In this document: piece after piece, positions 1 to 64,000 of the stretch
Numbering within the stretch: position 1 is the first letter of the stretch
How the letters are laid out: each line of letters opens with the position of its first letter
Assembly: GCF_029760895.1 (NCBI RefSeq)
Contig: NZ_CP121679.1
Coordinates: 868,001 to 932,000, forward strand
From: Ancylobacter sp. WKF20
GTDB lineage: Bacteria > Pseudomonadota > Alphaproteobacteria > Rhizobiales > Xanthobacteraceae
Direction: 5' to 3'
DNA: 64,000 nt
Program-made: the position numbers and the translations under genes
The notes under the pieces: model-generated
Databases searched by the model: none
What the model saw: the letters and a program-made list of their open reading frames with translations, nothing else
Told to the model about the DNA's origin: nothing

Positions 1-2
1 GG

Positions 3-3000
3 GGTGACGGCAGCAGCAGCGACTATGACTTTGCCGCCGGGACGGCGAGCTTCGACATTGCGCACGTCTATACGGCGGACTCGGCCGGAGTGCCGCGCAT
101 CGTCATTCTCACGCTGAAGGATGGCGACGGCGGCAGCGACGCCACGGCGCTGTCGGTGACCGTGACCAACGCCGCCCCGGTGGTGACGGAACTCGCCGTC
201 TCCAGCGCGACGCTTGACCAGATGGAGGCGGTGCTCATCACCGGCCGCTACAGCGATGCCGGGTCCGGTGACCGGCATTCCATCACCATCGACCTTGGCA
301 ACGGCACCGTGCTTTCCGGCGCCGCTGTGAAGGTGAACACCGTGACCAGAACCTTCTCGGCGGTTGGGACCTTCCCGGTCGCCGGGGTCTACCAGATCAA
401 GGCCGTCATCGCCGACACCAACGATACCAGCTCCAAGGGCGAGCGCAGCACCAGCGTGAACGTGGTGAACCCGCAGGCCTCGATCCGCAACGTGAAGGTC
501 AATGGTGTGGATGGCACCGAGGGACGCGCCAGCGCGGCCGTGGTCAGCATCGACAAGGGTGAGGCGGTGACGGTGAGCTTCACGCTTACCGATCCAGGCA
601 AGGAGGGCAGCTACACCGTCCAGATCGACTGGCGCGATGGCCGCGGCCCGGTGACGCTCGAGGCGACGACCTCGACCTACGACGCCGCAGAGAACCTTAC
701 CGTCAACACCTACACGGCGACGCGCGTCTTCACACGCGGCGGCGGCAATGCGGCGGACCCGACTCTCTCCGGCATCGACATTCTCATGGGCGAAGGGAGC
801 GCCACGCCGATCCTCGCCGGCAGCATCGCCATTGCGGTGTTGAACGCCGCGCCGATCGTCAGCACGCTCACCGTGACACCGCAGGACACGCGCGAGTCCG
901 GCTCGGTGACGGCGACGCTGGTCTTCACCGACAGTGACGTGGACGACATCCATGGCGCCGTCTTTACCTGGGGCGATGGCAGCACCACGACGCTCGATGC
1001 AAGCGCGCGGGTGCTCGAAGTCGGCGGCGGCTATTCCTTCTCCGCTACCCATACCTATGCCGACAACGCGGCGGGCGTGGCCAACTATGTCGTCTCCGCC
1101 ACGGTGACGGATCAGGATTTCGGCACCGCCACCAGGACGGCACTGGCGCCGGTCGCCAATGAGGCGCCGTCCACCCTGGTCGTCGCTCTGGACGAGAGTC
1201 GGGTGGTCGAGGGTGACTATGTAACCCTGCGCGGCAGCTTCGTGGATGCCGGCCTCCTGGATACGCACAGTGTCACCATTGACTGGGGCTTCGGCACCGA
1301 CGCGGTACGCTACGAGACGGTCACCCTGAACGGGGGCGAGCGCAGCTTTGTGGTGCAGCACCGCTATGGCGAGGGTCTGCGCGTCGCCAGCGGCGCGGTG
1401 CCCCTCGCGATCGCCATCAAGGTTGAAGACAAGGATGGCGGCGCGGGCGAGGCGCGCCTGGCGCCGGAGGTGGCGAGCGAACCGCCGAGCCTGACCGGCC
1501 TCAAGCTCGACACGCCCACGCTGGTCGAGGGCGGTTTTATCCGGCTCACCGGTCTCATCGAGGACGCCGATGTCTCGGACACGCACAGCCTCGTGATCAC
1601 CTGGGGCGATGGGGCGGTGGAGACGGTGGCCATCAGCGCGGCCGACCGAGCCATAGACCTGAAACACCGCTATGCCCAGGACGCGAAGACTGCGCTCGGC
1701 TCCGATAGCTACGCGATCTCGGTGCGCGTCACCGACGCTGTCGGCAAGAACGCCACGCAGGATCTAGCGGTGGCGGTAACCAATGCCGCGCCGCAGCTTG
1801 GCTCGGTCAACCTCACCGGCATTGTCGCCGAGAACGGCACAGTCACGCTCACCGGCAAGGTGACCGATGCCGGCCGGCTTGATGTGCTCAGCCTCGTCCT
1901 CCTCTGGGGTGACGAAGCGGCGGGCGCGAGCCCGGTCACGGTCGACCTCGTGCCGGATGGCAGTTTCACCGCCTCGCATCGCTATCTCGACGATGCCCGC
2001 TCGGCTGGCCTTGAGGCGGACAGCTACACGGTGACGCTGAGCGCCGGCGACGGCGTGACCCAGACCGTGACCACCCGCGCAGTGACCGTCACCAATGTCG
2101 CGCCGGTTCTTAACGATGTCGCGGTCACCTCCACCATCGACGAGAACGGCACTGTCACCTTGACCGGCACCGTGACCGATGTCGGCACGCTCGACGGCCA
2201 TGTGCTGACGATCCTGTGGGGCGACGAGGCCGAGGGGGGCGTGGGTCAGAGCGTGACGGTGGGTGCCGACGGCACCTTCCGCGTGACGCATCGCTACCTC
2301 GACGATGCCTTGTCCGCCGGTAGCAAGGTCGACAGCTACACCGTCGCCCTCCGCGTGACGGACGAGGCGGGCGACGATGCGACCGCCTCGCGCAGCGTCG
2401 TGGTGGTCAACACCGCCCCGAAGCTCACCGACATCGCGATCACCAGCGCAGTGGACGAGGGCGGGTTGGCCCGCTTGACAGGCGTGATCGTCGACGAGGG
2501 CTCGCTGGATACCCATGTACTGACCGTCGACTGGGGCGACGGCACGGTGCGCGACTACAGCTTCACCGCTGGCCGCGCCATCGATCTGACCCATGCCTAC
2601 GCCGATGATGGCCGCAGCTTCGGCAATCTCACCGACAGCTACACGGTGAAAGTGGCGGTGAAGGACAATCGCGATGCTAGCTCGGCGGTTTCCGAGGCCA
2701 GCGTGCGGGTCGACAATGTGGCGCCGGAGTTCCACCAGGTCACCGTGACCTCGGCAATCGACGAGAACGGCATCGTCACGCTCACCGGGCGGATCAGCGA
2801 TGTCGGCGTCAATGACAGCCATCTGCTGACCGTGTTCTGGGGCGACGAGACCCTTGGGGCGACGCCGGAAATCGTCACGCTCACGGTGGATGGCAGCTTC
2901 ACCGTCACGCACCGCTATCTCGATGATGGCCGCTCCTTCGGACTGGCGACGGACAGCTATGCGGTCAGCCTCACGCTCACCGACAATGCGGGCGCAAGCG

Positions 3001-4805
3001 TCGGGGCCGGGGCTGCCGTGCAGGTCTCCAACGTCGCGCCGGAACTGTCGGACATCATCCTGACGCCGGAAATCGACGAGGACGGCACGGTGACGCTGAG
3101 CGGACGGGTCAGCGATGTCGGCTCGCTGGACAGCCATGTCATCACCGTGCTGTGGGGCGATGAGTCCCTGGGCGAGATGGGTGAGGTGGTTACGCTCGCG
3201 GCGGATGGCACCTTCACTGCCGCTCATCGCTATCTCGACGATGCCCGCTCCTTCGGCCTTGAGGCTGACAGCTACACGGTTCGCATCACGGCGGTGGACG
3301 ACGCCATTGGCGATAACGTGGCGCGGGAGGATGTTGAGACGGCGCAGGTTCTCGTGCGCAACGTCGCACCGAGCCTCCCGACGGTCGCGGCGACGGCTGA
3401 GATCGACGAGAACGGCATTGTCACTCTCACTGGGACAGTGGCGGATATTGGCAGCCGCGACACGCATGAGGTCGTCGTCGACTGGGGTGACGGCGAGGCT
3501 TCGCTGGTAACGGTTGACCCGCTCACCCGCAGCTTCAGCGTCGAGCACCGTTATCTGCAGGACGCACCGACGGCCCTCGGCACGGAGCGCTACACCATCG
3601 CCGTCACCTTGGCCGACAATGCCGGCGCCACAGCGACGGCCGTGCTGGAGACGACGGTCAACAATGTGGCGCCGGTGCTGGCCGATATTGCCTTCGTCCG
3701 GCGCGGGGCGATCCTGCCGGGCGCGGTCGATCTGAGCGGGCGCGTCACCGATGTCGGCCTCAAGGACATTCATCAGGTGAGCATCGACTGGGGCGACGGG
3801 CGGTCGAGCACGGTCGCGGTCGATCCGGTGACCGGCACCTTCGATGTCCGGCACTTCTTCGGCCGCAGCGGCGCCTTCAACGTAACCATCACCGCCATGG
3901 ACGATGCTGGCGATGTTTCGGAAGCGCTGTCCATCGTCATGACGGTCACCGTGCCCGATCTGACCGCCACGCTGGAGCCGAATATCGACGGGGCGCCGGC
4001 CGGCTCCACCGGAACGGATGAAGGCGCGGCGGCACCGGGCGAAGATGGTCCTGGCGACGACGGGACCGATACCGGCGTCCAGTTCGGTACCCCGCCGAGC
4101 TTCGGCTTCTTTGGGCGTGACGGCGCCGAGGACGGGGCCGATCCGGAAGGTGACGGGCAGACGATCCGCTTCAATCTGGAAACCCCGAGCGGCGGGCGGT
4201 CTCCCTCGCAATTCGGTGGGGCGGGCCCGACGATCGAGCCCGGTTCTGGGGCGCCCGCATCCACGGGTGGGAGCAGCGGATCGGGCCAACCGGACGAGAC
4301 TCCGGCGGGCAATCAGGGCCAGCTTCGCGAGGAGGGTGTGCCCGCTACTCAGGGACAGTTCCCCCCGGAGGGCGATCCCGCCTCGCGCGGCGCCGCGCTG
4401 CCCCCGCCGACACGTCTCGCGCTGGCCTCGGCATCCGGCATTGTCTTGCCGGAACTCGCGGTCATGCACCCCTTCGCCAGCGCCGCAACGCTGGCGCCGA
4501 GCCTGGAGGCGGTCATCGCGCTGCGTCCGGCAGTGGCGCCGCATGGCGAGGCTCCGGGGATGGACGCGGATTACCGCGACAGGCGCGACGCGGAACCGTT
4601 CGTCGGGGGCGCCTCGCTTGCCGCCGGAGGGCTGTTCGCGCTCACCGCCGACCGAGCCTCGGCGCGTCACCGCCGCAAGCGGGCGCAGGCCCTGCGTGAG
4701 GCGCTCGGCCTGCCCGTGAATGATGCGTGGGAAGTTCCCCATCCCTCCGCCGCGCCATTGGCGGGTTGGGGCGAGAGGGTAGATGTTTCACAGGATTGGC
4801 GCTGA
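3..4805 (+). CDS. Giant PKD/Ig-like repeat surface protein, C-terminal part (5' end outside window)
   Basis: The frame is open from the first bases of the window, so this is the last 1600 residues of a larger protein; the GTG at 90 is an internal Val codon. I count about twelve tandem units of roughly 105 residues, each with a PKD-like WGDG or WGDE turn, and most with an HRYLDD-like strand and a conserved DENGTVTLTG opening. From about 3960 to 4420 the protein becomes Gly/Pro/Asp-rich and disordered-looking. The tail has a short hydrophobic stretch (about 4598-4645) followed by an Arg/Lys cluster (RHRRKR). No RTX nonapeptides or beta-barrel are visible. PKD arrays are typical of extracellular adhesins. 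The following genes (SapC-like, HlyD-like, M50, SecA-like) suggest dedicated export. Cell-surface or secreted location is inferred; the N-terminal signal cannot be seen. Confidence 0.85.
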   Translation, partial: GDGSSSDYDFAAGTASFDIAHVYTADSAGVPRIVILTLKDGDGGSDATALSVTVTNAAPVVTELAVSSATLDQMEAVLITGRYSDAGSGDRHSITIDLGNGTVLSGAAVKVNTVTRTFSAVGTFPVAGVYQIKAVIADTNDTSSKGERSTSVNVVNPQASIRNVKVNGVDGTEGRASAAVVSIDKGEAVTVSFTLTDPGKEGSYTVQIDWRDGRGPVTLEATTSTYDAAENLTVNTYTATRVFTRGGGNAADPTLSGIDILMGEGSATPILAGSIAIAVLNAAPIVSTLTVTPQDTRESGSVTATLVFTDSDVDDIHGAVFTWGDGSTTTLDASARVLEVGGGYSFSATHTYADNAAGVANYVVSATVTDQDFGTATRTALAPVANEAPSTLVVALDESRVVEGDYVTLRGSFVDAGLLDTHSVTIDWGFGTDAVRYETVTLNGGERSFVVQHRYGEGLRVASGAVPLAIAIKVEDKDGGAGEARLAPEVASEPPSLTGLKLDTPTLVEGGFIRLTGLIEDADVSDTHSLVITWGDGAVETVAISAADRAIDLKHRYAQDAKTALGSDSYAISVRVTDAVGKNATQDLAVAVTNAAPQLGSVNLTGIVAENGTVTLTGKVTDAGRLDVLSLVLLWGDEAAGASPVTVDLVPDGSFTASHRYLDDARSAGLEADSYTVTLSAGDGVTQTVTTRAVTVTNVAPVLNDVAVTSTIDENGTVTLTGTVTDVGTLDGHVLTILWGDEAEGGVGQSVTVGADGTFRVTHRYLDDALSAGSKVDSYTVALRVTDEAGDDATASRSVVVVNTAPKLTDIAITSAVDEGGLARLTGVIVDEGSLDTHVLTVDWGDGTVRDYSFTAGRAIDLTHAYADDGRSFGNLTDSYTVKVAVKDNRDASSAVSEASVRVDNVAPEFHQVTVTSAIDENGIVTLTGRISDVGVNDSHLLTVFWGDETLGATPEIVTLTVDGSFTVTHRYLDDGRSFGLATDSYAVSLTLTDNAGASVGAGAAVQVSNVAPELSDIILTPEIDEDGTVTLSGRVSDVGSLDSHVITVLWGDESLGEMGEVVTLAADGTFTAAHRYLDDARSFGLEADSYTVRITAVDDAIGDNVAREDVETAQVLVRNVAPSLPTVAATAEIDENGIVTLTGTVADIGSRDTHEVVVDWGDGEASLVTVDPLTRSFSVEHRYLQDAPTALGTERYTIAVTLADNAGATATAVLETTVNNVAPVLADIAFVRRGAILPGAVDLSGRVTDVGLKDIHQVSIDWGDGRSSTVAVDPVTGTFDVRHFFGRSGAFNVTITAMDDAGDVSEALSIVMTVTVPDLTATLEPNIDGAPAGSTGTDEGAAAPGEDGPGDDGTDTGVQFGTPPSFGFFGRDGAEDGADPEGDGQTIRFNLETPSGGRSPSQFGGAGPTIEPGSGAPASTGGSSGSGQPDETPAGNQGQLREEGVPATQGQFPPEGDPASRGAALPPPTRLALASASGIVLPELAVMHPFASAATLAPSLEAVIALRPAVAPHGEAPGMDADYRDRRDAEPFVGGASLAAGGLFALTADRASARHRRKRAQALREALGLPVNDAWEVPHPSAAPLAGWGERVDVSQDWR

Positions 4806-4807
4806 TT

Positions 4808-4825
4808 GAGGTAATTTAATACCTC
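4808..4825. other. Small inverted repeat after the giant protein gene
   Basis: GAGGTA and TACCTC form a perfect 6-bp inverted repeat around a 6-base AT-rich loop, 3 bp after the stop codon of the PKD-repeat gene and about 50 bp before the SapC-like gene. It could be a weak terminator or a protein-binding site. There is no T-run after it, so read-through into the next genes is likely. Confidence 0.3.
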
Positions 4826-4878
4826 GATCGAATGCCTGTCCCCGGCCTTACGGTTCTCAAGAAACGGATCGACGAGAT

Positions 4879-5652
4879 ATGTCCGACCTGCCGCTGTTTT
4901 ATTCTTCGGTGGTGCCGCTCGACAGCCAGGCGCACCGCTCCCACCGCATCGCCACGGCGCAGGCTCCCTTCGCCTTCGCCGCCGGGGCGCATCTCATTCC
5001 GGCGGTGGTCGACGAGTTCGCGGCGGCAGCGCGGGAAATCCCGGTGGTGTTCGCACCGGCCGGCACGCGGTATGCGGCGGTGTTTCTGTGCGGGTTGAAG
5101 CCGCAGAGCAACCTGTTCGTGGATGCGCAAGGTCGGTGGACCGGCACCTATCTGCCGGCCTATCTGCGCCGCTATCCCTTCATTCTGGGCGAGCGGCAGG
5201 GGGGCGATCCGCTTGTCTGCGTTGATACGGGCTTTGCCGGCTTCGCCCCGGATGAGGACGGGCAGGCGCTGTTCGACGCGGAGGGCAAGGCGACGCCGGC
5301 TCTGAACGCCATGGTGAAGCTGGTGACGGACTACGCCACTTCCGCCAAGCGCACCGAGCTTCTGGGCAGCAAGCTGCAGGAATTCGACCTTCTGCGCAGC
5401 GTGACCATCGATGTGCAGGGCGCCAATGGCCCGAGCGCGAGCATTCACGGGTTGTCGATCGTCGACGAGGCCAAGTTCGCGGCTCTGCCCGACGCGGCGC
5501 TGCTGGAGCTGCGGCGGCTGAACCTACTGGGCGCGATCTACGCGCATCTGTTCAGCGTCGGCGCGACGCAGACGCTGTCGGCCAAGCTGAAGGCAAATGA
5601 AGCGACGGCCGCAGAGACTGGCGCAGACGCTTACGACAAGAGCGCGGCCTGA
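4879..5652 (+). CDS. SapC family protein
   Basis: 257 residues. The sequence fits the SapC family (named from the Campylobacter S-layer secretion locus), with the family's YLRRYPFIL segment and a following run on 'fidtgfagf' lines (VDTGFAGF) near residues 95-120. There is no signal peptide or membrane segment, so it is probably cytosolic or associated with a secretion machine. Biochemical role in the family is not established. It sits 73 bp after the giant repeat protein and 23 bp before the GAF/HlyD gene, inside a one-direction cassette that ends in a SecA paralogue, which supports a role in export or maturation of the repeat protein. The ATG at 4879 is preceded by GACGAGAT and gives the usual family N-terminus. 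Confidence 0.8.
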   Translation: MSDLPLFYSSVVPLDSQAHRSHRIATAQAPFAFAAGAHLIPAVVDEFAAAAREIPVVFAPAGTRYAAVFLCGLKPQSNLFVDAQGRWTGTYLPAYLRRYPFILGERQGGDPLVCVDTGFAGFAPDEDGQALFDAEGKATPALNAMVKLVTDYATSAKRTELLGSKLQEFDLLRSVTIDVQGANGPSASIHGLSIVDEAKFAALPDAALLELRRLNLLGAIYAHLFSVGATQTLSAKLKANEATAAETGADAYDKSAA

Positions 5653-5675
5653 CGGCGCAGGGGAGATCGGCGCCC

Positions 5676-7550
5676 GTGCTTCACAGTCTGCCGCGGGATC
5701 GTCACGGCCCGGAGGCCTTCGCCGAGAGCGAAGGCTGGCAGCTTCTGGGCGCCGAGGCGGGCACGCGCGCCCTTTCCGACGTCACGCAGCTGCGTCCCTG
5801 GCTGGAGGCGTGGCTTTCGCTGCAATGCGCGCTGATTGGCGATGTGGCGGCCGCCACGGTGACGCTCGACGCAGCGGTTGGCGTGTCGGTCTCCGTTTTC
5901 TGGCCGCCCGGTTCGCGCGCGTCCTATCCCGTGGAAGCCGCCGCCAGCGTCCGCACCCGTACGCGCGGCATGGTCAAGGATGAGGCGGAGGACGGGGCGG
6001 GCGCGGCGACGGTTCTGCTCGCCTTTCCGCTGATGCTCGATGGACAGGCGTTCGGCGGTGTCGCGCTTCGCCTTGAGCCGCGCTCCCCCGAAGCCCTGCG
6101 CCTCGCCATGCGGCACATGCAATGGGGCGTCGCCTGGCTGCGGGAATGGCAGGCGGGCGGGCGGCTCGACGCGCTGCGCGCCGGCGATTCCGCCGGACGC
6201 GCGCTGCTGGATCTTCTGGCCGCGGCGCTTGAACCTCATGGCCTCAAGGCAAGCGTACGCAGCCTTGCCATCGAGCTGGCGGAGCGCTTTGGCTGCGAGC
6301 GCGTCTCCGTGGGCATCGTCCGGGGCAATCACGCCACGGTGCTTGCGATCTCCCACAGCGCGAGCTTCGGCAAGGACATGAACCTCGTGCGCCTCATCGG
6401 CGAGGCGATGGACGAGGCGATTGACCAGCGCGCGCTGGTGCAGGTGCCCGCGCCGCCGGGGTCGCTGGTCGCCAGCCGGATGCATGAGCAGCTGATGCGG
6501 GGCCATGGCGCCGCGACGGTGCTGACCGTGCCGATGCCGCTGCGCGATGGCTTCATCGGGGCGATCACGCTGGAGAGGTCGGGGAGTGACGCCTTCGCCG
6601 CCGAGGATGTGCGGCTGATCGACCTGTTGGCCACTGCGCTTGCACCGATCATTGAGGAAAAGCGGCTGAATGACCGGCCGCTGGCGGTCAAGGCCTGGGA
6701 TGCGCTGCTGGCGGAGATCGGCAGGTTCACCGGGCCGCGCCATGCCCTGCGCAAGGCGTTTGCGGCGGGGGCTGTGCTTCTCCTGCTGCTCTTCACCTTC
6801 TGGTATGGCAGCTACCGCGCGACAGCCGATGCGCTGATCGAGGGGCGGGTGCAGCGTGCCATGACGGCCGGCTTCGACGGTTTCCTGCGCGAAGCTCCGG
6901 TGCGGGCCGGCGACCAAGTGCGCGAGGGCGACGAACTCGCGCGGCTCGACGATCGTGAACTGGTGCTGGAGCGGCTCCGCTGGGCGACGGAACGCCAGCG
7001 GCTCGCTTTCGAGTATGAGCGCGCCCTAGGCGAGCGCAACCGCAGCGAACTGCGCCTGCTGACCAATCAAATCGAGCAGGCCGATGCGCAAATTCAGCTG
7101 ATCGATGCCCAGATACAGCGGGCCCGGATCACCGCGCCCTTCGATGGGTTGATCGTGTCCGGTGATCATTCCCAATCCATCGGCGCGGCGGTGCAGCGTG
7201 GGCAGGTACTGTTCGAGGTCATCCCCGACGGTGGCTACCGCATCGTGCTGCATGTGGATGAGACGCAGCTTGGCGAACTGCGGCCCGGGCAGAAGGGTGA
7301 ACTTGTGCTCGCCGCCCTGCCGGGAGAAACCTTCCCTTTGACGCTCGCCCGCATCACCTCGGTCGCCGAGGCGGCGGAGGGACGCAACCGTTTCCGGGTC
7401 GAGGCGACGCCCGACGGCGCCACGCAGGAGCTGCGGCCGGGCATGCGTGGTGTCGCCAAGATCGAGGTCGGCGAGCGCCGGGTTATCTGGATCTGGTTGC
7501 GCAGCGCCATCGATTGGATGCGTCTCGCGCTCTGGCGCTGGATTCCCTGA
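5676..7550 (+). CDS. GAF-domain plus HlyD-type membrane fusion protein
   Basis: 624 residues starting at a GTG, with GGGGAG about 11 bp upstream. The N-terminal half (about 1-345) is soluble; residues about 190-330 look like a GAF sensor domain (RFGCERVSVGIV start, LTVPM core). One strong transmembrane segment lies at about 364-381 (AVLLLLLFTFWYG). The C-terminal part has the layout of HlyD/membrane-fusion proteins: a lipoyl-like half (RAGDQVREGDELARLDD), a short coiled coil, and the returning half (RITAPFDGLIVSGD) followed by a beta-barrel region. The topology therefore puts the GAF half in the cytoplasm and the HlyD half in the periplasm, so it could couple an internal signal to an envelope-spanning conduit. 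Ligand unknown. It belongs to the same cassette as the genes on either side. Confidence 0.8.
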   Translation: MLHSLPRDRHGPEAFAESEGWQLLGAEAGTRALSDVTQLRPWLEAWLSLQCALIGDVAAATVTLDAAVGVSVSVFWPPGSRASYPVEAAASVRTRTRGMVKDEAEDGAGAATVLLAFPLMLDGQAFGGVALRLEPRSPEALRLAMRHMQWGVAWLREWQAGGRLDALRAGDSAGRALLDLLAAALEPHGLKASVRSLAIELAERFGCERVSVGIVRGNHATVLAISHSASFGKDMNLVRLIGEAMDEAIDQRALVQVPAPPGSLVASRMHEQLMRGHGAATVLTVPMPLRDGFIGAITLERSGSDAFAAEDVRLIDLLATALAPIIEEKRLNDRPLAVKAWDALLAEIGRFTGPRHALRKAFAAGAVLLLLLFTFWYGSYRATADALIEGRVQRAMTAGFDGFLREAPVRAGDQVREGDELARLDDRELVLERLRWATERQRLAFEYERALGERNRSELRLLTNQIEQADAQIQLIDAQIQRARITAPFDGLIVSGDHSQSIGAAVQRGQVLFEVIPDGGYRIVLHVDETQLGELRPGQKGELVLAALPGETFPLTLARITSVAEAAEGRNRFRVEATPDGATQELRPGMRGVAKIEVGERRVIWIWLRSAIDWMRLALWRWIP

Positions 7551-7565
7551 TCAGGCAGGGCATTC

Positions 7566-9716
7566 ATGGCCGTTTCCCACCACAGCCCCTCCTGGTACCG
7601 CGTCTGCGGGCTGCGCCCTCGGCTGCGCGCGCATGTGCAGATCCACCGGCAGAGCTTCCGCGGTACCGTCTGGCATGTCGTGCAGGACACCCAGTCGGGT
7701 CGGTTCCACCGCCTGTCGACAGCCGCCTATCACCTTGTCTGCCTGATGGATGGGAGACGGACGGTTGAGGAGATATGGCTCGCCGTGTGCGAGCGGATGG
7801 GCGCCCAGCAGCCAACGCAGGAGGACGTGGTGCGGCTGCTCTCCCTGCTGCACGCTGCCGACCTGACGACTGGCGGCACTGCGCCTCATCTCGACGATCT
7901 CACCGAGCGCGAGCGTGCCAAGAGCCGTCAGGACATGTGGTCCCGGGTGCGCAATCCGCTGGCGATCCGTCTTCCGCTGGTGGATCCCGACCGGTTCCTG
8001 ACCGCCACATTGCCCTTTCTGCGGCCGCTCTTCACGCGCTGGGCGCTGGTTGCCTGGAGCGTTCTGGTGCTCATTGGCGCGGTGCTGGCGGCAGTGAACT
8101 GGGACGCCCTGATGGCGTCCGTGTTCGAGACCGAGTTTCTGGCGCAAAACATCGCGCTCGCCTTGCTGATCTTTCCCATCGTGAAGCTCGTTCACGAGCT
8201 TGGGCACGGCTACGCGACCAAGATGTGGGGCGGGGAGGTGCATGAGCTCGGCGTCATGCTGTTGGCCTTCATGCCGGTGCCCTATGTCGATGCCTCGGCC
8301 TCGACCGCCTTTCGCGAACGCGGCCGCAGGGCCGTGGTGGGCGGGGCAGGGATCATTGTCGAGCTGGCGATTGCCGCCCTCGGCATGATCGTCTGGGTGC
8401 TGGCGGAGCCGAGCCTTGTCCGCGCGGTGGCGTTCAACGTGGTGCTGACCTGCTCAGTCTCGACGCTCGTCTTCAACGCCAACCCGCTGCTGCGCTTCGA
8501 CGGCTATTATGTGCTGAGCGACCTGATCGAGGTGCCCAATCTCGCCCAGCGGTCCAATCGCTACATCATGCATCTGATCCAGCACCGGCTGTTCGGTCTG
8601 CCGGACCTCGAATCGCCGGTGGAGGCGCCGGGCGAGCCGCTGATCTTCGTCGTCTACGCGGTTGCCTCCTTCATCTATCGCACGCTGGTGATGGTAGGTG
8701 TGGCGCTGTTCATCGCCACGCATTTCTTACTGATCGGCGTGCCGCTGGCCATCGCCAGCCTTGTGACGGCAATTGTCTGGCCACTGATGAAAGGGCTGCA
8801 CTATGTGCTGGCCGATCCGCGGCTCGGGGCGCATCGCCGACGCGCGGTCATAGTGAGCGGGCTCGGCGTCGGAATCCTTCTTGTGCTGCTCCTCGCTGTG
8901 CCGCTCCCCTATGCCACCCTCGCGCAAGGCGTGGTGTGGGTCGCCGACGATGCGGCGACGGTGCGCGTGCGCAGCCCGGGCGTGGTTGCCGCCGTGCCGG
9001 CCGGCGATGGGAGCAAGGTGGATGCTCAGGCCCCGCTGATCGACCTCTATGATCCCGTCCTCGCGATCAAGGCGCGCATCGCCGAGAAGCAGCTGGAGGA
9101 ACTGCGCATCAAGCTGGAGGCGCTCGACCTGACGGACCGGGTCGGCGGCAACATCCTGCGCGAGCAGATCCGCGAAAGCGAAGCACAGCTTGCCGATATG
9201 CGCCGCCAAATCGACGATCTGGCCCTGCTATCCCCGGCCGAAGGCCGGCTTCGGCTGCTTGACGCCACCGACCTGATGGGCCGCTACCCCCGCAAGGGCG
9301 ACGTGGTCGGCTATGTCGTCAGCGGGGAGGGGCCGGTCGTGCGGGCCTTCGTGCCGCAGAGCGAGATTGACCTTGTGCTGCGCCATACCAGCGCCGTCGC
9401 CGTCCGCCTTGCCGCGGACAAATCCCGTAGCCTTCCGGCGCAGATCGAGCGCCAGGTGCCGGCTGCGGTGACGGAGCTGCCACATCCAGTGCTCGCGCCG
9501 GGGGGCGGTGGCAGCCTGCTGGTCGACCCGAATATGCCGGGCCGGCTGAAGCCACTCGACACGCTGTTCGAGGTGGATCTACGCGTCAGCGGCCTGCGCG
9601 ATGACGCGCCGCTCGGCATGCGGGCTTATGTGCGCTTCCAGCATCCCCCGGAGCCGATCGCCCTTCGCTGGATACGGGACCTGCGCCAGCTCTTCCTGCG
9701 GCATTTCGATGTCTGA
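7566..9716 (+). CDS. PqqD-like / M50 site-2-type metalloprotease / HlyD-type fusion protein
   Basis: 716 residues with three parts. Residues about 20-105 resemble a PqqD-type winged helix (peptide-binding chaperone fold). Residues about 150-430 form an M50-like membrane metalloprotease: HELGH at 210-214 gives the two His ligands and the Glu, and NPLLRFDGYY near 306-315 supplies the Asp ligand; several hydrophobic helices surround them. Residues about 440-690 resemble an HlyD-type adaptor with a coiled coil and a lipoyl-like segment (RVRSPGVVAAVPAGDG). M50 enzymes cleave substrates within membranes; with the HlyD part this suggests processing coupled to export of the giant repeat protein (inference). 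The stop codon overlaps the start of the SecA-like gene within ATGTCTGA, indicating translational coupling. ATG at 7566 chosen; it lies 15 bp after the previous stop. Confidence 0.8.
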   Translation: MAVSHHSPSWYRVCGLRPRLRAHVQIHRQSFRGTVWHVVQDTQSGRFHRLSTAAYHLVCLMDGRRTVEEIWLAVCERMGAQQPTQEDVVRLLSLLHAADLTTGGTAPHLDDLTERERAKSRQDMWSRVRNPLAIRLPLVDPDRFLTATLPFLRPLFTRWALVAWSVLVLIGAVLAAVNWDALMASVFETEFLAQNIALALLIFPIVKLVHELGHGYATKMWGGEVHELGVMLLAFMPVPYVDASASTAFRERGRRAVVGGAGIIVELAIAALGMIVWVLAEPSLVRAVAFNVVLTCSVSTLVFNANPLLRFDGYYVLSDLIEVPNLAQRSNRYIMHLIQHRLFGLPDLESPVEAPGEPLIFVVYAVASFIYRTLVMVGVALFIATHFLLIGVPLAIASLVTAIVWPLMKGLHYVLADPRLGAHRRRAVIVSGLGVGILLVLLLAVPLPYATLAQGVVWVADDAATVRVRSPGVVAAVPAGDGSKVDAQAPLIDLYDPVLAIKARIAEKQLEELRIKLEALDLTDRVGGNILREQIRESEAQLADMRRQIDDLALLSPAEGRLRLLDATDLMGRYPRKGDVVGYVVSGEGPVVRAFVPQSEIDLVLRHTSAVAVRLAADKSRSLPAQIERQVPAAVTELPHPVLAPGGGGSLLVDPNMPGRLKPLDTLFEVDLRVSGLRDDAPLGMRAYVRFQHPPEPIALRWIRDLRQLFLRHFDV

Positions 9717-11718
9717 GCCGGTTGATGGATGGGCGATGGGGCCCCTGCCAAGCCCAGTGCTCTATGCCGAGCGTTCCAGCGAGCCGCCGCGCCGGGCCGA
9801 CCGGCTGCTCAAGCGCCTTGAAGGCTTGGTCATTCCCCACTTTGCCGGCCGACGGCAGGCGCAGCTCGCCCGCATCGTGCCCCTGGTTCATGCCGCCGCG
9901 GCCGAGTTGGAGGGGGTGGGTGAAGATGAGGTCGCCAGCCGCGCGCGGGCTATGGCGGGGCGACTGCGGCGCAGCCGGAGCCCGGCGATGGAGGATATCG
10001 CCGCGACCTTCGCTCTGGTGAGGGAGGTTTCCGGCCGCACGCTCGGCATGAAGCATCATGATGTCCAGCTCATGGGCGGGTTTGCCCTGATGAGCGGTAT
10101 GGTCGCCGAGATGAACACAGGCGAGGGCAAGACGCTCACCGCCACGCTCGCCGCGGTCACAGCGGCGCTCGCCGGCAAGCCGGTGCATGTGGTGACGGTG
10201 AACGACTATCTCGCCCGCCGCGATGCGGAAAAGCTCGCGCCCATCTTCGGCTTCTTCGGCCTCTCCGTCGGTGTCGTCGCCGCCGGCATGGAGCGGGAGG
10301 CACGGCGCGCGGCCTATGCCTGCGACGTGACCTACTGCACCAATAAGGAACTGGCGTTCGATCACCTCAAGGATCGGCTGGTCCTTGCCGGAGCCGGCGG
10401 CAATCTGCGCCGCAAGATGCGTTTCGCCGGGATGGGGACGGGTGGCGATGCGCCCGGCCGTGATCTTCTGTTGCGGGGTTTGCATGTCGCGATTGTCGAT
10501 GAGGCCGACAGCGTGCTGATCGACGAGGCGCGAACGCCGCTCATCCTCTCCGGGGAGGTTGAATCCGCTGCCGAGGCGGAATTGCTTCGCCAGGCGCTGG
10601 CGGTGGCCCAAGCTCTGAGGGCAGGGCACGACTACGTCCTCGTCGCCCATCAGAGCCGGATCGACCTTACCGAGGTTGGTCGCAAGCGTCTGGATGGCGA
10701 GGCGGCGGCGCGGGGCGGCCTCTGGCTCAACCAGGTGCTGCGCGAGGATGTGGTGGTCAAGGCGCTGACCGCGCTGCATGTGATGCTGCGGGGCGAGCAG
10801 TACATCGTCCGTGACGGCAAGGTGGAAATCGTCGATGAGTACACCGGCCGCATCATGGCCGAACGCTTCTGGAGCGATGGGCTTCACCAGCTCGTGGAAC
10901 TGAAGGAGGGCGTATCCCTCTCCCCGCGCCGTCGCACGCTGGCCCGCATGACCTATCAACGTCTCTTCCGCCGCTACGAGCATTTGTGCGGTATGTCGGG
11001 CACGGTGGCGGAGGTGGCGGGCGAACTCTGGGAGGTTTATGGCCTGCGCATCGCGCGGATTCCGACACACAAACCACCACGGCGGAAGTTGGTCACGGAT
11101 GTCATCCTTCCACGTTCGCAGGAGCGCTGGAGGACGGTCGCCCAAATCGCCGCGCGTTTCCAGCGCCAGCAGGTGCCCCTGCTCATCGGCACGCGCTCTG
11201 TCGCGGCCTCGCTGGAGGCCAGTCACCATCTGAGCGAGGCCGGTGTGGTCCATCAGGTGCTCAACGCCACTGACGAGGCCGCGGAGGTCAGCATCGTCGA
11301 GAAGGCGGGCCATGCCGGGCAGGTTACGGTCGCGACCAATATGGCCGGCCGCGGTACCGACATTCCGCTCGGCCCGGGCGTCGCCCAGCGGGGTGGGCTG
11401 CTGGTGTTGATGACGGAGCGGCACGATTCTGCCCGTGTCGACCGCCAGCTCGCGGGCCGCACCGCGCGTCAGGGCGACCCCGGCGTGTTCGTCGCGGTGC
11501 TGTCGCTTGAGGACAAGCTTCTGGCCGACTGCCCGCTGCTGTCGGTGCGCCTTGCTGCGAGGCTCGCCGCGCGATGGGGCTCTGCGCGCCTTGCCCGCCT
11601 CGCCATGCGCCTCGCTCAGCGCCATGCCGAGCGCGATCACGCCCGCATCCGCCGCCAGCTGCTTCAGGCCGATGAGGCGCTGGAATCCGTGCTGGCGATT
11701 ACCGGCACGCTGGAATAG
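9709..11718 (+). CDS. SecA-like preprotein translocase ATPase (short accessory paralogue)
   Basis: 669 residues. Clear SecA motor motifs: GGFALMSGMVAEMNTGEGKT with the Walker A at 135-142, VDEADSVLIDEARTP (DEAD at about 264), the TNMAGRGTDIPLGPGV segment, and GRTARQGDPG in place of the usual GRSGRQGDPG. It is about 200-230 residues shorter than housekeeping SecA and ends without the Cys-rich zinc-binding tail; the region after the second motor domain is reduced to an Arg-rich helical end. I chose the ATG at 9709 because it overlaps the stop of the M50/HlyD gene by 8 bp; an in-frame ATG further upstream would lie deep inside that gene. Context points to an accessory ATPase dedicated to the giant repeat protein rather than the general secretion motor. 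Confidence 0.88.
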   Translation: MSEPVDGWAMGPLPSPVLYAERSSEPPRRADRLLKRLEGLVIPHFAGRRQAQLARIVPLVHAAAAELEGVGEDEVASRARAMAGRLRRSRSPAMEDIAATFALVREVSGRTLGMKHHDVQLMGGFALMSGMVAEMNTGEGKTLTATLAAVTAALAGKPVHVVTVNDYLARRDAEKLAPIFGFFGLSVGVVAAGMEREARRAAYACDVTYCTNKELAFDHLKDRLVLAGAGGNLRRKMRFAGMGTGGDAPGRDLLLRGLHVAIVDEADSVLIDEARTPLILSGEVESAAEAELLRQALAVAQALRAGHDYVLVAHQSRIDLTEVGRKRLDGEAAARGGLWLNQVLREDVVVKALTALHVMLRGEQYIVRDGKVEIVDEYTGRIMAERFWSDGLHQLVELKEGVSLSPRRRTLARMTYQRLFRRYEHLCGMSGTVAEVAGELWEVYGLRIARIPTHKPPRRKLVTDVILPRSQERWRTVAQIAARFQRQQVPLLIGTRSVAASLEASHHLSEAGVVHQVLNATDEAAEVSIVEKAGHAGQVTVATNMAGRGTDIPLGPGVAQRGGLLVLMTERHDSARVDRQLAGRTARQGDPGVFVAVLSLEDKLLADCPLLSVRLAARLAARWGSARLARLAMRLAQRHAERDHARIRRQLLQADEALESVLAITGTLE

Positions 11719-11725
11719 CCGGCGC

Positions 11726-11761
11726 GCGGCTTTCCAGCCGCAGAACCGCGCATTTTCTGCG
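11726..11761 (+). terminator. Possible transcription terminator after the secretion cassette
   Basis: Two overlapping stems follow the SecA-like stop codon: GCGGCT/AGCCGC (11726-11741, loop TTCC) and CGCAGAA/TTCTGCG (11739-11761, loop of 9). They cannot form together. There is no long T-run, so termination efficiency is uncertain. Confidence 0.35.
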
Positions 11762-11856
11762 TGGAACAAGAGAGCAGAGTTTTGTTGATAGAGCCTCTAC
11801 CCTCCACAGAGGGGTCGCGGCGACTAAGTCGCACCACGGAGTAAAGTTGGCAGTGC

Positions 11857-11961
11857 TGGCGCGCCCGGCGCGATTCGAACTATCTTTTGATCGTGAGGCT
11901 ATCGCAATGATGTTCGTCCGCTTTTGGGGATCCGCCCATTCGAACCCGAATGTCCGCAATC
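11857..11961 (-). repeat. Dispersed repeat, copy A (tRNA 3'-end-like unit)
   Basis: About 105 bp nearly identical to copies at 30867 and 54685. On the minus strand it ends with TTCGAAT, then 16 bases, the last three being CCA: the exact spacing of a tRNA T-loop, 5-base T-stem half, 7-base acceptor half, discriminator and CCA. No complementary 5' half is present, so it is not an intact tRNA. ATTCGAAC occurs twice in the unit, at 11873 and 11938. Similarity to copy B also continues about 29 bp beyond the CCA side (11828-11856). An IS3-type remnant lies just to the right. Confidence 0.75.
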
Positions 11962-12057
11962 GGGGCGCCTTGCTGACAGGCGGCTACGGGGCCGTAACCG
12001 GACTGTCGGCTCCTGGGTGAGCAATGCGCATAGCGGGACTTTCGGCGTCTGCCTCAA

Positions 12058-12483
12058 GCGGACACCCGCGAATGCCTGGCGCTTGTCGTCGACACCTCGC
12101 TCTCCGGCCAACGGGTCGCCCGCGAACTCGATGCCCTCATCGACCTTCGCGGCCGGCCGCTGATGGTCGTCAGCGACAACGGCACCGAGCTGACATCGCG
12201 GGCAATCCTGCAATGGCAGGAGGATAGCCAGGTCGAGTGGCACTACATTGCGCCAGGCAAGCCGATGCAGAACGGGCTTGTCGGGAGCCTGAATGGTCGC
12301 TTCCGGGACGAATGTCTGAACGAGCACATGTTCCATAACCTGCCGACCGCTTGCAGGCTGATCGAAGAATGGAGGATGGACTACAATGCCCACCGGCCGC
12401 ACACGAGCCTTGGCGGCCTCACCGCAAACGAGTTTGCAACCCGGTCCAGGACGGACCACATCGAGAACAGAGTCCAGTTATGA
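12058..12483 (+). pseudogene. IS3-family transposase orfB fragment (C-terminal part, inactive)
   Basis: The frame that ends at 12483 reads [14 protein letters not shown], then SDNGTELTS and [14 protein letters not shown], the integrase core of IS3-family OrfB, and continues to a natural C-terminus. The N-terminal half, orfA and the left end are missing; readable similarity starts near 12058. The catalytic Glu of the DDE triad, expected 36 residues after the Asp of SDNG, is Gly (GGG at 12283-12285), whereas the related element at 31 kb has Glu there. It is therefore both truncated and catalytically dead. It lies against repeat copy A, with a matching IS end at 12498. Confidence 0.85.
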
Positions 12484-12497
12484 ACGAGGGCAAATAA

Positions 12498-12509
12498 GGG
12501 GCAACGTCA
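12498..12509. repeat. Terminal inverted-repeat end of the IS3-type remnant
   Basis: GGGGCAACGTCA lies 15 bp after the orfB fragment and is identical to the outer end of the IS element at 32200-32211. It marks the right boundary of the decayed element; the left end is lost. Confidence 0.6.
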
Positions 12510-12613
12510 GCAGAAACTGACTTGGCGCTGGGCAATACGCGAATGTTCTTCCCGCGCGACGATCTGACAAGCTCTGGAGGATACGAAGCGGCTACATGGG
12601 AAGTGACGAAGAG

Positions 12614-13588
12614 TTATTCAGTCATTGGCGTGAAGCTGCGTGTGCGCAAAGTCACCGCTTCGTCGAGAACCCATGATCGGAAGATTTGCACCCGGCTATC
12701 CTCCATCCGAGATTCATGGATGAGTAGGTAATATTCTCCGGCACTCGCAATCTCGCTGGAATAGGGAATGCAAAGGCCCCGCTCACCTTCCTCCTGCGCC
12801 AGGAGGATATCGGGCACCAAGGCGATGCCGCGGCCCTGCCGCGCCGCGTCGAGCGCCATGAAGAAATGCCCGAACTGCAGGTGCGGATCGCTCTCCGCCT
12901 CGTAGCGCAAGCCATTGGCCCGCAACCAGTCGGGCCAGGCATAACGTCGCGTTGAGGTGTGGATCAGCGGATAGGCGAGGAGATCGGCCGCCTCGCCCAC
13001 GGCGCCGGTCAACAGCGCCGGCGCGCAGACCGGTACGAGCCGATCCGGGAATAGTTCGTCCGCGTGCACGCCGTCCCAGCGCGTGACCATGGGCAGCTCG
13101 ATGCGAGGTTGGTTGCGCTCATAGCGGCGGCCCGGCAGGCGACCGACCCGAATGGCGATGTCGGCATCATGGGCGAGCAGGTCCGCCGCATCGATCGAGG
13201 AGACGATACGCGCCTCGATTTCCGGATGGCGGGCGACCAGCAGGTGCAGCCGGGGCATCAGCCAGACCGTGGCGATGGTTGGAAGCGCGCTGATGGTGAT
13301 GGCGGGATCACTGCGCCGGCGCGTCAGGCGCAAGGCGGCGCGCTCCAGATCGTCGAAGACCCCTTCCACCACGCGGTAGAACTGCTCGCCCTCGGCGGTG
13401 AGCTCGATGCGCCTTGTATGGCGCACGAACAGGTCCTGACCGAGTTCGACCTCGAGTTCCTTCACCTGCCGGCTGACCGCGCCCTGGGTGAGATGAAGCT
13501 CGTCGGCCGCACGAGTGAAGGAGAGATGACGCGCCGCGGCCTCGAACCCCTTCAACGCATTCAAAGGCGGCAGTCGCCTCTTTCTCAT
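12614..13588 (-). CDS. LysR-family transcriptional regulator (GcvA-like)
   Basis: 324 residues. The N-terminal winged helix-turn-helix is clear (LNALKGFEAAARHLSFTRAA then LTQGAVSRQVKELE, residues about 8-50), followed by a LysR substrate-binding domain of the GcvA type (LPTIATVWLMPRL near residue 103). The gene is divergent from the ABC importer operon starting at 13750, with a 161-bp gap holding two identical palindromes, so it most likely controls that operon in response to the imported compound or a product. Effector unknown. Confidence 0.9.
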   Translation of the reverse strand: MRKRRLPPLNALKGFEAAARHLSFTRAADELHLTQGAVSRQVKELEVELGQDLFVRHTRRIELTAEGEQFYRVVEGVFDDLERAALRLTRRRSDPAITISALPTIATVWLMPRLHLLVARHPEIEARIVSSIDAADLLAHDADIAIRVGRLPGRRYERNQPRIELPMVTRWDGVHADELFPDRLVPVCAPALLTGAVGEAADLLAYPLIHTSTRRYAWPDWLRANGLRYEAESDPHLQFGHFFMALDAARQGRGIALVPDILLAQEEGERGLCIPYSSEIASAGEYYLLIHESRMEDSRVQIFRSWVLDEAVTLRTRSFTPMTE

Positions 13589-13600
13589 CCAGCACCCCCA

Positions 13601-13627
13601 TCATGCATGAACATAGATCATGCATGA
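13601..13627. promoter_or_regulatory. Twin palindromic operator in the divergent promoter region
   Basis: The perfect 10-bp palindrome TCATGCATGA occurs twice, at 13601-13610 and 13618-13627, 17 bp centre to centre, between the LysR gene (start 13588) and the ABC operon (start 13750). Close spacing to the LysR start suggests autoregulation plus control of the operon. The link to this LysR protein is inferred. Confidence 0.6.
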
Positions 13628-13749
13628 GTGCCGAACAAATCGTTTGTGACAGGCCCACCCGCCCGGCATCGTAGCGGCACCCGATTTCCACCGGCCAGCC
13701 ACCATCGTCGCACGCACCTCGGACCCACGGCGTCCGGGCGAGGATTCCC

Positions 13750-15255
13750 ATGCCCGCATCCGATGAAGCGCTCCTCGCCACCGGCATCGCCAAAACCTAT
13801 GGCGCAACCTGCGCGTTGCGCGATGCGCGGCTTACCCTACGGCGCGGGCGCGTGCATGCGCTGCTTGGCGAGAACGGCGCGGGAAAGTCCACAATGGTCA
13901 AGATCCTTGTCGGCGCGGTGACGCCCGATGCCGGCCGCCTCGATCTGAACGGCGCACCCGCCGCCTTCGGCTCCGTGACGCAGGCGATCCGTGCCGGCAT
14001 CGTACCGATCCACCAGCACCTCAGCCTGTTCCCGGAATTGAGTGTGCATGAGAATCTCTCGGCGTTCGCTCTGGCCGGCGGCGGCGGACTCTGGGCGAGG
14101 TGGCATCTCGTCGATCCCGCCCGCGCCCGCGGCTGGCTGGCCGAGGTCGGTCTCGATGTCGATCTTGCCGCGCCGCTTGGCACATTGTCGCTTGGCGAGC
14201 GCCAGTTGGTCGAGGTGGCTCGCGCGCTCAGCCTCGACTGCCGCGTGCTGGTGCTCGACGAGCCGACCGCCGCACTCAATGCCGGCGAGGCCGAACGGCT
14301 GTTCGCCGTTGTGCGCCGGCTCTGCACGAACGGGACGGCGGCGCTGTTCATCTCCCATCGCTTCGACGAGATCGAGGCGCTCGCCGACGATGTCACCGTA
14401 TTGCGCGATGGCCGCACGGTGATCGACGCCGCGCCCATTGGTCGCCACAGCCGCGAGGAACTGACCCACGCCATGCTCGGAGCGGGGATCGAGGCCGTAC
14501 CGGAACGCCTCAGCGCGCGTGCCGAGCCGGTGCTGGTCGGGCGGGGTTTTGCCGGCCATCGCGACGCAGGCGGCGGCACCGACGTAACGGTCCATGCCGG
14601 TGAGATCGTCGGGCTGGCCGGCCTGATCGGCTCCGGTGCGCTCACCCTCGCCGCGTGGCTGGCCGGCGCGCAGGACGGCGCGGGAGAGCTTTCGGCGGCG
14701 GGCCACGCCTTCACACCCGGCGACCGCAGACGGGCGGCGGCGCTCGGCATCGCCTATGTCCCCGCCGATCGTCACGTCGACGGCCTGTTCGCGCCGCTCT
14801 CGGCGCGGCGCAACGTCTCGGTCTCAGCGCTTGGCCATCTGGCGCGTCTTGGCTGGCTGCGCGCGTCCGAGGAGGCGGAGCGGATCGACCCGCTGCTCCG
14901 CCGCCTGAAGCTGCACCCAGCGCATCCCGAGGCGGACGCGCGGACCTTCAGCGGCGGCAATCAGCAGAAGCTGCTCATCGCACGATGCCTCGCTCTGCCG
15001 GGACTGAAAGCGATGGTCCTTCTGGAGCCGACACGCGGGGTCGATGTCGCGGCGCGCAGCGTCATCCACGATGCCATCCGCGAAGCCGCCGCAGCGGGTA
15101 TCGCGGTCCTGATCGCGACCAGCGACCTCGACGAGCTTATGGTGCTGGCCCATCGCTACCTCGTGGTGCGTGACCACAGGCTTGCCGCCGAGCTGCCACA
15201 GGACGCCCCGCGCGCGGCGCTGCTGGCGGTACTGTCCGGGAGCGCCGCGGCATGA
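13750..15255 (+). CDS. Ribose-type ABC importer, ATP-binding protein (two ATPase domains)
   Basis: 501 residues with the duplicated layout of RbsA/MglA-type ATPases. Domain 1 has Walker A GENGAGKST (about residues 38-46), signature LSLGERQL and Walker B VLVLDEPTAAL. Domain 2 keeps the signature FSGGNQQK, but its Walker A region reads GLIGSGALTL and its Walker B reads MVLLEPTRGVD, where the usual Asp before Glu is Leu; the second site is thus degenerate, as is partly usual in this family. It energises import through the two permeases that follow. The next gene starts inside its stop region (ATGA, 15252). Substrate is probably not a simple sugar, given the downstream enzymes (inference). Confidence 0.92.
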   Translation: MPASDEALLATGIAKTYGATCALRDARLTLRRGRVHALLGENGAGKSTMVKILVGAVTPDAGRLDLNGAPAAFGSVTQAIRAGIVPIHQHLSLFPELSVHENLSAFALAGGGGLWARWHLVDPARARGWLAEVGLDVDLAAPLGTLSLGERQLVEVARALSLDCRVLVLDEPTAALNAGEAERLFAVVRRLCTNGTAALFISHRFDEIEALADDVTVLRDGRTVIDAAPIGRHSREELTHAMLGAGIEAVPERLSARAEPVLVGRGFAGHRDAGGGTDVTVHAGEIVGLAGLIGSGALTLAAWLAGAQDGAGELSAAGHAFTPGDRRRAAALGIAYVPADRHVDGLFAPLSARRNVSVSALGHLARLGWLRASEEAERIDPLLRRLKLHPAHPEADARTFSGGNQQKLLIARCLALPGLKAMVLLEPTRGVDVAARSVIHDAIREAAAAGIAVLIATSDLDELMVLAHRYLVVRDHRLAAELPQDAPRAALLAVLSGSAAA

Positions 15256-16199
15256 GGACCAAATGCCCGCCGGCGGTGGCGCTGGTCTGCCTCGGCCTGT
15301 TCCTGCTGTGCTGCCTGTTCGTGCCGCGCTTCGCCACTCTCGGTAATATCGAGAACGTGCTGCGCGTCGCCGCCATCCTTTGCATCGTCGCCTGCGGGCA
15401 GGCAATCGTCATCATTCTCGGCGGCATCGAGTTCTCGTTCGGTGCTTCCGTGGCGCTCTCCAGCGTCGTGACCGTAATGACGCTGCCCACTGCCGGGCCG
15501 ATCGGGGGTCTGGTCGCAGGCGGCGCGACCGTCATCGGCATCGGCGCAGTGAATGGCTGGCTGGTCGGGCGCATGGGGCTGCCGCCGGTCATCGTCACCC
15601 TCGGCACGCTGATGATGGCGTCCGGCACGGCCGCCTGGCTGGTCGGCGGCCTGCCGCTTGATGCCCCGCCTTCCGCCGTCTTCTCTTGGCCGGCGCGTGG
15701 CCGCGTCCTCGGCATTCCCGTCTCGATCCTCACGGCCATGCTCGCCTGCCTCGCGCTGCATCTGCTGCTGGCCCACGGCCGGATCGGGCGGCTCTGGTAC
15801 CATGTCGGCGCCAATCCGCCGGCCGCCCGGCTCGCCGGGATCGATGTCGCCCGCATCACCCTGCTCGGCTACGTGGTTGCCGGCGCCTTCTGCGCCGTCG
15901 GAGCCATCATCCTGACGAGCCGCGTCGCCTCCGGCCAGCCGGCCCTCGCACCAAATCTGGCCTTCGAGACCATCGCAGCCTGCGCCATTGGCGGCCTGCC
16001 GCTGTCGGGCGGGCGGGGGCATGTGCTGCAGGTCGTGTTCGGCGTGCTCACCGTCGCCATGCTCAACAACGCCGTGGTTCTCATCAACCTGCCCGTCGCC
16101 TGGCAATTGGTGCTGCTCGGCCTCGCAGTGCTGGCGTCGGTCGGCCTGCAGAAGGACTGGGGCGCGCTGAAGCGCCTCGCCGGGAGGGCCGACCGATGA
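15252..16199 (+). CDS. Ribose-type ABC importer permease 1
   Basis: 315 residues, strongly hydrophobic, with the RbsC/BPD_transp_2 pattern: an IVIILGGIEFSFGASVALSS segment, NGWLVGRMGLPPVIVTLGT, and near the end a conserved AIGGLPLSGGRG turn. Inner-membrane channel subunit. It overlaps the ATPase gene by 4 bp and the second permease by 4 bp (ATGA), so the three are translationally coupled. Two different permease genes suggest a heterodimeric channel. Confidence 0.92.
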   Translation: MRTKCPPAVALVCLGLFLLCCLFVPRFATLGNIENVLRVAAILCIVACGQAIVIILGGIEFSFGASVALSSVVTVMTLPTAGPIGGLVAGGATVIGIGAVNGWLVGRMGLPPVIVTLGTLMMASGTAAWLVGGLPLDAPPSAVFSWPARGRVLGIPVSILTAMLACLALHLLLAHGRIGRLWYHVGANPPAARLAGIDVARITLLGYVVAGAFCAVGAIILTSRVASGQPALAPNLAFETIAACAIGGLPLSGGRGHVLQVVFGVLTVAMLNNAVVLINLPVAWQLVLLGLAVLASVGLQKDWGALKRLAGRADR

Positions 16200-17173
16200 G
16201 GCCCCTCAGCGATAGCGGCGCCCGGTTCCTCGTCGCGCCCGCCTCTATTCTGGCGGCATCGGCTCTGTTCGGCCTCGCCACGCCCGGCTTCCTGACGCTC
16301 GACAACGGACTGAGCATTGCCGGCCAGCTCTGGATCCTCGCCCTGCTGGCGGTCGGGCAGATGTTTGCCCTCACCGTGCGCGGTTTTGACATCTCGGTCG
16401 GCGCGGTCGCCGCCTTGTCGGGAACGCTCGGCGTGATGGCGGCGAACGCCTTCGGTTTGCCGGCGCTGCTTCTTGCCGTGCCGGTCGGCCTCGCTTGCGG
16501 CACCGTGAATGGCTGGCTGGTCGGCCGTGCCCGCTTTCAGCCGATTGTCGCCACGCTCGGCACGGTGCTGGCGGTGAAGGGCCTCGCGCTTCTCGTCACC
16601 GGTGACGGACAGGTGGTGCCCCTTGCGGCGGGGGACACGGCCGGGCTGGCCTTCGACACGGTGCTCGGCCTGCCCCCCCTCGGCTGGACTTCTCTCGCCT
16701 GCATCTTCTTCGCGCATCTGCTGCTTCGCCACCTGGTCCTTGGCCGGCGCCTCCTGATGCTCGGCTCGAACCCGGAAGCGGTCGCGCTGGTCGGCGGGTC
16801 TCCCTGGCGCATCGAAATGCGCGCCTACCAGCTCTGCGGCGCCTTCGCCGGGCTCGCTGGTGCGCTGATGGCGGCCCGCGCCGGCGCAGGTCTGCCGACC
16901 GAGGGCGCCGGCATGGAACTGCAATCCATCGCTGCGGCGGTAATCGGCGGCACCGCTCTGGCGGGCGGACGCGCCAATGTGTGGGCGGTGCTGGCCGGTG
17001 CGGCCTTCGTCCAGGTGGTGCTCACCGGTCTGAACCTGTCCGGCGTCTCGCCCTTCTTCGCCCAGATCGCCGTCGGCGCCGTGATCATCGCCTCAGGACT
17101 GATGGACAGGGGCCTGCGCGTCCTTCTTTCCCGCCTTTCCAGAACCTTCCAACAAAAAGGGACATTCCAATGA
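16196..17173 (+). CDS. Ribose-type ABC importer permease 2
   Basis: 325 residues, same family as the preceding permease (FDISVGAVAALSG, NGWLVGRARFQPIVATLGT, VIGGTALAGGRANV). Inner membrane. I chose the ATG at 16196, which overlaps the stop of permease 1 by 4 bp; longer upstream in-frame extensions run inside permease 1 and are not credible. Its own stop overlaps the binding-protein start by 4 bp. Confidence 0.92.
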   Translation: MRPLSDSGARFLVAPASILAASALFGLATPGFLTLDNGLSIAGQLWILALLAVGQMFALTVRGFDISVGAVAALSGTLGVMAANAFGLPALLLAVPVGLACGTVNGWLVGRARFQPIVATLGTVLAVKGLALLVTGDGQVVPLAAGDTAGLAFDTVLGLPPLGWTSLACIFFAHLLLRHLVLGRRLLMLGSNPEAVALVGGSPWRIEMRAYQLCGAFAGLAGALMAARAGAGLPTEGAGMELQSIAAAVIGGTALAGGRANVWAVLAGAAFVQVVLTGLNLSGVSPFFAQIAVGAVIIASGLMDRGLRVLLSRLSRTFQQKGTFQ

Positions 17174-18123
17174 AGCTGTTCCGTGCCGCTTCTCTCGCCG
17201 CCCTGCTCCTGTCGACGGCCTGCGCGCCGGCCCTCGCCGCCGAACCCGTCATCGGGGTCTCAGTCCCAAATCTCGGCTCGTCCTTCTGGATTTCCGTGCT
17301 GTACGGCGTCGATACCGCCGCCAAGGCCGACCAGGCGAAACTCGTCACGCTGAGCGCCGGCGGCGATGCCAATTCGAGCCAGCAGATCTCGCAGATCCAG
17401 GATCTGATCCAGCGCAAGGTCGATGCGATCATCGTTGGCGCCACCAATGGCGACGCGGTGAAGGCGATCGTCGAGCGGGCGGTAGCCGCCGGCATTCCCG
17501 TGGTCGGCATCTCCTCGCCGCCCAACACGGACAAGCTCGCCGCCATGGTCAGCGCCGACCATTACGACATGGGCAAGCTTCAGGCCGAGTGCCTGGCCAA
17601 GGCGATCGGCGGCAAGGGCGAGGTGGCGATGATGGCCGGCCCGAGCGGCCAAGCCTGGTCGGACCTGCGGGCGCAGGGCTTCAAGGACACCCTGGCCAAG
17701 GTGGCACCGAACGTGAAGATCGTCGCGGAGTCGCGCCTCGCCGACAACCGCAACGCCGCACTGACCACCGCCGACGACTGGATCCAGCGCTTCCCGGACC
17801 TCTCCGGCGTCTACAGCGCCACCGACGACATGGCGGCCGGTGTGGTCTCCGCGCTCAAGAGCGCCGGCAAGGGTTCGGTGAAGGTGTCGGCCTCCAACCT
17901 CTCGCCCACCGCCCAGCAGATGCTGAAGGACGGTGATCTCGCCTGCACCTCGATCCAGCAGATCGTGGCGCAGGGCAGGGCGGCGCTCGATCAAGCGGTC
18001 GCCGCCGCGACCAAGGGCAAGGTGGAAGCGAAGGTGGTCACACCCGCCGTGCTTGTCACGCCGGACAATGTCGGCAGCATCGACCTCAGCCTCGTCGTCG
18101 CCCCCGCCGACTATCGGCCCTGA
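17170..18123 (+). CDS. Ribose-type ABC importer, periplasmic substrate-binding protein
   Basis: 317 residues. A classic signal peptide (MKLFRAASLAALLLSTACAP, likely cut after PALA) precedes a periplasmic-binding-protein type 1 domain of the RbsB kind: IGVSVPNLGSSFW at the start, LIQRKVDAIIVGATNGDAV, PVVGISSPPN and VYSATDDMAAGVVSAL. It delivers the ligand to the two permeases. The start overlaps the permease 2 stop (ATGA). Having the binding protein last in the transporter order is less common than first. Ligand unknown. Confidence 0.92.
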   Translation: MKLFRAASLAALLLSTACAPALAAEPVIGVSVPNLGSSFWISVLYGVDTAAKADQAKLVTLSAGGDANSSQQISQIQDLIQRKVDAIIVGATNGDAVKAIVERAVAAGIPVVGISSPPNTDKLAAMVSADHYDMGKLQAECLAKAIGGKGEVAMMAGPSGQAWSDLRAQGFKDTLAKVAPNVKIVAESRLADNRNAALTTADDWIQRFPDLSGVYSATDDMAAGVVSALKSAGKGSVKVSASNLSPTAQQMLKDGDLACTSIQQIVAQGRAALDQAVAAATKGKVEAKVVTPAVLVTPDNVGSIDLSLVVAPADYRP

Positions 18124-18142
18124 TCGTTCTGGAGCCCCTTTC

Positions 18143-19051
18143 ATGCTGCCGTCCCATGACCGCTTCGCCTATTCGCCCATCACCGCCCGGCCGGACTTCT
18201 CCTGGCCGGACGGCAAGCGCCTCGCCGTCTATGTCGCGCTGTGCGTGGAGCATTTCTCCTATGGCTCCGGGCTCGGCCTCGCCTATTCGCCGGGGCTCAG
18301 CCATCCGAATTCCTACAATTGGGGCTGGCGCGAATATGGCAACCGCGTCGGCGGCTGGCGGCTGATCGAACTGTTCGAGGAGTATGGCCTGCCGCTGACC
18401 GTGCTGCTCAACAGCGCCTGCTACGACCATTGCCCGGAACTCGTCGCCGCCCACCGCCGACGCGGCGACGAGATCGTCGCCCATGGCCGCACCAATTCCG
18501 AGCACCAGAACGGCATGGATGAGGCGAGCGAGCGCGCGATCATCGCCGAGGTGACGGCCAGAATCCGTGAAGCCGAGGGCGCGCCCCCCGCCGGCTGGAT
18601 GAGCCCCGGCGCGCATCCGAGTGCGCGCACCGAGGATCTGCTGGCGCAGGCCGGCTACGGCTACACGCTGGACTGGCCGATCGACGACCAGCCGGTGTGG
18701 ATGGCGACAAAGGGCGGCCCGCTGCTCGCCATGCCCTATCCGCACGAGGTCAACGACGTGCCCATGGTGGTGCTGCATGACGGCACCGCCACCGCCTTCG
18801 CCGACATGGCCATCGACAATCTCGAGGAGATGCTGGCGCAATCCGAGCGCCAGTCGCTCGTCTACGGCATCACCATTCACAGCTTCATCGTCGGCCAGCC
18901 CTTCCGCCTCCGGCAGTTCCGCAGGGTGATGGAGGCGCTGGCCCGCCATCGCGACCGCATCTGGTTCACCACGGCGGGCGCCTGCGCGCAGCATTACGCG
19001 ACGCTGTTTCCCGCCCCCGGCGATCTTTCCACGCAAGGCACGCAGTCATGA
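18143..19051 (+). CDS. Polysaccharide deacetylase family hydrolase, PuuE/allantoinase-like
   Basis: 302 residues, no signal peptide, so cytosolic. It fits the subgroup of NodB-fold proteins that includes PuuE-type allantoinases: RVGGWRLIELFEEYGLP, NSACYDHCPELVAAHRRRG, AHGRTNSEHQNG (likely metal-binding His residues) and GWMSPGAHPSARTEDLLA. The TFDDGP motif of extracellular chitin/xylan deacetylases is not seen. Members of this subgroup open cyclic amides such as allantoin or act on small N-acyl compounds. With aspartate-dehydrogenase-like, RraA-like and amidase genes downstream, a cyclic amide substrate is a fair inference. ATG at 18143 chosen, 20 bp after the binding-protein stop. Confidence 0.8.
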   Translation: MLPSHDRFAYSPITARPDFSWPDGKRLAVYVALCVEHFSYGSGLGLAYSPGLSHPNSYNWGWREYGNRVGGWRLIELFEEYGLPLTVLLNSACYDHCPELVAAHRRRGDEIVAHGRTNSEHQNGMDEASERAIIAEVTARIREAEGAPPAGWMSPGAHPSARTEDLLAQAGYGYTLDWPIDDQPVWMATKGGPLLAMPYPHEVNDVPMVVLHDGTATAFADMAIDNLEEMLAQSERQSLVYGITIHSFIVGQPFRLRQFRRVMEALARHRDRIWFTTAGACAQHYATLFPAPGDLSTQGTQS

Positions 19052-19908
19052 GTTCTCCCGACACCGAGCCGGCACGCATGTCGGCCACCACCGATCACAG
19101 TAGGGGCGTGCGTCGCGTCGCCATCGCCGGCCTCGGCGCGGTCGGCCTGCGCGTCGCTGAGGCCCTCGACCAGGGCCTGCCCGGCTGCACACTCGTCGCG
19201 GTCTCCGCCCATGACCGTATGCGCGCGGCCGAGCGGCTGGCGCATCTGCGGCGCCCGGTGCCCGTCGTGCCGGTCGAGGAACTGGAGGCACTCGCCGACA
19301 TCGTTGTCGAATCCGCGCCGGCGGCGCTGCTGCCAGCCATCGCCGAACCCTTCCTCAGGGCGGGTAAGACGGTGATCGTGCTCTCCTCCGGGGCGATCCT
19401 CTCGCATCAGGAACTCGTCGAACTCGCTCGTACCCATGGCGGGCAGATCGTGGTGCCGACCGGCGCCCTACTGGGGCTCGACGCCGTGACGGCGGCGGCG
19501 GAGGGTGACATCCGCTCGGTGCGCATGATCACCCGCAAGCCGGTGAAGGGCCTCGTCGGGGCGCCCTATCTGGTCGAGCACGACATCGCCATTGACGACA
19601 TCACCGAGCCGCTGCGCGTCTTCGACGGCACGCCGCGCGAGGCGGCCATCGGCTTCCCCGCCAATCTCAACGTCGCCGTGGCGCTGGCGCTGGCCGGCAT
19701 CGGGCCGGACCGTACCCGGCTGGAGATCTGGGCCGACCCCGCGCTCACCCGCAACACTCACACGATCGAGGTCGACGCGGATTCGGCGAGCTTCACCATG
19801 TCGATCGCCAATATCCCCACCGACAACCCCAAGACCGGGCGCATCACCGCGCTCTCGGTCATCTCGTACCTGCGAAAGCTGAACGCGCCGCTGCGGGTCG
19901 GGTCGTAG
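19048..19908 (+). CDS. Aspartate dehydrogenase-like NAD(P)-dependent enzyme
   Basis: 286 residues. An N-terminal Rossmann fold with VAIAGLGAVG (about 24-33) is followed by the aspartate dehydrogenase C-terminal domain: FPANLNVAVALALAGIGPDRT, then DPALTRNTHTIEVD and NPKTGRITALSVISYLR, all hallmarks of the NadX family. The family interconverts L-aspartate and iminoaspartate/oxaloacetate with NAD(P)H. No nadA or nadC neighbours are present, so a catabolic role is more likely than NAD synthesis. It overlaps the upstream gene by 4 bp. A second possible start (ATG at 19078) would drop ten weak N-terminal residues. Confidence 0.85.
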   Translation: MSSPDTEPARMSATTDHSRGVRRVAIAGLGAVGLRVAEALDQGLPGCTLVAVSAHDRMRAAERLAHLRRPVPVVPVEELEALADIVVESAPAALLPAIAEPFLRAGKTVIVLSSGAILSHQELVELARTHGGQIVVPTGALLGLDAVTAAAEGDIRSVRMITRKPVKGLVGAPYLVEHDIAIDDITEPLRVFDGTPREAAIGFPANLNVAVALALAGIGPDRTRLEIWADPALTRNTHTIEVDADSASFTMSIANIPTDNPKTGRITALSVISYLRKLNAPLRVGS

Positions 19909-19920
19909 AAGGTCATTCCC

Positions 19921-20706
19921 ATGGATCTGCAACTGAACGGACGCGCGGCGCTGGTTCTCGGCGCCGGCGGCGGGCTCGGCCGTGCCATTGCCCGGACATT
20001 GGCGGCGGAAGGGGCAAGGGTCGCCCTCGCCGACATCGATACCGACGCGCTGAAGGCCACGCAGGCCGAGGTTGAAGCCGGCGGAGGGGCCGCGCTGCCA
20101 CTGCTGTGGAACATCGCCGACATCGAGGCCTGCGACGGCCACGTCGCGGCGATCGAGGCGGCGCTCGGGCCGGTCGACATTCTCGTCAACAACACGGGCG
20201 GCCCGCCGCCGAGCCCCGCACACGGCGTCGCGCCGGCAGACTGGGAAGCGCAGTTCCGCGCCATGGTGCTGTCGGTCATCCATCTCACCGATCGCGTGCT
20301 GCCGAACATGCGGGCGCGCAAATGGGGCCGCATCGTCACCTCCACCTCTTCCGGCGTGGTGGCGCCAATCCCCAATCTCGGCGTGTCCAACGCGCTGCGC
20401 TCCACCCTTGTCGGCTGGTCGAAGACGCTGGCGCGCGAGGTGGCGGGCGACGGCATCACCGCCAACATCATCCTGCCCGGCCGCATCGCCACCGCCCGCA
20501 TCCGCTTCCTCGACGAGCAGAAGGCCAAGCGCGAGGGCCGGCCGGTCGACGAGATCATCGCCGAGAGCACGGGCTCCATCCCCGTCGGGCGCTACGGCAC
20601 GCCGGAGGAATATGCCGATGCCGTCGCCTTTCTCGCCAGCGCCCGCGCCGCCTACATCACCGGCTCGGTGATCCGCGTCGACGGCGGCTATCTGCCGAAC
20701 ATCTGA
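19921..20706 (+). CDS. SDR-family oxidoreductase with altered active site
   Basis: 261 residues with the SDR Rossmann fold: LVLGAGGGLGRAIA (about 12-25), VDILVNNTGGPP near 85-95, and a typical C-terminus (FLASARAAYITGSVIRVDGG). Aligned on the GWSK/GFSK helix against FabG, the catalytic Ser is present (about 143) but the YxxxK pair reads SNALR: Tyr becomes Ser156 and Lys becomes Arg160. I recall related SDRs with the NNTGGP motif and an LSN-type active site; their chemistry is unclear. It may be a non-redox member or use another acid. It lies 12 bp after the aspartate-dehydrogenase-like gene and 18 bp before the RraA-like gene. Confidence 0.85.
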   Translation: MDLQLNGRAALVLGAGGGLGRAIARTLAAEGARVALADIDTDALKATQAEVEAGGGAALPLLWNIADIEACDGHVAAIEAALGPVDILVNNTGGPPPSPAHGVAPADWEAQFRAMVLSVIHLTDRVLPNMRARKWGRIVTSTSSGVVAPIPNLGVSNALRSTLVGWSKTLAREVAGDGITANIILPGRIATARIRFLDEQKAKREGRPVDEIIAESTGSIPVGRYGTPEEYADAVAFLASARAAYITGSVIRVDGGYLPNI

Positions 20707-20724
20707 CCTTAGGGAGACTCCCCG

Positions 20725-21426
20725 ATGACCACCACGGACAACGCGCCGGCCCTCACCCCGGCGCAGAAGGCCGATATCCGCCAGCGCTACCTTGCCGTCG
20801 ACACCTCGAACGTCGCCGACGTACTCGACACGCTCGGCTTCATGGACCAGAGCCTTTCCGCCGATTTCGCACCCTATCCCGCGCACAACAACCGCATTGC
20901 CGGCTGGGCCTACACGATCCGCGGCCAGAAGACCCCCTATCCGCTCGGCGGCGACGCCGAGAAGATGAAGGCCTGCCACGGCGTCGGCCCGGACGAGATC
21001 ACCGTGTGGAGCGGCGACGGCGAGGGCGTGTGCTATTTCGGCGAGCTGATCGCCCTCGGCATGAAGGAGCGCGGCAGCGTCGGCGCGGTGATCGACGGCG
21101 GCATTCGCGACATACGCTGGATCGGCGAGCACGGCTTTCCGGTCTTCGCGCGCTACCGCACGCCGACCCAGTCGATCGGTCGCTGGAAGGTAAATGCCTG
21201 GCAAATTCCGGTGGTCATGCGCGGCGCCACCAGCCGCACCGTCAAGGTTTGCCCGGGCGACTTCCTGCTCGGCGACGAGGATGGCGTGATCGTCATTCCG
21301 GCCGGCGTGGTTGAGACCGTGCTCGTCGAGGCCGAGCGCCTCACCCGCACCGAGGTCGCCATCCGTGCTGAACTGGCCAGCGGCCTCTCGCTTGCCGATG
21401 CGCTGGCGAAGTACGGTCACGTCTGA
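20725..21426 (+). CDS. RraA family protein (possible 4-carboxy-2-oxo acid aldolase / oxaloacetate decarboxylase)
   Basis: 233 residues. Family features: DTSNVADVLDTLGFM at the N-terminus, FGELIALGMKERGSVGAVIDGGIRD (about 112-138) with the conserved Arg-Asp pair used for metal and 2-oxo-acid binding, and a GDEDGVIVIPAG segment. Family members with this pair cleave 4-hydroxy-4-methyl-2-oxoglutarate-like acids or decarboxylate oxaloacetate; others inhibit RNase E. In this operon an enzymatic role fits better: it could remove oxaloacetate made by the aspartate-dehydrogenase-like neighbour (inference). Confidence 0.82.
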   Translation: MTTTDNAPALTPAQKADIRQRYLAVDTSNVADVLDTLGFMDQSLSADFAPYPAHNNRIAGWAYTIRGQKTPYPLGGDAEKMKACHGVGPDEITVWSGDGEGVCYFGELIALGMKERGSVGAVIDGGIRDIRWIGEHGFPVFARYRTPTQSIGRWKVNAWQIPVVMRGATSRTVKVCPGDFLLGDEDGVIVIPAGVVETVLVEAERLTRTEVAIRAELASGLSLADALAKYGHV

Positions 21427-21498
21427 CACACGCGCTTGCGTGCACGGCCGGCGCCGTTGCCCTGCCGGTCGTGAGCTTTACTCGACGCGGAGCCGATC

Positions 21499-22827
21499 AT
21501 GCCCGAGAGCCTCGACGACCTCGCCGCCGATCTCGCCACCGGCCGGACCGATTCGGTCCAGCTCGTCGAGAGCGCGCTGGAGCGGGCGCGGGCCTCCGAC
21601 GCCGTGTTCATCACGCTGATGGCGGAGACGGCGCTTGCCGACGCCCATGCTGCCCGCCAGCGCTGGACGCAGGGGCGCCCGCTCAGTCGCCATGACGGCA
21701 TCCCGATCGCGTGGAAGGACCTGTTCGACATTGCCGGCACGCGCACCAGCGCCGGTTCGCGCACCCGCGACGAGGTGCCGCCGGCGACGGTGGATGCGCC
21801 CGTAGTCGCGGCGACACGGCGCCTCGGCTTCATCCCGATCGGCAAGACCAATCTCAGCGAATTCGCCTTTTCCGGCCTTGGCGCCAACCCGCATTTCGGA
21901 ACGCCGACCGCGGACCTGCCGGGGAGCGCGCGCATGCCGGGCGGCTCCTCCAGCGGCTCGGCGGTCGCCGTCCAGCGCGCAATTGTGTCGGCAGCGGTCG
22001 GCACCGACACGGCCGGTTCTGTGCGGGTGCCCGCCGCCTTTACCGGGTGTGTCGGCTACAAGGCCTCGCAGGCGCGTTACGACATGGCCGGCGTGTTTCC
22101 TCTGGCGGGCAGCCTCGACAGCCTCGGGCCACTTGCCAGCTGTGTCGCCGATTGCGTGACGATGGACGCGGCGATGCGCGGGGTTGCACCGCGACTCCTG
22201 CCGCTCACGCCGCCGCAGTTCGTTGTCGACGATTCCATACTGGACGACCCCGCGGTCACGGCGCCGGTTCGCGCGCATGTCGAGGATGTTCTGGCACGAG
22301 TGTCGTCATACGCGCCGATCCGTCGCCAGCGCGTCGAGGCCTGGCACCGTGCCCGCGAGGCCATTACGACTCTCGGCTGGCTTGGCGCCTATGAGGCGCG
22401 CCAGCTACATATCGACACGCTGACCGGCCCCAAGCGCGCCCTTGTCGATGCCCGCGTGCTAAGCCGGCTGGACGGAGCCGCCCACATCTCGGCCGAGGCG
22501 GCGGCGGAGCTCGTCGCGATCCGCGCACGGGAAATGCAGCGCCTGCGCGCTGAGCTCGCTGGCTCGATGCTGATCCTGCCGACCGTCAAACATACAGCCC
22601 CGCTGCTGGCCCCGCTGGAAGCGGATGCCGCGCGCTTCGCTGAGGTCAATGTCGCGACCCTGGCCCTGACGATGATCGCCAGCTTCCTCGACATGCCGGG
22701 TGTGGCGTTGCCCACGGGCTTCACGGCTGACGGCTTGCCGCTCTCGACCCACCTATGCGCGCTTTCGGGGCAAGACGACCACGTTCTCGCTCATGCGAAA
22801 TGGCTTGAGCAGATTCTACTACGTTGA
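21499..22827 (+). CDS. Amidase signature enzyme
   Basis: 442 residues with the Ser-cisSer-Lys amidase signature: catalytic Lys in WKDLFDIAG (about 73), GGSSSGSA at about 148-155 holding the cis-Ser, and the nucleophile Ser in GTDTAGSVRVPA (about 174). No signal peptide, so cytosolic. It hydrolyses a C-N amide bond; the exact substrate cannot be told from the motifs. It follows the RraA-like gene after a 72-bp gap and closes the operon, probably releasing ammonia from a linear amide made earlier in the pathway (inference). Confidence 0.9.
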   Translation: MPESLDDLAADLATGRTDSVQLVESALERARASDAVFITLMAETALADAHAARQRWTQGRPLSRHDGIPIAWKDLFDIAGTRTSAGSRTRDEVPPATVDAPVVAATRRLGFIPIGKTNLSEFAFSGLGANPHFGTPTADLPGSARMPGGSSSGSAVAVQRAIVSAAVGTDTAGSVRVPAAFTGCVGYKASQARYDMAGVFPLAGSLDSLGPLASCVADCVTMDAAMRGVAPRLLPLTPPQFVVDDSILDDPAVTAPVRAHVEDVLARVSSYAPIRRQRVEAWHRAREAITTLGWLGAYEARQLHIDTLTGPKRALVDARVLSRLDGAAHISAEAAAELVAIRAREMQRLRAELAGSMLILPTVKHTAPLLAPLEADAARFAEVNVATLALTMIASFLDMPGVALPTGFTADGLPLSTHLCALSGQDDHVLAHAKWLEQILLR

Positions 22828-23455
22828 AGGCAGCGCCCCTGTCCGCGCGCTTGAACCGGCTACGATGTGGAGGCGGTTACGAATGGGATGCTGACGCGCA
22901 GATCCCGGCGAGCAACTATCTGTCTCGATCTTTGCCAAGGCGCTCCATCGCCCCCTCAGGGCAACGACATAACTTCAGAAGGGAGGTTCTGGAACGAGCA
23001 GCTGGAGGCGTGTGACCTGCTGGCCAGCCAAGCGCTGCATGTCGGCATTCGGCGGCAGTATCATGATCCCGCTGTCTGTCGACAGCATTTGGCGCGCCGA
23101 CCAAGGTGAAACTGCGAGCACCTATGTCATTGAAATTTCAATGGCGTAAGAGGCAAGGGGGATGGACTTAAGCGACGTCTCGAAGTCGAGAAGGCGGTTG
23201 CCGCACAAACACATTCGCGCTGACCGCCGATTCTACCTCGTCCAGTTCCGCCCGCTCAGCCAACTTCTCCCTGTTGTCTGCGAGCGAGGCCATAAGCCTC
23301 TGGCCGACATCAGGCGCTGTTGATCATGCGCCTATGGGAGAGCCTGCGCAGGACATTTCCGACGCGAGCTTACGCATGGAGTCCCATAGCAAGCTCTTCA
23401 ATTCTGTGTCGGATAAGAGTATAGATGCCACGAAAATTTCATTTTTGAAAAGCCG
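22828..23455. other. Intergenic region with no convincing gene
   Basis: About 630 bp between the amidase and the RpiR regulator. Short open frames exist but none has family features, a good ribosome site or codon use like the neighbours. The stretch is more AT-rich than its surroundings and holds a perfect palindrome at 23128-23143. Near 23420-23426 TATAGAT could be a -10 box for the RpiR gene, with TTTC-ATTTTT-GAAA just after it at 23437-23450. Confidence 0.5.
23128..23143. promoter_or_regulatory. Perfect 16-bp palindrome, candidate RpiR operator
   Basis: CATTGAAATTTCAATG is its own reverse complement. It lies about 310 bp upstream of the RpiR-family gene. The GAAA/TTTC half-sites recur nearer the regulator start (23437-23450) and in front of the downstream ABC operon (24329-24374), which suggests one regulator reads all of them. 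Confidence 0.5.
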
Positions 23456-24313
23456 ATGGCCGAGACGACTCTTTCGCAGCGCATCCTTGAAAGCTATGAC
23501 GACCTGACGCGGCAGGAGCGACGGCTTGCGGATCTCCTGCTGGAGAATCCCGATCTCCTCGGCTTGCACTCCGCGACCGAAATTTCCGACAAGGCAACCG
23601 TTTCCAAGGCCACGACCGCCCGCTTCTTCCGGCGGCTCGGCTATCCCAGCTTCAAGACAGCGCAGAAAAAGGCACGGGAAGGGGCCAACGCGTCCGAGCC
23701 GCGGGCGCTGCCCAAGGGGCTGGAGCGCAAGGTTGGGCGCGGCCAGTTGGCGGACCATCTGGCGGGTGACGTCCAGAACCTAGTGCGCACTATCGAGACG
23801 TTGCGCAGTGACGAGCTGAACATGGCTATCCATCTGCTGGCGCGGGCGGAAAAGTTCTGGGTGGTGGGGTTTGGCGACAATTACCCGCTAGCCCATTTCG
23901 CCCGCGCCCTGCTGATCCGCATCAAACCGGATATTCGTATGATCCCGATCGGCGGCTTCTCCGTGCCGGAAGAGTTCGCCTCGATCAGCCCGACCGACGC
24001 CATGCTCGCGTTGGGTGTGGGGCGAAAGACGCGCAATCTGCGCTCCATTATGCGCTCGGCGATCCATGCCGGGGTCCAGGTGATCTATCTCACCGATCAG
24101 GCCGGGCGCGGCTCGGCGGAAGTGGCCAATGTGACGCTGCGCTGCCGGACACGCGGCGTGTCGGTCTATGAGTCGGTCGTCGCCCCCGTGTCGCTCATCA
24201 CCTATCTCTGCTCGGCGGTGGCCTTGCGGATCGGCGAGCAGGCTATCGAACGGCTGCACTTCATCGAGCACATTCACGAGGAGTGGGGCGACCTGGTGCC
24301 GGGCGACCTCTGA
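23456..24313 (+). CDS. MurR/RpiR-family transcriptional regulator
   Basis: 285 residues. An N-terminal RpiR helix-turn-helix domain (about 1-77: LTRQERRLADLLLENPD, ATVSKATTARFFRRLGYPSF) is joined to a C-terminal SIS domain (about 125-260: FWVVGFGDNYPLAHFARALL, YLTDQAGRGSAEVANVTLRC). SIS domains in this family bind phosphosugars or other small effectors. It precedes the dipeptide-type ABC operon by about 300 bp in the same direction and is likely its local regulator, binding the GAAA/TTTC repeats in the two upstream regions. ATG at 23456 gives the usual short leader before the HTH. Confidence 0.92.
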   Translation: MAETTLSQRILESYDDLTRQERRLADLLLENPDLLGLHSATEISDKATVSKATTARFFRRLGYPSFKTAQKKAREGANASEPRALPKGLERKVGRGQLADHLAGDVQNLVRTIETLRSDELNMAIHLLARAEKFWVVGFGDNYPLAHFARALLIRIKPDIRMIPIGGFSVPEEFASISPTDAMLALGVGRKTRNLRSIMRSAIHAGVQVIYLTDQAGRGSAEVANVTLRCRTRGVSVYESVVAPVSLITYLCSAVALRIGEQAIERLHFIEHIHEEWGDLVPGDL

Positions 24314-24328
24314 TCGCAGATCATTTCT

Positions 24329-24374
24329 GAAACGAATTTGAGAGTTTCGGCGATATTTGTTTCATCGCGGGAAA
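24329..24374. promoter_or_regulatory. Inverted GAAA/TTTC repeats upstream of the peptide ABC operon
   Basis: GAAAC (24329-24333) and GTTTC (24344-24348) are inverted around 10 bp, and TTTC-ATCGCGG-GAAA follows at 24360-24374. The segment is AT-rich against a GC-rich background and lies 240-285 bp before the binding-protein start. A TTGACT near 24400 could be a -35 element, but no good -10 is seen at the right distance. Confidence 0.45.
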
Positions 24375-24612
24375 TAATATTGTCAGTTCTGAAATTCCGT
24401 TGACTTGCCTTCCCGCCTAAATCAGCTTGTCGGCCAAGCGGAAGGGCACGTCACGCGCCACGCCTCGCCGGGGTCCGACAGGCCCGGCAGGAGACGGCGA
24501 CCGTCACGACATAAGTCATTGGGAAACCTCTCGCGGGCCTGGCGTCCGCGAGCTCGCGGACCCGTGTCTGTCAGGTCTTCCCGCCAAGGAACCAGGAACG
24601 GGGACAGGAACG

Positions 24613-26178
24613 ATGGGTGCAATTCGCCGTCTATCTCATGGCATCGCCGTCGCGGGCGCGATCGGCCTTTCCGGCATCACCGCCGCGCATGCCGCCGACA
24701 TCGTCTGGGCGCGCTATGGCGATATCGACACGCTGGACCCGCAGAAAGCGACCAGCACCTTGTCGCTCCAAGTCTGGAGCTTGATCTACGACACGCTGCT
24801 CGCCACCGACAAGGACGGCAACCCGGTGCCGAACCTCGCCAAATCATGGACGGTGAACGGCGCCGGCACGGAATATGTATTCACCCTCAATGCCGGGGCT
24901 GTGTGCCATGACGGCACGCCGCTCGACGCCAATGACGTGAAATACACCGTGGACCGCGCCTTCGACGCGGCCGCGCCGAGCGTGACTAAGGCGAGTTGGG
25001 GGCCGATCAGCAAGGTTGAGGTGGTCGATCCGCTGACGGTGAAGTTCACGCTCGACAAGCCATTCGTCGCGCTGGTGCCCTTCCTGGCCGACAGTTTCTC
25101 CTCGATCGTCTGCGATTCCAACAAGGGTAAGGAAGGCTTCGGCACCAGCTCCGCCATCGGCTCCGGCCCGTGGAAGCTGGTGTCCTGGACCAAGGGCGAC
25201 AAGATCGTCCTGGCGAAGAACGGGGCCTACAAGAATTTCGGCAAGCTCGCGGCCAATAAGGGTGCGCCCTATATGGACGGCCTGGTCATCACGGTTGTGC
25301 CGGAGCCGCAGGCCCGTCTTGCCGCCCTGAAGACCGGCGAGGTCGACATTGCCGAACCGCCGCTCGACGATGTGGAGGCGCTCAAGGCCTCAGGGGCTCT
25401 CAAGATCGCGGTCGCCGGCAATACCGGACAGAACGTGTTCTGGGAGTTCGCCGCCCACCGCCCGCCCTTCAACGATGCGCGCGCCCGTCTCGCCGTGGGC
25501 TACGCCACGGATGCCGCCGCCGCGATCAGCCTGGTCTATGGCGACCTGTCTCTGCCGGAGGCCTGCCCGGTCTCGCGCGGCGTGTTCGGCAACGATCAGG
25601 AATTCTGCCTGAAGTACCGGCCGAATTACGACCCGGAAAAGGCCAAGGCGCTGCTCAAGGAACTCGGCTATGGCCCGGCCAAGCCGCTGGAAACCAGCAT
25701 GCTGGTCTGGACCGGCGGCAATCGGCAGAAGCTTGCGGAGGTGTTCCAGGCGCAGCTCGCCGAGGTCGGCATCAAGGCCAATATCGAGATGATGGACATC
25801 GGCACCATGAATGCCCGCGTCCGCCAGGAGAACGAGACGGCGACCGGCAAGGGCAGCATGGATATGATGACCTGGTCCTGGTACGACCCGGACATTCTCT
25901 ACGCCCTCTGGCACTCGCCCGGCGCCTATCGTGGCTACACCTCGCCCGAACTCGACAAGCTGCTGGACGAGACGCGCGTGCTGACCGATCCGGCGGCCCG
26001 CAAGGCCAAGGTGCAGGAGGTGTTCAAATATCTCCTGAGCAAGGGCATCCACATTCCGCTCTACACGCCGGGCTGGGAATGGGTGTTCGCCGCGCGGCCG
26101 GCCGTCGAGGGCTTCCAGATCGCGCCCTTCGTCTATCCCGTCTTCAACGATGTGAAGATCGGCGACAAGAAGTCCTGA
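24613..26178 (+). CDS. Dipeptide/oligopeptide-type ABC importer, periplasmic binding protein
   Basis: 521 residues. A signal peptide (MGAIRRLSHGIAVAGAIGLS, likely cut after AAHA) leads into an SBP_bac_5 domain: YGDIDTLDPQKATSTLS at the start, TVNGAGTEYVFTLNAGAVCHDGTPLDANDVKYTVDRA, and a C-terminal region with typical LLKELGYGPAKPL. The ATG at 24613 has AGGA nearby and gives a proper signal peptide; an in-frame extension to 24427 adds 62 non-signal residues and is less likely. The family binds peptides, but also opines, glycosides or nickel complexes. With an RpiR regulator upstream, a modified sugar or amino compound is possible. Confidence 0.9.
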   Translation: MGAIRRLSHGIAVAGAIGLSGITAAHAADIVWARYGDIDTLDPQKATSTLSLQVWSLIYDTLLATDKDGNPVPNLAKSWTVNGAGTEYVFTLNAGAVCHDGTPLDANDVKYTVDRAFDAAAPSVTKASWGPISKVEVVDPLTVKFTLDKPFVALVPFLADSFSSIVCDSNKGKEGFGTSSAIGSGPWKLVSWTKGDKIVLAKNGAYKNFGKLAANKGAPYMDGLVITVVPEPQARLAALKTGEVDIAEPPLDDVEALKASGALKIAVAGNTGQNVFWEFAAHRPPFNDARARLAVGYATDAAAAISLVYGDLSLPEACPVSRGVFGNDQEFCLKYRPNYDPEKAKALLKELGYGPAKPLETSMLVWTGGNRQKLAEVFQAQLAEVGIKANIEMMDIGTMNARVRQENETATGKGSMDMMTWSWYDPDILYALWHSPGAYRGYTSPELDKLLDETRVLTDPAARKAKVQEVFKYLLSKGIHIPLYTPGWEWVFAARPAVEGFQIAPFVYPVFNDVKIGDKKS

Positions 26179-26186
26179 TCCTGCCC

Positions 26187-26214
26187 GACGGGCCCGGTCT
26201 CGTCCGGGCCCGTC
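26187..26214 (+). other. Strong stem-loop between binding-protein and permease genes
   Basis: GACGGGCCCGG and CCGGGCCCGTC form a perfect 11-bp stem with a 6-base loop, 9 bp after the binding-protein stop and 26 bp before the first permease. There is no T-run. Such stems after binding-protein genes commonly stabilise the upstream mRNA or reduce downstream expression, giving more binding protein than permease. Confidence 0.65.
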
Positions 26215-26239
26215 TCTCCCCTCCAAGGGTTCGGCTCTC

Positions 26240-27163
26240 ATGTGGCGCTACGTTCTCGGTCGCCTCGCCATGGCGCTCCTCACGGTGTTCATCACGACGG
26301 TGGCGGTGACGCTGCTCATCCATCTGGTGCCCGGCGACCCCGTGCAGATCATGTACGCCCAGAGCCAGGGCACGACGCCGGAGCAGATCGAGGAGATCCG
26401 CCGCAGCCTTGGCCTCGATCAGCCGATCTACGTCCAGTACCTCACCTATGTCGGCAAGCTGCTGCAGGGCGATCTCGGCTACACGATCCGCGGCCATCAG
26501 CCGGTGCTCGACGTCATCCTGCAGCGCCTGCCCAACACGCTGCTTCTGGCCAGCGCCGCCATGCTGGTCGCCATCGCCATCGGCCTGCCCATCGGCTTTC
26601 TGGCGGCCTACAAGCGCGGAACCCTGCTCGACACCGGCTTGATGATCGGCGCCATTGCCGGGGTTTCCATCCCGCATTTCTGGCTCGGCTTGCTGCTGCT
26701 GCTGTTCTTTGCCGTCGATCTCGGCTGGTTTCCGGTGAGCGGCACCGGCCTTGCCAATCTCGTGCTGCCGGCGGTGACGCTCGGCCTGTCCAACGCCGCC
26801 ATCATCGCCCGCATGACCCGTTCCTCGATGATCGACACCCTGCATCAGGATTTCGTGCGCACCGCCGAGGCCAAGGGGCTGCCCAAGGCCGTGGTGCTGC
26901 ACCGCCACGTCCTGCGGGCGGGCCTTGTGCCCATCATCACCATGATGGGTCTGCAGTTCTCCTTCATGATGGGCGGCGCCATCGTGGTGGAGAATATCTT
27001 CGCATGGAACGGCGTCGGCCGCATGGCGATCGAGGCCATTTTCCAGCGCGACTACCCGGTGATTCAGGGCTTCATTCTCACCTTCTCGATTGTGGTGGTG
27101 CTGGTGTCGCTGTTGATGGACACGATCTACGCGCTGGTCGATCCGCGCATCCGGCGGAGCTGA
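26240..27163 (+). CDS. Dipeptide-type ABC importer permease 1 (DppB-like)
   Basis: 307 residues. Typical DppB/OppB pattern: an N-terminal helix (LGRLAMALLTVFITTVAVTLL), a long periplasmic loop with VPGDPVQIMYAQ and GLDQPIYVQYLTYVGKLLQGDLG, and the inner-membrane coupling motif EAKGLPKAVVLHRHVLRAGLVPIIT. Inner membrane channel subunit, paired with the following permease. ATG at 26240 chosen; it follows the stem-loop by 26 bp. Confidence 0.93.
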   Translation: MWRYVLGRLAMALLTVFITTVAVTLLIHLVPGDPVQIMYAQSQGTTPEQIEEIRRSLGLDQPIYVQYLTYVGKLLQGDLGYTIRGHQPVLDVILQRLPNTLLLASAAMLVAIAIGLPIGFLAAYKRGTLLDTGLMIGAIAGVSIPHFWLGLLLLLFFAVDLGWFPVSGTGLANLVLPAVTLGLSNAAIIARMTRSSMIDTLHQDFVRTAEAKGLPKAVVLHRHVLRAGLVPIITMMGLQFSFMMGGAIVVENIFAWNGVGRMAIEAIFQRDYPVIQGFILTFSIVVVLVSLLMDTIYALVDPRIRRS

Positions 27164-27164
27164 G

Positions 27165-28052
27165 GTGATGGCGGATATCGTCGACGCCTCGCCCGCGGCG
27201 CAGCTTTCCCCCAACATTCGGCCCGGCTTCCTGCGACGCGTGGCCCGCACGCCGGCCGGTACGATCGGGTTGACCCTTGTCGGCCTCCTCATTCTCAGCG
27301 CCGCATTTGCCGATATCCTCGCGCCGTACTCCCCGATCAAAATGGGCGTCGGCAAGCGCTTTCTCCCGCCGAGCCTCGCCTATCCCTTGGGAACGGACGA
27401 GTTCGGCCGCGACCTATTCTCGCGGATGCTGCATGGCAGCCGGCTGACCTTGATGATCGGCGCCATCGCCGTGGGCATATCCATGACGGCTGGGCTCCTC
27501 GTCGGTCTGGTGGCGGCCTATCGCGGCGGTTGGACCGAGCGGGTGCTGATGCGGCTCACCGATGTGCTGCTGTCCTTCACCGAAACGCTGATCGCACTCG
27601 CCTGCGTGGCGGTGCTTGGGCCAAGCCTGACCAATGCGATGATCGCGGTGGGGCTGGCCGGCATTCCTTTCTATGCCCGCACGTGCCATTCGGCCGCTCT
27701 GGTCGAGCGGTCGAAGCCCTATTTCGAGGCCAGCATCGCCGCGGGCGCAGGGCATGGCCGGCTAATCGTGCTGCACCTGCTGCCGAATGTGCTGCCGACC
27801 ATGATCGTGGTGGCGACCCTCGGCATTTCCGGCGCCATACTGGCGGCGGCCGGTTTGAGCTTTCTTGGCCTTGGCGCCCAACCGCCGCAGCCGGAATGGG
27901 GGGCCATGCTGTCGGGCGCCCGTGACTACATGAACCGCGCTCCCTGGCTGATGGCGATCCCCGGCATAGCGATCGCGTTGACCGTCCTCGGCTTCAACCT
28001 GCTCGGCGATGCCCTGCGTTCCGCCCTCGATCCACGGGAGAACGGCACATGA
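27165..28052 (+). CDS. Dipeptide-type ABC importer permease 2 (DppC-like)
   Basis: 295 residues in the DppC/OppC family: a cytosolic leader, one N-terminal helix (TIGLTLVGLLILSAAFADILAPY), the LGTDEFGRDLFSRMLHGSRLTL segment and the coupling loop ASIAAGAGHGRLIVLHLLPNV. Translation could start at GTG 27165 or at ATG 27168; GGAG at about 27155 suits the GTG, and the two differ by one residue. It overlaps the ATPase gene by 4 bp. Confidence 0.92.
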   Translation: MMADIVDASPAAQLSPNIRPGFLRRVARTPAGTIGLTLVGLLILSAAFADILAPYSPIKMGVGKRFLPPSLAYPLGTDEFGRDLFSRMLHGSRLTLMIGAIAVGISMTAGLLVGLVAAYRGGWTERVLMRLTDVLLSFTETLIALACVAVLGPSLTNAMIAVGLAGIPFYARTCHSAALVERSKPYFEASIAAGAGHGRLIVLHLLPNVLPTMIVVATLGISGAILAAAGLSFLGLGAQPPQPEWGAMLSGARDYMNRAPWLMAIPGIAIALTVLGFNLLGDALRSALDPRENGT

Positions 28053-29758
28053 GCGAACCACCGGTGCTGGACGTCGAGAATCTGCGCGTCGTCTTCGGGC
28101 GGGCCCCGCATGCGCGTGACGTGGTGCGCGGCATCTCCTTCACGGTCGGCGCCGGAGAGACGCTGGCCATTGTCGGGGAGTCCGGCTCGGGCAAGTCGGT
28201 GACGGCACTGGCGATCATGGGCCTGCTGCCCGAGCCGGCGGCGCGGATCGCGGCGGGCAGCATCCGCCTGCTGGGCGAGGAACTGGTGGGCTTGCCGCCA
28301 GAGGCGATGCGACGGCACCGCGGCGCGCGCATGGCCATGATCTTTCAGGAGCCGATGACATCGCTCAATCCCGTCCTGACCATCGGCCGGCAGATGACAG
28401 AGGGGCCTATGGCGCATGGGCAGGCATCCGTTCGGGAGGCGCTGGCCGAGGCGGCGCGCATGCTTCACCGCGTCGGCATGGCCGATCCCGCCCATTGCCT
28501 GCGGCAGTATCCGCACGAACTGTCCGGCGGCATGCGCCAGCGTGTCATGATCGCCGCCGCCATGATGATGCGCCCCGCGCTGCTGATCGCCGACGAACCG
28601 ACAACGGCGCTGGATGTCACCGTGCAGGCGCAGATCCTCGACCTTCTGCGTGGTCTCGCGCGGGAGAGCGGTACGGCGCTGATGCTCGTTACCCACGATA
28701 TGGGCGTTGTCGCCGAGATGGCCGATCGCGTCCTTGTCATGCGGCAGGGGCAGGCGATCGAACAGGCGGATGTGGGCCCGCTCTTCGCCACGCCCGCGCA
28801 GCCCTACACGCAGCGCCTGCTCGCCGCCGTGCCGCGCGAGGAGCCGCCGGCCGCCCGCACCACGGGCGCTGATCCGGCGTCGGAGCCCGTATTGACGGCC
28901 CGCAACCTCTGCAAAAGTTTCGGCGTGGGTCGCCTCTTTGTCCGCGGAACACCGAAGCGTGCGCTTGACGATGTGAGCTTCAGCCTCGGCCGCGCCGAGA
29001 TCCTCGCCGTTGTGGGCGAGAGCGGTTCCGGCAAGTCGACGCTCGGGCGCGCCGTGGCGCGGCTCATGGATGTCGATGAAGGTACGGTCAGCTTCGAGGG
29101 GCAGGATCTCACCCGCCTGTCCGGGCGGGCCCTCCGGCGCCATCGGGCAGGCATCCAGATGATCTTTCAGGATCCCTATGCCTCGTTCGACCCGCGCTTC
29201 ACCATTGGCCGCACGTTGGCCGAGCCGATGCTGATCCATGGCCATGCCGACCGGGCGGAGGCGGGCGCGCGCGCCGAGGCGCTGCTGGAACGCGTCCAGC
29301 TGGAGCCGGGCATGACGCGTCGCTACCCGCACGAGTTCTCCGGTGGCCAGCGCCAGCGCATCGCCATCGCCCGAGCGCTCGCCGCCCAGCCCAGGATCAT
29401 CATTGCCGATGAGCCGACCTCCTCGCTCGACGTGTCGGTGCAGGCGCAGATTCTCGACCTCCTCGCCGAGTTGCGGGCGCGAGACGGGCTGTCCTTCCTT
29501 TTCGTCTCGCACGATCTCGCCGTGGTGCGCCGCATCTCGGATCGCGTCGCGGTGATGCGGGGAGGGCGCATCCTGGAGATCGGCCCGACCGAGGCGGTGC
29601 TGCGGGCGCCCGCCCATGCCTACACGCGCGCCCTGCTCTCCGCCGCGCCGGTGCCGGACCCGCGGCAACGCCAGCGCCCCCGCCTGTCCCTGTCGGGTGA
29701 GGGGTATCCGATAGGTCCGCTTGTTGAAATCTCTCCCTTGCATTGGGTCGCGTCATGA
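28049..29758 (+). CDS. Dipeptide-type ABC importer ATPase, DppD-DppF fusion
   Basis: 569 residues holding two complete ATPase domains in one chain. Domain 1: Walker A GESGSGKSV (about 45), signature LSGGMRQRV, Walker B LLIADEPTTALD. Domain 2: Walker A GESGSGKST (about 325), signature FSGGQRQRI, Walker B IIIADEPTSSLD. Each ends in the oligopeptide-type C-terminal region (YTQRLLAAVP, YTRALLSAAP). Both sites look catalytic. DppD and DppF are usually separate genes; the fused form is known in alphaproteobacteria. Starts in the stop of the DppC-like gene (ATGA) and its stop overlaps the next start (ATGA). Confidence 0.93.
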   Translation: MSEPPVLDVENLRVVFGRAPHARDVVRGISFTVGAGETLAIVGESGSGKSVTALAIMGLLPEPAARIAAGSIRLLGEELVGLPPEAMRRHRGARMAMIFQEPMTSLNPVLTIGRQMTEGPMAHGQASVREALAEAARMLHRVGMADPAHCLRQYPHELSGGMRQRVMIAAAMMMRPALLIADEPTTALDVTVQAQILDLLRGLARESGTALMLVTHDMGVVAEMADRVLVMRQGQAIEQADVGPLFATPAQPYTQRLLAAVPREEPPAARTTGADPASEPVLTARNLCKSFGVGRLFVRGTPKRALDDVSFSLGRAEILAVVGESGSGKSTLGRAVARLMDVDEGTVSFEGQDLTRLSGRALRRHRAGIQMIFQDPYASFDPRFTIGRTLAEPMLIHGHADRAEAGARAEALLERVQLEPGMTRRYPHEFSGGQRQRIAIARALAAQPRIIIADEPTSSLDVSVQAQILDLLAELRARDGLSFLFVSHDLAVVRRISDRVAVMRGGRILEIGPTEAVLRAPAHAYTRALLSAAPVPDPRQRQRPRLSLSGEGYPIGPLVEISPLHWVAS

Positions 29759-30711
29759 CGATCGGAATAGCTGCCTACGGCCCTCGTGCCGGCCTTGCGA
29801 TCCTGCGCGCGCTGGCGGCGGTCGAGACGATCGGGCGCGGCTCCATCGGCGGCTTCGTCAGCGTCGTCGCGCTGTCGCCCACAGGCGCCATCATCCGGGC
29901 CGAGGCGCAGCAGGGCGGCAGCCGGGGCATGTTCCCAGCGGGAATCGACAGCGCCCCCTCGGAACTTCTGACAGCGCCGGTAGCGGGTCTGATCTCGAGC
30001 GGCCCGAACCGTCCCGAACCGCTCGCGCAATTCACCCCCGCCCTTGCCGGCGTCGGATTGGTGACGGGACACCGCATGCCGAATACGGTCGGCGTCAGTG
30101 GGCGCCAGATCAATGATGAGGTTGTCGACCTCATGCGTGAGGGCATCGGCGCCGAAATGGCCGTGCGGAGGGTGTTGGCGGCCAATCCTATGGCCGATGC
30201 GGGCATCATTGCCCTATCCTGCGATGGCGATCTCTTTGCGGCCGATTCCGATTATGTCACGCGGCGGGGCGATTCCGGGCAGGCCATCGCCGGCTCTCGC
30301 GAAGGCGGTGCGGTCGTCGGCGTGCTGCATAATTCCATCCACCCGTCTCGGCCGATCGCCACCCTGGCTGCGGAGGTCGCCTTGGACGTGATGCAGCCGA
30401 TGGACAGGATTGACGGATGGATCATCCTGCGCGCGGACACGCCACTCAGGGCAGGATCCGCCAATGCGGTTGAGATCACAGGAACCGGCGGCGTCGACAT
30501 GATCGTGGTGGAAGACCATCGCTTCCTCAGCGGGTGCTGGAGCGTCGGTCTCGGCTACGAGACTCCCATCATGCAAGGCGGGGACTATGTTGGCATCATG
30601 CTGCACGAGCCCTACATGGTCGTGCGCGATGCCTGCGTCGTCACCATCGATGGCGAGCGGGAGCTGAGGATCCCCATTCGCACCGTTGGGCGGACTGCGA
30701 CAATATCTTAG
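29755..30711 (+). CDS. Conserved protein of unknown function, coupled to the peptide ABC importer
   Basis: 318 residues, no signal peptide or membrane helix. It starts with TIGIAAYGPRAGLAILRALAAVE and has conserved-looking Gly-rich turns (GSIGGFVSVVAL, GMFPAGIDSAPSE, HRMPNTVGVSGRQIN) and later SREGGAVVGVLHNSIHP. I do not assign a function. The SIGGF and MPNTVG turns are reminiscent of amidohydrolase or Ntn-type active sites, but this is only a visual impression. Its ATG at 29755 overlaps the ATPase stop by 4 bp, so it is made with the importer and probably acts on the imported compound in the cytoplasm. Confidence 0.75.
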   Translation: MTIGIAAYGPRAGLAILRALAAVETIGRGSIGGFVSVVALSPTGAIIRAEAQQGGSRGMFPAGIDSAPSELLTAPVAGLISSGPNRPEPLAQFTPALAGVGLVTGHRMPNTVGVSGRQINDEVVDLMREGIGAEMAVRRVLAANPMADAGIIALSCDGDLFAADSDYVTRRGDSGQAIAGSREGGAVVGVLHNSIHPSRPIATLAAEVALDVMQPMDRIDGWIILRADTPLRAGSANAVEITGTGGVDMIVVEDHRFLSGCWSVGLGYETPIMQGGDYVGIMLHEPYMVVRDACVVTIDGERELRIPIRTVGRTATIS

Positions 30712-30866
30712 GTACAAGCATCCAAAGGAAGACCATAGCCCGCGAGACTGTGGAGGTACCGCATGCCGGGCGCTTCACGCGCGTCCGCAGGGATGATTGT
30801 ACGGTTGTCCTTGCTCCGGAGACCTTCTGATCGGTGCGTCGCACTACGGAGTACAATCGGCGGTGA

Positions 30867-30970
30867 TGGCGTAACGGGGGAGATTCGAACTTTCTTTTGA
30901 TCGTAAGGCTATCGCAATGATGTTCGTCCGCTTTGGGAATCCGCCCATTCGAACCCGAATGTCAGCAATG
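30867..30970 (-). repeat. Dispersed repeat, copy B (tRNA 3'-end-like unit)
   Basis: About 104 bp matching copies A and C with a few substitutions and one base missing. Read on the minus strand it ends with TTCGAAT plus 16 bases finishing in GCCA, again tRNA 3'-end geometry, but with a different acceptor half (CCGTTAC instead of CGGGCGC). ATTCGAAC is present twice (30883, 30947). About 29 bp beyond the CCA side also resemble copy A (30838-30866). The IS3-type element begins about 25 bp to the right. Confidence 0.75.
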
Positions 30971-31047
30971 GCGGCGCAACAGGACCTCTAACCTGAGACG
31001 CTTTTCTTCTCCGGCTTAGGAGAGAGTCCTTGGGTTGATTTTTGGCC

Positions 31048-31884
31048 TCATGCGGCCTGGGTTTCCAATGGGATTGTTGCCGCGAACTCGGCGGGGGATC
31101 GATTGCCGAGAGCTGAATGAGGGCGGTTTACATTGTAGTCCTCCTTCCACGAGGCGATTGCGGCACGGGCTTGGCCCAGGCTCGAGAATAGGGTCTCGTT
31201 CAGGCACTCGTCCCTGAACCGACCGTTGAAGCTCTCGACGAAGCCGTTCTGCATCGGCTTGCCGGGAGCGATGTAGTGCCATTCGACGCCGCTCTGCTGG
31301 CACCATTTGAGAACGGCCATCGAGGTCAGCTCGGTGCCGTTGTCGGAAACGATGGTTGCGGGCCTGCCTCGGATGGCGAGCAGCGCATCGAGTTCGCGTG
31401 TCACCCGAAGTCCCGAGAGCGAGGTGTCGGCCACCAGCGCCAGGCACTCCCGGCTGAAGTCGTCGACGACGGCCAGCACGCGGAAACGCCGACCGCCCGT
31501 GAAGGCATCCGACACGAAGTCGAGGCTCCAGCGGACGTTGACCCGATCCGGGACCAGGATGGGACGCCTCGTGCCGAGCGCTCGCTTGCGTCCTCCGCGG
31601 CGGCGGACCTGAAGCTTCTCTTCCCGATACAGCCGCCGGAGCTTCTTCTGGTTCATGACGATGCCCTGGCGCCTCAGCATGATGTGGATGCGCCGGTAGC
31701 CGAAGCGGCGGCGCTCGCCGGCCACGGCCCGCATGGCCTCCCGCAGACTTGCATCGTCGGAACGGATGCTTCAGTAACGCACGCTGGTGCGATCGACGCC
31801 TGGCGCCTTGCACGCCCGACGCTGGCTCACCCCGTGCGCCGCACAGGCATGAACCACGGCTTTGCGCCTCGCATCGGGCGTCAC
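31048..31884 (-). pseudogene. IS3-family transposase orfB with in-frame stop
   Basis: The frame begins at a GTG (31884) overlapping the orfA stop and reads VTPDARRKAVVHACAAHGVS, then GVDRTSVRY, a TGA at 31771-31773, and continues [20 protein letters not shown] to a natural end. An Arg codon (CGA) is expected where the TGA stands, so a single base change explains it. Downstream, the DDE core is intact: [28 protein letters not shown], and the catalytic Glu in [17 protein letters not shown]. The 228-residue open part from 31734 lacks the N-terminal region and is unlikely to work alone. Stop read-through is an alternative. Confidence 0.85.
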
Positions 31885-32147
31885 CATTTTTTTGCGCTGA
31901 CATCCTTCAGGATCGCGTTGTCGAGCATCTGCTCGGCCAGCAGCCTCTTCAGCCGCGCGTTCTCCTCCTCGAGCGCCTTCAGCCGGCAGGCATCGGACAC
32001 ATCCATGCCCCCGTACTTGGCCTTGAACTTGTAGAAGGTCGCCGAGGAGATGCCGTGCTTGCGGCAGACGTCAGCGGTCTTCGCGCCCGCCTCCTGCTCC
32101 TTCAGCATCCCGATGATCTGTTCCTCTGTGAAGCGGCTGCGCCTCAT
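31881..32147 (-). CDS. IS3-family transposase OrfA (DNA-binding subunit)
   Basis: 88 residues. MRRSRFTEEQIIGMLKEQEAG followed by a helix-turn-helix (VCRKHGISSATFYKFKAKYGG) and a leucine-rich coiled coil (LKALEEENARLKRLLAEQMLDNAILKD) ending in KKW, the standard OrfA of the IS407 group. It binds the IS ends and would normally be joined to OrfB by a -1 frameshift at the A7 run just before its stop. It looks intact. Confidence 0.92.
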   Translation of the reverse strand: MRRSRFTEEQIIGMLKEQEAGAKTADVCRKHGISSATFYKFKAKYGGMDVSDACRLKALEEENARLKRLLAEQMLDNAILKDVSAKKW

Positions 32148-32409
32148 GTTCTGGTCCTCTCATTGGGCCAGAACGAACTTCAAGCTGGATTAGCCGGGAG
32201 GGGCAACGTCAAAACGCCTCGTGGATCTGTGCTCCCGTTATCGCCTCCTACACTTGGATGGCGCCAATTCCCGGCACTATTGGCGGGCCCGAGGATGCGC
32301 CTCCCGGGGAACGGAAAAACCATGCCTTTCTCGGGGATCCCGCGCCGGCTGGCCGCTTCCTATGCCATCTCAAACGCGCTTGGCCGCCAGCGCCTGTTGA
32401 CCGCCGGCC

Positions 32410-35400
32410 TCACCCCGGCGATGGGCGTTCCCGCCCGATCGTCGCCAGATAGAGAGCTGGCAGGAAGACCAGTGTGAGCAGTGTGGCCACCATCAGCCCG
32501 CCCATGATGGCGAAGGCCATGGGGCCCCAGAAGACAGTGGGGGCGATGGGGATCATGCCGAGCACGGTGGACAGCGCCGTCAGCATGATCGGGGTGAAGC
32601 GGGCGCAGGCGGCGTCGATCACCGCCTGCCGCGCATCCTTGCCGCCGGCCCGCTCGGATTCGATCTGACCTACGAGAATCACAGCGTTTTTTATGATCAT
32701 GCCGATCAGCGCCAGTACGCCGAGAATGGCGACGAAGCCGAGCGGGCGGCCGGACAGCAGCAGTGCGATGACGACGCCGATGAGACCGAGGGGAGCGACG
32801 CTGATGACCAGTGCGGTCAGCGAGAACCGCCTGAGCTGGAACATGAGGACGGTGAGCATGATGAGGATCATCACCGGCACCACCGCGATCACCGAGGCGA
32901 GCGAGGCCGCGCTCTCCTCCACCGTGCCGCCGGTCTCGATCCGGTAGCCCGCCGGCAGCGTCGCCGCCAACGCGTCGATGGCGGGGGTGAGCTGGTCCAC
33001 CACCGTCTCCGGCAGCTCGCCCGGCGCGATGTCCGACTGCACGGTAAGCGCCGGCAGCCGGTCGCGGCGCCACACCAGCGGATAGGTCTGCTCATAGCCG
33101 AAACTGGCAAACTGGCTCAGCGGCACGGTGCGCCCGCCCGGCAGCGGGACTTCCAGCGTGCGCAGCGTGTCGAGCGAGACGCGCTGTTCGTCGGTGGCCC
33201 GCAGCACCACGTCGATGAGATAGATATCGTCGCGCACCTGGGTCACCGGGGCGCCGGTGACCACGGTGTTCAGAACCGAGCCGATAGCCTCCGTCGACAG
33301 GCCGAGCAGCCGCGCCTGATCCTGGTCGACGCGGATGCGGATTTCGCGGGCCGGCTCGATCCAGTCATAATTCACCGTCCGCGTCAGCGGGTCGGCGGCG
33401 ATGACCTCGGCGAGCCTGAAGGCGATGTCGCGGACCTGGCCGAGATCGGGCCCGACCACGCGGTATTGGATCGGCCAGCCGACCGGGGGGCCGAGTTCCA
33501 GCGGCGAGACGCGGCTCACCACATTGGGGAACTCGTCCGCCAACAGCGTCGCCAGCTTCGCTTCCAGCCGCTGCCGAGCCGCCACATCCTTCGCCACGAC
33601 CACCGCCTGGCCGAAGAAATCATTGGGCAGCTGGGCGTTCAGCGGCAGGTAGAAGCGGATCGCGCCCTGCCCGACATAGCCGCTCCAGCGCGCCACGTCC
33701 GGGTCGTCCCGCAAGGCGTCGTCGAGCCGCTCCATGGCGCGCTCGGTGGCATAGATCGAGGCGTTCTGCGGCAGCTGCAGGTCGACCAGCAGTTCGGGAC
33801 GGTCGGATGAGGGGAAGAACTGCCGGGGAATCAGCGGCAGCGCCATCACGGCAGCGACGAACAGCGCCAGCGTGACGGCGATGGTGACCCAGCGGGCGGC
33901 AAGCGCGGCCGAGAGGAAGCCGCGATAGAGGCGCATGATCCGGCCCGGCTGGCCATTCGTCGCCTTTGGCGGCTTCAGGATGACCAGCCCGATCAGCGGC
34001 GCGAACACCACCGCCACCAGCCAGGAGACCAGCAGCGCGATGGTGACCACCGCGAACAGGGTGAAGGTGTATTCGCCGGCCGAGGAGGCAGCAAAACCCA
34101 CGGGCACGAAGCCGGCGATGGTGACCAGCGTGCCAGCCAGCATGGCGAAGGCATAGGTCTTGAAGGCAAAGACCGCCGCCACTTCCTTGGATTCGCCGGC
34201 GGCAAGGCGGCCAAGCGTGGCGTCGGTGGTGGTCATGGCGTCGTCGACCATCAGCGCCAGCGCGATGATGAGCGCGCCGAGCGAGATGCGCTGCATGTCG
34301 ATGTGGAGCAGCCACATGATGGCGAACACGCCCGCGAGCGTCAGCGGGATGGTAAGCGCCACCATGAGCCCCGCGCGCACGCCCAGCGCGATGAAACTGA
34401 CCACGAGGATGATGAGAATGGCCTGCCAGAGCGACTCCATGAATTCGGAGATCGCGCCGGTCACCGTCACCGCCTGATCGGCCACCAGATGCGGCTCGAT
34501 GCCGAGAGGCAGGTCCGCCGTGATCTTCGCCATCGCCGCGTCGACATTGCGGCCAAGCTGGAGAATGTCGCCGCCCTCGCGCATGGCGATGGCGAGACCG
34601 ATGGCGGGCTCGCCATTGGTGCGGAACAGCGGGCGCGGCGGGTCGGCATAGCCGCGCCGCACCGTGGCGATGTCGGCGAGCCGGAGCATGCGCCCGTCCA
34701 CCGCGAAATTGATATTGGCGATGTCCTGCTCGGAGCCGAAGGCGCCGGAGACGTCGATCACCAGCTTCTCGTCGCCGGTCTGGATGGTGCCGGCGGGCTG
34801 CACCACGTTCTGCGCCCGCAGCGCCGCCACCAGCGCCGAGCGGTTAATGCCGAGGGCGGCCAGCTCCCGCACCGAAAACTCGACGAAGATCTGCTCGTCC
34901 TGTTCGCCGAGCAGCTCGACCTTGGCGACATCCGGCACCTGGAGCAGCCTGGCGCGTGCGGCCTCAACATGGTCGCGCAATTCGCGATGGGTGAAGCCGT
35001 CGGCGGTGAAGCCGTAGATCAGGCCGAACGTATCACCGAACTCGTCATTGAAACCGGGCCCGACCACGCCGCGCGGCAGGGTCGGGGCCATGTCGCCAAT
35101 GCTCTTGCGCACATGATACCAGACGTCCGGCACCTCGTCGGCCGTGGTGCTGCCCTTGAGGTTCACGAAGATGGTGGTGACGCCCGGGCGGGTATAGCTG
35201 CGGATGAAGTCGAGATGGGGCGTCTCCTGCAGCGTCCGCTCCAGACGCTCGGTGACTTGCTGCAGCGTGTCTTCGATGCCCGCGCCGGGCCATGCCGCTT
35301 GCACCACCATGGTCTTGATGATGAAGGACGGATCCTCGGCCCGGCCGAGCCGCGTATAGGCGAAAAGCCCGGCGACCACGACCGCCAGCATGAAGAAGAT

Positions 35401-35451
35401 CACCAGCGACCGCTCGCGGACCGCCCATTCCGAGAGGTTGAACCGCATCAC
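32410..35451 (-). CDS. RND-family efflux pump, inner-membrane permease
   Basis: 1013 residues with the duplicated 6+6 helix and two-periplasmic-loop layout of AcrB/MdtB-type pumps. The helix 4 proton-relay Asp pair is present (LGALIIALALMVDDAMTT, about 390), and the C-terminal half repeats the family motif near GVVIALLLSGRPLGFVAILGVLALIGM. It exports small hydrophobic or cationic compounds by proton antiport, together with the adaptor encoded just upstream (start codons overlap by 4 bp) and an outer-membrane channel that is not in the window. Divergent from the Mrp operon. No local TetR-type regulator is seen. Confidence 0.93.
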   Translation of the reverse strand: MMRFNLSEWAVRERSLVIFFMLAVVVAGLFAYTRLGRAEDPSFIIKTMVVQAAWPGAGIEDTLQQVTERLERTLQETPHLDFIRSYTRPGVTTIFVNLKGSTTADEVPDVWYHVRKSIGDMAPTLPRGVVGPGFNDEFGDTFGLIYGFTADGFTHRELRDHVEAARARLLQVPDVAKVELLGEQDEQIFVEFSVRELAALGINRSALVAALRAQNVVQPAGTIQTGDEKLVIDVSGAFGSEQDIANINFAVDGRMLRLADIATVRRGYADPPRPLFRTNGEPAIGLAIAMREGGDILQLGRNVDAAMAKITADLPLGIEPHLVADQAVTVTGAISEFMESLWQAILIILVVSFIALGVRAGLMVALTIPLTLAGVFAIMWLLHIDMQRISLGALIIALALMVDDAMTTTDATLGRLAAGESKEVAAVFAFKTYAFAMLAGTLVTIAGFVPVGFAASSAGEYTFTLFAVVTIALLVSWLVAVVFAPLIGLVILKPPKATNGQPGRIMRLYRGFLSAALAARWVTIAVTLALFVAAVMALPLIPRQFFPSSDRPELLVDLQLPQNASIYATERAMERLDDALRDDPDVARWSGYVGQGAIRFYLPLNAQLPNDFFGQAVVVAKDVAARQRLEAKLATLLADEFPNVVSRVSPLELGPPVGWPIQYRVVGPDLGQVRDIAFRLAEVIAADPLTRTVNYDWIEPAREIRIRVDQDQARLLGLSTEAIGSVLNTVVTGAPVTQVRDDIYLIDVVLRATDEQRVSLDTLRTLEVPLPGGRTVPLSQFASFGYEQTYPLVWRRDRLPALTVQSDIAPGELPETVVDQLTPAIDALAATLPAGYRIETGGTVEESAASLASVIAVVPVMILIMLTVLMFQLRRFSLTALVISVAPLGLIGVVIALLLSGRPLGFVAILGVLALIGMIIKNAVILVGQIESERAGGKDARQAVIDAACARFTPIMLTALSTVLGMIPIAPTVFWGPMAFAIMGGLMVATLLTLVFLPALYLATIGRERPSPG

Positions 35452-36536
35452 GAGCCCGCCCCGAGCAGGCGCACTTTCTGGCCGGGATGCAGGGCCTGGA
35501 CGCCGGCGGTGACCACCACCTCGCCGGGACTAAGCCCGGTATCGATGGTGATCGACGCCTGGGAGAATCGGCGCAGCTCGACATTGCGCAGCGCCACGGT
35601 CGCCGTCGCCGGATCGAACACCCAGACCGCCGGACGGTCATTCACCGAGGTCAGCGCGGACGCCGGAAGCTTGATCGCCGCATCCGTGTCGAGTTCGACC
35701 CGGCCGACGACGGTGGAACCGAGCCGCATCGCGGCCGGCGGATTGTCGAGGCCGACACGCACGCGGAAGGTGCGCGTCACAGGGTCCGCCTGCGGCGCAA
35801 CTTCGCGGACCCGGCCGGTGGCGGTCACCGTGGGATCGTCGCTCAGCGTAACGGTAATGAGCGAATCGGCCGGCGCCGCACGCAGGACGTTTGCCGGCAC
35901 GTCGAACACGGCATCGCGTCCCCCTTGCCGGGCCAGCTGGAGAATCATCTGCCCCGCCTGCACCACCTCGCCCGGCTCGGCGCCGCGCGCCGTCACCGTG
36001 CCGGCGGCGTCGGCGACGAGTTCGGTATAGCTGACATTGTCCTGCGCGATCTTGAGTTGGGCCTCGGCATTGTCCACGCCGGACTGCGCCGCCTGCAGCG
36101 CCGTGCGGGCGGCGTCGTGATTCGCCTGGGTGGTGAAGCCGTTGCGGAGCAGGTGCTCCTGCCGCTCGAAGGTGTTGGCGGCCGTGACGAGCTGACTTTC
36201 CGCCGCCGCCAGCGCCGCCTGCGCCGAGCGCAGCGCGTTAAGGGCATTTTGCGGGTCGAGCCGGGCGACAATCTGTCCGGCCTTGACCTGATCCCCGACA
36301 TTCGCGCTGCGTTCGATCATCCGGCCGGAAACGCGGAAGGCAAGGGAGGCCTCATCCTGCGCCTGAACATCGCCGGTAAAGGAGACAGACTGCCCGCCGG
36401 TAGCCTTCTCGACCGTGACGACGCGCACAGGCCGCGGCTGAGGCGCCTCGACGGCGGCATCCTCGCCGCATGCCGCAAGGAGCAGGCTCGCGCCGGTGAT
36501 AATGGCAATCGCCAAGGGCCTTACCGTCATCGTCAT
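35448..36536 (-). CDS. RND efflux pump, periplasmic adaptor lipoprotein
   Basis: 362 residues. MTMTVRPLAIAIITGASLLLAACGED is a lipoprotein signal with the lipobox LAAC, so the protein is anchored in the inner membrane facing the periplasm. Then come the membrane-fusion-protein parts: lipoyl-like FTGDVQAQDEASLAFRVSGR, a coiled coil rich in Ala/Gln (about 95-165), and beta-barrel. It joins the RND permease to an outer-membrane channel. ATG at 36536 is preferred; a TTG 13 codons upstream would spoil the lipoprotein signal. Overlaps the permease gene by 4 bp. Confidence 0.92.
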   Translation of the reverse strand: MTMTVRPLAIAIITGASLLLAACGEDAAVEAPQPRPVRVVTVEKATGGQSVSFTGDVQAQDEASLAFRVSGRMIERSANVGDQVKAGQIVARLDPQNALNALRSAQAALAAAESQLVTAANTFERQEHLLRNGFTTQANHDAARTALQAAQSGVDNAEAQLKIAQDNVSYTELVADAAGTVTARGAEPGEVVQAGQMILQLARQGGRDAVFDVPANVLRAAPADSLITVTLSDDPTVTATGRVREVAPQADPVTRTFRVRVGLDNPPAAMRLGSTVVGRVELDTDAAIKLPASALTSVNDRPAVWVFDPATATVALRNVELRRFSQASITIDTGLSPGEVVVTAGVQALHPGQKVRLLGAGS

Positions 36537-36862
36537 CCTGGTCTCGTCCCCTTGCAAATCCAGATCAATCGTCAAGAAACGACGATGCTTGAGACGACCA
36601 GGAGCAATAGCGTCGGCCGCTCATCCCATTGTGACAGCGCGCCCAGCATCGGCAAGCGGAACAACTATACTTAGCGGACGGGGTCGGGAAACCGGCGTGA
36701 CGTCCCGTTTCTGTACCTTCCGTCCCGGCCGCCAGTGGTTTTTCGTGCGATGCACATGGGAGAGCGGTTCGCCATATTGCTTTGAGCGCGCATCGCTCGG
36801 CACAGTAGCGCCGAGCGGCAACCGCGCCGCGATTGTCTTTGTCACGCGGGAGTCTGTCCCTG
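36537..36862. promoter_or_regulatory. Divergent promoter region between RND pump and Mrp operon
   Basis: About 325 bp without a credible gene. It must hold promoters for both operons. A stem of 8 bp (CGCTCGGC / GCCGAGCG, 36794-36817, loop 8) lies about 45 bp before the first Mrp gene. I cannot place -35/-10 boxes with confidence. Confidence 0.4.
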
Positions 36863-37366
36863 GTGTCACGCCGTTTGCGCTTGATCGATTCTGTGCGTCG
36901 CGGGGCACCGCGGGCGCTGGGCTTCTTCGCGCTCTGGCTCGTGCTGCAGGGCGGCGGTCTTGCTGGTGCCGCCGTGGGAGCACTGACCGCGGCGGCGGCA
37001 GCATGGCTCAGCCTCCGGCTGTTGCCGCCCGACGGACGACGCGTCGCGGTTGGCGCGCGGGTCCGGCTGGCTCTGCGCTTTCCTGGGCAATCCGTGCTTG
37101 CCGGCCTCGATGTCGCGCGCCGGGCGCTGGCCCCGTCTCTGCCCCTGCAGCCGGGCCTCGTGGCCTGCCGCAGCCGGCTTCTCTCCGGCACCGGCCGCGA
37201 CGCTTTTCATGCCTATCTGAGCCTGCAGCCGGGCACATTGCCGGTGGGGATGCGCGATGAGGCGACCCTGCTCGTCCATGCGCTCGATACCAGCTACCCG
37301 GTGGCCGCCGCCGTCAGCGCCGCAGAGCGCGATTTCGCCGCCATCCCGAGGCTCGCCGATGGCTGA
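36863..37366 (+). CDS. mnhE: Mrp-type Na+(K+)/H+ antiporter subunit E
   Basis: 167 residues. The MnhE/PhaE pattern is visible: one or two N-terminal helices (ALGFFALWLVLQGGG, AVGALTAAAAAWLSL), then LDVARRALAPSLPLQPGLV and the conserved TPGT-like DAFHAYLSLQPGTLPVGM and a C-terminal HALD segment. It is a small structural subunit of the multi-protein antiporter. I prefer the GTG at 36863, with GGGAG about 11 bp upstream; a TTG at 36833 would add ten residues. It overlaps the F gene by 8 bp. Confidence 0.85.
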   Translation: MSRRLRLIDSVRRGAPRALGFFALWLVLQGGGLAGAAVGALTAAAAAWLSLRLLPPDGRRVAVGARVRLALRFPGQSVLAGLDVARRALAPSLPLQPGLVACRSRLLSGTGRDAFHAYLSLQPGTLPVGMRDEATLLVHALDTSYPVAAAVSAAERDFAAIPRLADG

Positions 37367-37640
37367 ACTGCTGAACCTCGCCGCCCTCCTCCTCCTGCTG
37401 CTGATGGCCACCGGCCTGGTCTGGCTGCTGCGGGCGCCGAGCGCCGCGGACCGGCTGATGGCCGTGCAACTCGCCGGCACCGGCGGCACGGCGGTGCTGG
37501 CGCTGCTCGCCATTGCCGAGGGGGTCGCTGCCCTGCTCGACGTCGCGCTCACCCTCGCTCTGGTTGCCGCCTTCGCCTCCGCCGCGCTTTTCGCCGCCGG
37601 CCCGGCCAGCCCGCCGGATGAGAGGCGGGAGCCGTCATGA
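37359..37640 (+). CDS. mnhF: Mrp-type antiporter subunit F
   Basis: 93 residues and three hydrophobic segments, with the family RAPSAADRLMAVQLAGTGG motif between the first and second helix. Small inner-membrane subunit. Its ATG lies inside the end of the E gene (ATGGCTGA), and its stop overlaps the G start (ATGA), so E-F-G are translationally coupled. Confidence 0.87.
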   Translation: MAELLNLAALLLLLLMATGLVWLLRAPSAADRLMAVQLAGTGGTAVLALLAIAEGVAALLDVALTLALVAAFASAALFAAGPASPPDERREPS

Positions 37641-37924
37641 GTGCGCTGATCGACCTGTTTACGCTCATCGCCGTGGCGGCGGGGTTGTTTTTCTTCCTCG
37701 CGGGAACGGTCGGGCTGCTGCGCTTTCCCGATGCGCTGTCGCGCCTACACGCCTTGACCAAGGCCGACAATCTCGGCCTCGGGCTGATCCTGCTGGGCCT
37801 GATGCCGCAAGCAGGAGGCGCGCTCGGCGCGTTGAAGCTGCTGGTGATCTGGCTGCTCGTGCTGGTCACCGGCGCGGTGGCCAGCCAGATGATCGCACGG
37901 CTGGTGCAGGGCGGGCGAGGATGA
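37637..37924 (+). CDS. mnhG: Mrp-type antiporter subunit G
   Basis: 95 residues, three helices, with the strongly conserved GTVGLLRFPDALSRLHALTKADNLG segment of MnhG/PhaG proteins. Inner-membrane subunit. Coupled by 4-bp ATGA overlaps to both neighbours. Confidence 0.92.
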   Translation: MSALIDLFTLIAVAAGLFFFLAGTVGLLRFPDALSRLHALTKADNLGLGLILLGLMPQAGGALGALKLLVIWLLVLVTGAVASQMIARLVQGGRG

Positions 37925-38838
37925 TGGACGCGATGCTCGACGCGGTTCTGGTCGTCACGCTGCTGGCGGTGGCGCTGTTCAGCGTGCTCGCGCGGCAGGC
38001 GCGCACCGCCGTCATCGCCTTCATCGCCTTCGGTCTGCTGCTCGCCCTCGCCTGGGTCCGCCTCGGCGCCGTCGACGTGGCGCTTACCGAGGCGGCGATC
38101 GGCGCCCTGACAGCCCCGCTGCTGCTCGGCGCCCAAGCCTTTGTCGGCGCGGAGAAACCGGCCGCTCTTCCCCTGCGCCTCACTCTCGCCGCTCTCGCGG
38201 CCCTCATTGCCGGGGCGCTGGCCGTCATCATTCTGGGCGCGCCGGAGCCGGCGCCGAGCCTTGCCGCGCAAGCCGCCGCGCCGCTCGACGCACTCGGCCT
38301 CGGCAATCCGGTGACCGCGGTGCTGCTCGCCTACCGGGCGCTCGACACCTTGCTGGAGACCGTGGTCGTGTTGCTGGCGCTGATCGGCATCTGGTCGCTG
38401 GCGGCTGACGAGACATGGCGCGAGGCGCCCGCGGCGCCGGCCGTGCCGAGCCCGCCCTTGCGCCTGCTGGCCCGCACCCTGCCGCCGGTCGGGCTCGTCG
38501 TCGCCCTGCATCTGCTCTGGGTCGGCGCCGACGCGCCGGGCGGCAAGTTCCAGGCGGCAACGCTGATCGCCGCCATGGGCCTGCTGGTGATGATGGCCGG
38601 CCTGGCGCCGCCGCCGGCACTGTCCGACGCGCGGCTGCGCGCGCTCCTCGGGCTCGGGCCGGCGGTCTTCCTCGCCATCGGCTTCGCCGGTTTTCGCGCG
38701 GCCGGCGGTTTCCTCGCTTATCCCGACGGTTGGGCAAAGCCCTTGATCGTGGTCATCGAACTGGCTCTGACGGTGTCCATCGCGCTCATGCTGATGCTGA
38801 TGCTCCTCGGACCGGGCGCGCGGAAACCATCGGCATGA
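37921..38838 (+). CDS. Mrp-type antiporter subunit: MrpA C-terminal-like (DUF4040) fused to subunit B
   Basis: 305 residues. The first about 85 residues match the DUF4040 segment that normally ends MrpA (ARQARTAVIAFIAFGLLLALAWVRLGAVDVALTEAAIGA). After a linker, residues about 175-300 match MnhB (LPPVGLVVALHLLWVGADAPGGKFQAATLIAAMGL). Inner membrane. In canonical Mrp complexes the first part belongs to the large A subunit, so here A seems divided, its NuoL-like part being one of the two large proteins downstream. Coupled by 4-bp overlaps on both sides. Confidence 0.85.
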   Translation: MMDAMLDAVLVVTLLAVALFSVLARQARTAVIAFIAFGLLLALAWVRLGAVDVALTEAAIGALTAPLLLGAQAFVGAEKPAALPLRLTLAALAALIAGALAVIILGAPEPAPSLAAQAAAPLDALGLGNPVTAVLLAYRALDTLLETVVVLLALIGIWSLAADETWREAPAAPAVPSPPLRLLARTLPPVGLVVALHLLWVGADAPGGKFQAATLIAAMGLLVMMAGLAPPPALSDARLRALLGLGPAVFLAIGFAGFRAAGGFLAYPDGWAKPLIVVIELALTVSIALMLMLMLLGPGARKPSA

Positions 38839-39164
38839 GCGGCACGCTGATTTTCGGCCTCGCGGCCTGCGGGCTGGTCGGATGCGGCCTCTATGGCGCT
38901 TTTGCCCATGCCGCGCCGGTGCGCCGGGTGCTGTCCTTCAACCTGCTGGGCGCCGGCGTCTTCCTGCTGTTCGGGGTCGCGGCGCGCCGGGGAGCCGCGG
39001 CCGGGCTGCCGGGCGATCCGGTGCCGCAGGCGCTGGTGATCACCGGCATCGTCGTCGCCTTCGCCGCGACCGCGCTGGCGCTGACACTGCTCCGCCGCCT
39101 GGCCGCCATCCGGGCTGCCGAGCGATCCGTTGGCGGGCTCCGCGACGAGCCAAAGGGCCGGTGA
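38835..39164 (+). CDS. mnhC: Mrp-type antiporter subunit C (NuoK-like)
   Basis: 109 residues, three helices, with NuoK/MnhC features: LVGCGLYGAFAHAAPVRRVLSFNLLGAGVFLLFG and DPVPQALVITGIVVAFAATALALTLLRRL. Inner-membrane subunit. Start chosen at ATG 38835, overlapping the upstream stop. The next gene follows after 1 bp. Confidence 0.9.
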   Translation: MSGTLIFGLAACGLVGCGLYGAFAHAAPVRRVLSFNLLGAGVFLLFGVAARRGAAAGLPGDPVPQALVITGIVVAFAATALALTLLRRLAAIRAAERSVGGLRDEPKGR

Positions 39165-39165
39165 G

Positions 39166-40662
39166 ATGGGCGTGGCAATAACCACCGGCCCGCTCCTTGT
39201 CTTGGCCGTCGTCATGCCGGTCATCGGCGTGCTGGCCATGCTGGCGATGCCGTGGCTCGGCATAAGGCGCCCCGCGACGGTTGTGCTCGGCGTGGTCGCC
39301 GGGGGCATCGCCATCGCGACCGCGATCATCATCGACCTCCTGCGCTCGAGGGAAGCCATCGTCTATGTGCTGGGTGGCTGGGCGCCCCCGCTCGGTCTTC
39401 AGTTCCGCGCCGACGGCCTCTCGGGCGTGATGATGGCGATGGCGACGCTGGTCATCGCCGCTATCGCCCTCTATGCCCGGCCGCACTTCGACGCGGCGGA
39501 GGATGCGACAGGCGGGCGCCGCGCTTTCGCCTTCTGGTCGCTGCTGCTGGGGCTGTGGAGCGCGCTCAACCTCGTCTTCCTCGGCCAGGATCTGTTCAAC
39601 CTGTTCGTCGCGCTGGAACTGCTGACCTTCGCCGCCGTGCCGCTGGTCTGCCTCGACGGCAGGGCGGAGACCATCGAGGCGGCGCTGCGCTACCTCGTCT
39701 TCGCGCTTGTCGGATCGGCGCTCTATCTGCTCGGCACGGCGCTGCTCTATGGCCAATATGGCACGCTCGACATCGCCGCCCTGCACGGCCTGACCGCGGC
39801 TAACCTCGCCACCCACGCCGCCCTTGCGCTGATGATCGGTGGGCTGATGGCCAAGGCGGCCCTCTTCCCCCTGCATTTGTGGCTGCCGCCGGCCCATGCC
39901 GGCGCGCCGGCCCCCGCGAGCGCGGTGCTCTCCGCCCTGGTGGTAAAAGCGCCGTTCTTCATCATTCTTAGGCTGTGGTTCGACGTGCTGCCGGCGACAT
40001 CGCACGCGGCGGCGGCACAGGTGCTGGCCGCGCTCGGTGCGGTGGCCATCCTGCTGTGCAGCCTCGTCGCGCTGCGGCAGCAGCGGCTGAAGCTGATGAT
40101 CGCCTACTCCACCGTGGCGCAGATCGGCTATCTGTTCCTGATGTTCATCCTGATCGAGCCGGGGGGCGCCCCCTCAACGACGATCGGATGGACCGGCGGC
40201 ATGCTGCAACTCATCTCACACGCCTTCGCCAAGGCGGCGATGTTCCTCGCCGCCGGACTGATCGCCGAAGCACTCGGCCATGACCGTATCGCCGACCTCG
40301 CCGGAGCCGGGCGCGCTGTCCCGGTCAGCGTGTTCGCCTTCGGTCTCGCCGGTCTGTCGCTGATGGGACTGCCGCCCAGCGGCGGCTTTATCGCCAAGCT
40401 TCTGCTGCTCAACGCCGCGGTCCTGAGCGGGGCGTGGTGGATCATCCTCGTCATCAGCCTTGGCGGTATGCTCGCCGCCGCCTATGTCGCGCGCGTGCTC
40501 AAACGCGCCATGGCCGCGCCGGCACGCGCGATCGAGACCCGCCCGGTGGCGCGGATCAGCGAGTGGTCGGCGCTCGGGCTTGCGCTTGGCGCGGTGGCGC
40601 TCGGCTTTGTGCCGCTGCAGCCGCTCGGCATGCTCGCCATCGGCCGTGCGGCCCTGCCGTGA
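39166..40662 (+). CDS. mnhD: Mrp-type antiporter subunit D (NuoM/N-like proton channel)
   Basis: 498 residues, about 14 helices. The proton-translocation core shows a conserved Glu in NLFVALELLTFAAVPLV and Lys in MAKAALFPLHLWLPPAHAGAPAPASAVLSALVVKAPFF. It is one of two large antiporter-like chains in the operon. ATG at 39166 lies 1 bp after the C gene stop; 10 bp separate it from the next large subunit. Confidence 0.9.
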   Translation: MGVAITTGPLLVLAVVMPVIGVLAMLAMPWLGIRRPATVVLGVVAGGIAIATAIIIDLLRSREAIVYVLGGWAPPLGLQFRADGLSGVMMAMATLVIAAIALYARPHFDAAEDATGGRRAFAFWSLLLGLWSALNLVFLGQDLFNLFVALELLTFAAVPLVCLDGRAETIEAALRYLVFALVGSALYLLGTALLYGQYGTLDIAALHGLTAANLATHAALALMIGGLMAKAALFPLHLWLPPAHAGAPAPASAVLSALVVKAPFFIILRLWFDVLPATSHAAAAQVLAALGAVAILLCSLVALRQQRLKLMIAYSTVAQIGYLFLMFILIEPGGAPSTTIGWTGGMLQLISHAFAKAAMFLAAGLIAEALGHDRIADLAGAGRAVPVSVFAFGLAGLSLMGLPPSGGFIAKLLLLNAAVLSGAWWIILVISLGGMLAAAYVARVLKRAMAAPARAIETRPVARISEWSALGLALGAVALGFVPLQPLGMLAIGRAALP

Positions 40663-40672
40663 GACGCCGGAC

Positions 40673-42301
40673 ATGACGTTCGCCGGAATTCTGCTCGCCG
40701 CCTCGCTCGCCACGCCGCTGGCCTGCGTAGCGCTCTGCCTTCTGCCGGGCCTGCGCCGGCGCGTGTGCGATCTCCTGCCCCTCGCGCCGTTGCCGGCGCT
40801 GGCGGCGGCGCTCATCGCGCCCGACGGCTCGTGGGTCCTGGCGCCGGCGCCAATTCGTCTGGTGCTGGCGCTTGACTCGCCCGGCGCGGTGCTGCTCGGC
40901 GGCGCGGCGCTGCTATGGGCCGCTGCCGGCGTCTATGCCCGCGCCTATATGGCGGCGGACCCGACGCGCATCAGCTTCGCTGTCTGGTGGCTGCTGACGC
41001 TTGCGGGCAGCCTCGGCGTGTTCATCGTCGCCGACATGACCAGTTTCTACCTGATGTTCTCGCTGGTCAGCCTCGCCGCCTACGGACTGGTCGCGCATGA
41101 GGGCACGCCGCGCGCCGAGAGCGCCAGTCTGACCTACATGGCGTTGGCCGTGCTGGGCGAAGCCTTCCTGTTGCTCGGTTTCGTGCTGCTCGCGACCGCC
41201 GGACCGACGGGAAATCCGTTGATCGCCGAGGCGGTGGCCGCGCTGCCCGCATCGCCCTGGCGGGAGGCGACGCTGGTACTGCTCATTCTCGGCTTCGGTC
41301 TCAAAATGGGCCTCGTGCCGCTGCATGTGTGGATGCCGCTCGCCCATCCGGTCGCGCCGATGCCGGCCTCCGCCGTGCTGAGCGGCATTATCGTCAAGGC
41401 CGGTGTGATCGGGCTGATCCGTTTCCTGCCGCTCGACCAGCCCGCCGCCGACTGGGGCACGTTCCTCATCGTACTGGGGCTTTTCACGGCCTATTACGGC
41501 GTGGCCATCGGCATCACCCAACGCCATCCGAAGACCGTTCTGGCCTATTCCACCGTGAGCCAGATGGGCCTGGTGGCCGCGATCATGGGGGCCGGTCTGC
41601 AATTGGGCGATGCCGGAGTGTCCCGGCTCGCGGCCTATTACGCCCTTCACCACATGCTGGTGAAGGGCGCGCTGTTCATGGGCGTGGGGATCGTCGCGGC
41701 TACCGGGGCACGCCGCCGGCTCCTCGCTTTGGGGGTAATGGCCGTGATGGCTCTCAGCCTTGCCGGCCTGCCGCTCACCAGCGGCGCGCTGGCCAAATTT
41801 GCTGCCAAGGGCCCGCTCGGCGACGGCCTGGCCGGCACGCTCGCTGCATTGTCGGCGGCCGGCAGCACATTACTGATGCTGCATTTTCTGCGGCTGATCG
41901 CGAAGACCACGCCGCTGCGGGCGGATTCCGTCGCCTCCTGGGGGCTGTGTGCGCCGTGGCTGGCGACGGCCGCGGCCTCGCTGCTCGCCGGATGGATGCT
42001 GTTCACGCCGATAACGGGCTATGCATCCGCACTGGCCCTTACCCCCGGCGCGCTATGGGGCTCGACATGGCCGCTGCTGCTGGGCGCGGGACTGGCGCTC
42101 AGCGTTGCCCGCACGGGACGCAACCTGCCGGAGATTCCCGCGGGCGACGTGGCCGCGCTGGCGGTGCACGCCCTGCCGGCCGTCCGCCGCCTCGGCGACG
42201 GAGCGGAGCGGCTCGATGCCACCTTGCGCCGCTGGCCGGTGGCCGGGCTGGCGCTGATCGTCATCGTGCTCGTGCTGGCAGCCGCGCTCGGCGGGGGGTG
42301 A
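40673..42301 (+). CDS. Second large Mrp-type antiporter subunit (NuoL/M-like)
   Basis: 542 residues with many helices and the same core motifs (SFYLMFSLVSLAAYGLVAHE, GLKMGLVPLHVWMPLAHPVAPMPASAVLSGIIVKAG, YSTVSQMGL). It likely takes the place of the NuoL-like part of MrpA, but is far shorter than canonical MrpA (about 800 residues) and lacks the DUF4040 extension, found instead in the gene at 37921. Inner membrane. Last gene of the operon, ending 5 bp from the convergent glutamate symporter gene. Confidence 0.85.
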   Translation: MTFAGILLAASLATPLACVALCLLPGLRRRVCDLLPLAPLPALAAALIAPDGSWVLAPAPIRLVLALDSPGAVLLGGAALLWAAAGVYARAYMAADPTRISFAVWWLLTLAGSLGVFIVADMTSFYLMFSLVSLAAYGLVAHEGTPRAESASLTYMALAVLGEAFLLLGFVLLATAGPTGNPLIAEAVAALPASPWREATLVLLILGFGLKMGLVPLHVWMPLAHPVAPMPASAVLSGIIVKAGVIGLIRFLPLDQPAADWGTFLIVLGLFTAYYGVAIGITQRHPKTVLAYSTVSQMGLVAAIMGAGLQLGDAGVSRLAAYYALHHMLVKGALFMGVGIVAATGARRRLLALGVMAVMALSLAGLPLTSGALAKFAAKGPLGDGLAGTLAALSAAGSTLLMLHFLRLIAKTTPLRADSVASWGLCAPWLATAAASLLAGWMLFTPITGYASALALTPGALWGSTWPLLLGAGLALSVARTGRNLPEIPAGDVAALAVHALPAVRRLGDGAERLDATLRRWPVAGLALIVIVLVLAAALGGG

Positions 42302-42306
42302 CAGAC

Positions 42307-43512
42307 TCAACGGGCAAGAAAGCCGATGGCCGCCGCGTTGAAGATGTCGATGAAGAAGGCGGACACAAGCGGCAGGATGATGAAGGCGCGCGGGGAAGGT
42401 CCATGCGCCTTGGTGACGGCGGTCATGTTGGCGATGGCGGTCGGCGTGGCGCCGAGGCTGATGCCGGTGAAGCCGGCCGAGATGACGGCGGCCTGGTAGT
42501 CGCGCCCCATCGCCGGGAACACCACGAAGATGATGTAGGCCACGGCGGCCACGGTCTGCACCGCCAGAACGAGCACCAGCGCCAGCCCGAGCCCGCCAAT
42601 GCTCCAAAGCTGCATGCTCATGAGCGACATGGCGAGGAAAACGTTGAGGGCGAGATCCGAGACCAGCGCCAGCGCCCGTGTCCGGGTGGGCCAGCGCACA
42701 CGCGGCAAGAGGCGCGGAACCGTGTTGGTGAGCACGATGCCGACCAACAGGCAGACGACAAACATCGGCAGCTTCAGCCCGCTCCACTCCACAACGGCCT
42801 CCAGAGCCAAAGCAATCAGAATGGCGACGTTGAGCACCAGCACGGTGCGCAGGAGACTGACATGGCTGATGTCGTCATCGGTGCGCTCGCTCACTGCCTT
42901 GGGCAGGCCGACCACAGCCTCCTGACCCGGCTCACTCCTCAAATGGTGGCGGGTGATGAGATAGCGGGCGATCGGCCCGCCCGCGAGGCTGGCCAGCACG
43001 AGGCCGAGCGTCGCCACAGCGATGCCGACCTCCATCGCATTGGCGACGCCGAAGCGCTCGGCGATCAGCGGTGCCCAGGCGATCGTGGTCCCATGGCCGC
43101 CGATGAGCGAGGCCGAGCCCAGGAACACGGTGAGCCCATCCGGCAGGGCGAGGAGGCTGACAGCGCCAAGCGCAATCAGGTTCTGGATGATGAGATAGGC
43201 AATGGTGAGCGCGAGGAGGATCAGCAATGGACGGCCACCGGCGAGAAGATCGTCAAGCCGGGCATTGAGGCCGATGCCGGTGAAGAAATAGAGCAGCAGC
43301 ATGTCCCGCGCGTCGAGATCGAAGACGATGGCGGTGCCAAAGAAGCGATAAGCGACGAGCGTGCACAGCGCCGCCAGCAGACCGCCGGTCACCGCCTCCG
43401 GAATATTGAACCGGCCGAGCGGCGGTATCGCCCGGTTGATACCCGCGCCGGCGAAGAACACCACAATGGCGAGGGTAAAGGTGAGGAGGCCGGAAACTTC
43501 GATTGCTGGCAT
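42307..43512 (-). CDS. gltS: Sodium/glutamate symporter (GltS-like)
   Basis: 401 residues, the same length as E. coli GltS, with about ten helices and the duplicated re-entrant loops: GSASLIGGHGTTIAW in the first half and ISAGFTGISLGATPTAIANM in the second. It takes up glutamate with Na+. I chose the ATG at 43512, preceded by GGAGAGACG; a longer form adds 13 charged residues. Downstream of the GntP-type gene in the same direction. A Na+-driven symporter next to a Na+/H+ antiporter operon is suggestive but they are on opposite strands. Confidence 0.9.
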   Translation of the reverse strand: MPAIEVSGLLTFTLAIVVFFAGAGINRAIPPLGRFNIPEAVTGGLLAALCTLVAYRFFGTAIVFDLDARDMLLLYFFTGIGLNARLDDLLAGGRPLLILLALTIAYLIIQNLIALGAVSLLALPDGLTVFLGSASLIGGHGTTIAWAPLIAERFGVANAMEVGIAVATLGLVLASLAGGPIARYLITRHHLRSEPGQEAVVGLPKAVSERTDDDISHVSLLRTVLVLNVAILIALALEAVVEWSGLKLPMFVVCLLVGIVLTNTVPRLLPRVRWPTRTRALALVSDLALNVFLAMSLMSMQLWSIGGLGLALVLVLAVQTVAAVAYIIFVVFPAMGRDYQAAVISAGFTGISLGATPTAIANMTAVTKAHGPSPRAFIILPLVSAFFIDIFNAAAIGFLAR

Positions 43513-43597
43513 CGTCTCTCCGTCAGCGCTGCCCTTCCAAGGGCGCCGCACTCGTCAGGACCGGCGCAGGCATATCGCAGCCATAGCCGCGCGGCGG

Positions 43598-45049
43598 TCA
43601 GAAACTGCCCGTCAGCGAGCCGAGCCCGATGACCGCCACCAGGGCCAGGATGGCGCCAACGATAGCCACCATGACGATGTCGAGATAGCTTTCCTTCGGC
43701 GTCACGCCGCAAACGGCGAGCAATGTCACCACCGCGCCGCTATGCGGCAGGCTGTCGAGCGTGCCGGCGCTCATCACGGCCACGCGGTGCAGCAGCGCCG
43801 GCTCGATTCCAAGGGCGCCCGCGCGTTCGAGGAACACGGGCCCCAGCGCGTCGAGCGCGATGGTGAGCCCGCCCGACGCCGAGCCAGTGAGCGCGGCGAG
43901 GATGTTGACCGCGACCGCCAGCGAAACCAGGGGCCCGCCGTCGATCGACAGAACCCAGTCGCGCACCAGCGCGAAGGCCGGCAGTGCCGCCACAACGGCA
44001 CCGAATCCCACGAGGCTCGCTACCGAGAAGATCGGCAGAACCGAGGCGTTGGCGCCCGCGTCCATGGTCTCGCGCAATTTGGGCAGGCGATGCCAATTGA
44101 TGATGAGCGCCGCCAGTATCGCCACGGCCAGCGCGACGGCTACCGACCAGACTCCGCTGACCGCCGACAACTGCACCCCGCCCCAGCGCGGCTCGGCCAG
44201 AAAGGCAAAATCGAGACGCGGCAGGATCACGAAGGACATTAGCAGATTTACGGCGATCACCAGGCCCAGCGGCAGCGCCGCCAGCCCGATGGAGGGACGC
44301 TCCTCGCTCTGGTGACCATGCGCCAGCTCGGCCGGGTCGAACTCGCGCGCCGTGGTCGCCCGCTCGCGCAGCCCGGGATCGTCGAGATGCGCGTTCACCT
44401 CGGCGCGGCCGTCACCGAACCCCTCACCCGCCCGGCGCGCCGCCGCTTCGGCGCGGCCAAGCCACCACAGGCCGAAGCCGAGCATGATGGCGGAGGCGAT
44501 GAGGCCGAGCCCCGGCGCGGCGAAGGGAGTCGTGCCGAAGAAGGGCATGGGAATGGCATTCTGGATCGCCGGCGTGCCGGGCAGCGCCATCATGGTGAAG
44601 GTAAAGGTGCCCAGCGCGATGGCCGGCGCCATCAGCCGGCGGGGAATGTCGGCGGCTCGGAATAGTGCCTGCGCCATCGGCGCCAGCACGAACAGCGCGA
44701 CGAACAGGCTGACGCCGCCATAGGTGACGATGGCGCCGGCCAGCACGACGGCGAGAATGGCACGTTGTGCCCCCAGCTTTGCGGTCATGAAGTCGGCAAT
44801 GGCCGAGACCGAGCCGCTGTCCTCCATCAGCTTGCCAAACAGCGCGCCGAGCAGGAACAGCGGAAAGAACTGCCCGACGAAGCTCGCCGCGCTGCCCATG
44901 AAGGTCTGCGTCCAGCTGGCCAGCAGCTGCTCGCCGGACAGCAGCGCGGCCGTCAGCGCCGCGAGCGGCGCCAGCAGCAAGACGCTCCAGCCGCGATAGG
45001 CGAACCAGACGAGAAGACCGAGGCCGAGCAGGATGCCGAGCAGGCCCAT
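43598..45049 (-). CDS. GntP-family permease
   Basis: 483 residues, about 12 hydrophobic segments, with the GntP-type beginning (MGLLGILLGLGLLVWFAYRG, FPLFLLGALFGKLMEDSGS) and late LTGSASGGLTIALDALGP and TLDSLPHSGAVVTLLAVCG motifs. The family carries gluconate and other small organic acids with H+. A charged, His-containing loop at about 205-245 divides the halves. Starts 3 bp after the patatin-like gene and is followed 85 bp later by gltS, so the three are probably cotranscribed. Confidence 0.88.
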   Translation of the reverse strand: MGLLGILLGLGLLVWFAYRGWSVLLLAPLAALTAALLSGEQLLASWTQTFMGSAASFVGQFFPLFLLGALFGKLMEDSGSVSAIADFMTAKLGAQRAILAVVLAGAIVTYGGVSLFVALFVLAPMAQALFRAADIPRRLMAPAIALGTFTFTMMALPGTPAIQNAIPMPFFGTTPFAAPGLGLIASAIMLGFGLWWLGRAEAAARRAGEGFGDGRAEVNAHLDDPGLRERATTAREFDPAELAHGHQSEERPSIGLAALPLGLVIAVNLLMSFVILPRLDFAFLAEPRWGGVQLSAVSGVWSVAVALAVAILAALIINWHRLPKLRETMDAGANASVLPIFSVASLVGFGAVVAALPAFALVRDWVLSIDGGPLVSLAVAVNILAALTGSASGGLTIALDALGPVFLERAGALGIEPALLHRVAVMSAGTLDSLPHSGAVVTLLAVCGVTPKESYLDIVMVAIVGAILALVAVIGLGSLTGSF

Positions 45050-45052
45050 GGC

Positions 45053-46138
45053 TCACACCCCCTCAAGCAGCACGTCGAGATCCACCGAGGAGCGCTGGCC
45101 GATATTATCGGCATTTGCCGCCAGGAACGCATCGGCGGCTTTGCGGCCTTCGTCACGGAGCAGGCTCAGGAACTTCCATTCCGCGTTGAGCTTCGACGAA
45201 TAGCCCAAAGTGTCCATGATGGAGTTGCGCACGAGATGTATCCGCATCTTGGCCCATTGCGAGCCCTCGCTATTGCCGGGATCGGCGACCTGCCGGAGCA
45301 GGGCGATCATCCGCAATTCCTTGAGCAGCACGGCGTTGAACGAGACTTCGTTGAGCCGGTTGAGGATTTCCGGCGCGGTGCGCGGCGTGCCGGGCCGCTC
45401 CACCGGGTTGATCGGAATGAGGATGGTGTCATCGGATTTCAACTCGCGCACCAGCGGCGTCATGGTCGGGTTGCCGGAATAGCCGCCATCCCAGTAACTG
45501 TCGCCGTCGATCTCCACGGCCTGGAACAGGGTCGGCAGGCAGGCCGAGGCGAGGAGCACATCGGGCGTGATCTCCGCATTGCGGAACACCCGACCGCGCC
45601 CGGTGCGCACATTGGTGGCGGTGATGAACAGCTTGACCGGCGACGTGCGAAGCCGCCCGAAATCGATGGCCTTCTCCAGCACGGCGCGCAGCGGATTGGA
45701 GGCGCCGGGGTTGAGGTCATAGGGCGAATAGAGCCGCGACATCAGATCCATGGTGACGAAAAGCGGCGAATGGTCCAGTGTCCAGCGGCCCAGAAGCACA
45801 TCGAGCGGCCCGCGCTGGAACGGGCTGAAGCGTGCCGCGTCAGCGACGTAACGCCAATAGGTGTCGAGCGCGGCGCGGGCGCCCTCCCGCCCGCCGGCGG
45901 CATAGCCATCCGCCGTCACCGCCGCGTTCATCGCTCCGGCGGAGGTGCCCGAAATGCCCTCGATCTCCAGCCACGCCTCCTCAAGCAGCCGGTCCAGTAC
46001 GCCCCAGGTGAAGGCGCCGTGCGAACCACCGCCCTGCAAGGCCAGATCGATGAGGACCGGCTCGCGCGCTGTGCGTGCGTCAGAATTGTCGGTTTTGACT
46101 GGCTGTCGGCGTGGCGCGGCGGATGTAGGACGTCGCAT
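45053..46138 (-). CDS. Patatin-like phospholipase
   Basis: 361 residues. All patatin landmarks are present: the oxyanion-hole loop LALQGGGSHGAFTWGVL, the nucleophile elbow GISGTSAGAMNAA, and the catalytic Asp in YWDGGYSGNP. No signal peptide, so probably cytosolic. It hydrolyses acyl esters of lipids (Ser-Asp dyad). ATG at 46138, with AAGGTGG about 6 bp upstream, is preferred over an upstream start that would add 39 poor residues. First gene of a patatin-gntP-gltS group; the link to two carboxylate transporters is unexplained. Confidence 0.9.
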   Translation of the reverse strand: MRRPTSAAPRRQPVKTDNSDARTAREPVLIDLALQGGGSHGAFTWGVLDRLLEEAWLEIEGISGTSAGAMNAAVTADGYAAGGREGARAALDTYWRYVADAARFSPFQRGPLDVLLGRWTLDHSPLFVTMDLMSRLYSPYDLNPGASNPLRAVLEKAIDFGRLRTSPVKLFITATNVRTGRGRVFRNAEITPDVLLASACLPTLFQAVEIDGDSYWDGGYSGNPTMTPLVRELKSDDTILIPINPVERPGTPRTAPEILNRLNEVSFNAVLLKELRMIALLRQVADPGNSEGSQWAKMRIHLVRNSIMDTLGYSSKLNAEWKFLSLLRDEGRKAADAFLAANADNIGQRSSVDLDVLLEGV

Positions 46139-46340
46139 AAGCGCCACCTTTGTGAACCGGACAGGATACATCGGTAGCAGCCGCTTTGTTGCGCTGCAAC
46201 ATTCTTTGCGGCGACCGGCGTGAAACAAAGCCGCTTCTCCGCTCCTGGCGGCCATGCTTAGTTACCATCACACATGTCCAAGCCCTCCGAGACAGCATGC
46301 TTTCGTTGCCTTGCCTGCCATGGCCAACCCTGGCCGACTC

Positions 46341-47624
46341 ATGATGACCCTGCATGATCCGGAACACACTGCCACGCCGCGGCGTCGCGCCTTCATCGGG
46401 GTGCTGCTATGCAATGTTCTCGAATGGTATGACTTCGTCATTTACGGGCTGCTCACGGTCTATATTTCGCAAGCGTTTTTTCCTCGGCACGACGATACCG
46501 CCGCACTGCTTGCCACCCTGGCCGTGTTCGGCGCCAGCTTCGTAATGCGCCCGCTCGGTGGGCTGGTGCTCGGCGGCCTCGGTGACCGGAAGGGGCGCAA
46601 ACCTGGCCTCGTGATCACCGCCGGGCTCATGGGCGTGGGCACATTTGCGATCGGCATCCTGCCGACCTTCGAGGCGATCGGACTTGCCGCGCCGATACTG
46701 CTCCTGCTGGCCCGGCTGGTTCAGGGCCTTTCCGCCGGTGGGGAATGGGGCATCGCCAACGCCTTCCTTCTCGAAGCGTCGCCCGAAGGTCGGCGCGGCT
46801 TCTCCACCAGCTTCCTGTCGGTCACGGTTGCCGTCGGCAGCGGGCTTGCCAGCGCGGTTACCGCAATCCTCGTCAGCACGCTTTCGCCCGAGAGCATGAA
46901 GGATTGGGGATGGCGCCTGCCTTTTCTTATCGGGGGCTCGCTGGGGATTGTGGCGCTTTGGTTGCGCACCAGCATGGTCGAAACGCCGGTCTACCGCCGT
47001 GCCACCACGGCTGTCACGTCCACCGCTGCGGTGCTGCGGCGCGTACGCCGTCCCAGCCTGACCGTGATCGGTTTCACCATGCACTGGACGGTTTGCTACT
47101 ACATCTTCCTCGTTTACATGCCGCTCTTTGGCCAACGGCATGCCGGCTTGAGCGCGGCGCAGGCGACATGGTCCAACACTCTTTCCCTCGTGGTCATCAT
47201 CCTGCTCGTGCCGCTCATCGGTAGGCTTTCGGATAGATTTGGCCGCCGGCCTTTTCTGATGTGTTCCTGCCTGCTTGTGCTGGTGATGGTGATCCCCGCC
47301 CTGTGGATGATCGTCACCCTTCGCAGCTTCCCGCTTGTGGTTGCCGTACAAGTGCTGTGCGGCGTCGCCATCGCGCTCTATTCGGGCCCGGCTCCGGCGG
47401 TGGTGGCCGAGCTGTTCTCGACGCCCGACCGTTCGCGCTGGTCGTCGGTGTCATATGCCATAGCGGCGGCTGTGTTCGGCGGTTTCGCGCCCTTTATTGC
47501 CGTCTGGTTGACCTCAACACTGGACAACCCACTGGCGCCCGTGGGCTATGTCGTCGTCGCTTCGACCACGAGCCTTCTTGTGGTCTGGCGTATGCCGGAG
47601 ACGGCTCACAGGTCGATCTCCTGA
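46341..47624 (+). CDS. MFS transporter of the metabolite:H+ symporter (MHS) type
   Basis: 427 residues, 12 helices. MHS-type signature: IGVLLCNVLEWYDFVIYGLL in helix 1, FVMRPLGGLVLGGLGDRKGRKPGL between helices 2 and 3, LLLARLVQGLSAGGEWGIANAFLLE, and GRLSDRFGRRPFL at mid-protein. It imports a carboxylate or betaine-like compound with protons. The start is uncertain: ATGs at 46320, 46341 and 46344 are all in frame with weak ribosome sites; 46341 gives the usual short leader. Convergent with the AraC gene at 47637 (12-bp gap). Confidence 0.88.
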   Translation: MMTLHDPEHTATPRRRAFIGVLLCNVLEWYDFVIYGLLTVYISQAFFPRHDDTAALLATLAVFGASFVMRPLGGLVLGGLGDRKGRKPGLVITAGLMGVGTFAIGILPTFEAIGLAAPILLLLARLVQGLSAGGEWGIANAFLLEASPEGRRGFSTSFLSVTVAVGSGLASAVTAILVSTLSPESMKDWGWRLPFLIGGSLGIVALWLRTSMVETPVYRRATTAVTSTAAVLRRVRRPSLTVIGFTMHWTVCYYIFLVYMPLFGQRHAGLSAAQATWSNTLSLVVIILLVPLIGRLSDRFGRRPFLMCSCLLVLVMVIPALWMIVTLRSFPLVVAVQVLCGVAIALYSGPAPAVVAELFSTPDRSRWSSVSYAIAAAVFGGFAPFIAVWLTSTLDNPLAPVGYVVVASTTSLLVVWRMPETAHRSIS

Positions 47625-47636
47625 GCGTACCCCGCG

Positions 47637-48611
47637 CTACTCCCCGGCTTCCGCCGGTGACGGCGTGCATCCGTAATAGGCGTGATAAGCGCGGGCAAAG
47701 CTGGAATAGCCCTCATAGCCGATACGCCGGGCGACTTCGCTAATCGCGAGATCGCCGCCCCGCAGCATTTCCTGCGCATGTTCCATGCGGCGCGCATGCG
47801 CATAGGCATGGGGCGTGACACCAAATAGGTCGCGGAAACCCTTGGACAATTCGTTGCGGTTGAGGCCGACACGCCGAACGAGTTGTTCGATGGTGGGCGG
47901 ATCGGCGATTTCGCGGCGGTAAATGGCCGCTGCCGTCTGGATCGCCCTTATCTTCGCCTGTTCGCCGATCAGGCGCGGCGCGGCGCGCTGGCGAAGGCCG
48001 TGTAGCTGGGAGACGACGTCGCAAAGGATCTCGACGGCCTTCGCGCTGACAAAGACGCCGCGCAGCGGTTCTGCATAACGGCAGGAGACGATCTGGTCGA
48101 CCATCGCGATGCCCGCCGGCGAGAGCGGCAGTGACAGAACTTCCTGTGTCCCGTGCTGCGACATGAATATCGGCCGGTAGGCGGGCGGCACACGGTCGAT
48201 GTCGAGACCGTATCGGTCGATGAAGTGCCGGCGCTCGCAGACGATCAGGACGCCACGGAGCCGTGCCCCGGCATCGGTATCCGACACGGACAGGGGAATA
48301 TTGCTGACCTGCAGCATGTGCGGGTTGATGACATCCATGCGCTGGCCGATCCAGCGGCTGTAGCGGCCCGCCACGACGGCCTGGATGCAGACGAGATCGG
48401 TGCGCACCATCTTGAGACTGTAGGACTCGACCACGTCGAAATTCATGACGTGAAGGAGGGTGAAGTTGTCGATGCGGCGGTAGCCATGTTCCCTGGCGCG
48501 AAACACGTCATCGGCACGTGCGAACACTTGGCTGGAGCGCACGAACTCGCCGACTCCCAGACTCGAGCGCATGGCTCGAAAATCCAGATCCAACTTGTGC
48601 CGCTCGTTCAT
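47637..48611 (-). CDS. AraC-family transcriptional regulator (PchR-like layout)
   Basis: 324 residues from the ATG at 48611; a GTG at 48695 would add 28 residues. The C-terminal AraC domain holds two helix-turn-helices (PPTIEQLVRRVGLNRNELSKGFRDLFG and LAISEVARRIGYEGYSSFARAYHAYYG, about 240-320). The N-terminal sensor part is not recognised. It is divergent from another AraC gene (48779) and convergent with the MFS gene, which may be its target. Confidence 0.87.
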   Translation of the reverse strand: MNERHKLDLDFRAMRSSLGVGEFVRSSQVFARADDVFRAREHGYRRIDNFTLLHVMNFDVVESYSLKMVRTDLVCIQAVVAGRYSRWIGQRMDVINPHMLQVSNIPLSVSDTDAGARLRGVLIVCERRHFIDRYGLDIDRVPPAYRPIFMSQHGTQEVLSLPLSPAGIAMVDQIVSCRYAEPLRGVFVSAKAVEILCDVVSQLHGLRQRAAPRLIGEQAKIRAIQTAAAIYRREIADPPTIEQLVRRVGLNRNELSKGFRDLFGVTPHAYAHARRMEHAQEMLRGGDLAISEVARRIGYEGYSSFARAYHAYYGCTPSPAEAGE

Positions 48612-48778
48612 AAGCCACAATCCGCGCCCGCCGTCCAAACGTTGCAACGGGCCGCCGGCAAAGCCGCATCGTTCCTGGCAGTCGTTCGGTCGCACGTTAG
48701 TACCCGCTCCGAAGACTATCGCGTCTTTTCACACCCTATGTCCAGTTGTCACGCGGGCCTGTGCGATCCTTGGGGAAG

Positions 48779-49834
48779 ATGCGATTTCGCGCGTTAAGAA
48801 GCTTTCCCGATCGAACGACGCACGTGCATCCCATCCTGTTCACCACCGCCTCCCTGCCGCCGCACCAGCAATTCGGGGCGTTCCGCGTCGCCCATGAGGC
48901 GATTATGGACATAGTCCCGCCTGCGGACGGCCAGACGTCCTTCGCCATGTCGCAGCGCATCTGGCCACTCGGCCGCCTCGTGCTGACCAGCACAAGCTTG
49001 CCGCGCAAAGGTCATCCTGTCCGCTGGACACATCTGCCAAAGGGCGTGCTCGACCACTGGTACGTCGTGCTGCCGTGCCGCTTCGACGAGGCGGGGCTGG
49101 CGCATCCCAAGCCGGAAGCGCGGCCCTGCATCCACTCACTGGCGCGGCCGCTCACCACGGAAATCGAAGATGACGGGGTTCTAACACTGTTCGTGCCGCG
49201 AAACCTGTTGGCCGATTCGTGCCTCGACAACTTCCTCGACGTGCCGCTCGCCAATGGCCCGGGAACGCTGCTGGGCGACCTGATGCTGGCGCTGGATCGC
49301 CGGCTGCCACTCATCGAACCCCACGACATCGATCACCTCGTCGAGGCGACGCGCTGCTTCCTCAATGCCGTTGCACAACCGTCCCCTGACCATGTGGCCG
49401 AATCCCAGGCGCCCATCGACCTTGCACTGCTCGAACGGGCACGGAGGCTCATCCGGCAGCGTCTGACGGAGCCGGCCCTCACCCCGGACGCGATCTGCAA
49501 GGAACTCGGCGTGTCGCGCTCTCGGCTCTACCGACTGTTCGAGCCGATCGGTGGCATATCGGCCTATGTGCGGCGCCAAAGGCTGCTGGCGGCGCGGCAC
49601 GCGCTGCTCAACCCGATGGATGTCCGCCCGATCACGCGCATTGCCGAGCACTGGGGCTTTCCCGATGCGTCGGTATTCAGCCGTACCTTCCGGCACGAAT
49701 TCGGCGTGTCCCCAAAGGACGCCCGCGAAGCGTGCCGGATGGGTCGGCGGGGAATAGGCGGCCTTGAGGGAACCAGCGTGGCCTGCAGCCACATGCCGAG
49801 CCTTGCCGACCTGCTTCGTCGGCTCGCCGCTTAG
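48779..49834 (+). CDS. AraC-family transcriptional regulator
   Basis: 351 residues. The C-terminal domain is clear: ALTPDAICKELGVSRSRLYRLFEPIGGISAYVRRQRL, then ITRIAEHWGFPDASVFSRTFRHEFGVSP (about 245-330). The N-terminal half (FTTASLPPHQQFGAFR) resembles AraC-binding-like domains. The start is uncertain: ATG 48779 has GGGGA close by; a GTG near 48824 is possible. It lies in the same direction as the arginine deiminase group, 263 bp upstream, and could regulate it through the direct repeats at 49992-50019. Confidence 0.87.
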   Translation: MRFRALRSFPDRTTHVHPILFTTASLPPHQQFGAFRVAHEAIMDIVPPADGQTSFAMSQRIWPLGRLVLTSTSLPRKGHPVRWTHLPKGVLDHWYVVLPCRFDEAGLAHPKPEARPCIHSLARPLTTEIEDDGVLTLFVPRNLLADSCLDNFLDVPLANGPGTLLGDLMLALDRRLPLIEPHDIDHLVEATRCFLNAVAQPSPDHVAESQAPIDLALLERARRLIRQRLTEPALTPDAICKELGVSRSRLYRLFEPIGGISAYVRRQRLLAARHALLNPMDVRPITRIAEHWGFPDASVFSRTFRHEFGVSPKDAREACRMGRRGIGGLEGTSVACSHMPSLADLLRRLAA

Positions 49835-49991
49835 CGGGCCGTGGCCGCGCGCGTTCGGCACCGGCCTCGTCGGGCAATACAGAGTTCATGCTGCACCTGC
49901 GAGCAACGCTCATGGCGTTATTTCGGACGCGAGCCACTGTTCTTTCAAGCTTGTAGCATTTCGTGGATATGGCGTAGGGTAAAACGTGTAG

Positions 49992-50019
49992 ATTGGGACT
50001 CATCGCCAATAATTGGGAC
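49992..50019. promoter_or_regulatory. Direct repeats before the first arginine/ornithine antiporter gene
   Basis: ATTGGGAC occurs at 49992-49999 and 50012-50019, exactly 20 bp apart (two helical turns), 80-105 bp upstream of the antiporter start at 50098. AraC-family proteins usually bind direct repeats with this phase, and an AraC gene lies just upstream. Binding is inferred. Confidence 0.45.
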
Positions 50020-50097
50020 GGAAAGCCCATTTATTGGTATGCCAGCTGGTCTATAGGTCGAGCGCACGACGCTCCCTGCATTTTCAAGAGGCGCAAC

Positions 50098-51534
50098 ATG
50101 GCGGAAACCTCCGCTGGCAAGCTCTCGCTTCCCACCCTGACCGCCGTGGTGGTGGGCTCCATGGTCGGCGCCGGCATTTTCAACCTGCCCGGCCGCTTTG
50201 CAACCGCCACCGGTCCGTTCGGCGCGATCATCGCCTGGATGATCGCCGGAACCGGCATGTACATGCTGGCCCGGGTTTTCCAGTCATTGGCCGGACGACG
50301 GCCCGACATCGACGCCGGCGTCTTCGCTTACGCCAAGGCCGGCTTCGGCGATTACATGGGTTTCATTTCGGCCTTTGGTTATTGGCTCGGAAGCTGCCTT
50401 GGCAACGTCTTCTACTGGGTCTTGATCAACTCGACGCTCGGACGCTTCTTTCCGGATCTGTTCGGCGACGGCAGCACGGCGACGGCGATTACCCTTTCGC
50501 TGGTCGGCATCTGGTCCTTTCATTTCATGATCCTGCGCGGCATCGAGCAGGCGACGGTCATCAACACCATCGTCACCATTGCCAAGATCGTGCCGCTCGT
50601 CGTGGCCATTCTCGCCTTCATATTCTTTTTCAATTACGCGCAGTTCGCGGAGAACTTCTTCGGCGGCGTGAACATGCCGGAAAAGACGCTGCTGGCACAG
50701 GTGCGCGACACCATGCTGATCACCGTCTTCGTGTTCCTCGGCATTGAAGGGGCGAGCGTCTACTCGCGCTACGCCAAGAAGCGGTCGGATGTCGGCACCG
50801 CCACCATCCTGGGCTTCGTAGCCGTGACCGGCCTCATGGTCGCCGTGACCATGCTGCCCTATGCCAATGCGCCGCGCGCGGCGATCGCCGGCGTGGGCAA
50901 CCCGTCCCTGGCGGGCGCGCTCGAGCTTGTCGTCGGGCATTGGGGTGCGGTGTTCATTTCCATCGGCGTGCTGGTCTCCGTCCTTGGGGCCTATCTCGCC
51001 TGGTCGCTGATCTGCGCCGAAGTGCTCTTTGCCGCCGCCAAGTCGCAGGACATGCCGAAACTGTTCGCGGCCCAGAATGGTAACGGCGTGCCGGCCAATG
51101 CTCTGTGGCTAACCAATGGCGTGGTGTCCTTCTTCGTCATCTCGACCTACTGGTCGCGGGACGCCTTCAACTTCATGCTCGACATGACGAGCGTGACCTC
51201 GCTGCTGCCCTATCTACTGGTGGCCGGCTACGGCGTGCTGCTGGCGCGCAGCGGCGTCGGCTATGAGGCAGACCCGCAGGAGCGCCGCCGCGATCAGATC
51301 GTCGCCTGGATCGCCGTGATCTACACGCTGTTCATGTTCGTCGCCGCCGGGCTGAAATACGTGCTGCTCGTGGCCGTGCTGTTCGTGCCCGGCACGATCC
51401 TCCTCTACTTCTGGGCGCGCCGCGAGCAGAAGGCGCGCGTGTTCACCCGCGCCGAGCTGCTTGTCTTCGCCATCACGGTTTTGGCCGGGGCCGTCGGGGC
51501 CGTCGGCCTGCTCACCGGCACCATCACACACTGA
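50098..51534 (+). CDS. arcD: Arginine/ornithine-type amino acid antiporter (APC family), copy 1
   Basis: 478 residues, 12 or more helices. LTAVVVGSMVGAGIFNLPGRFATATGP is the APC helix 1 motif, and GVFAYAKAGFGDYMGFISAFGYWLGSCLGNVFYW follows, both typical of the basic amino acid/polyamine antiporter group. Next gene is arginine deiminase, so arginine/ornithine or arginine/citrulline exchange is the natural assignment. ATG at 50098 (AGAGG upstream) matches the start of the paralogue at 52866; a longer form from 49993 has no good support. Confidence 0.87.
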   Translation: MAETSAGKLSLPTLTAVVVGSMVGAGIFNLPGRFATATGPFGAIIAWMIAGTGMYMLARVFQSLAGRRPDIDAGVFAYAKAGFGDYMGFISAFGYWLGSCLGNVFYWVLINSTLGRFFPDLFGDGSTATAITLSLVGIWSFHFMILRGIEQATVINTIVTIAKIVPLVVAILAFIFFFNYAQFAENFFGGVNMPEKTLLAQVRDTMLITVFVFLGIEGASVYSRYAKKRSDVGTATILGFVAVTGLMVAVTMLPYANAPRAAIAGVGNPSLAGALELVVGHWGAVFISIGVLVSVLGAYLAWSLICAEVLFAAAKSQDMPKLFAAQNGNGVPANALWLTNGVVSFFVISTYWSRDAFNFMLDMTSVTSLLPYLLVAGYGVLLARSGVGYEADPQERRRDQIVAWIAVIYTLFMFVAAGLKYVLLVAVLFVPGTILLYFWARREQKARVFTRAELLVFAITVLAGAVGAVGLLTGTITH

Positions 51535-51555
51535 TCGACCAGTCATAGGAGTCCC

Positions 51556-52797
51556 ATGATGGAAACCCCCTTCGGTGTTCACTCCGAAGTCGGACAACTG
51601 CGCAAGGTCATGGTGTGCGCGCCGGGGCGCGCGCATCAGCGCCTGACCCCCAGCAATTGCGACCAGCTCCTGTTCGACGATGTGCTGTGGGTCGATGTGG
51701 CCAAGCGCGATCATTTCGACTTCATCACCAAGATGCGCGACCGCGGCATCGACGTGGTCGAGATGCACAACCTGCTGACCGAGACGGTCGCCATTCCCGA
51801 GGCGAAAGCCTGGATCCTCGACCATCAGGTGGTGCCGAACGCGATCGGCGTCGGCTTTGTCGATGAAGTGCGCTCCTATCTCGACGGCCTGCCGAACCGC
51901 CAGCTGGCGGAAACGCTGATCGGCGGCCTCTCGACCTATGAATTCCCCGACACCATTGGCGGCGAGACGCTGGCGCTGATCCGCGACGCCGCCGGGGTGA
52001 ACGAATATCTGCTGCCGCCGCTGCCGAACACGCTCTACACCCGCGACACGACCTGCTGGATTTATGGCGGTGTGACGCTGAACCCGCTCTACTGGCCGGC
52101 GCGGCACGAAGAAACCATCCTCACCACCGCGATCTACAAATTCCATCCGGATTTCGCCGGCAAGGTGAAGGTGTGGTGGGGCGATCCCACGAAGGATTGG
52201 GGCCTCGCCACGCTGGAAGGCGGCGATGTGATGCCGATCGGCAAGGGAAACGTGCTGATCGGCATGAGCGAGCGCACCTCGCGCCAGGCGATCAGCCAGG
52301 CGGCCGCGGCGCTGTTCGCGCAGGGCGCCGCCGAGCGCGTCATCATCGCCGCCATGCCGAAGCTGCGGGCGGCGATGCATCTCGACACCGTCTTCACCTT
52401 CGCTGACCGCGACTGCGTGCTGCTCTATCCCGACATTGTCGACAAGATCGACTGCTTCTCCTACCGCCCGGACGGCAAGGGCGGTGTCGAACTGCGCAAG
52501 GACAAGGGGGGGCTGGTTGAGACGGTTCGCGAGGCTCTGGGCCTGAAGGAAATGCGGGTCGTCCATACCGGCGGCAATGACTATATGCGCGAACGCACCC
52601 AGTGGGATTCGGGGGCCAACCTCGTCTGCGCCTCGCCGGGCGTCGTCTTTGCCTATGACCGCAACACCTACGCCAACACGCTGCTGCGCAAGGCCGGCAT
52701 CGAGGTCATCACCATTGACGGCTCCGAACTCGGGCGCGGGCGTGGCGGCGGGCATTGCATGACCTGCCCGATCATTCGAGACGCGGTCGACTACTGA
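51556..52797 (+). CDS. arcA: Arginine deiminase
   Basis: 413 residues, the usual length. Family landmarks: [18 protein letters not shown] at the start, [14 protein letters not shown] near 155, [22 protein letters not shown] with the catalytic His, and the C-terminal [15 protein letters not shown] with the nucleophile Cys. It converts arginine to citrulline and ammonia in the cytoplasm. It lies 21 bp after antiporter 1 and 68 bp before antiporter 2. The usual partners ornithine carbamoyltransferase and carbamate kinase are not in the window. ATGs at 51556 and 51559 differ by one residue. Confidence 0.95.
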
Positions 52798-52804
52798 ACG
52801 AGAC

Positions 52805-52836
52805 CCCTCTCTCTCTCCCGATGGGGAGAGGGAGGC
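52805..52836 (+). other. Hairpin between arginine deiminase and antiporter 2
   Basis: CTCTCCC (52813-52819) pairs with GGGAGAG (52824-52830), and the stem can extend with some mismatches into the flanking CT-rich and GA-rich runs. No T-run follows. It may lower expression of the second antiporter relative to arcA. Confidence 0.45.
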
Positions 52837-52865
52837 AGCGCCACCATCGTCATAGAGGCGCTCGG

Positions 52866-54308
52866 ATGACTCAGCCCACGGACCAGAAATTCGCGCTGCC
52901 GACGCTGACCGCCATGGTGGTCGGCTCCATGGTCGGGGCCGGGATCTTCTCGCTACCGCAGACATTCGGGCGAGTGACCGGCGGTCTGGGCGCCCTCATC
53001 GCCTGGGGCATCGCCGGCGGCGGCATGCTGATGCTGGCGTTCGTTTTCCAGACCCTGTCGCGTCGCAAGCCGGATCTCGACGCCGGCGTGTTCGCCTATG
53101 CCAAGGATGGCTTCGGCAATTATCTCGGCTTCGCCTCGGCACTGGGCTACTGGACCGTCTGCTGCCTCGGCAATGTGTCCTATTGGGTGCTGATCAAGTC
53201 GACGCTCGGCGCGCTGTTTCCGATCTTTGGCGATGGCAACACCGTCATCGCCGTGGCGGTGTCGTCGCTGGGCGTGTGGACCGTGCATTTCCTCATCCTG
53301 CGCGGCGTGCGCGAGGCAGCGGCGCTCAACACCATCGTCACCATCGCCAAGATCATTCCGATCCTGCTGTTCCTGGTGTTCGTCGGCTTCGGCTTCAGGG
53401 CCGAGATCTTCGCCGCGAATTTTTGGGGTGGCGTGGATGCCGGCGGCCTGTTCGACCAGGTGCGGGGCACGATGCTGGTCACGGTGTTCGTCTTTGTCGG
53501 CATCGAGGGCGCGAGCGTCTATTCGCGCTATGCGCGGCGCCGCTCGGATGTCGGACTGGCGACGCTGATGGGCTTTCTGGGCGTGCTGTGCCTGCTGGTC
53601 CTGGTGACCATGCTGTCTTATGGCGTGTTGCTGCGCCCGGAACTGGCGGGCCTGCGCAACCCGTCGATGGCCGGCGTGCTGCAGGCGGTCGTCGGTCCCT
53701 GGGGCGCCGTGTTCATCTCCGTCGGGCTCATCGTTTCGGTGCTCGGCGCCTATCTCTCCTGGTCGCTCTTGGCGGCCGAAGTCCTGTTCTCGGCCGCGCG
53801 CATGGAGACCATGCCGGCCTTTCTGGCGGCGGAAAACCGCAATGGCGTGCCATTCGCGGCCCTGTGGCTGACCAATCTTCTGGTGCAGTTCTTCCTCATC
53901 ATGACGCTGTTTGCCGAGCAGGCCTTCCTGCTGGCGCTCAAGCTCACCTCCTCGATGATCCTGCTGCCCTATCTTCTGGTCGCGGCCTATGCGCTGAAAC
54001 TGGCGTGGAGTGGAGACACCTATGCCGATGGGGCCAAGACGGGCGCGGGCGATCTGGGTCGCACGGGTGATCTGGTTCGCGCCGCTCTCGCCACGCTCTA
54101 TACGGTCGGGCTGATCTATGCGGGCGGACTGAAGTTCCTGCTGCTGTCCCTGGTGATCTATGCGCCGGGCACCGCCCTCTTCATCCTTGCGCAGCGCGAG
54201 CGTGGCCAGCCGATCTTCACGCCCCCCGAACGGCTGTTGTTCGCGGCCGCGATCGCGGGCGCCGGGACGGCCATCTTTGCCCTGGCGACCGGGTGCATCA
54301 GCGTTTGA
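52866..54308 (+). CDS. Arginine/ornithine-type amino acid antiporter (APC family), copy 2
   Basis: 480 residues, clearly paralogous to copy 1 across the whole length (MVVGSMVGAGIFSLPQTFGRVTGG, DAGVFAYAKDGFGNYLGFASALGYWTVCCLGNVSYW, ITMLVTVFVFVGIEGASVYSRYARRRSDVG-like core). ATG at 52866 chosen, aligned with copy 1. Two antiporters around one deiminase suggest different exchanges, for example arginine/citrulline and arginine/ornithine (inference). Confidence 0.87.
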   Translation: MTQPTDQKFALPTLTAMVVGSMVGAGIFSLPQTFGRVTGGLGALIAWGIAGGGMLMLAFVFQTLSRRKPDLDAGVFAYAKDGFGNYLGFASALGYWTVCCLGNVSYWVLIKSTLGALFPIFGDGNTVIAVAVSSLGVWTVHFLILRGVREAAALNTIVTIAKIIPILLFLVFVGFGFRAEIFAANFWGGVDAGGLFDQVRGTMLVTVFVFVGIEGASVYSRYARRRSDVGLATLMGFLGVLCLLVLVTMLSYGVLLRPELAGLRNPSMAGVLQAVVGPWGAVFISVGLIVSVLGAYLSWSLLAAEVLFSAARMETMPAFLAAENRNGVPFAALWLTNLLVQFFLIMTLFAEQAFLLALKLTSSMILLPYLLVAAYALKLAWSGDTYADGAKTGAGDLGRTGDLVRAALATLYTVGLIYAGGLKFLLLSLVIYAPGTALFILAQRERGQPIFTPPERLLFAAAIAGAGTAIFALATGCISV

Positions 54309-55119
54309 ACTGAAACCCGCGGCAAGATTGTCTAGCGTCCGAAGCAGGCATTTCGAGGATGCGTCGCCTGCTGTTCTATCTCCACGCAGCGAACGCCACC
54401 CGCCCTTCAGCCACGCCGGGCGTGCCTCTCATCGAACGCGGCGCAAGCGCATCGAATGGCTACCAAATCACGCTTCTGCGCGCCACCGAGGCCCGCAAGG
54501 ACCATCGCAGCCCTCTCGGTCGTGCTGAAGCGATCAAGGTGGCTGCCGCCGGAAGCGCCCGCATGCATGAGCGCGCGACGCCCGACATTCGTTCCGGTGG
54601 CTATTCCGTGGCTATTCAGACCACGCAGAGCCGCCGACAGAGAGGCAAAGTTCTGAAATTCGTCAGGTTTTTTCAGGAGTTAAGTGGCGCGGCCGGCGCG
54701 ATTCGAACTATCTTTTGATCGTGAGGCTATCGCAATGATGTTCGTCCGCTTTTGGGGATCCGCCCATTCGAACCCGAATGTCCGCAATGAGGGCGCAAGG
54801 CGGACGTCGCTGAAAGGCGGCGAGGGGCAGGCATGGGTCAGCATGCGTCATAGGGCTATAGCGAACACATAGTTCTCTTCTTGGTCGTTCACTGCCCGCC
54901 ACACCGCCGATTCTATCCGGCGGTGCGAGCCACCCGCCGATTTCTGTATATTTTCAGATGCTTAGGCGCTGGGATAATATCCATTTCTATGCACCATGAA
55001 GGTCGCATGCGCGAATAACGGCTCGCCTTGCTGATGGCCTAACCGTTCGCCTTCGCTCGCTCCGGCGACACACCCGCGAGCGCAGCCGTTCAGCTTGGCG
55101 AAGGTGTTCTTGCGCCGAT
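54309..55119. other. Intergenic region with repeat copy C and a hairpin
   Basis: About 810 bp without a convincing gene. Low-quality open frames cross it but none has family features. It holds the third dispersed repeat (54685) and a perfect 8-bp stem CACCGCCG / CGGCGGTG at 54902-54925 with an 8-base loop. The part right of the hairpin is AT-richer than the neighbourhood and may be foreign or decayed DNA. Confidence 0.5.
54685..54789 (-). repeat. Dispersed repeat, copy C (tRNA 3'-end-like unit)
   Basis: About 105 bp, almost identical to copy A; the main change is one base in the acceptor-like half (CGGCCGC against CGGGCGC on the minus strand). Same geometry: TTCGAAT, then 16 bases ending in CCA. 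ATTCGAAC is at 54701 and 54766. The flank beyond the CCA side is unrelated to copies A and B, and no IS element lies beside this copy. Confidence 0.75.
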
Positions 55120-56064
55120 CTAGCTGTAAGCTTGTCGTTCCCCCTGTCTCAACGCCGTCAGGAAGATGAGGAAAATGACGGCATAGAACCGCTTGAGGGC
55201 CGGTTGCAGCGCCGGGCCTGCTCGATAGCCGTTCCGGCCCGGCTCTCTCGACGCCAGCCCGTATGTCTCGGCAAGCTGCAGGACATTGGTGACATGAGCG
55301 CGGGAGACGGAGAATTGCCGCGCGAGCTGGGTGATGGACAGGGCGTCGGCCGTGGCCAGGAGCGACACCAGCATGACGAGCCCAGCGTCGCGCTCCGCCA
55401 CGTTACGGAGTTCGGGGGCGGCGTCGAAGGCCCGGACGCCCTGTCTGAAGCACTCCGCCATGGCGTGGAGGCATGGGCCATAGAGCCGATCGTCTGGTAA
55501 TGCCCCGGCGTCCATCGCGGCCTCCGGGTCGATGTGGGCAATCGCCGCGAACATGCCGTCCCAGCGCTCGCGGTGCATCTGCAGAAGCGCCGCGCTCGGC
55601 ATCAGACGCCGTTCCTTTGCATCGCGTCTCGGAGAGACGGTGAGCAGATTCTTGAAGCGCAGAGCGGCGAGGAAGGCCGTGGCTCGGCCGGCGCTGCACA
55701 CGCCGAGATCCACGACCTCCCGGCGCAGCCGCGCTCCGGTAACCCCCCTGCCGCCGCTTTCGGTGAAATGGAGATCCAGAATGAGCAGGACGGTCAGCAC
55801 CCGACCGCGATCATTCAGCAACCGGTTTCGAATCCAGCTTCCGTCATAAATCCGCACGGCATTTTCCGCAGCCGCCCGAACGGCCGCTGGAAATCCGGGC
55901 GCCGCCATGAGGTCGCCGAGCGCCGCATCGCTCAACACCCTCCCGACGGTTTCGGGAAACGGTGTGCAATCTCCAGGCGAGGCAACCATGCTTCGACGCA
56001 ACTCAAGTCTATCCGGCCGATGATTCCAAAATGTGACGTTGCTTATAGCACGCCGTGTCTCCAA
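55120..56064 (-). CDS. Regulator-like protein with DNA-binding-like regions at both ends
   Basis: 314 residues. Residues about 85-165 look like a winged helix of the MarR/GntR kind (GRVLTVLLILDLHF, ATAFLAALRFKNLLTVSPR). A second HTH-like segment near 240-275 reads LSITQLARQFSVSRAHVTNVLQLAETYGL. A hydrophobic stretch near the C-terminus (FYAVIFLIFLTAL) could be a membrane anchor. I do not recognise the family. An internal ATG (about 75 bp downstream of the chosen start) is possible. It is divergent from the giant glycine-rich gene, with an 80-bp gap, and is the obvious candidate for its control. Confidence 0.7.
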   Translation of the reverse strand: METRRAISNVTFWNHRPDRLELRRSMVASPGDCTPFPETVGRVLSDAALGDLMAAPGFPAAVRAAAENAVRIYDGSWIRNRLLNDRGRVLTVLLILDLHFTESGGRGVTGARLRREVVDLGVCSAGRATAFLAALRFKNLLTVSPRRDAKERRLMPSAALLQMHRERWDGMFAAIAHIDPEAAMDAGALPDDRLYGPCLHAMAECFRQGVRAFDAAPELRNVAERDAGLVMLVSLLATADALSITQLARQFSVSRAHVTNVLQLAETYGLASREPGRNGYRAGPALQPALKRFYAVIFLIFLTALRQGERQAYS

Positions 56065-56111
56065 ACCTTACTTAGGGGACCGTCTCCCTGAAATGTAGTG
56101 GTCGGTGCTGG

Positions 56112-56129
56112 CGACGCTGGCGTCGTTTT
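56112..56129 (+). promoter_or_regulatory. Attenuator-like hairpin before the giant glycine-rich gene
   Basis: CGACG and CGTCG (56112-56125, loop CTGG) form a short stem immediately followed by TTTT, about 15 bp before the ATG at 56145. The layout resembles a small intrinsic terminator in the leader. The stem is short, so this is tentative. Confidence 0.35.
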
Positions 56130-56144
56130 GCAGTGGACCAGGAA

Positions 56145-64000
<7,856 letters not shown>

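Follow-up and report, generated by a model that had tools for sequence, protein, structure and literature searches.

A five-gene cassette near the start of the window (the 64,000-nt stretch of Ancylobacter sp. WKF20 DNA analysed here) probably encodes a dedicated trans-envelope exporter of giant surface proteins with an N-terminal leader, in which a PqqD-M50-HlyD protein is the invariant hub and SecA the usual motor. The gene set resembles a dedicated, so far undescribed machine, found across several bacterial groups; a literature search, with most subscription papers outside its reach, returned no description of such a system. For the exit of such surface giants, which are some of the largest proteins of bacteria, the leader motif, the invariant hub in the membrane and the pared-down, optional SecA together offer a concrete, testable machine. 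The features are as follows (window coordinates).

3..4805, plus strand: giant PKD/LktA-type repeat protein, C-terminal 1600 aa, with PKD matches above cut-off
4879..5652, plus strand: SapC-family protein (PF07277, 2.4e-62)
5676..7550, plus strand: GAF-HlyD, with GAF at residues 195-323, a hydrophobic window at 357-375 and a HlyD-type periplasmic adaptor at 391-590
7566..9716, plus strand: PqqD-M50-HlyD (the hub), with a PqqD-like domain at 37-100, M50 motifs and a MacA/MexA-like adaptor at 447-697
9709..9716, plus strand: 8-bp overlap of the hub end and the SecA start
9709..11718, plus strand: short SecA, 669 aa, with NBD1, PPXD, NBD2 and part of the scaffold helix

The five same-strand genes, the M50 site, the SecA motor motifs, the two HlyD-type proteins and the 8-bp overlap described in the first-pass annotation are all present, and its interpretation of them is partly supported. 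The cassette holds parts for the cytosol, the membrane and the periplasm. The hub has seven hydrophobic windows and carries HEXXH at 210-214 and NPLLRFDG at 306-313, the motif pair of peptidase M50 (HEXXH and NPxxxxD); its Pfam M50 score of 24.6 bits is slightly under the cut-off of 27.2. The PqqD-like domain (PF05402) scores 27.8 bits against a cut-off of 23.4, and the barrel-sandwich and hairpin fold of HlyD/MFP adaptors is found. Among 80 related loci, every hub retains HEXXH and a second motif reading NPLLRFD, NPLLRYD or NPLLKFD, with G as the next residue in 75 hubs and A in the other 5. The nearest named proteins belong to Roseixanthobacter and Aquabacter. M50 match coordinates are identical in G058, from the same order as the present genome (G000), and in G280, from the order of the Methylobacterium genome G195.

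GAF-HlyD, hub and SecA make up a core that is syntenic and co-inherited in Alpha-, Beta-, Gamma- and Deltaproteobacteria and in Nitrospira. GAF-HlyD lies immediately upstream of the hub in 79/80 loci, a SecA match is present in 78/80, and mirror-tree correlations across 66 loci reach r 0.82-0.88 (0/1000 permutations each). The same 8-bp overlap of hub and SecA recurs in 49 of the 78 loci with a SecA match, a count that leaves out L070 and L106, where the frames open further down. Accessory genes are more variable: a small HlyD, located upstream of the window in the present genome, occurs in 56 of the 80 loci, DUF3467 in 33, SapC in 26 (between hub and SecA in 11 of these) and OEP in 4. All four OEP genes beside this SecA-bearing arrangement (type A) belong to the Nitrospira group; further ones may be missed because the OEP model was built from three of those loci.

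The giant has 8452 aa in full, with a likely ATG at position 847447 of the genome, 20.5 kb ahead of the window, so that the frame at 3-4805 covers its last 1600 aa only; this part scores 75 bits for PKD_4 in Pfam. The whole protein contains no cysteine. Cysteine is also rare in the giants as a group (41 in 69,719 residues over 30 fragments, versus 0.73% in the system's own proteins). The LEPR-XLL-type N-terminal region at which the first-pass annotation had guessed is indeed there, outside the window (NF012209, 24 bits against a cut-off of 17); the giant, a member of the LEPR-XLL giant proteins, is the single NF012209 match of its genome. The leader consensus is a basic stretch followed by [FLVI][ED]xLEPR-x-LLSAD. 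A classical signal peptide or a transmembrane anchor is rejected, since a Kyte-Doolittle scan detects neither a signal-like hydrophobic stretch nor a transmembrane segment, the top 19-residue mean at the N-terminus being 1.46. RTX/type I export is likewise rejected: GGxGxD occurs only six times, scattered over 8452 aa, and does not form an array. An export signal of the giant's own would have spoken against a dedicated system; no RTX array and, in a Pfam scan that was the sole barrel test, no beta-barrel domain was found, and the first-pass proposal holds to the extent of those tests. A shared C-terminal signal of the GhhxW kind, the one motif sought there, is also rejected, as it is limited to 8/31 giant C-termini. 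The C-termini of the L102 and L107 giants are RTX-like in appearance. In the parts of the literature accessible to the search, LEPR-XLL is mentioned for a Vibrio giant with a C-terminal RTX and for a Limnohabitans transcript, and no text found there ties LEPR-XLL (NF012209) or DUF4347 giants to an exporter.

Leader and cassette occur together. LEPR-XLL is matched in 46/50 cassette genomes searched and unmatched in G193, G204, G219 and G230; in G193 (locus L050) the giant frame extends off the contig. The 63 LEPR-XLL matches lie in open frames with a median of 8616 aa, at least 5000 aa long in 49. Of 20 hub coordinates, chosen because a giant looked near, 19 lie on the assumed contig; the frame of the giant ends within 12 kb of the hub in 19/19 and within 2.6 kb in 15 of these cases. 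Across an even sample of 199 genomes, LEPR-XLL is found in seven, a hub above 400 bits in six and an accessory SecA in six; the latter two sets are the same six genomes, all with LEPR-XLL. Without the centre genome the counts are 6, 5 and 5 of 198 (hypergeometric 2.5e-9, kinship ignored). These co-occurrence tests indicate linkage beyond chance, and together with the synteny they bear out the earlier claim of one linked system, unscattered in relatives. They also weigh against a quite different reading, in which the PqqD-M50 protein matures a small RiPP-like peptide, as in daptide/epipeptide loci, and the giant is a mere neighbour. In NCBIfam the hub comes closest to the daptide and epipeptide proteases (161 bits against a cut-off of 300, and 37 against 225), and a cluster with a radical-SAM protein (one member scanned) accompanies 9/80 loci; however, giants adjoin the hub in two separate types of locus as well as sharing their distribution in the even sample, which leaves this reading very improbable.

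In ordinary SecA, a two-helix finger enters SecY. The short SecA carries GEGKT, DEAD and AGRGTD (SecA_DEAD 1.2e-98, on the longer frame starting at 9601) and retains motor and clamp, without the wing domain, the two-helix finger and the C-tail. The median number of residues downstream of AGRGTD is 126 in accessory SecA (59 sequences) versus 396 in housekeeping SecA (52). The structure model of the short SecA aligns with C. difficile SecA2 (6sxh) as far as residue 606 (611-616 by sequence), ahead of the wing and the finger. Accessory SecAs form a clade apart from housekeeping SecAs (75 versus 52 sequences, support 1.0; FastTree, 601 columns, 2 degenerate sequences among the 75, with three frames <300 aa and the 1436-aa L107 frame excluded). 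Because of this clean split, the idea that the short SecA arose separately in each host, out of the SecA already there, is rejected. Walker A GEGK[TS] is kept in 75/78 SecA matches, one of the remaining three being cut; therefore, the ATPase is usually selected for. Three type-A loci (L089, L111 and a second Thioclava locus) encode SecAs without ATPase motifs, and these degenerate copies persist as long open frames. For L111 (genome G237), the single SecA_DEAD match is the housekeeping SecA.

The seventh LEPR genome of the 199 contains another arrangement, type B: next to a DUF4347 giant, the leader of which has a related LExR motif, lie a divergent hub, TolC and two HlyDs. Type B lies next to LExR-leader giants in 11/18 loci, most of those scanned have a TolC-type channel, and the three giants scanned are DUF4347 proteins. 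PqqD is undetected by Pfam in the one type-B hub scanned, and no accessory SecA is found beside a type-B hub. Because of this and of the three degenerate copies, SecA is not universal. These findings speak against SecA as an obligatory motor, and the earlier proposal of SecA as the general driving force, with which the absent finger is also at odds, is not supported in the form given. A fingerless SecA would test which SecA parts chain movement requires.

Two readings assign the short SecA a lesser role. In one, the giant crosses the inner membrane via SecYEG and housekeeping SecA, the cassette processes it (M50) and carries it over the periplasm and outer membrane, with the short SecA acting as holdase or adaptor. 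The superposition of the short SecA on SecY-bound SecA (6itc, rmsd 2.9 over 593 residues) is consistent with this, as are the SecA-free type B and the long open frames of degenerate copies, but the giant's N-terminus without a hydrophobic signal and the retained GEGK[TS] make it unlikely. In the other, the SecA-like ATPase serves the giant as a clamp or in quality control, and export is powered by outside folding or the proton gradient. Loss of wing and finger, loss of ATPase motifs in three loci and type B without SecA would agree with such a role; yet nearly every intact copy preserves the motor motifs, and in 49 of 78 loci the start of SecA overlaps the hub end; we regard this reading as rather improbable.

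PqqD-like domains in RiPP systems bind leader peptides. By analogy, in the dedicated exporter favoured here the leader would be bound by the cytosolic PqqD-like domain of the hub and removed at the M50 site. Hub, GAF-HlyD and small periplasmic HlyD may build those parts of a conduit that lie in the inner membrane and the periplasm, its end being a TolC-type channel; in type A, the short SecA would clamp the long cysteine-free chain and feed it in using ATP. It is tempting, if speculative, to go further: the short SecA, now missing the portions with which SecA docks on SecY and enters it, might dock on the hub and thread LEPR giants of 5,000-15,000 residues through the HlyD-TolC conduit in one step, independently of SecY, type B being the same hub without SecA. 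If true, SecY-independent type A and type B would represent a new type of secretion system, one that has a leader code (LExR) of its own.

Among known systems, accessory SecA2 systems of Gram-positives, the cargo of which is a large surface protein, are similar in placing a second SecA paralogue next to such a protein. NBD1, PPXD and NBD2 are present in the short SecA by Pfam and structure, and it is 36-37% identical to solved SecA2s in the aligned part. In contrast, it is partnered with HlyD and M50 proteins, belongs to a single clade apart from housekeeping SecA, and lacks the wing and finger, both of which C. difficile SecA2 has (626-705 and 706-781; PMC7503281). It scores far under cut-off in all four SecA2 models listed and in housekeeping SecA models. 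RiPP proteases of the daptide and YydH-LiaK kind (M50) resemble the hub, the daptide model covering residues 18-411, i.e. the PqqD front and M50, but the hub is under curated cut-offs, has a HlyD domain and is linked to 5,000-15,000-residue proteins. LEPR-XLL (NF012209) and DUF4347 giants represent the cargo families, the former including the present giant and the latter the scanned type-B giants. Type I and tripartite MFP-OMF exporters share HlyD/MacA/MexA-type adaptors, giant repeat, adhesin-like cargo and a TolC-type channel (here in most scanned type-B loci and in the Nitrospira group). The inner-membrane part differs, being PqqD-M50-HlyD, whereas PMC8277102 gives ABC, RND and MFS transporters as the energised parts of tripartite exporters. 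Also unlike type I secretion, the leader is N-terminal and the present giant has no RTX array. No ABC transporter occurs among the five genes or among scanned members of recurrent neighbour clusters. Further along the window, an ABC gene at 13750-15255, followed by permease-like frames, looks like sugar uptake.

The LEPR-XLL leader, the PqqD–M50–HlyD protein (the hub) and the giant repeat protein very probably belong together, a reading that is well supported. In Ancylobacter sp. WKF20, the host contig of the window is single (4.63 Mb; the window is bases 868001–932000), and the giant gene enters the window at base 3. A small HlyD gene lies about 0.6 kb upstream of the giant's ATG (genome coordinates):

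847447 (likely ATG)–872805, giant gene, 8452 residues
846108–846878, strand opposite to the giant, small HlyD, best own-genome match to a relative's small HlyD and HlyD by Pfam

The small HlyD match scores 174 bits (next best 35), and thus the locus holds three HlyD-type proteins. Downstream of the giant, on the same strand, follow SapC, GAF–HlyD, the hub and a short SecA. The N-terminus of the giant, MAPRERRSALRLEALEPRLLLSA, matches the leader model NF012209 (24 bits against a cut-off of 17) and is the only match in a search of this genome; the LEPR-XLL-type region suggested in the first-pass annotation is therefore present. LktA-type tandem repeats form 11 stretches within the first 3500 residues, and PKD domains occupy the later part. 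Cysteine is absent from all 8452 residues, and a hydrophobicity scan of the giant showed nothing resembling a TM segment or a signal sequence. The entire 34-kb locus, with the small HlyD, lies between two pieces of transposase-type DNA that point the same way and share 90% identity over 276 bp (window 12063–12334 and genome 845555–845826); the locus could have been brought in as a mobile segment. A 74% copy lies inside an rve-type gene (genome 843258–843519), and a resolvase at 839197.

Relatives, one genome per species, were scanned with an alignment of 21 hub proteins, and the best 80 of at least 482 were kept, so that the sample is one of closer relatives. Among these 80 loci, GAF–HlyD directly precedes the hub in 79, the exception (L126) having just 249 bp upstream, and a SecA match lies downstream in 78, six of these frames running off a contig end. 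Sequence stops about 40 bp past the hub in L073; L094 has no SecA beside the hub and a second, complete cassette elsewhere in its genome. SapC matches between hub and SecA occur in 11 loci. Around the core, judged by neighbour-family models that were made from sequences of these loci and named from Pfam, small periplasmic HlyD occurs in 56/80 loci (52/66 with at least 3.5 kb of downstream sequence), DUF3467 in 33, SapC in 26 and OEP/TolC in four, all Nitrospira-group. SecA, hub and GAF–HlyD distances agree (r 0.82–0.88 over 66 loci). In three otherwise intact cassettes (L089:11793–13265, L111:12133–13737 and L261:2798–4708), the SecA-like protein is degenerate and lacks both GEGKT and DEAD.

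LEPR-XLL is present in 46 of the 50 cassette genomes searched, out of the 80 (not matched in G193, G204, G219 and G230), in open frames of up to 15167 aa. Of 199 genomes sampled evenly across the order that a Methylobacterium genome belongs to, seven have LEPR, six have a hub match above 400 bits, and those same six have accessory SecA (E no higher than 1e-112); without this centre genome, picked for having the system, the counts are 6, 5 and 5 of 198. Fourteen further genomes have hub matches of 156–214 bits. In the class sample (192 genomes), LEPR occurs in the source genome and G040, and hub matches (E up to 1e-20) in 10, all at 149–201 bits except the source genome's own. Several genomes (G231, G235, G214 and G195) hold multiple giants, with up to five LEPR-XLL matches in one; G195 has hubs of both types, A (with accessory SecA) and B.

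The leader set comprised 33 of 39 N-termini read (31 from type-A genomes, two type B). LEPR occurs in all 33 and E or D two positions before it in 31; after it come one residue from the set LYVIF and then LLSAD, whose five residues are kept in 31, 32, 28, 29 and 29 respectively. This conservation is due partly to selection because all N-termini were picked with NF012209. By eye, basic residues abound before LEPR. At the other end, GhhxW lies within the last 60 residues of 8/31 giants (e.g. L081, L100 and L087).

Type-B loci have a divergent hub (about 24–34% identity) and include G040 and G263, the seventh LEPR genome of the even sample. A giant frame with the leader LExR-[IMVF]-x-[FYL]-D-[AG] was found in 11 of the 18 loci fetched; in the other seven, the giant start was out of reach, the frame unclear or no giant in sight. 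The G040 giant is on a different contig from its hub. The order is OEP position, two HlyD proteins, then hub (Pfam on L185, partly L187). OEP precedes the HlyD pair in seven of the nine loci whose neighbour there was scanned; L191 has a phosphotransacetylase and L186 cytochrome bd. Each of the three type-B giants scanned has DUF4347 together with cadherin/Ig repeats. No accessory SecA turned up by Blast in the type-B loci fetched, and no ABC transporter among the further neighbours scanned, a subset of ORFs.

Export of the giant by this gene set is probable, as the natural reading from adaptors, TolC and cargo. The PqqD domain of the hub may bind the giant's leader and the M50 site may cut it, because leader binding and cutting are activities of these families elsewhere. 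SecA likely feeds the giant chain in type A and cannot be a general need of the system. As to whether the chain takes SecYEG or the hub, loss of the wing domain and two-helix finger from the short SecA favours a different partner. We class the system as new because, on the features tested, the gene set does not pass as either type I secretion or an accessory SecA2 system, and the literature searched gave no description; one outside that literature is possible. A radical-SAM protein (PF04055), whose cluster spans nine of the best 80 loci, lies 3′ of the cassette at L062:15007–17739 with two proteins without Pfam match (clusters c4, c8 and c12), and possibly modifies the cargo. EAL-domain (c-di-GMP) proteins lie near the cassette at L121:2948–5203 and L123:6135–7343 (cluster c14, four of the best 80 loci).
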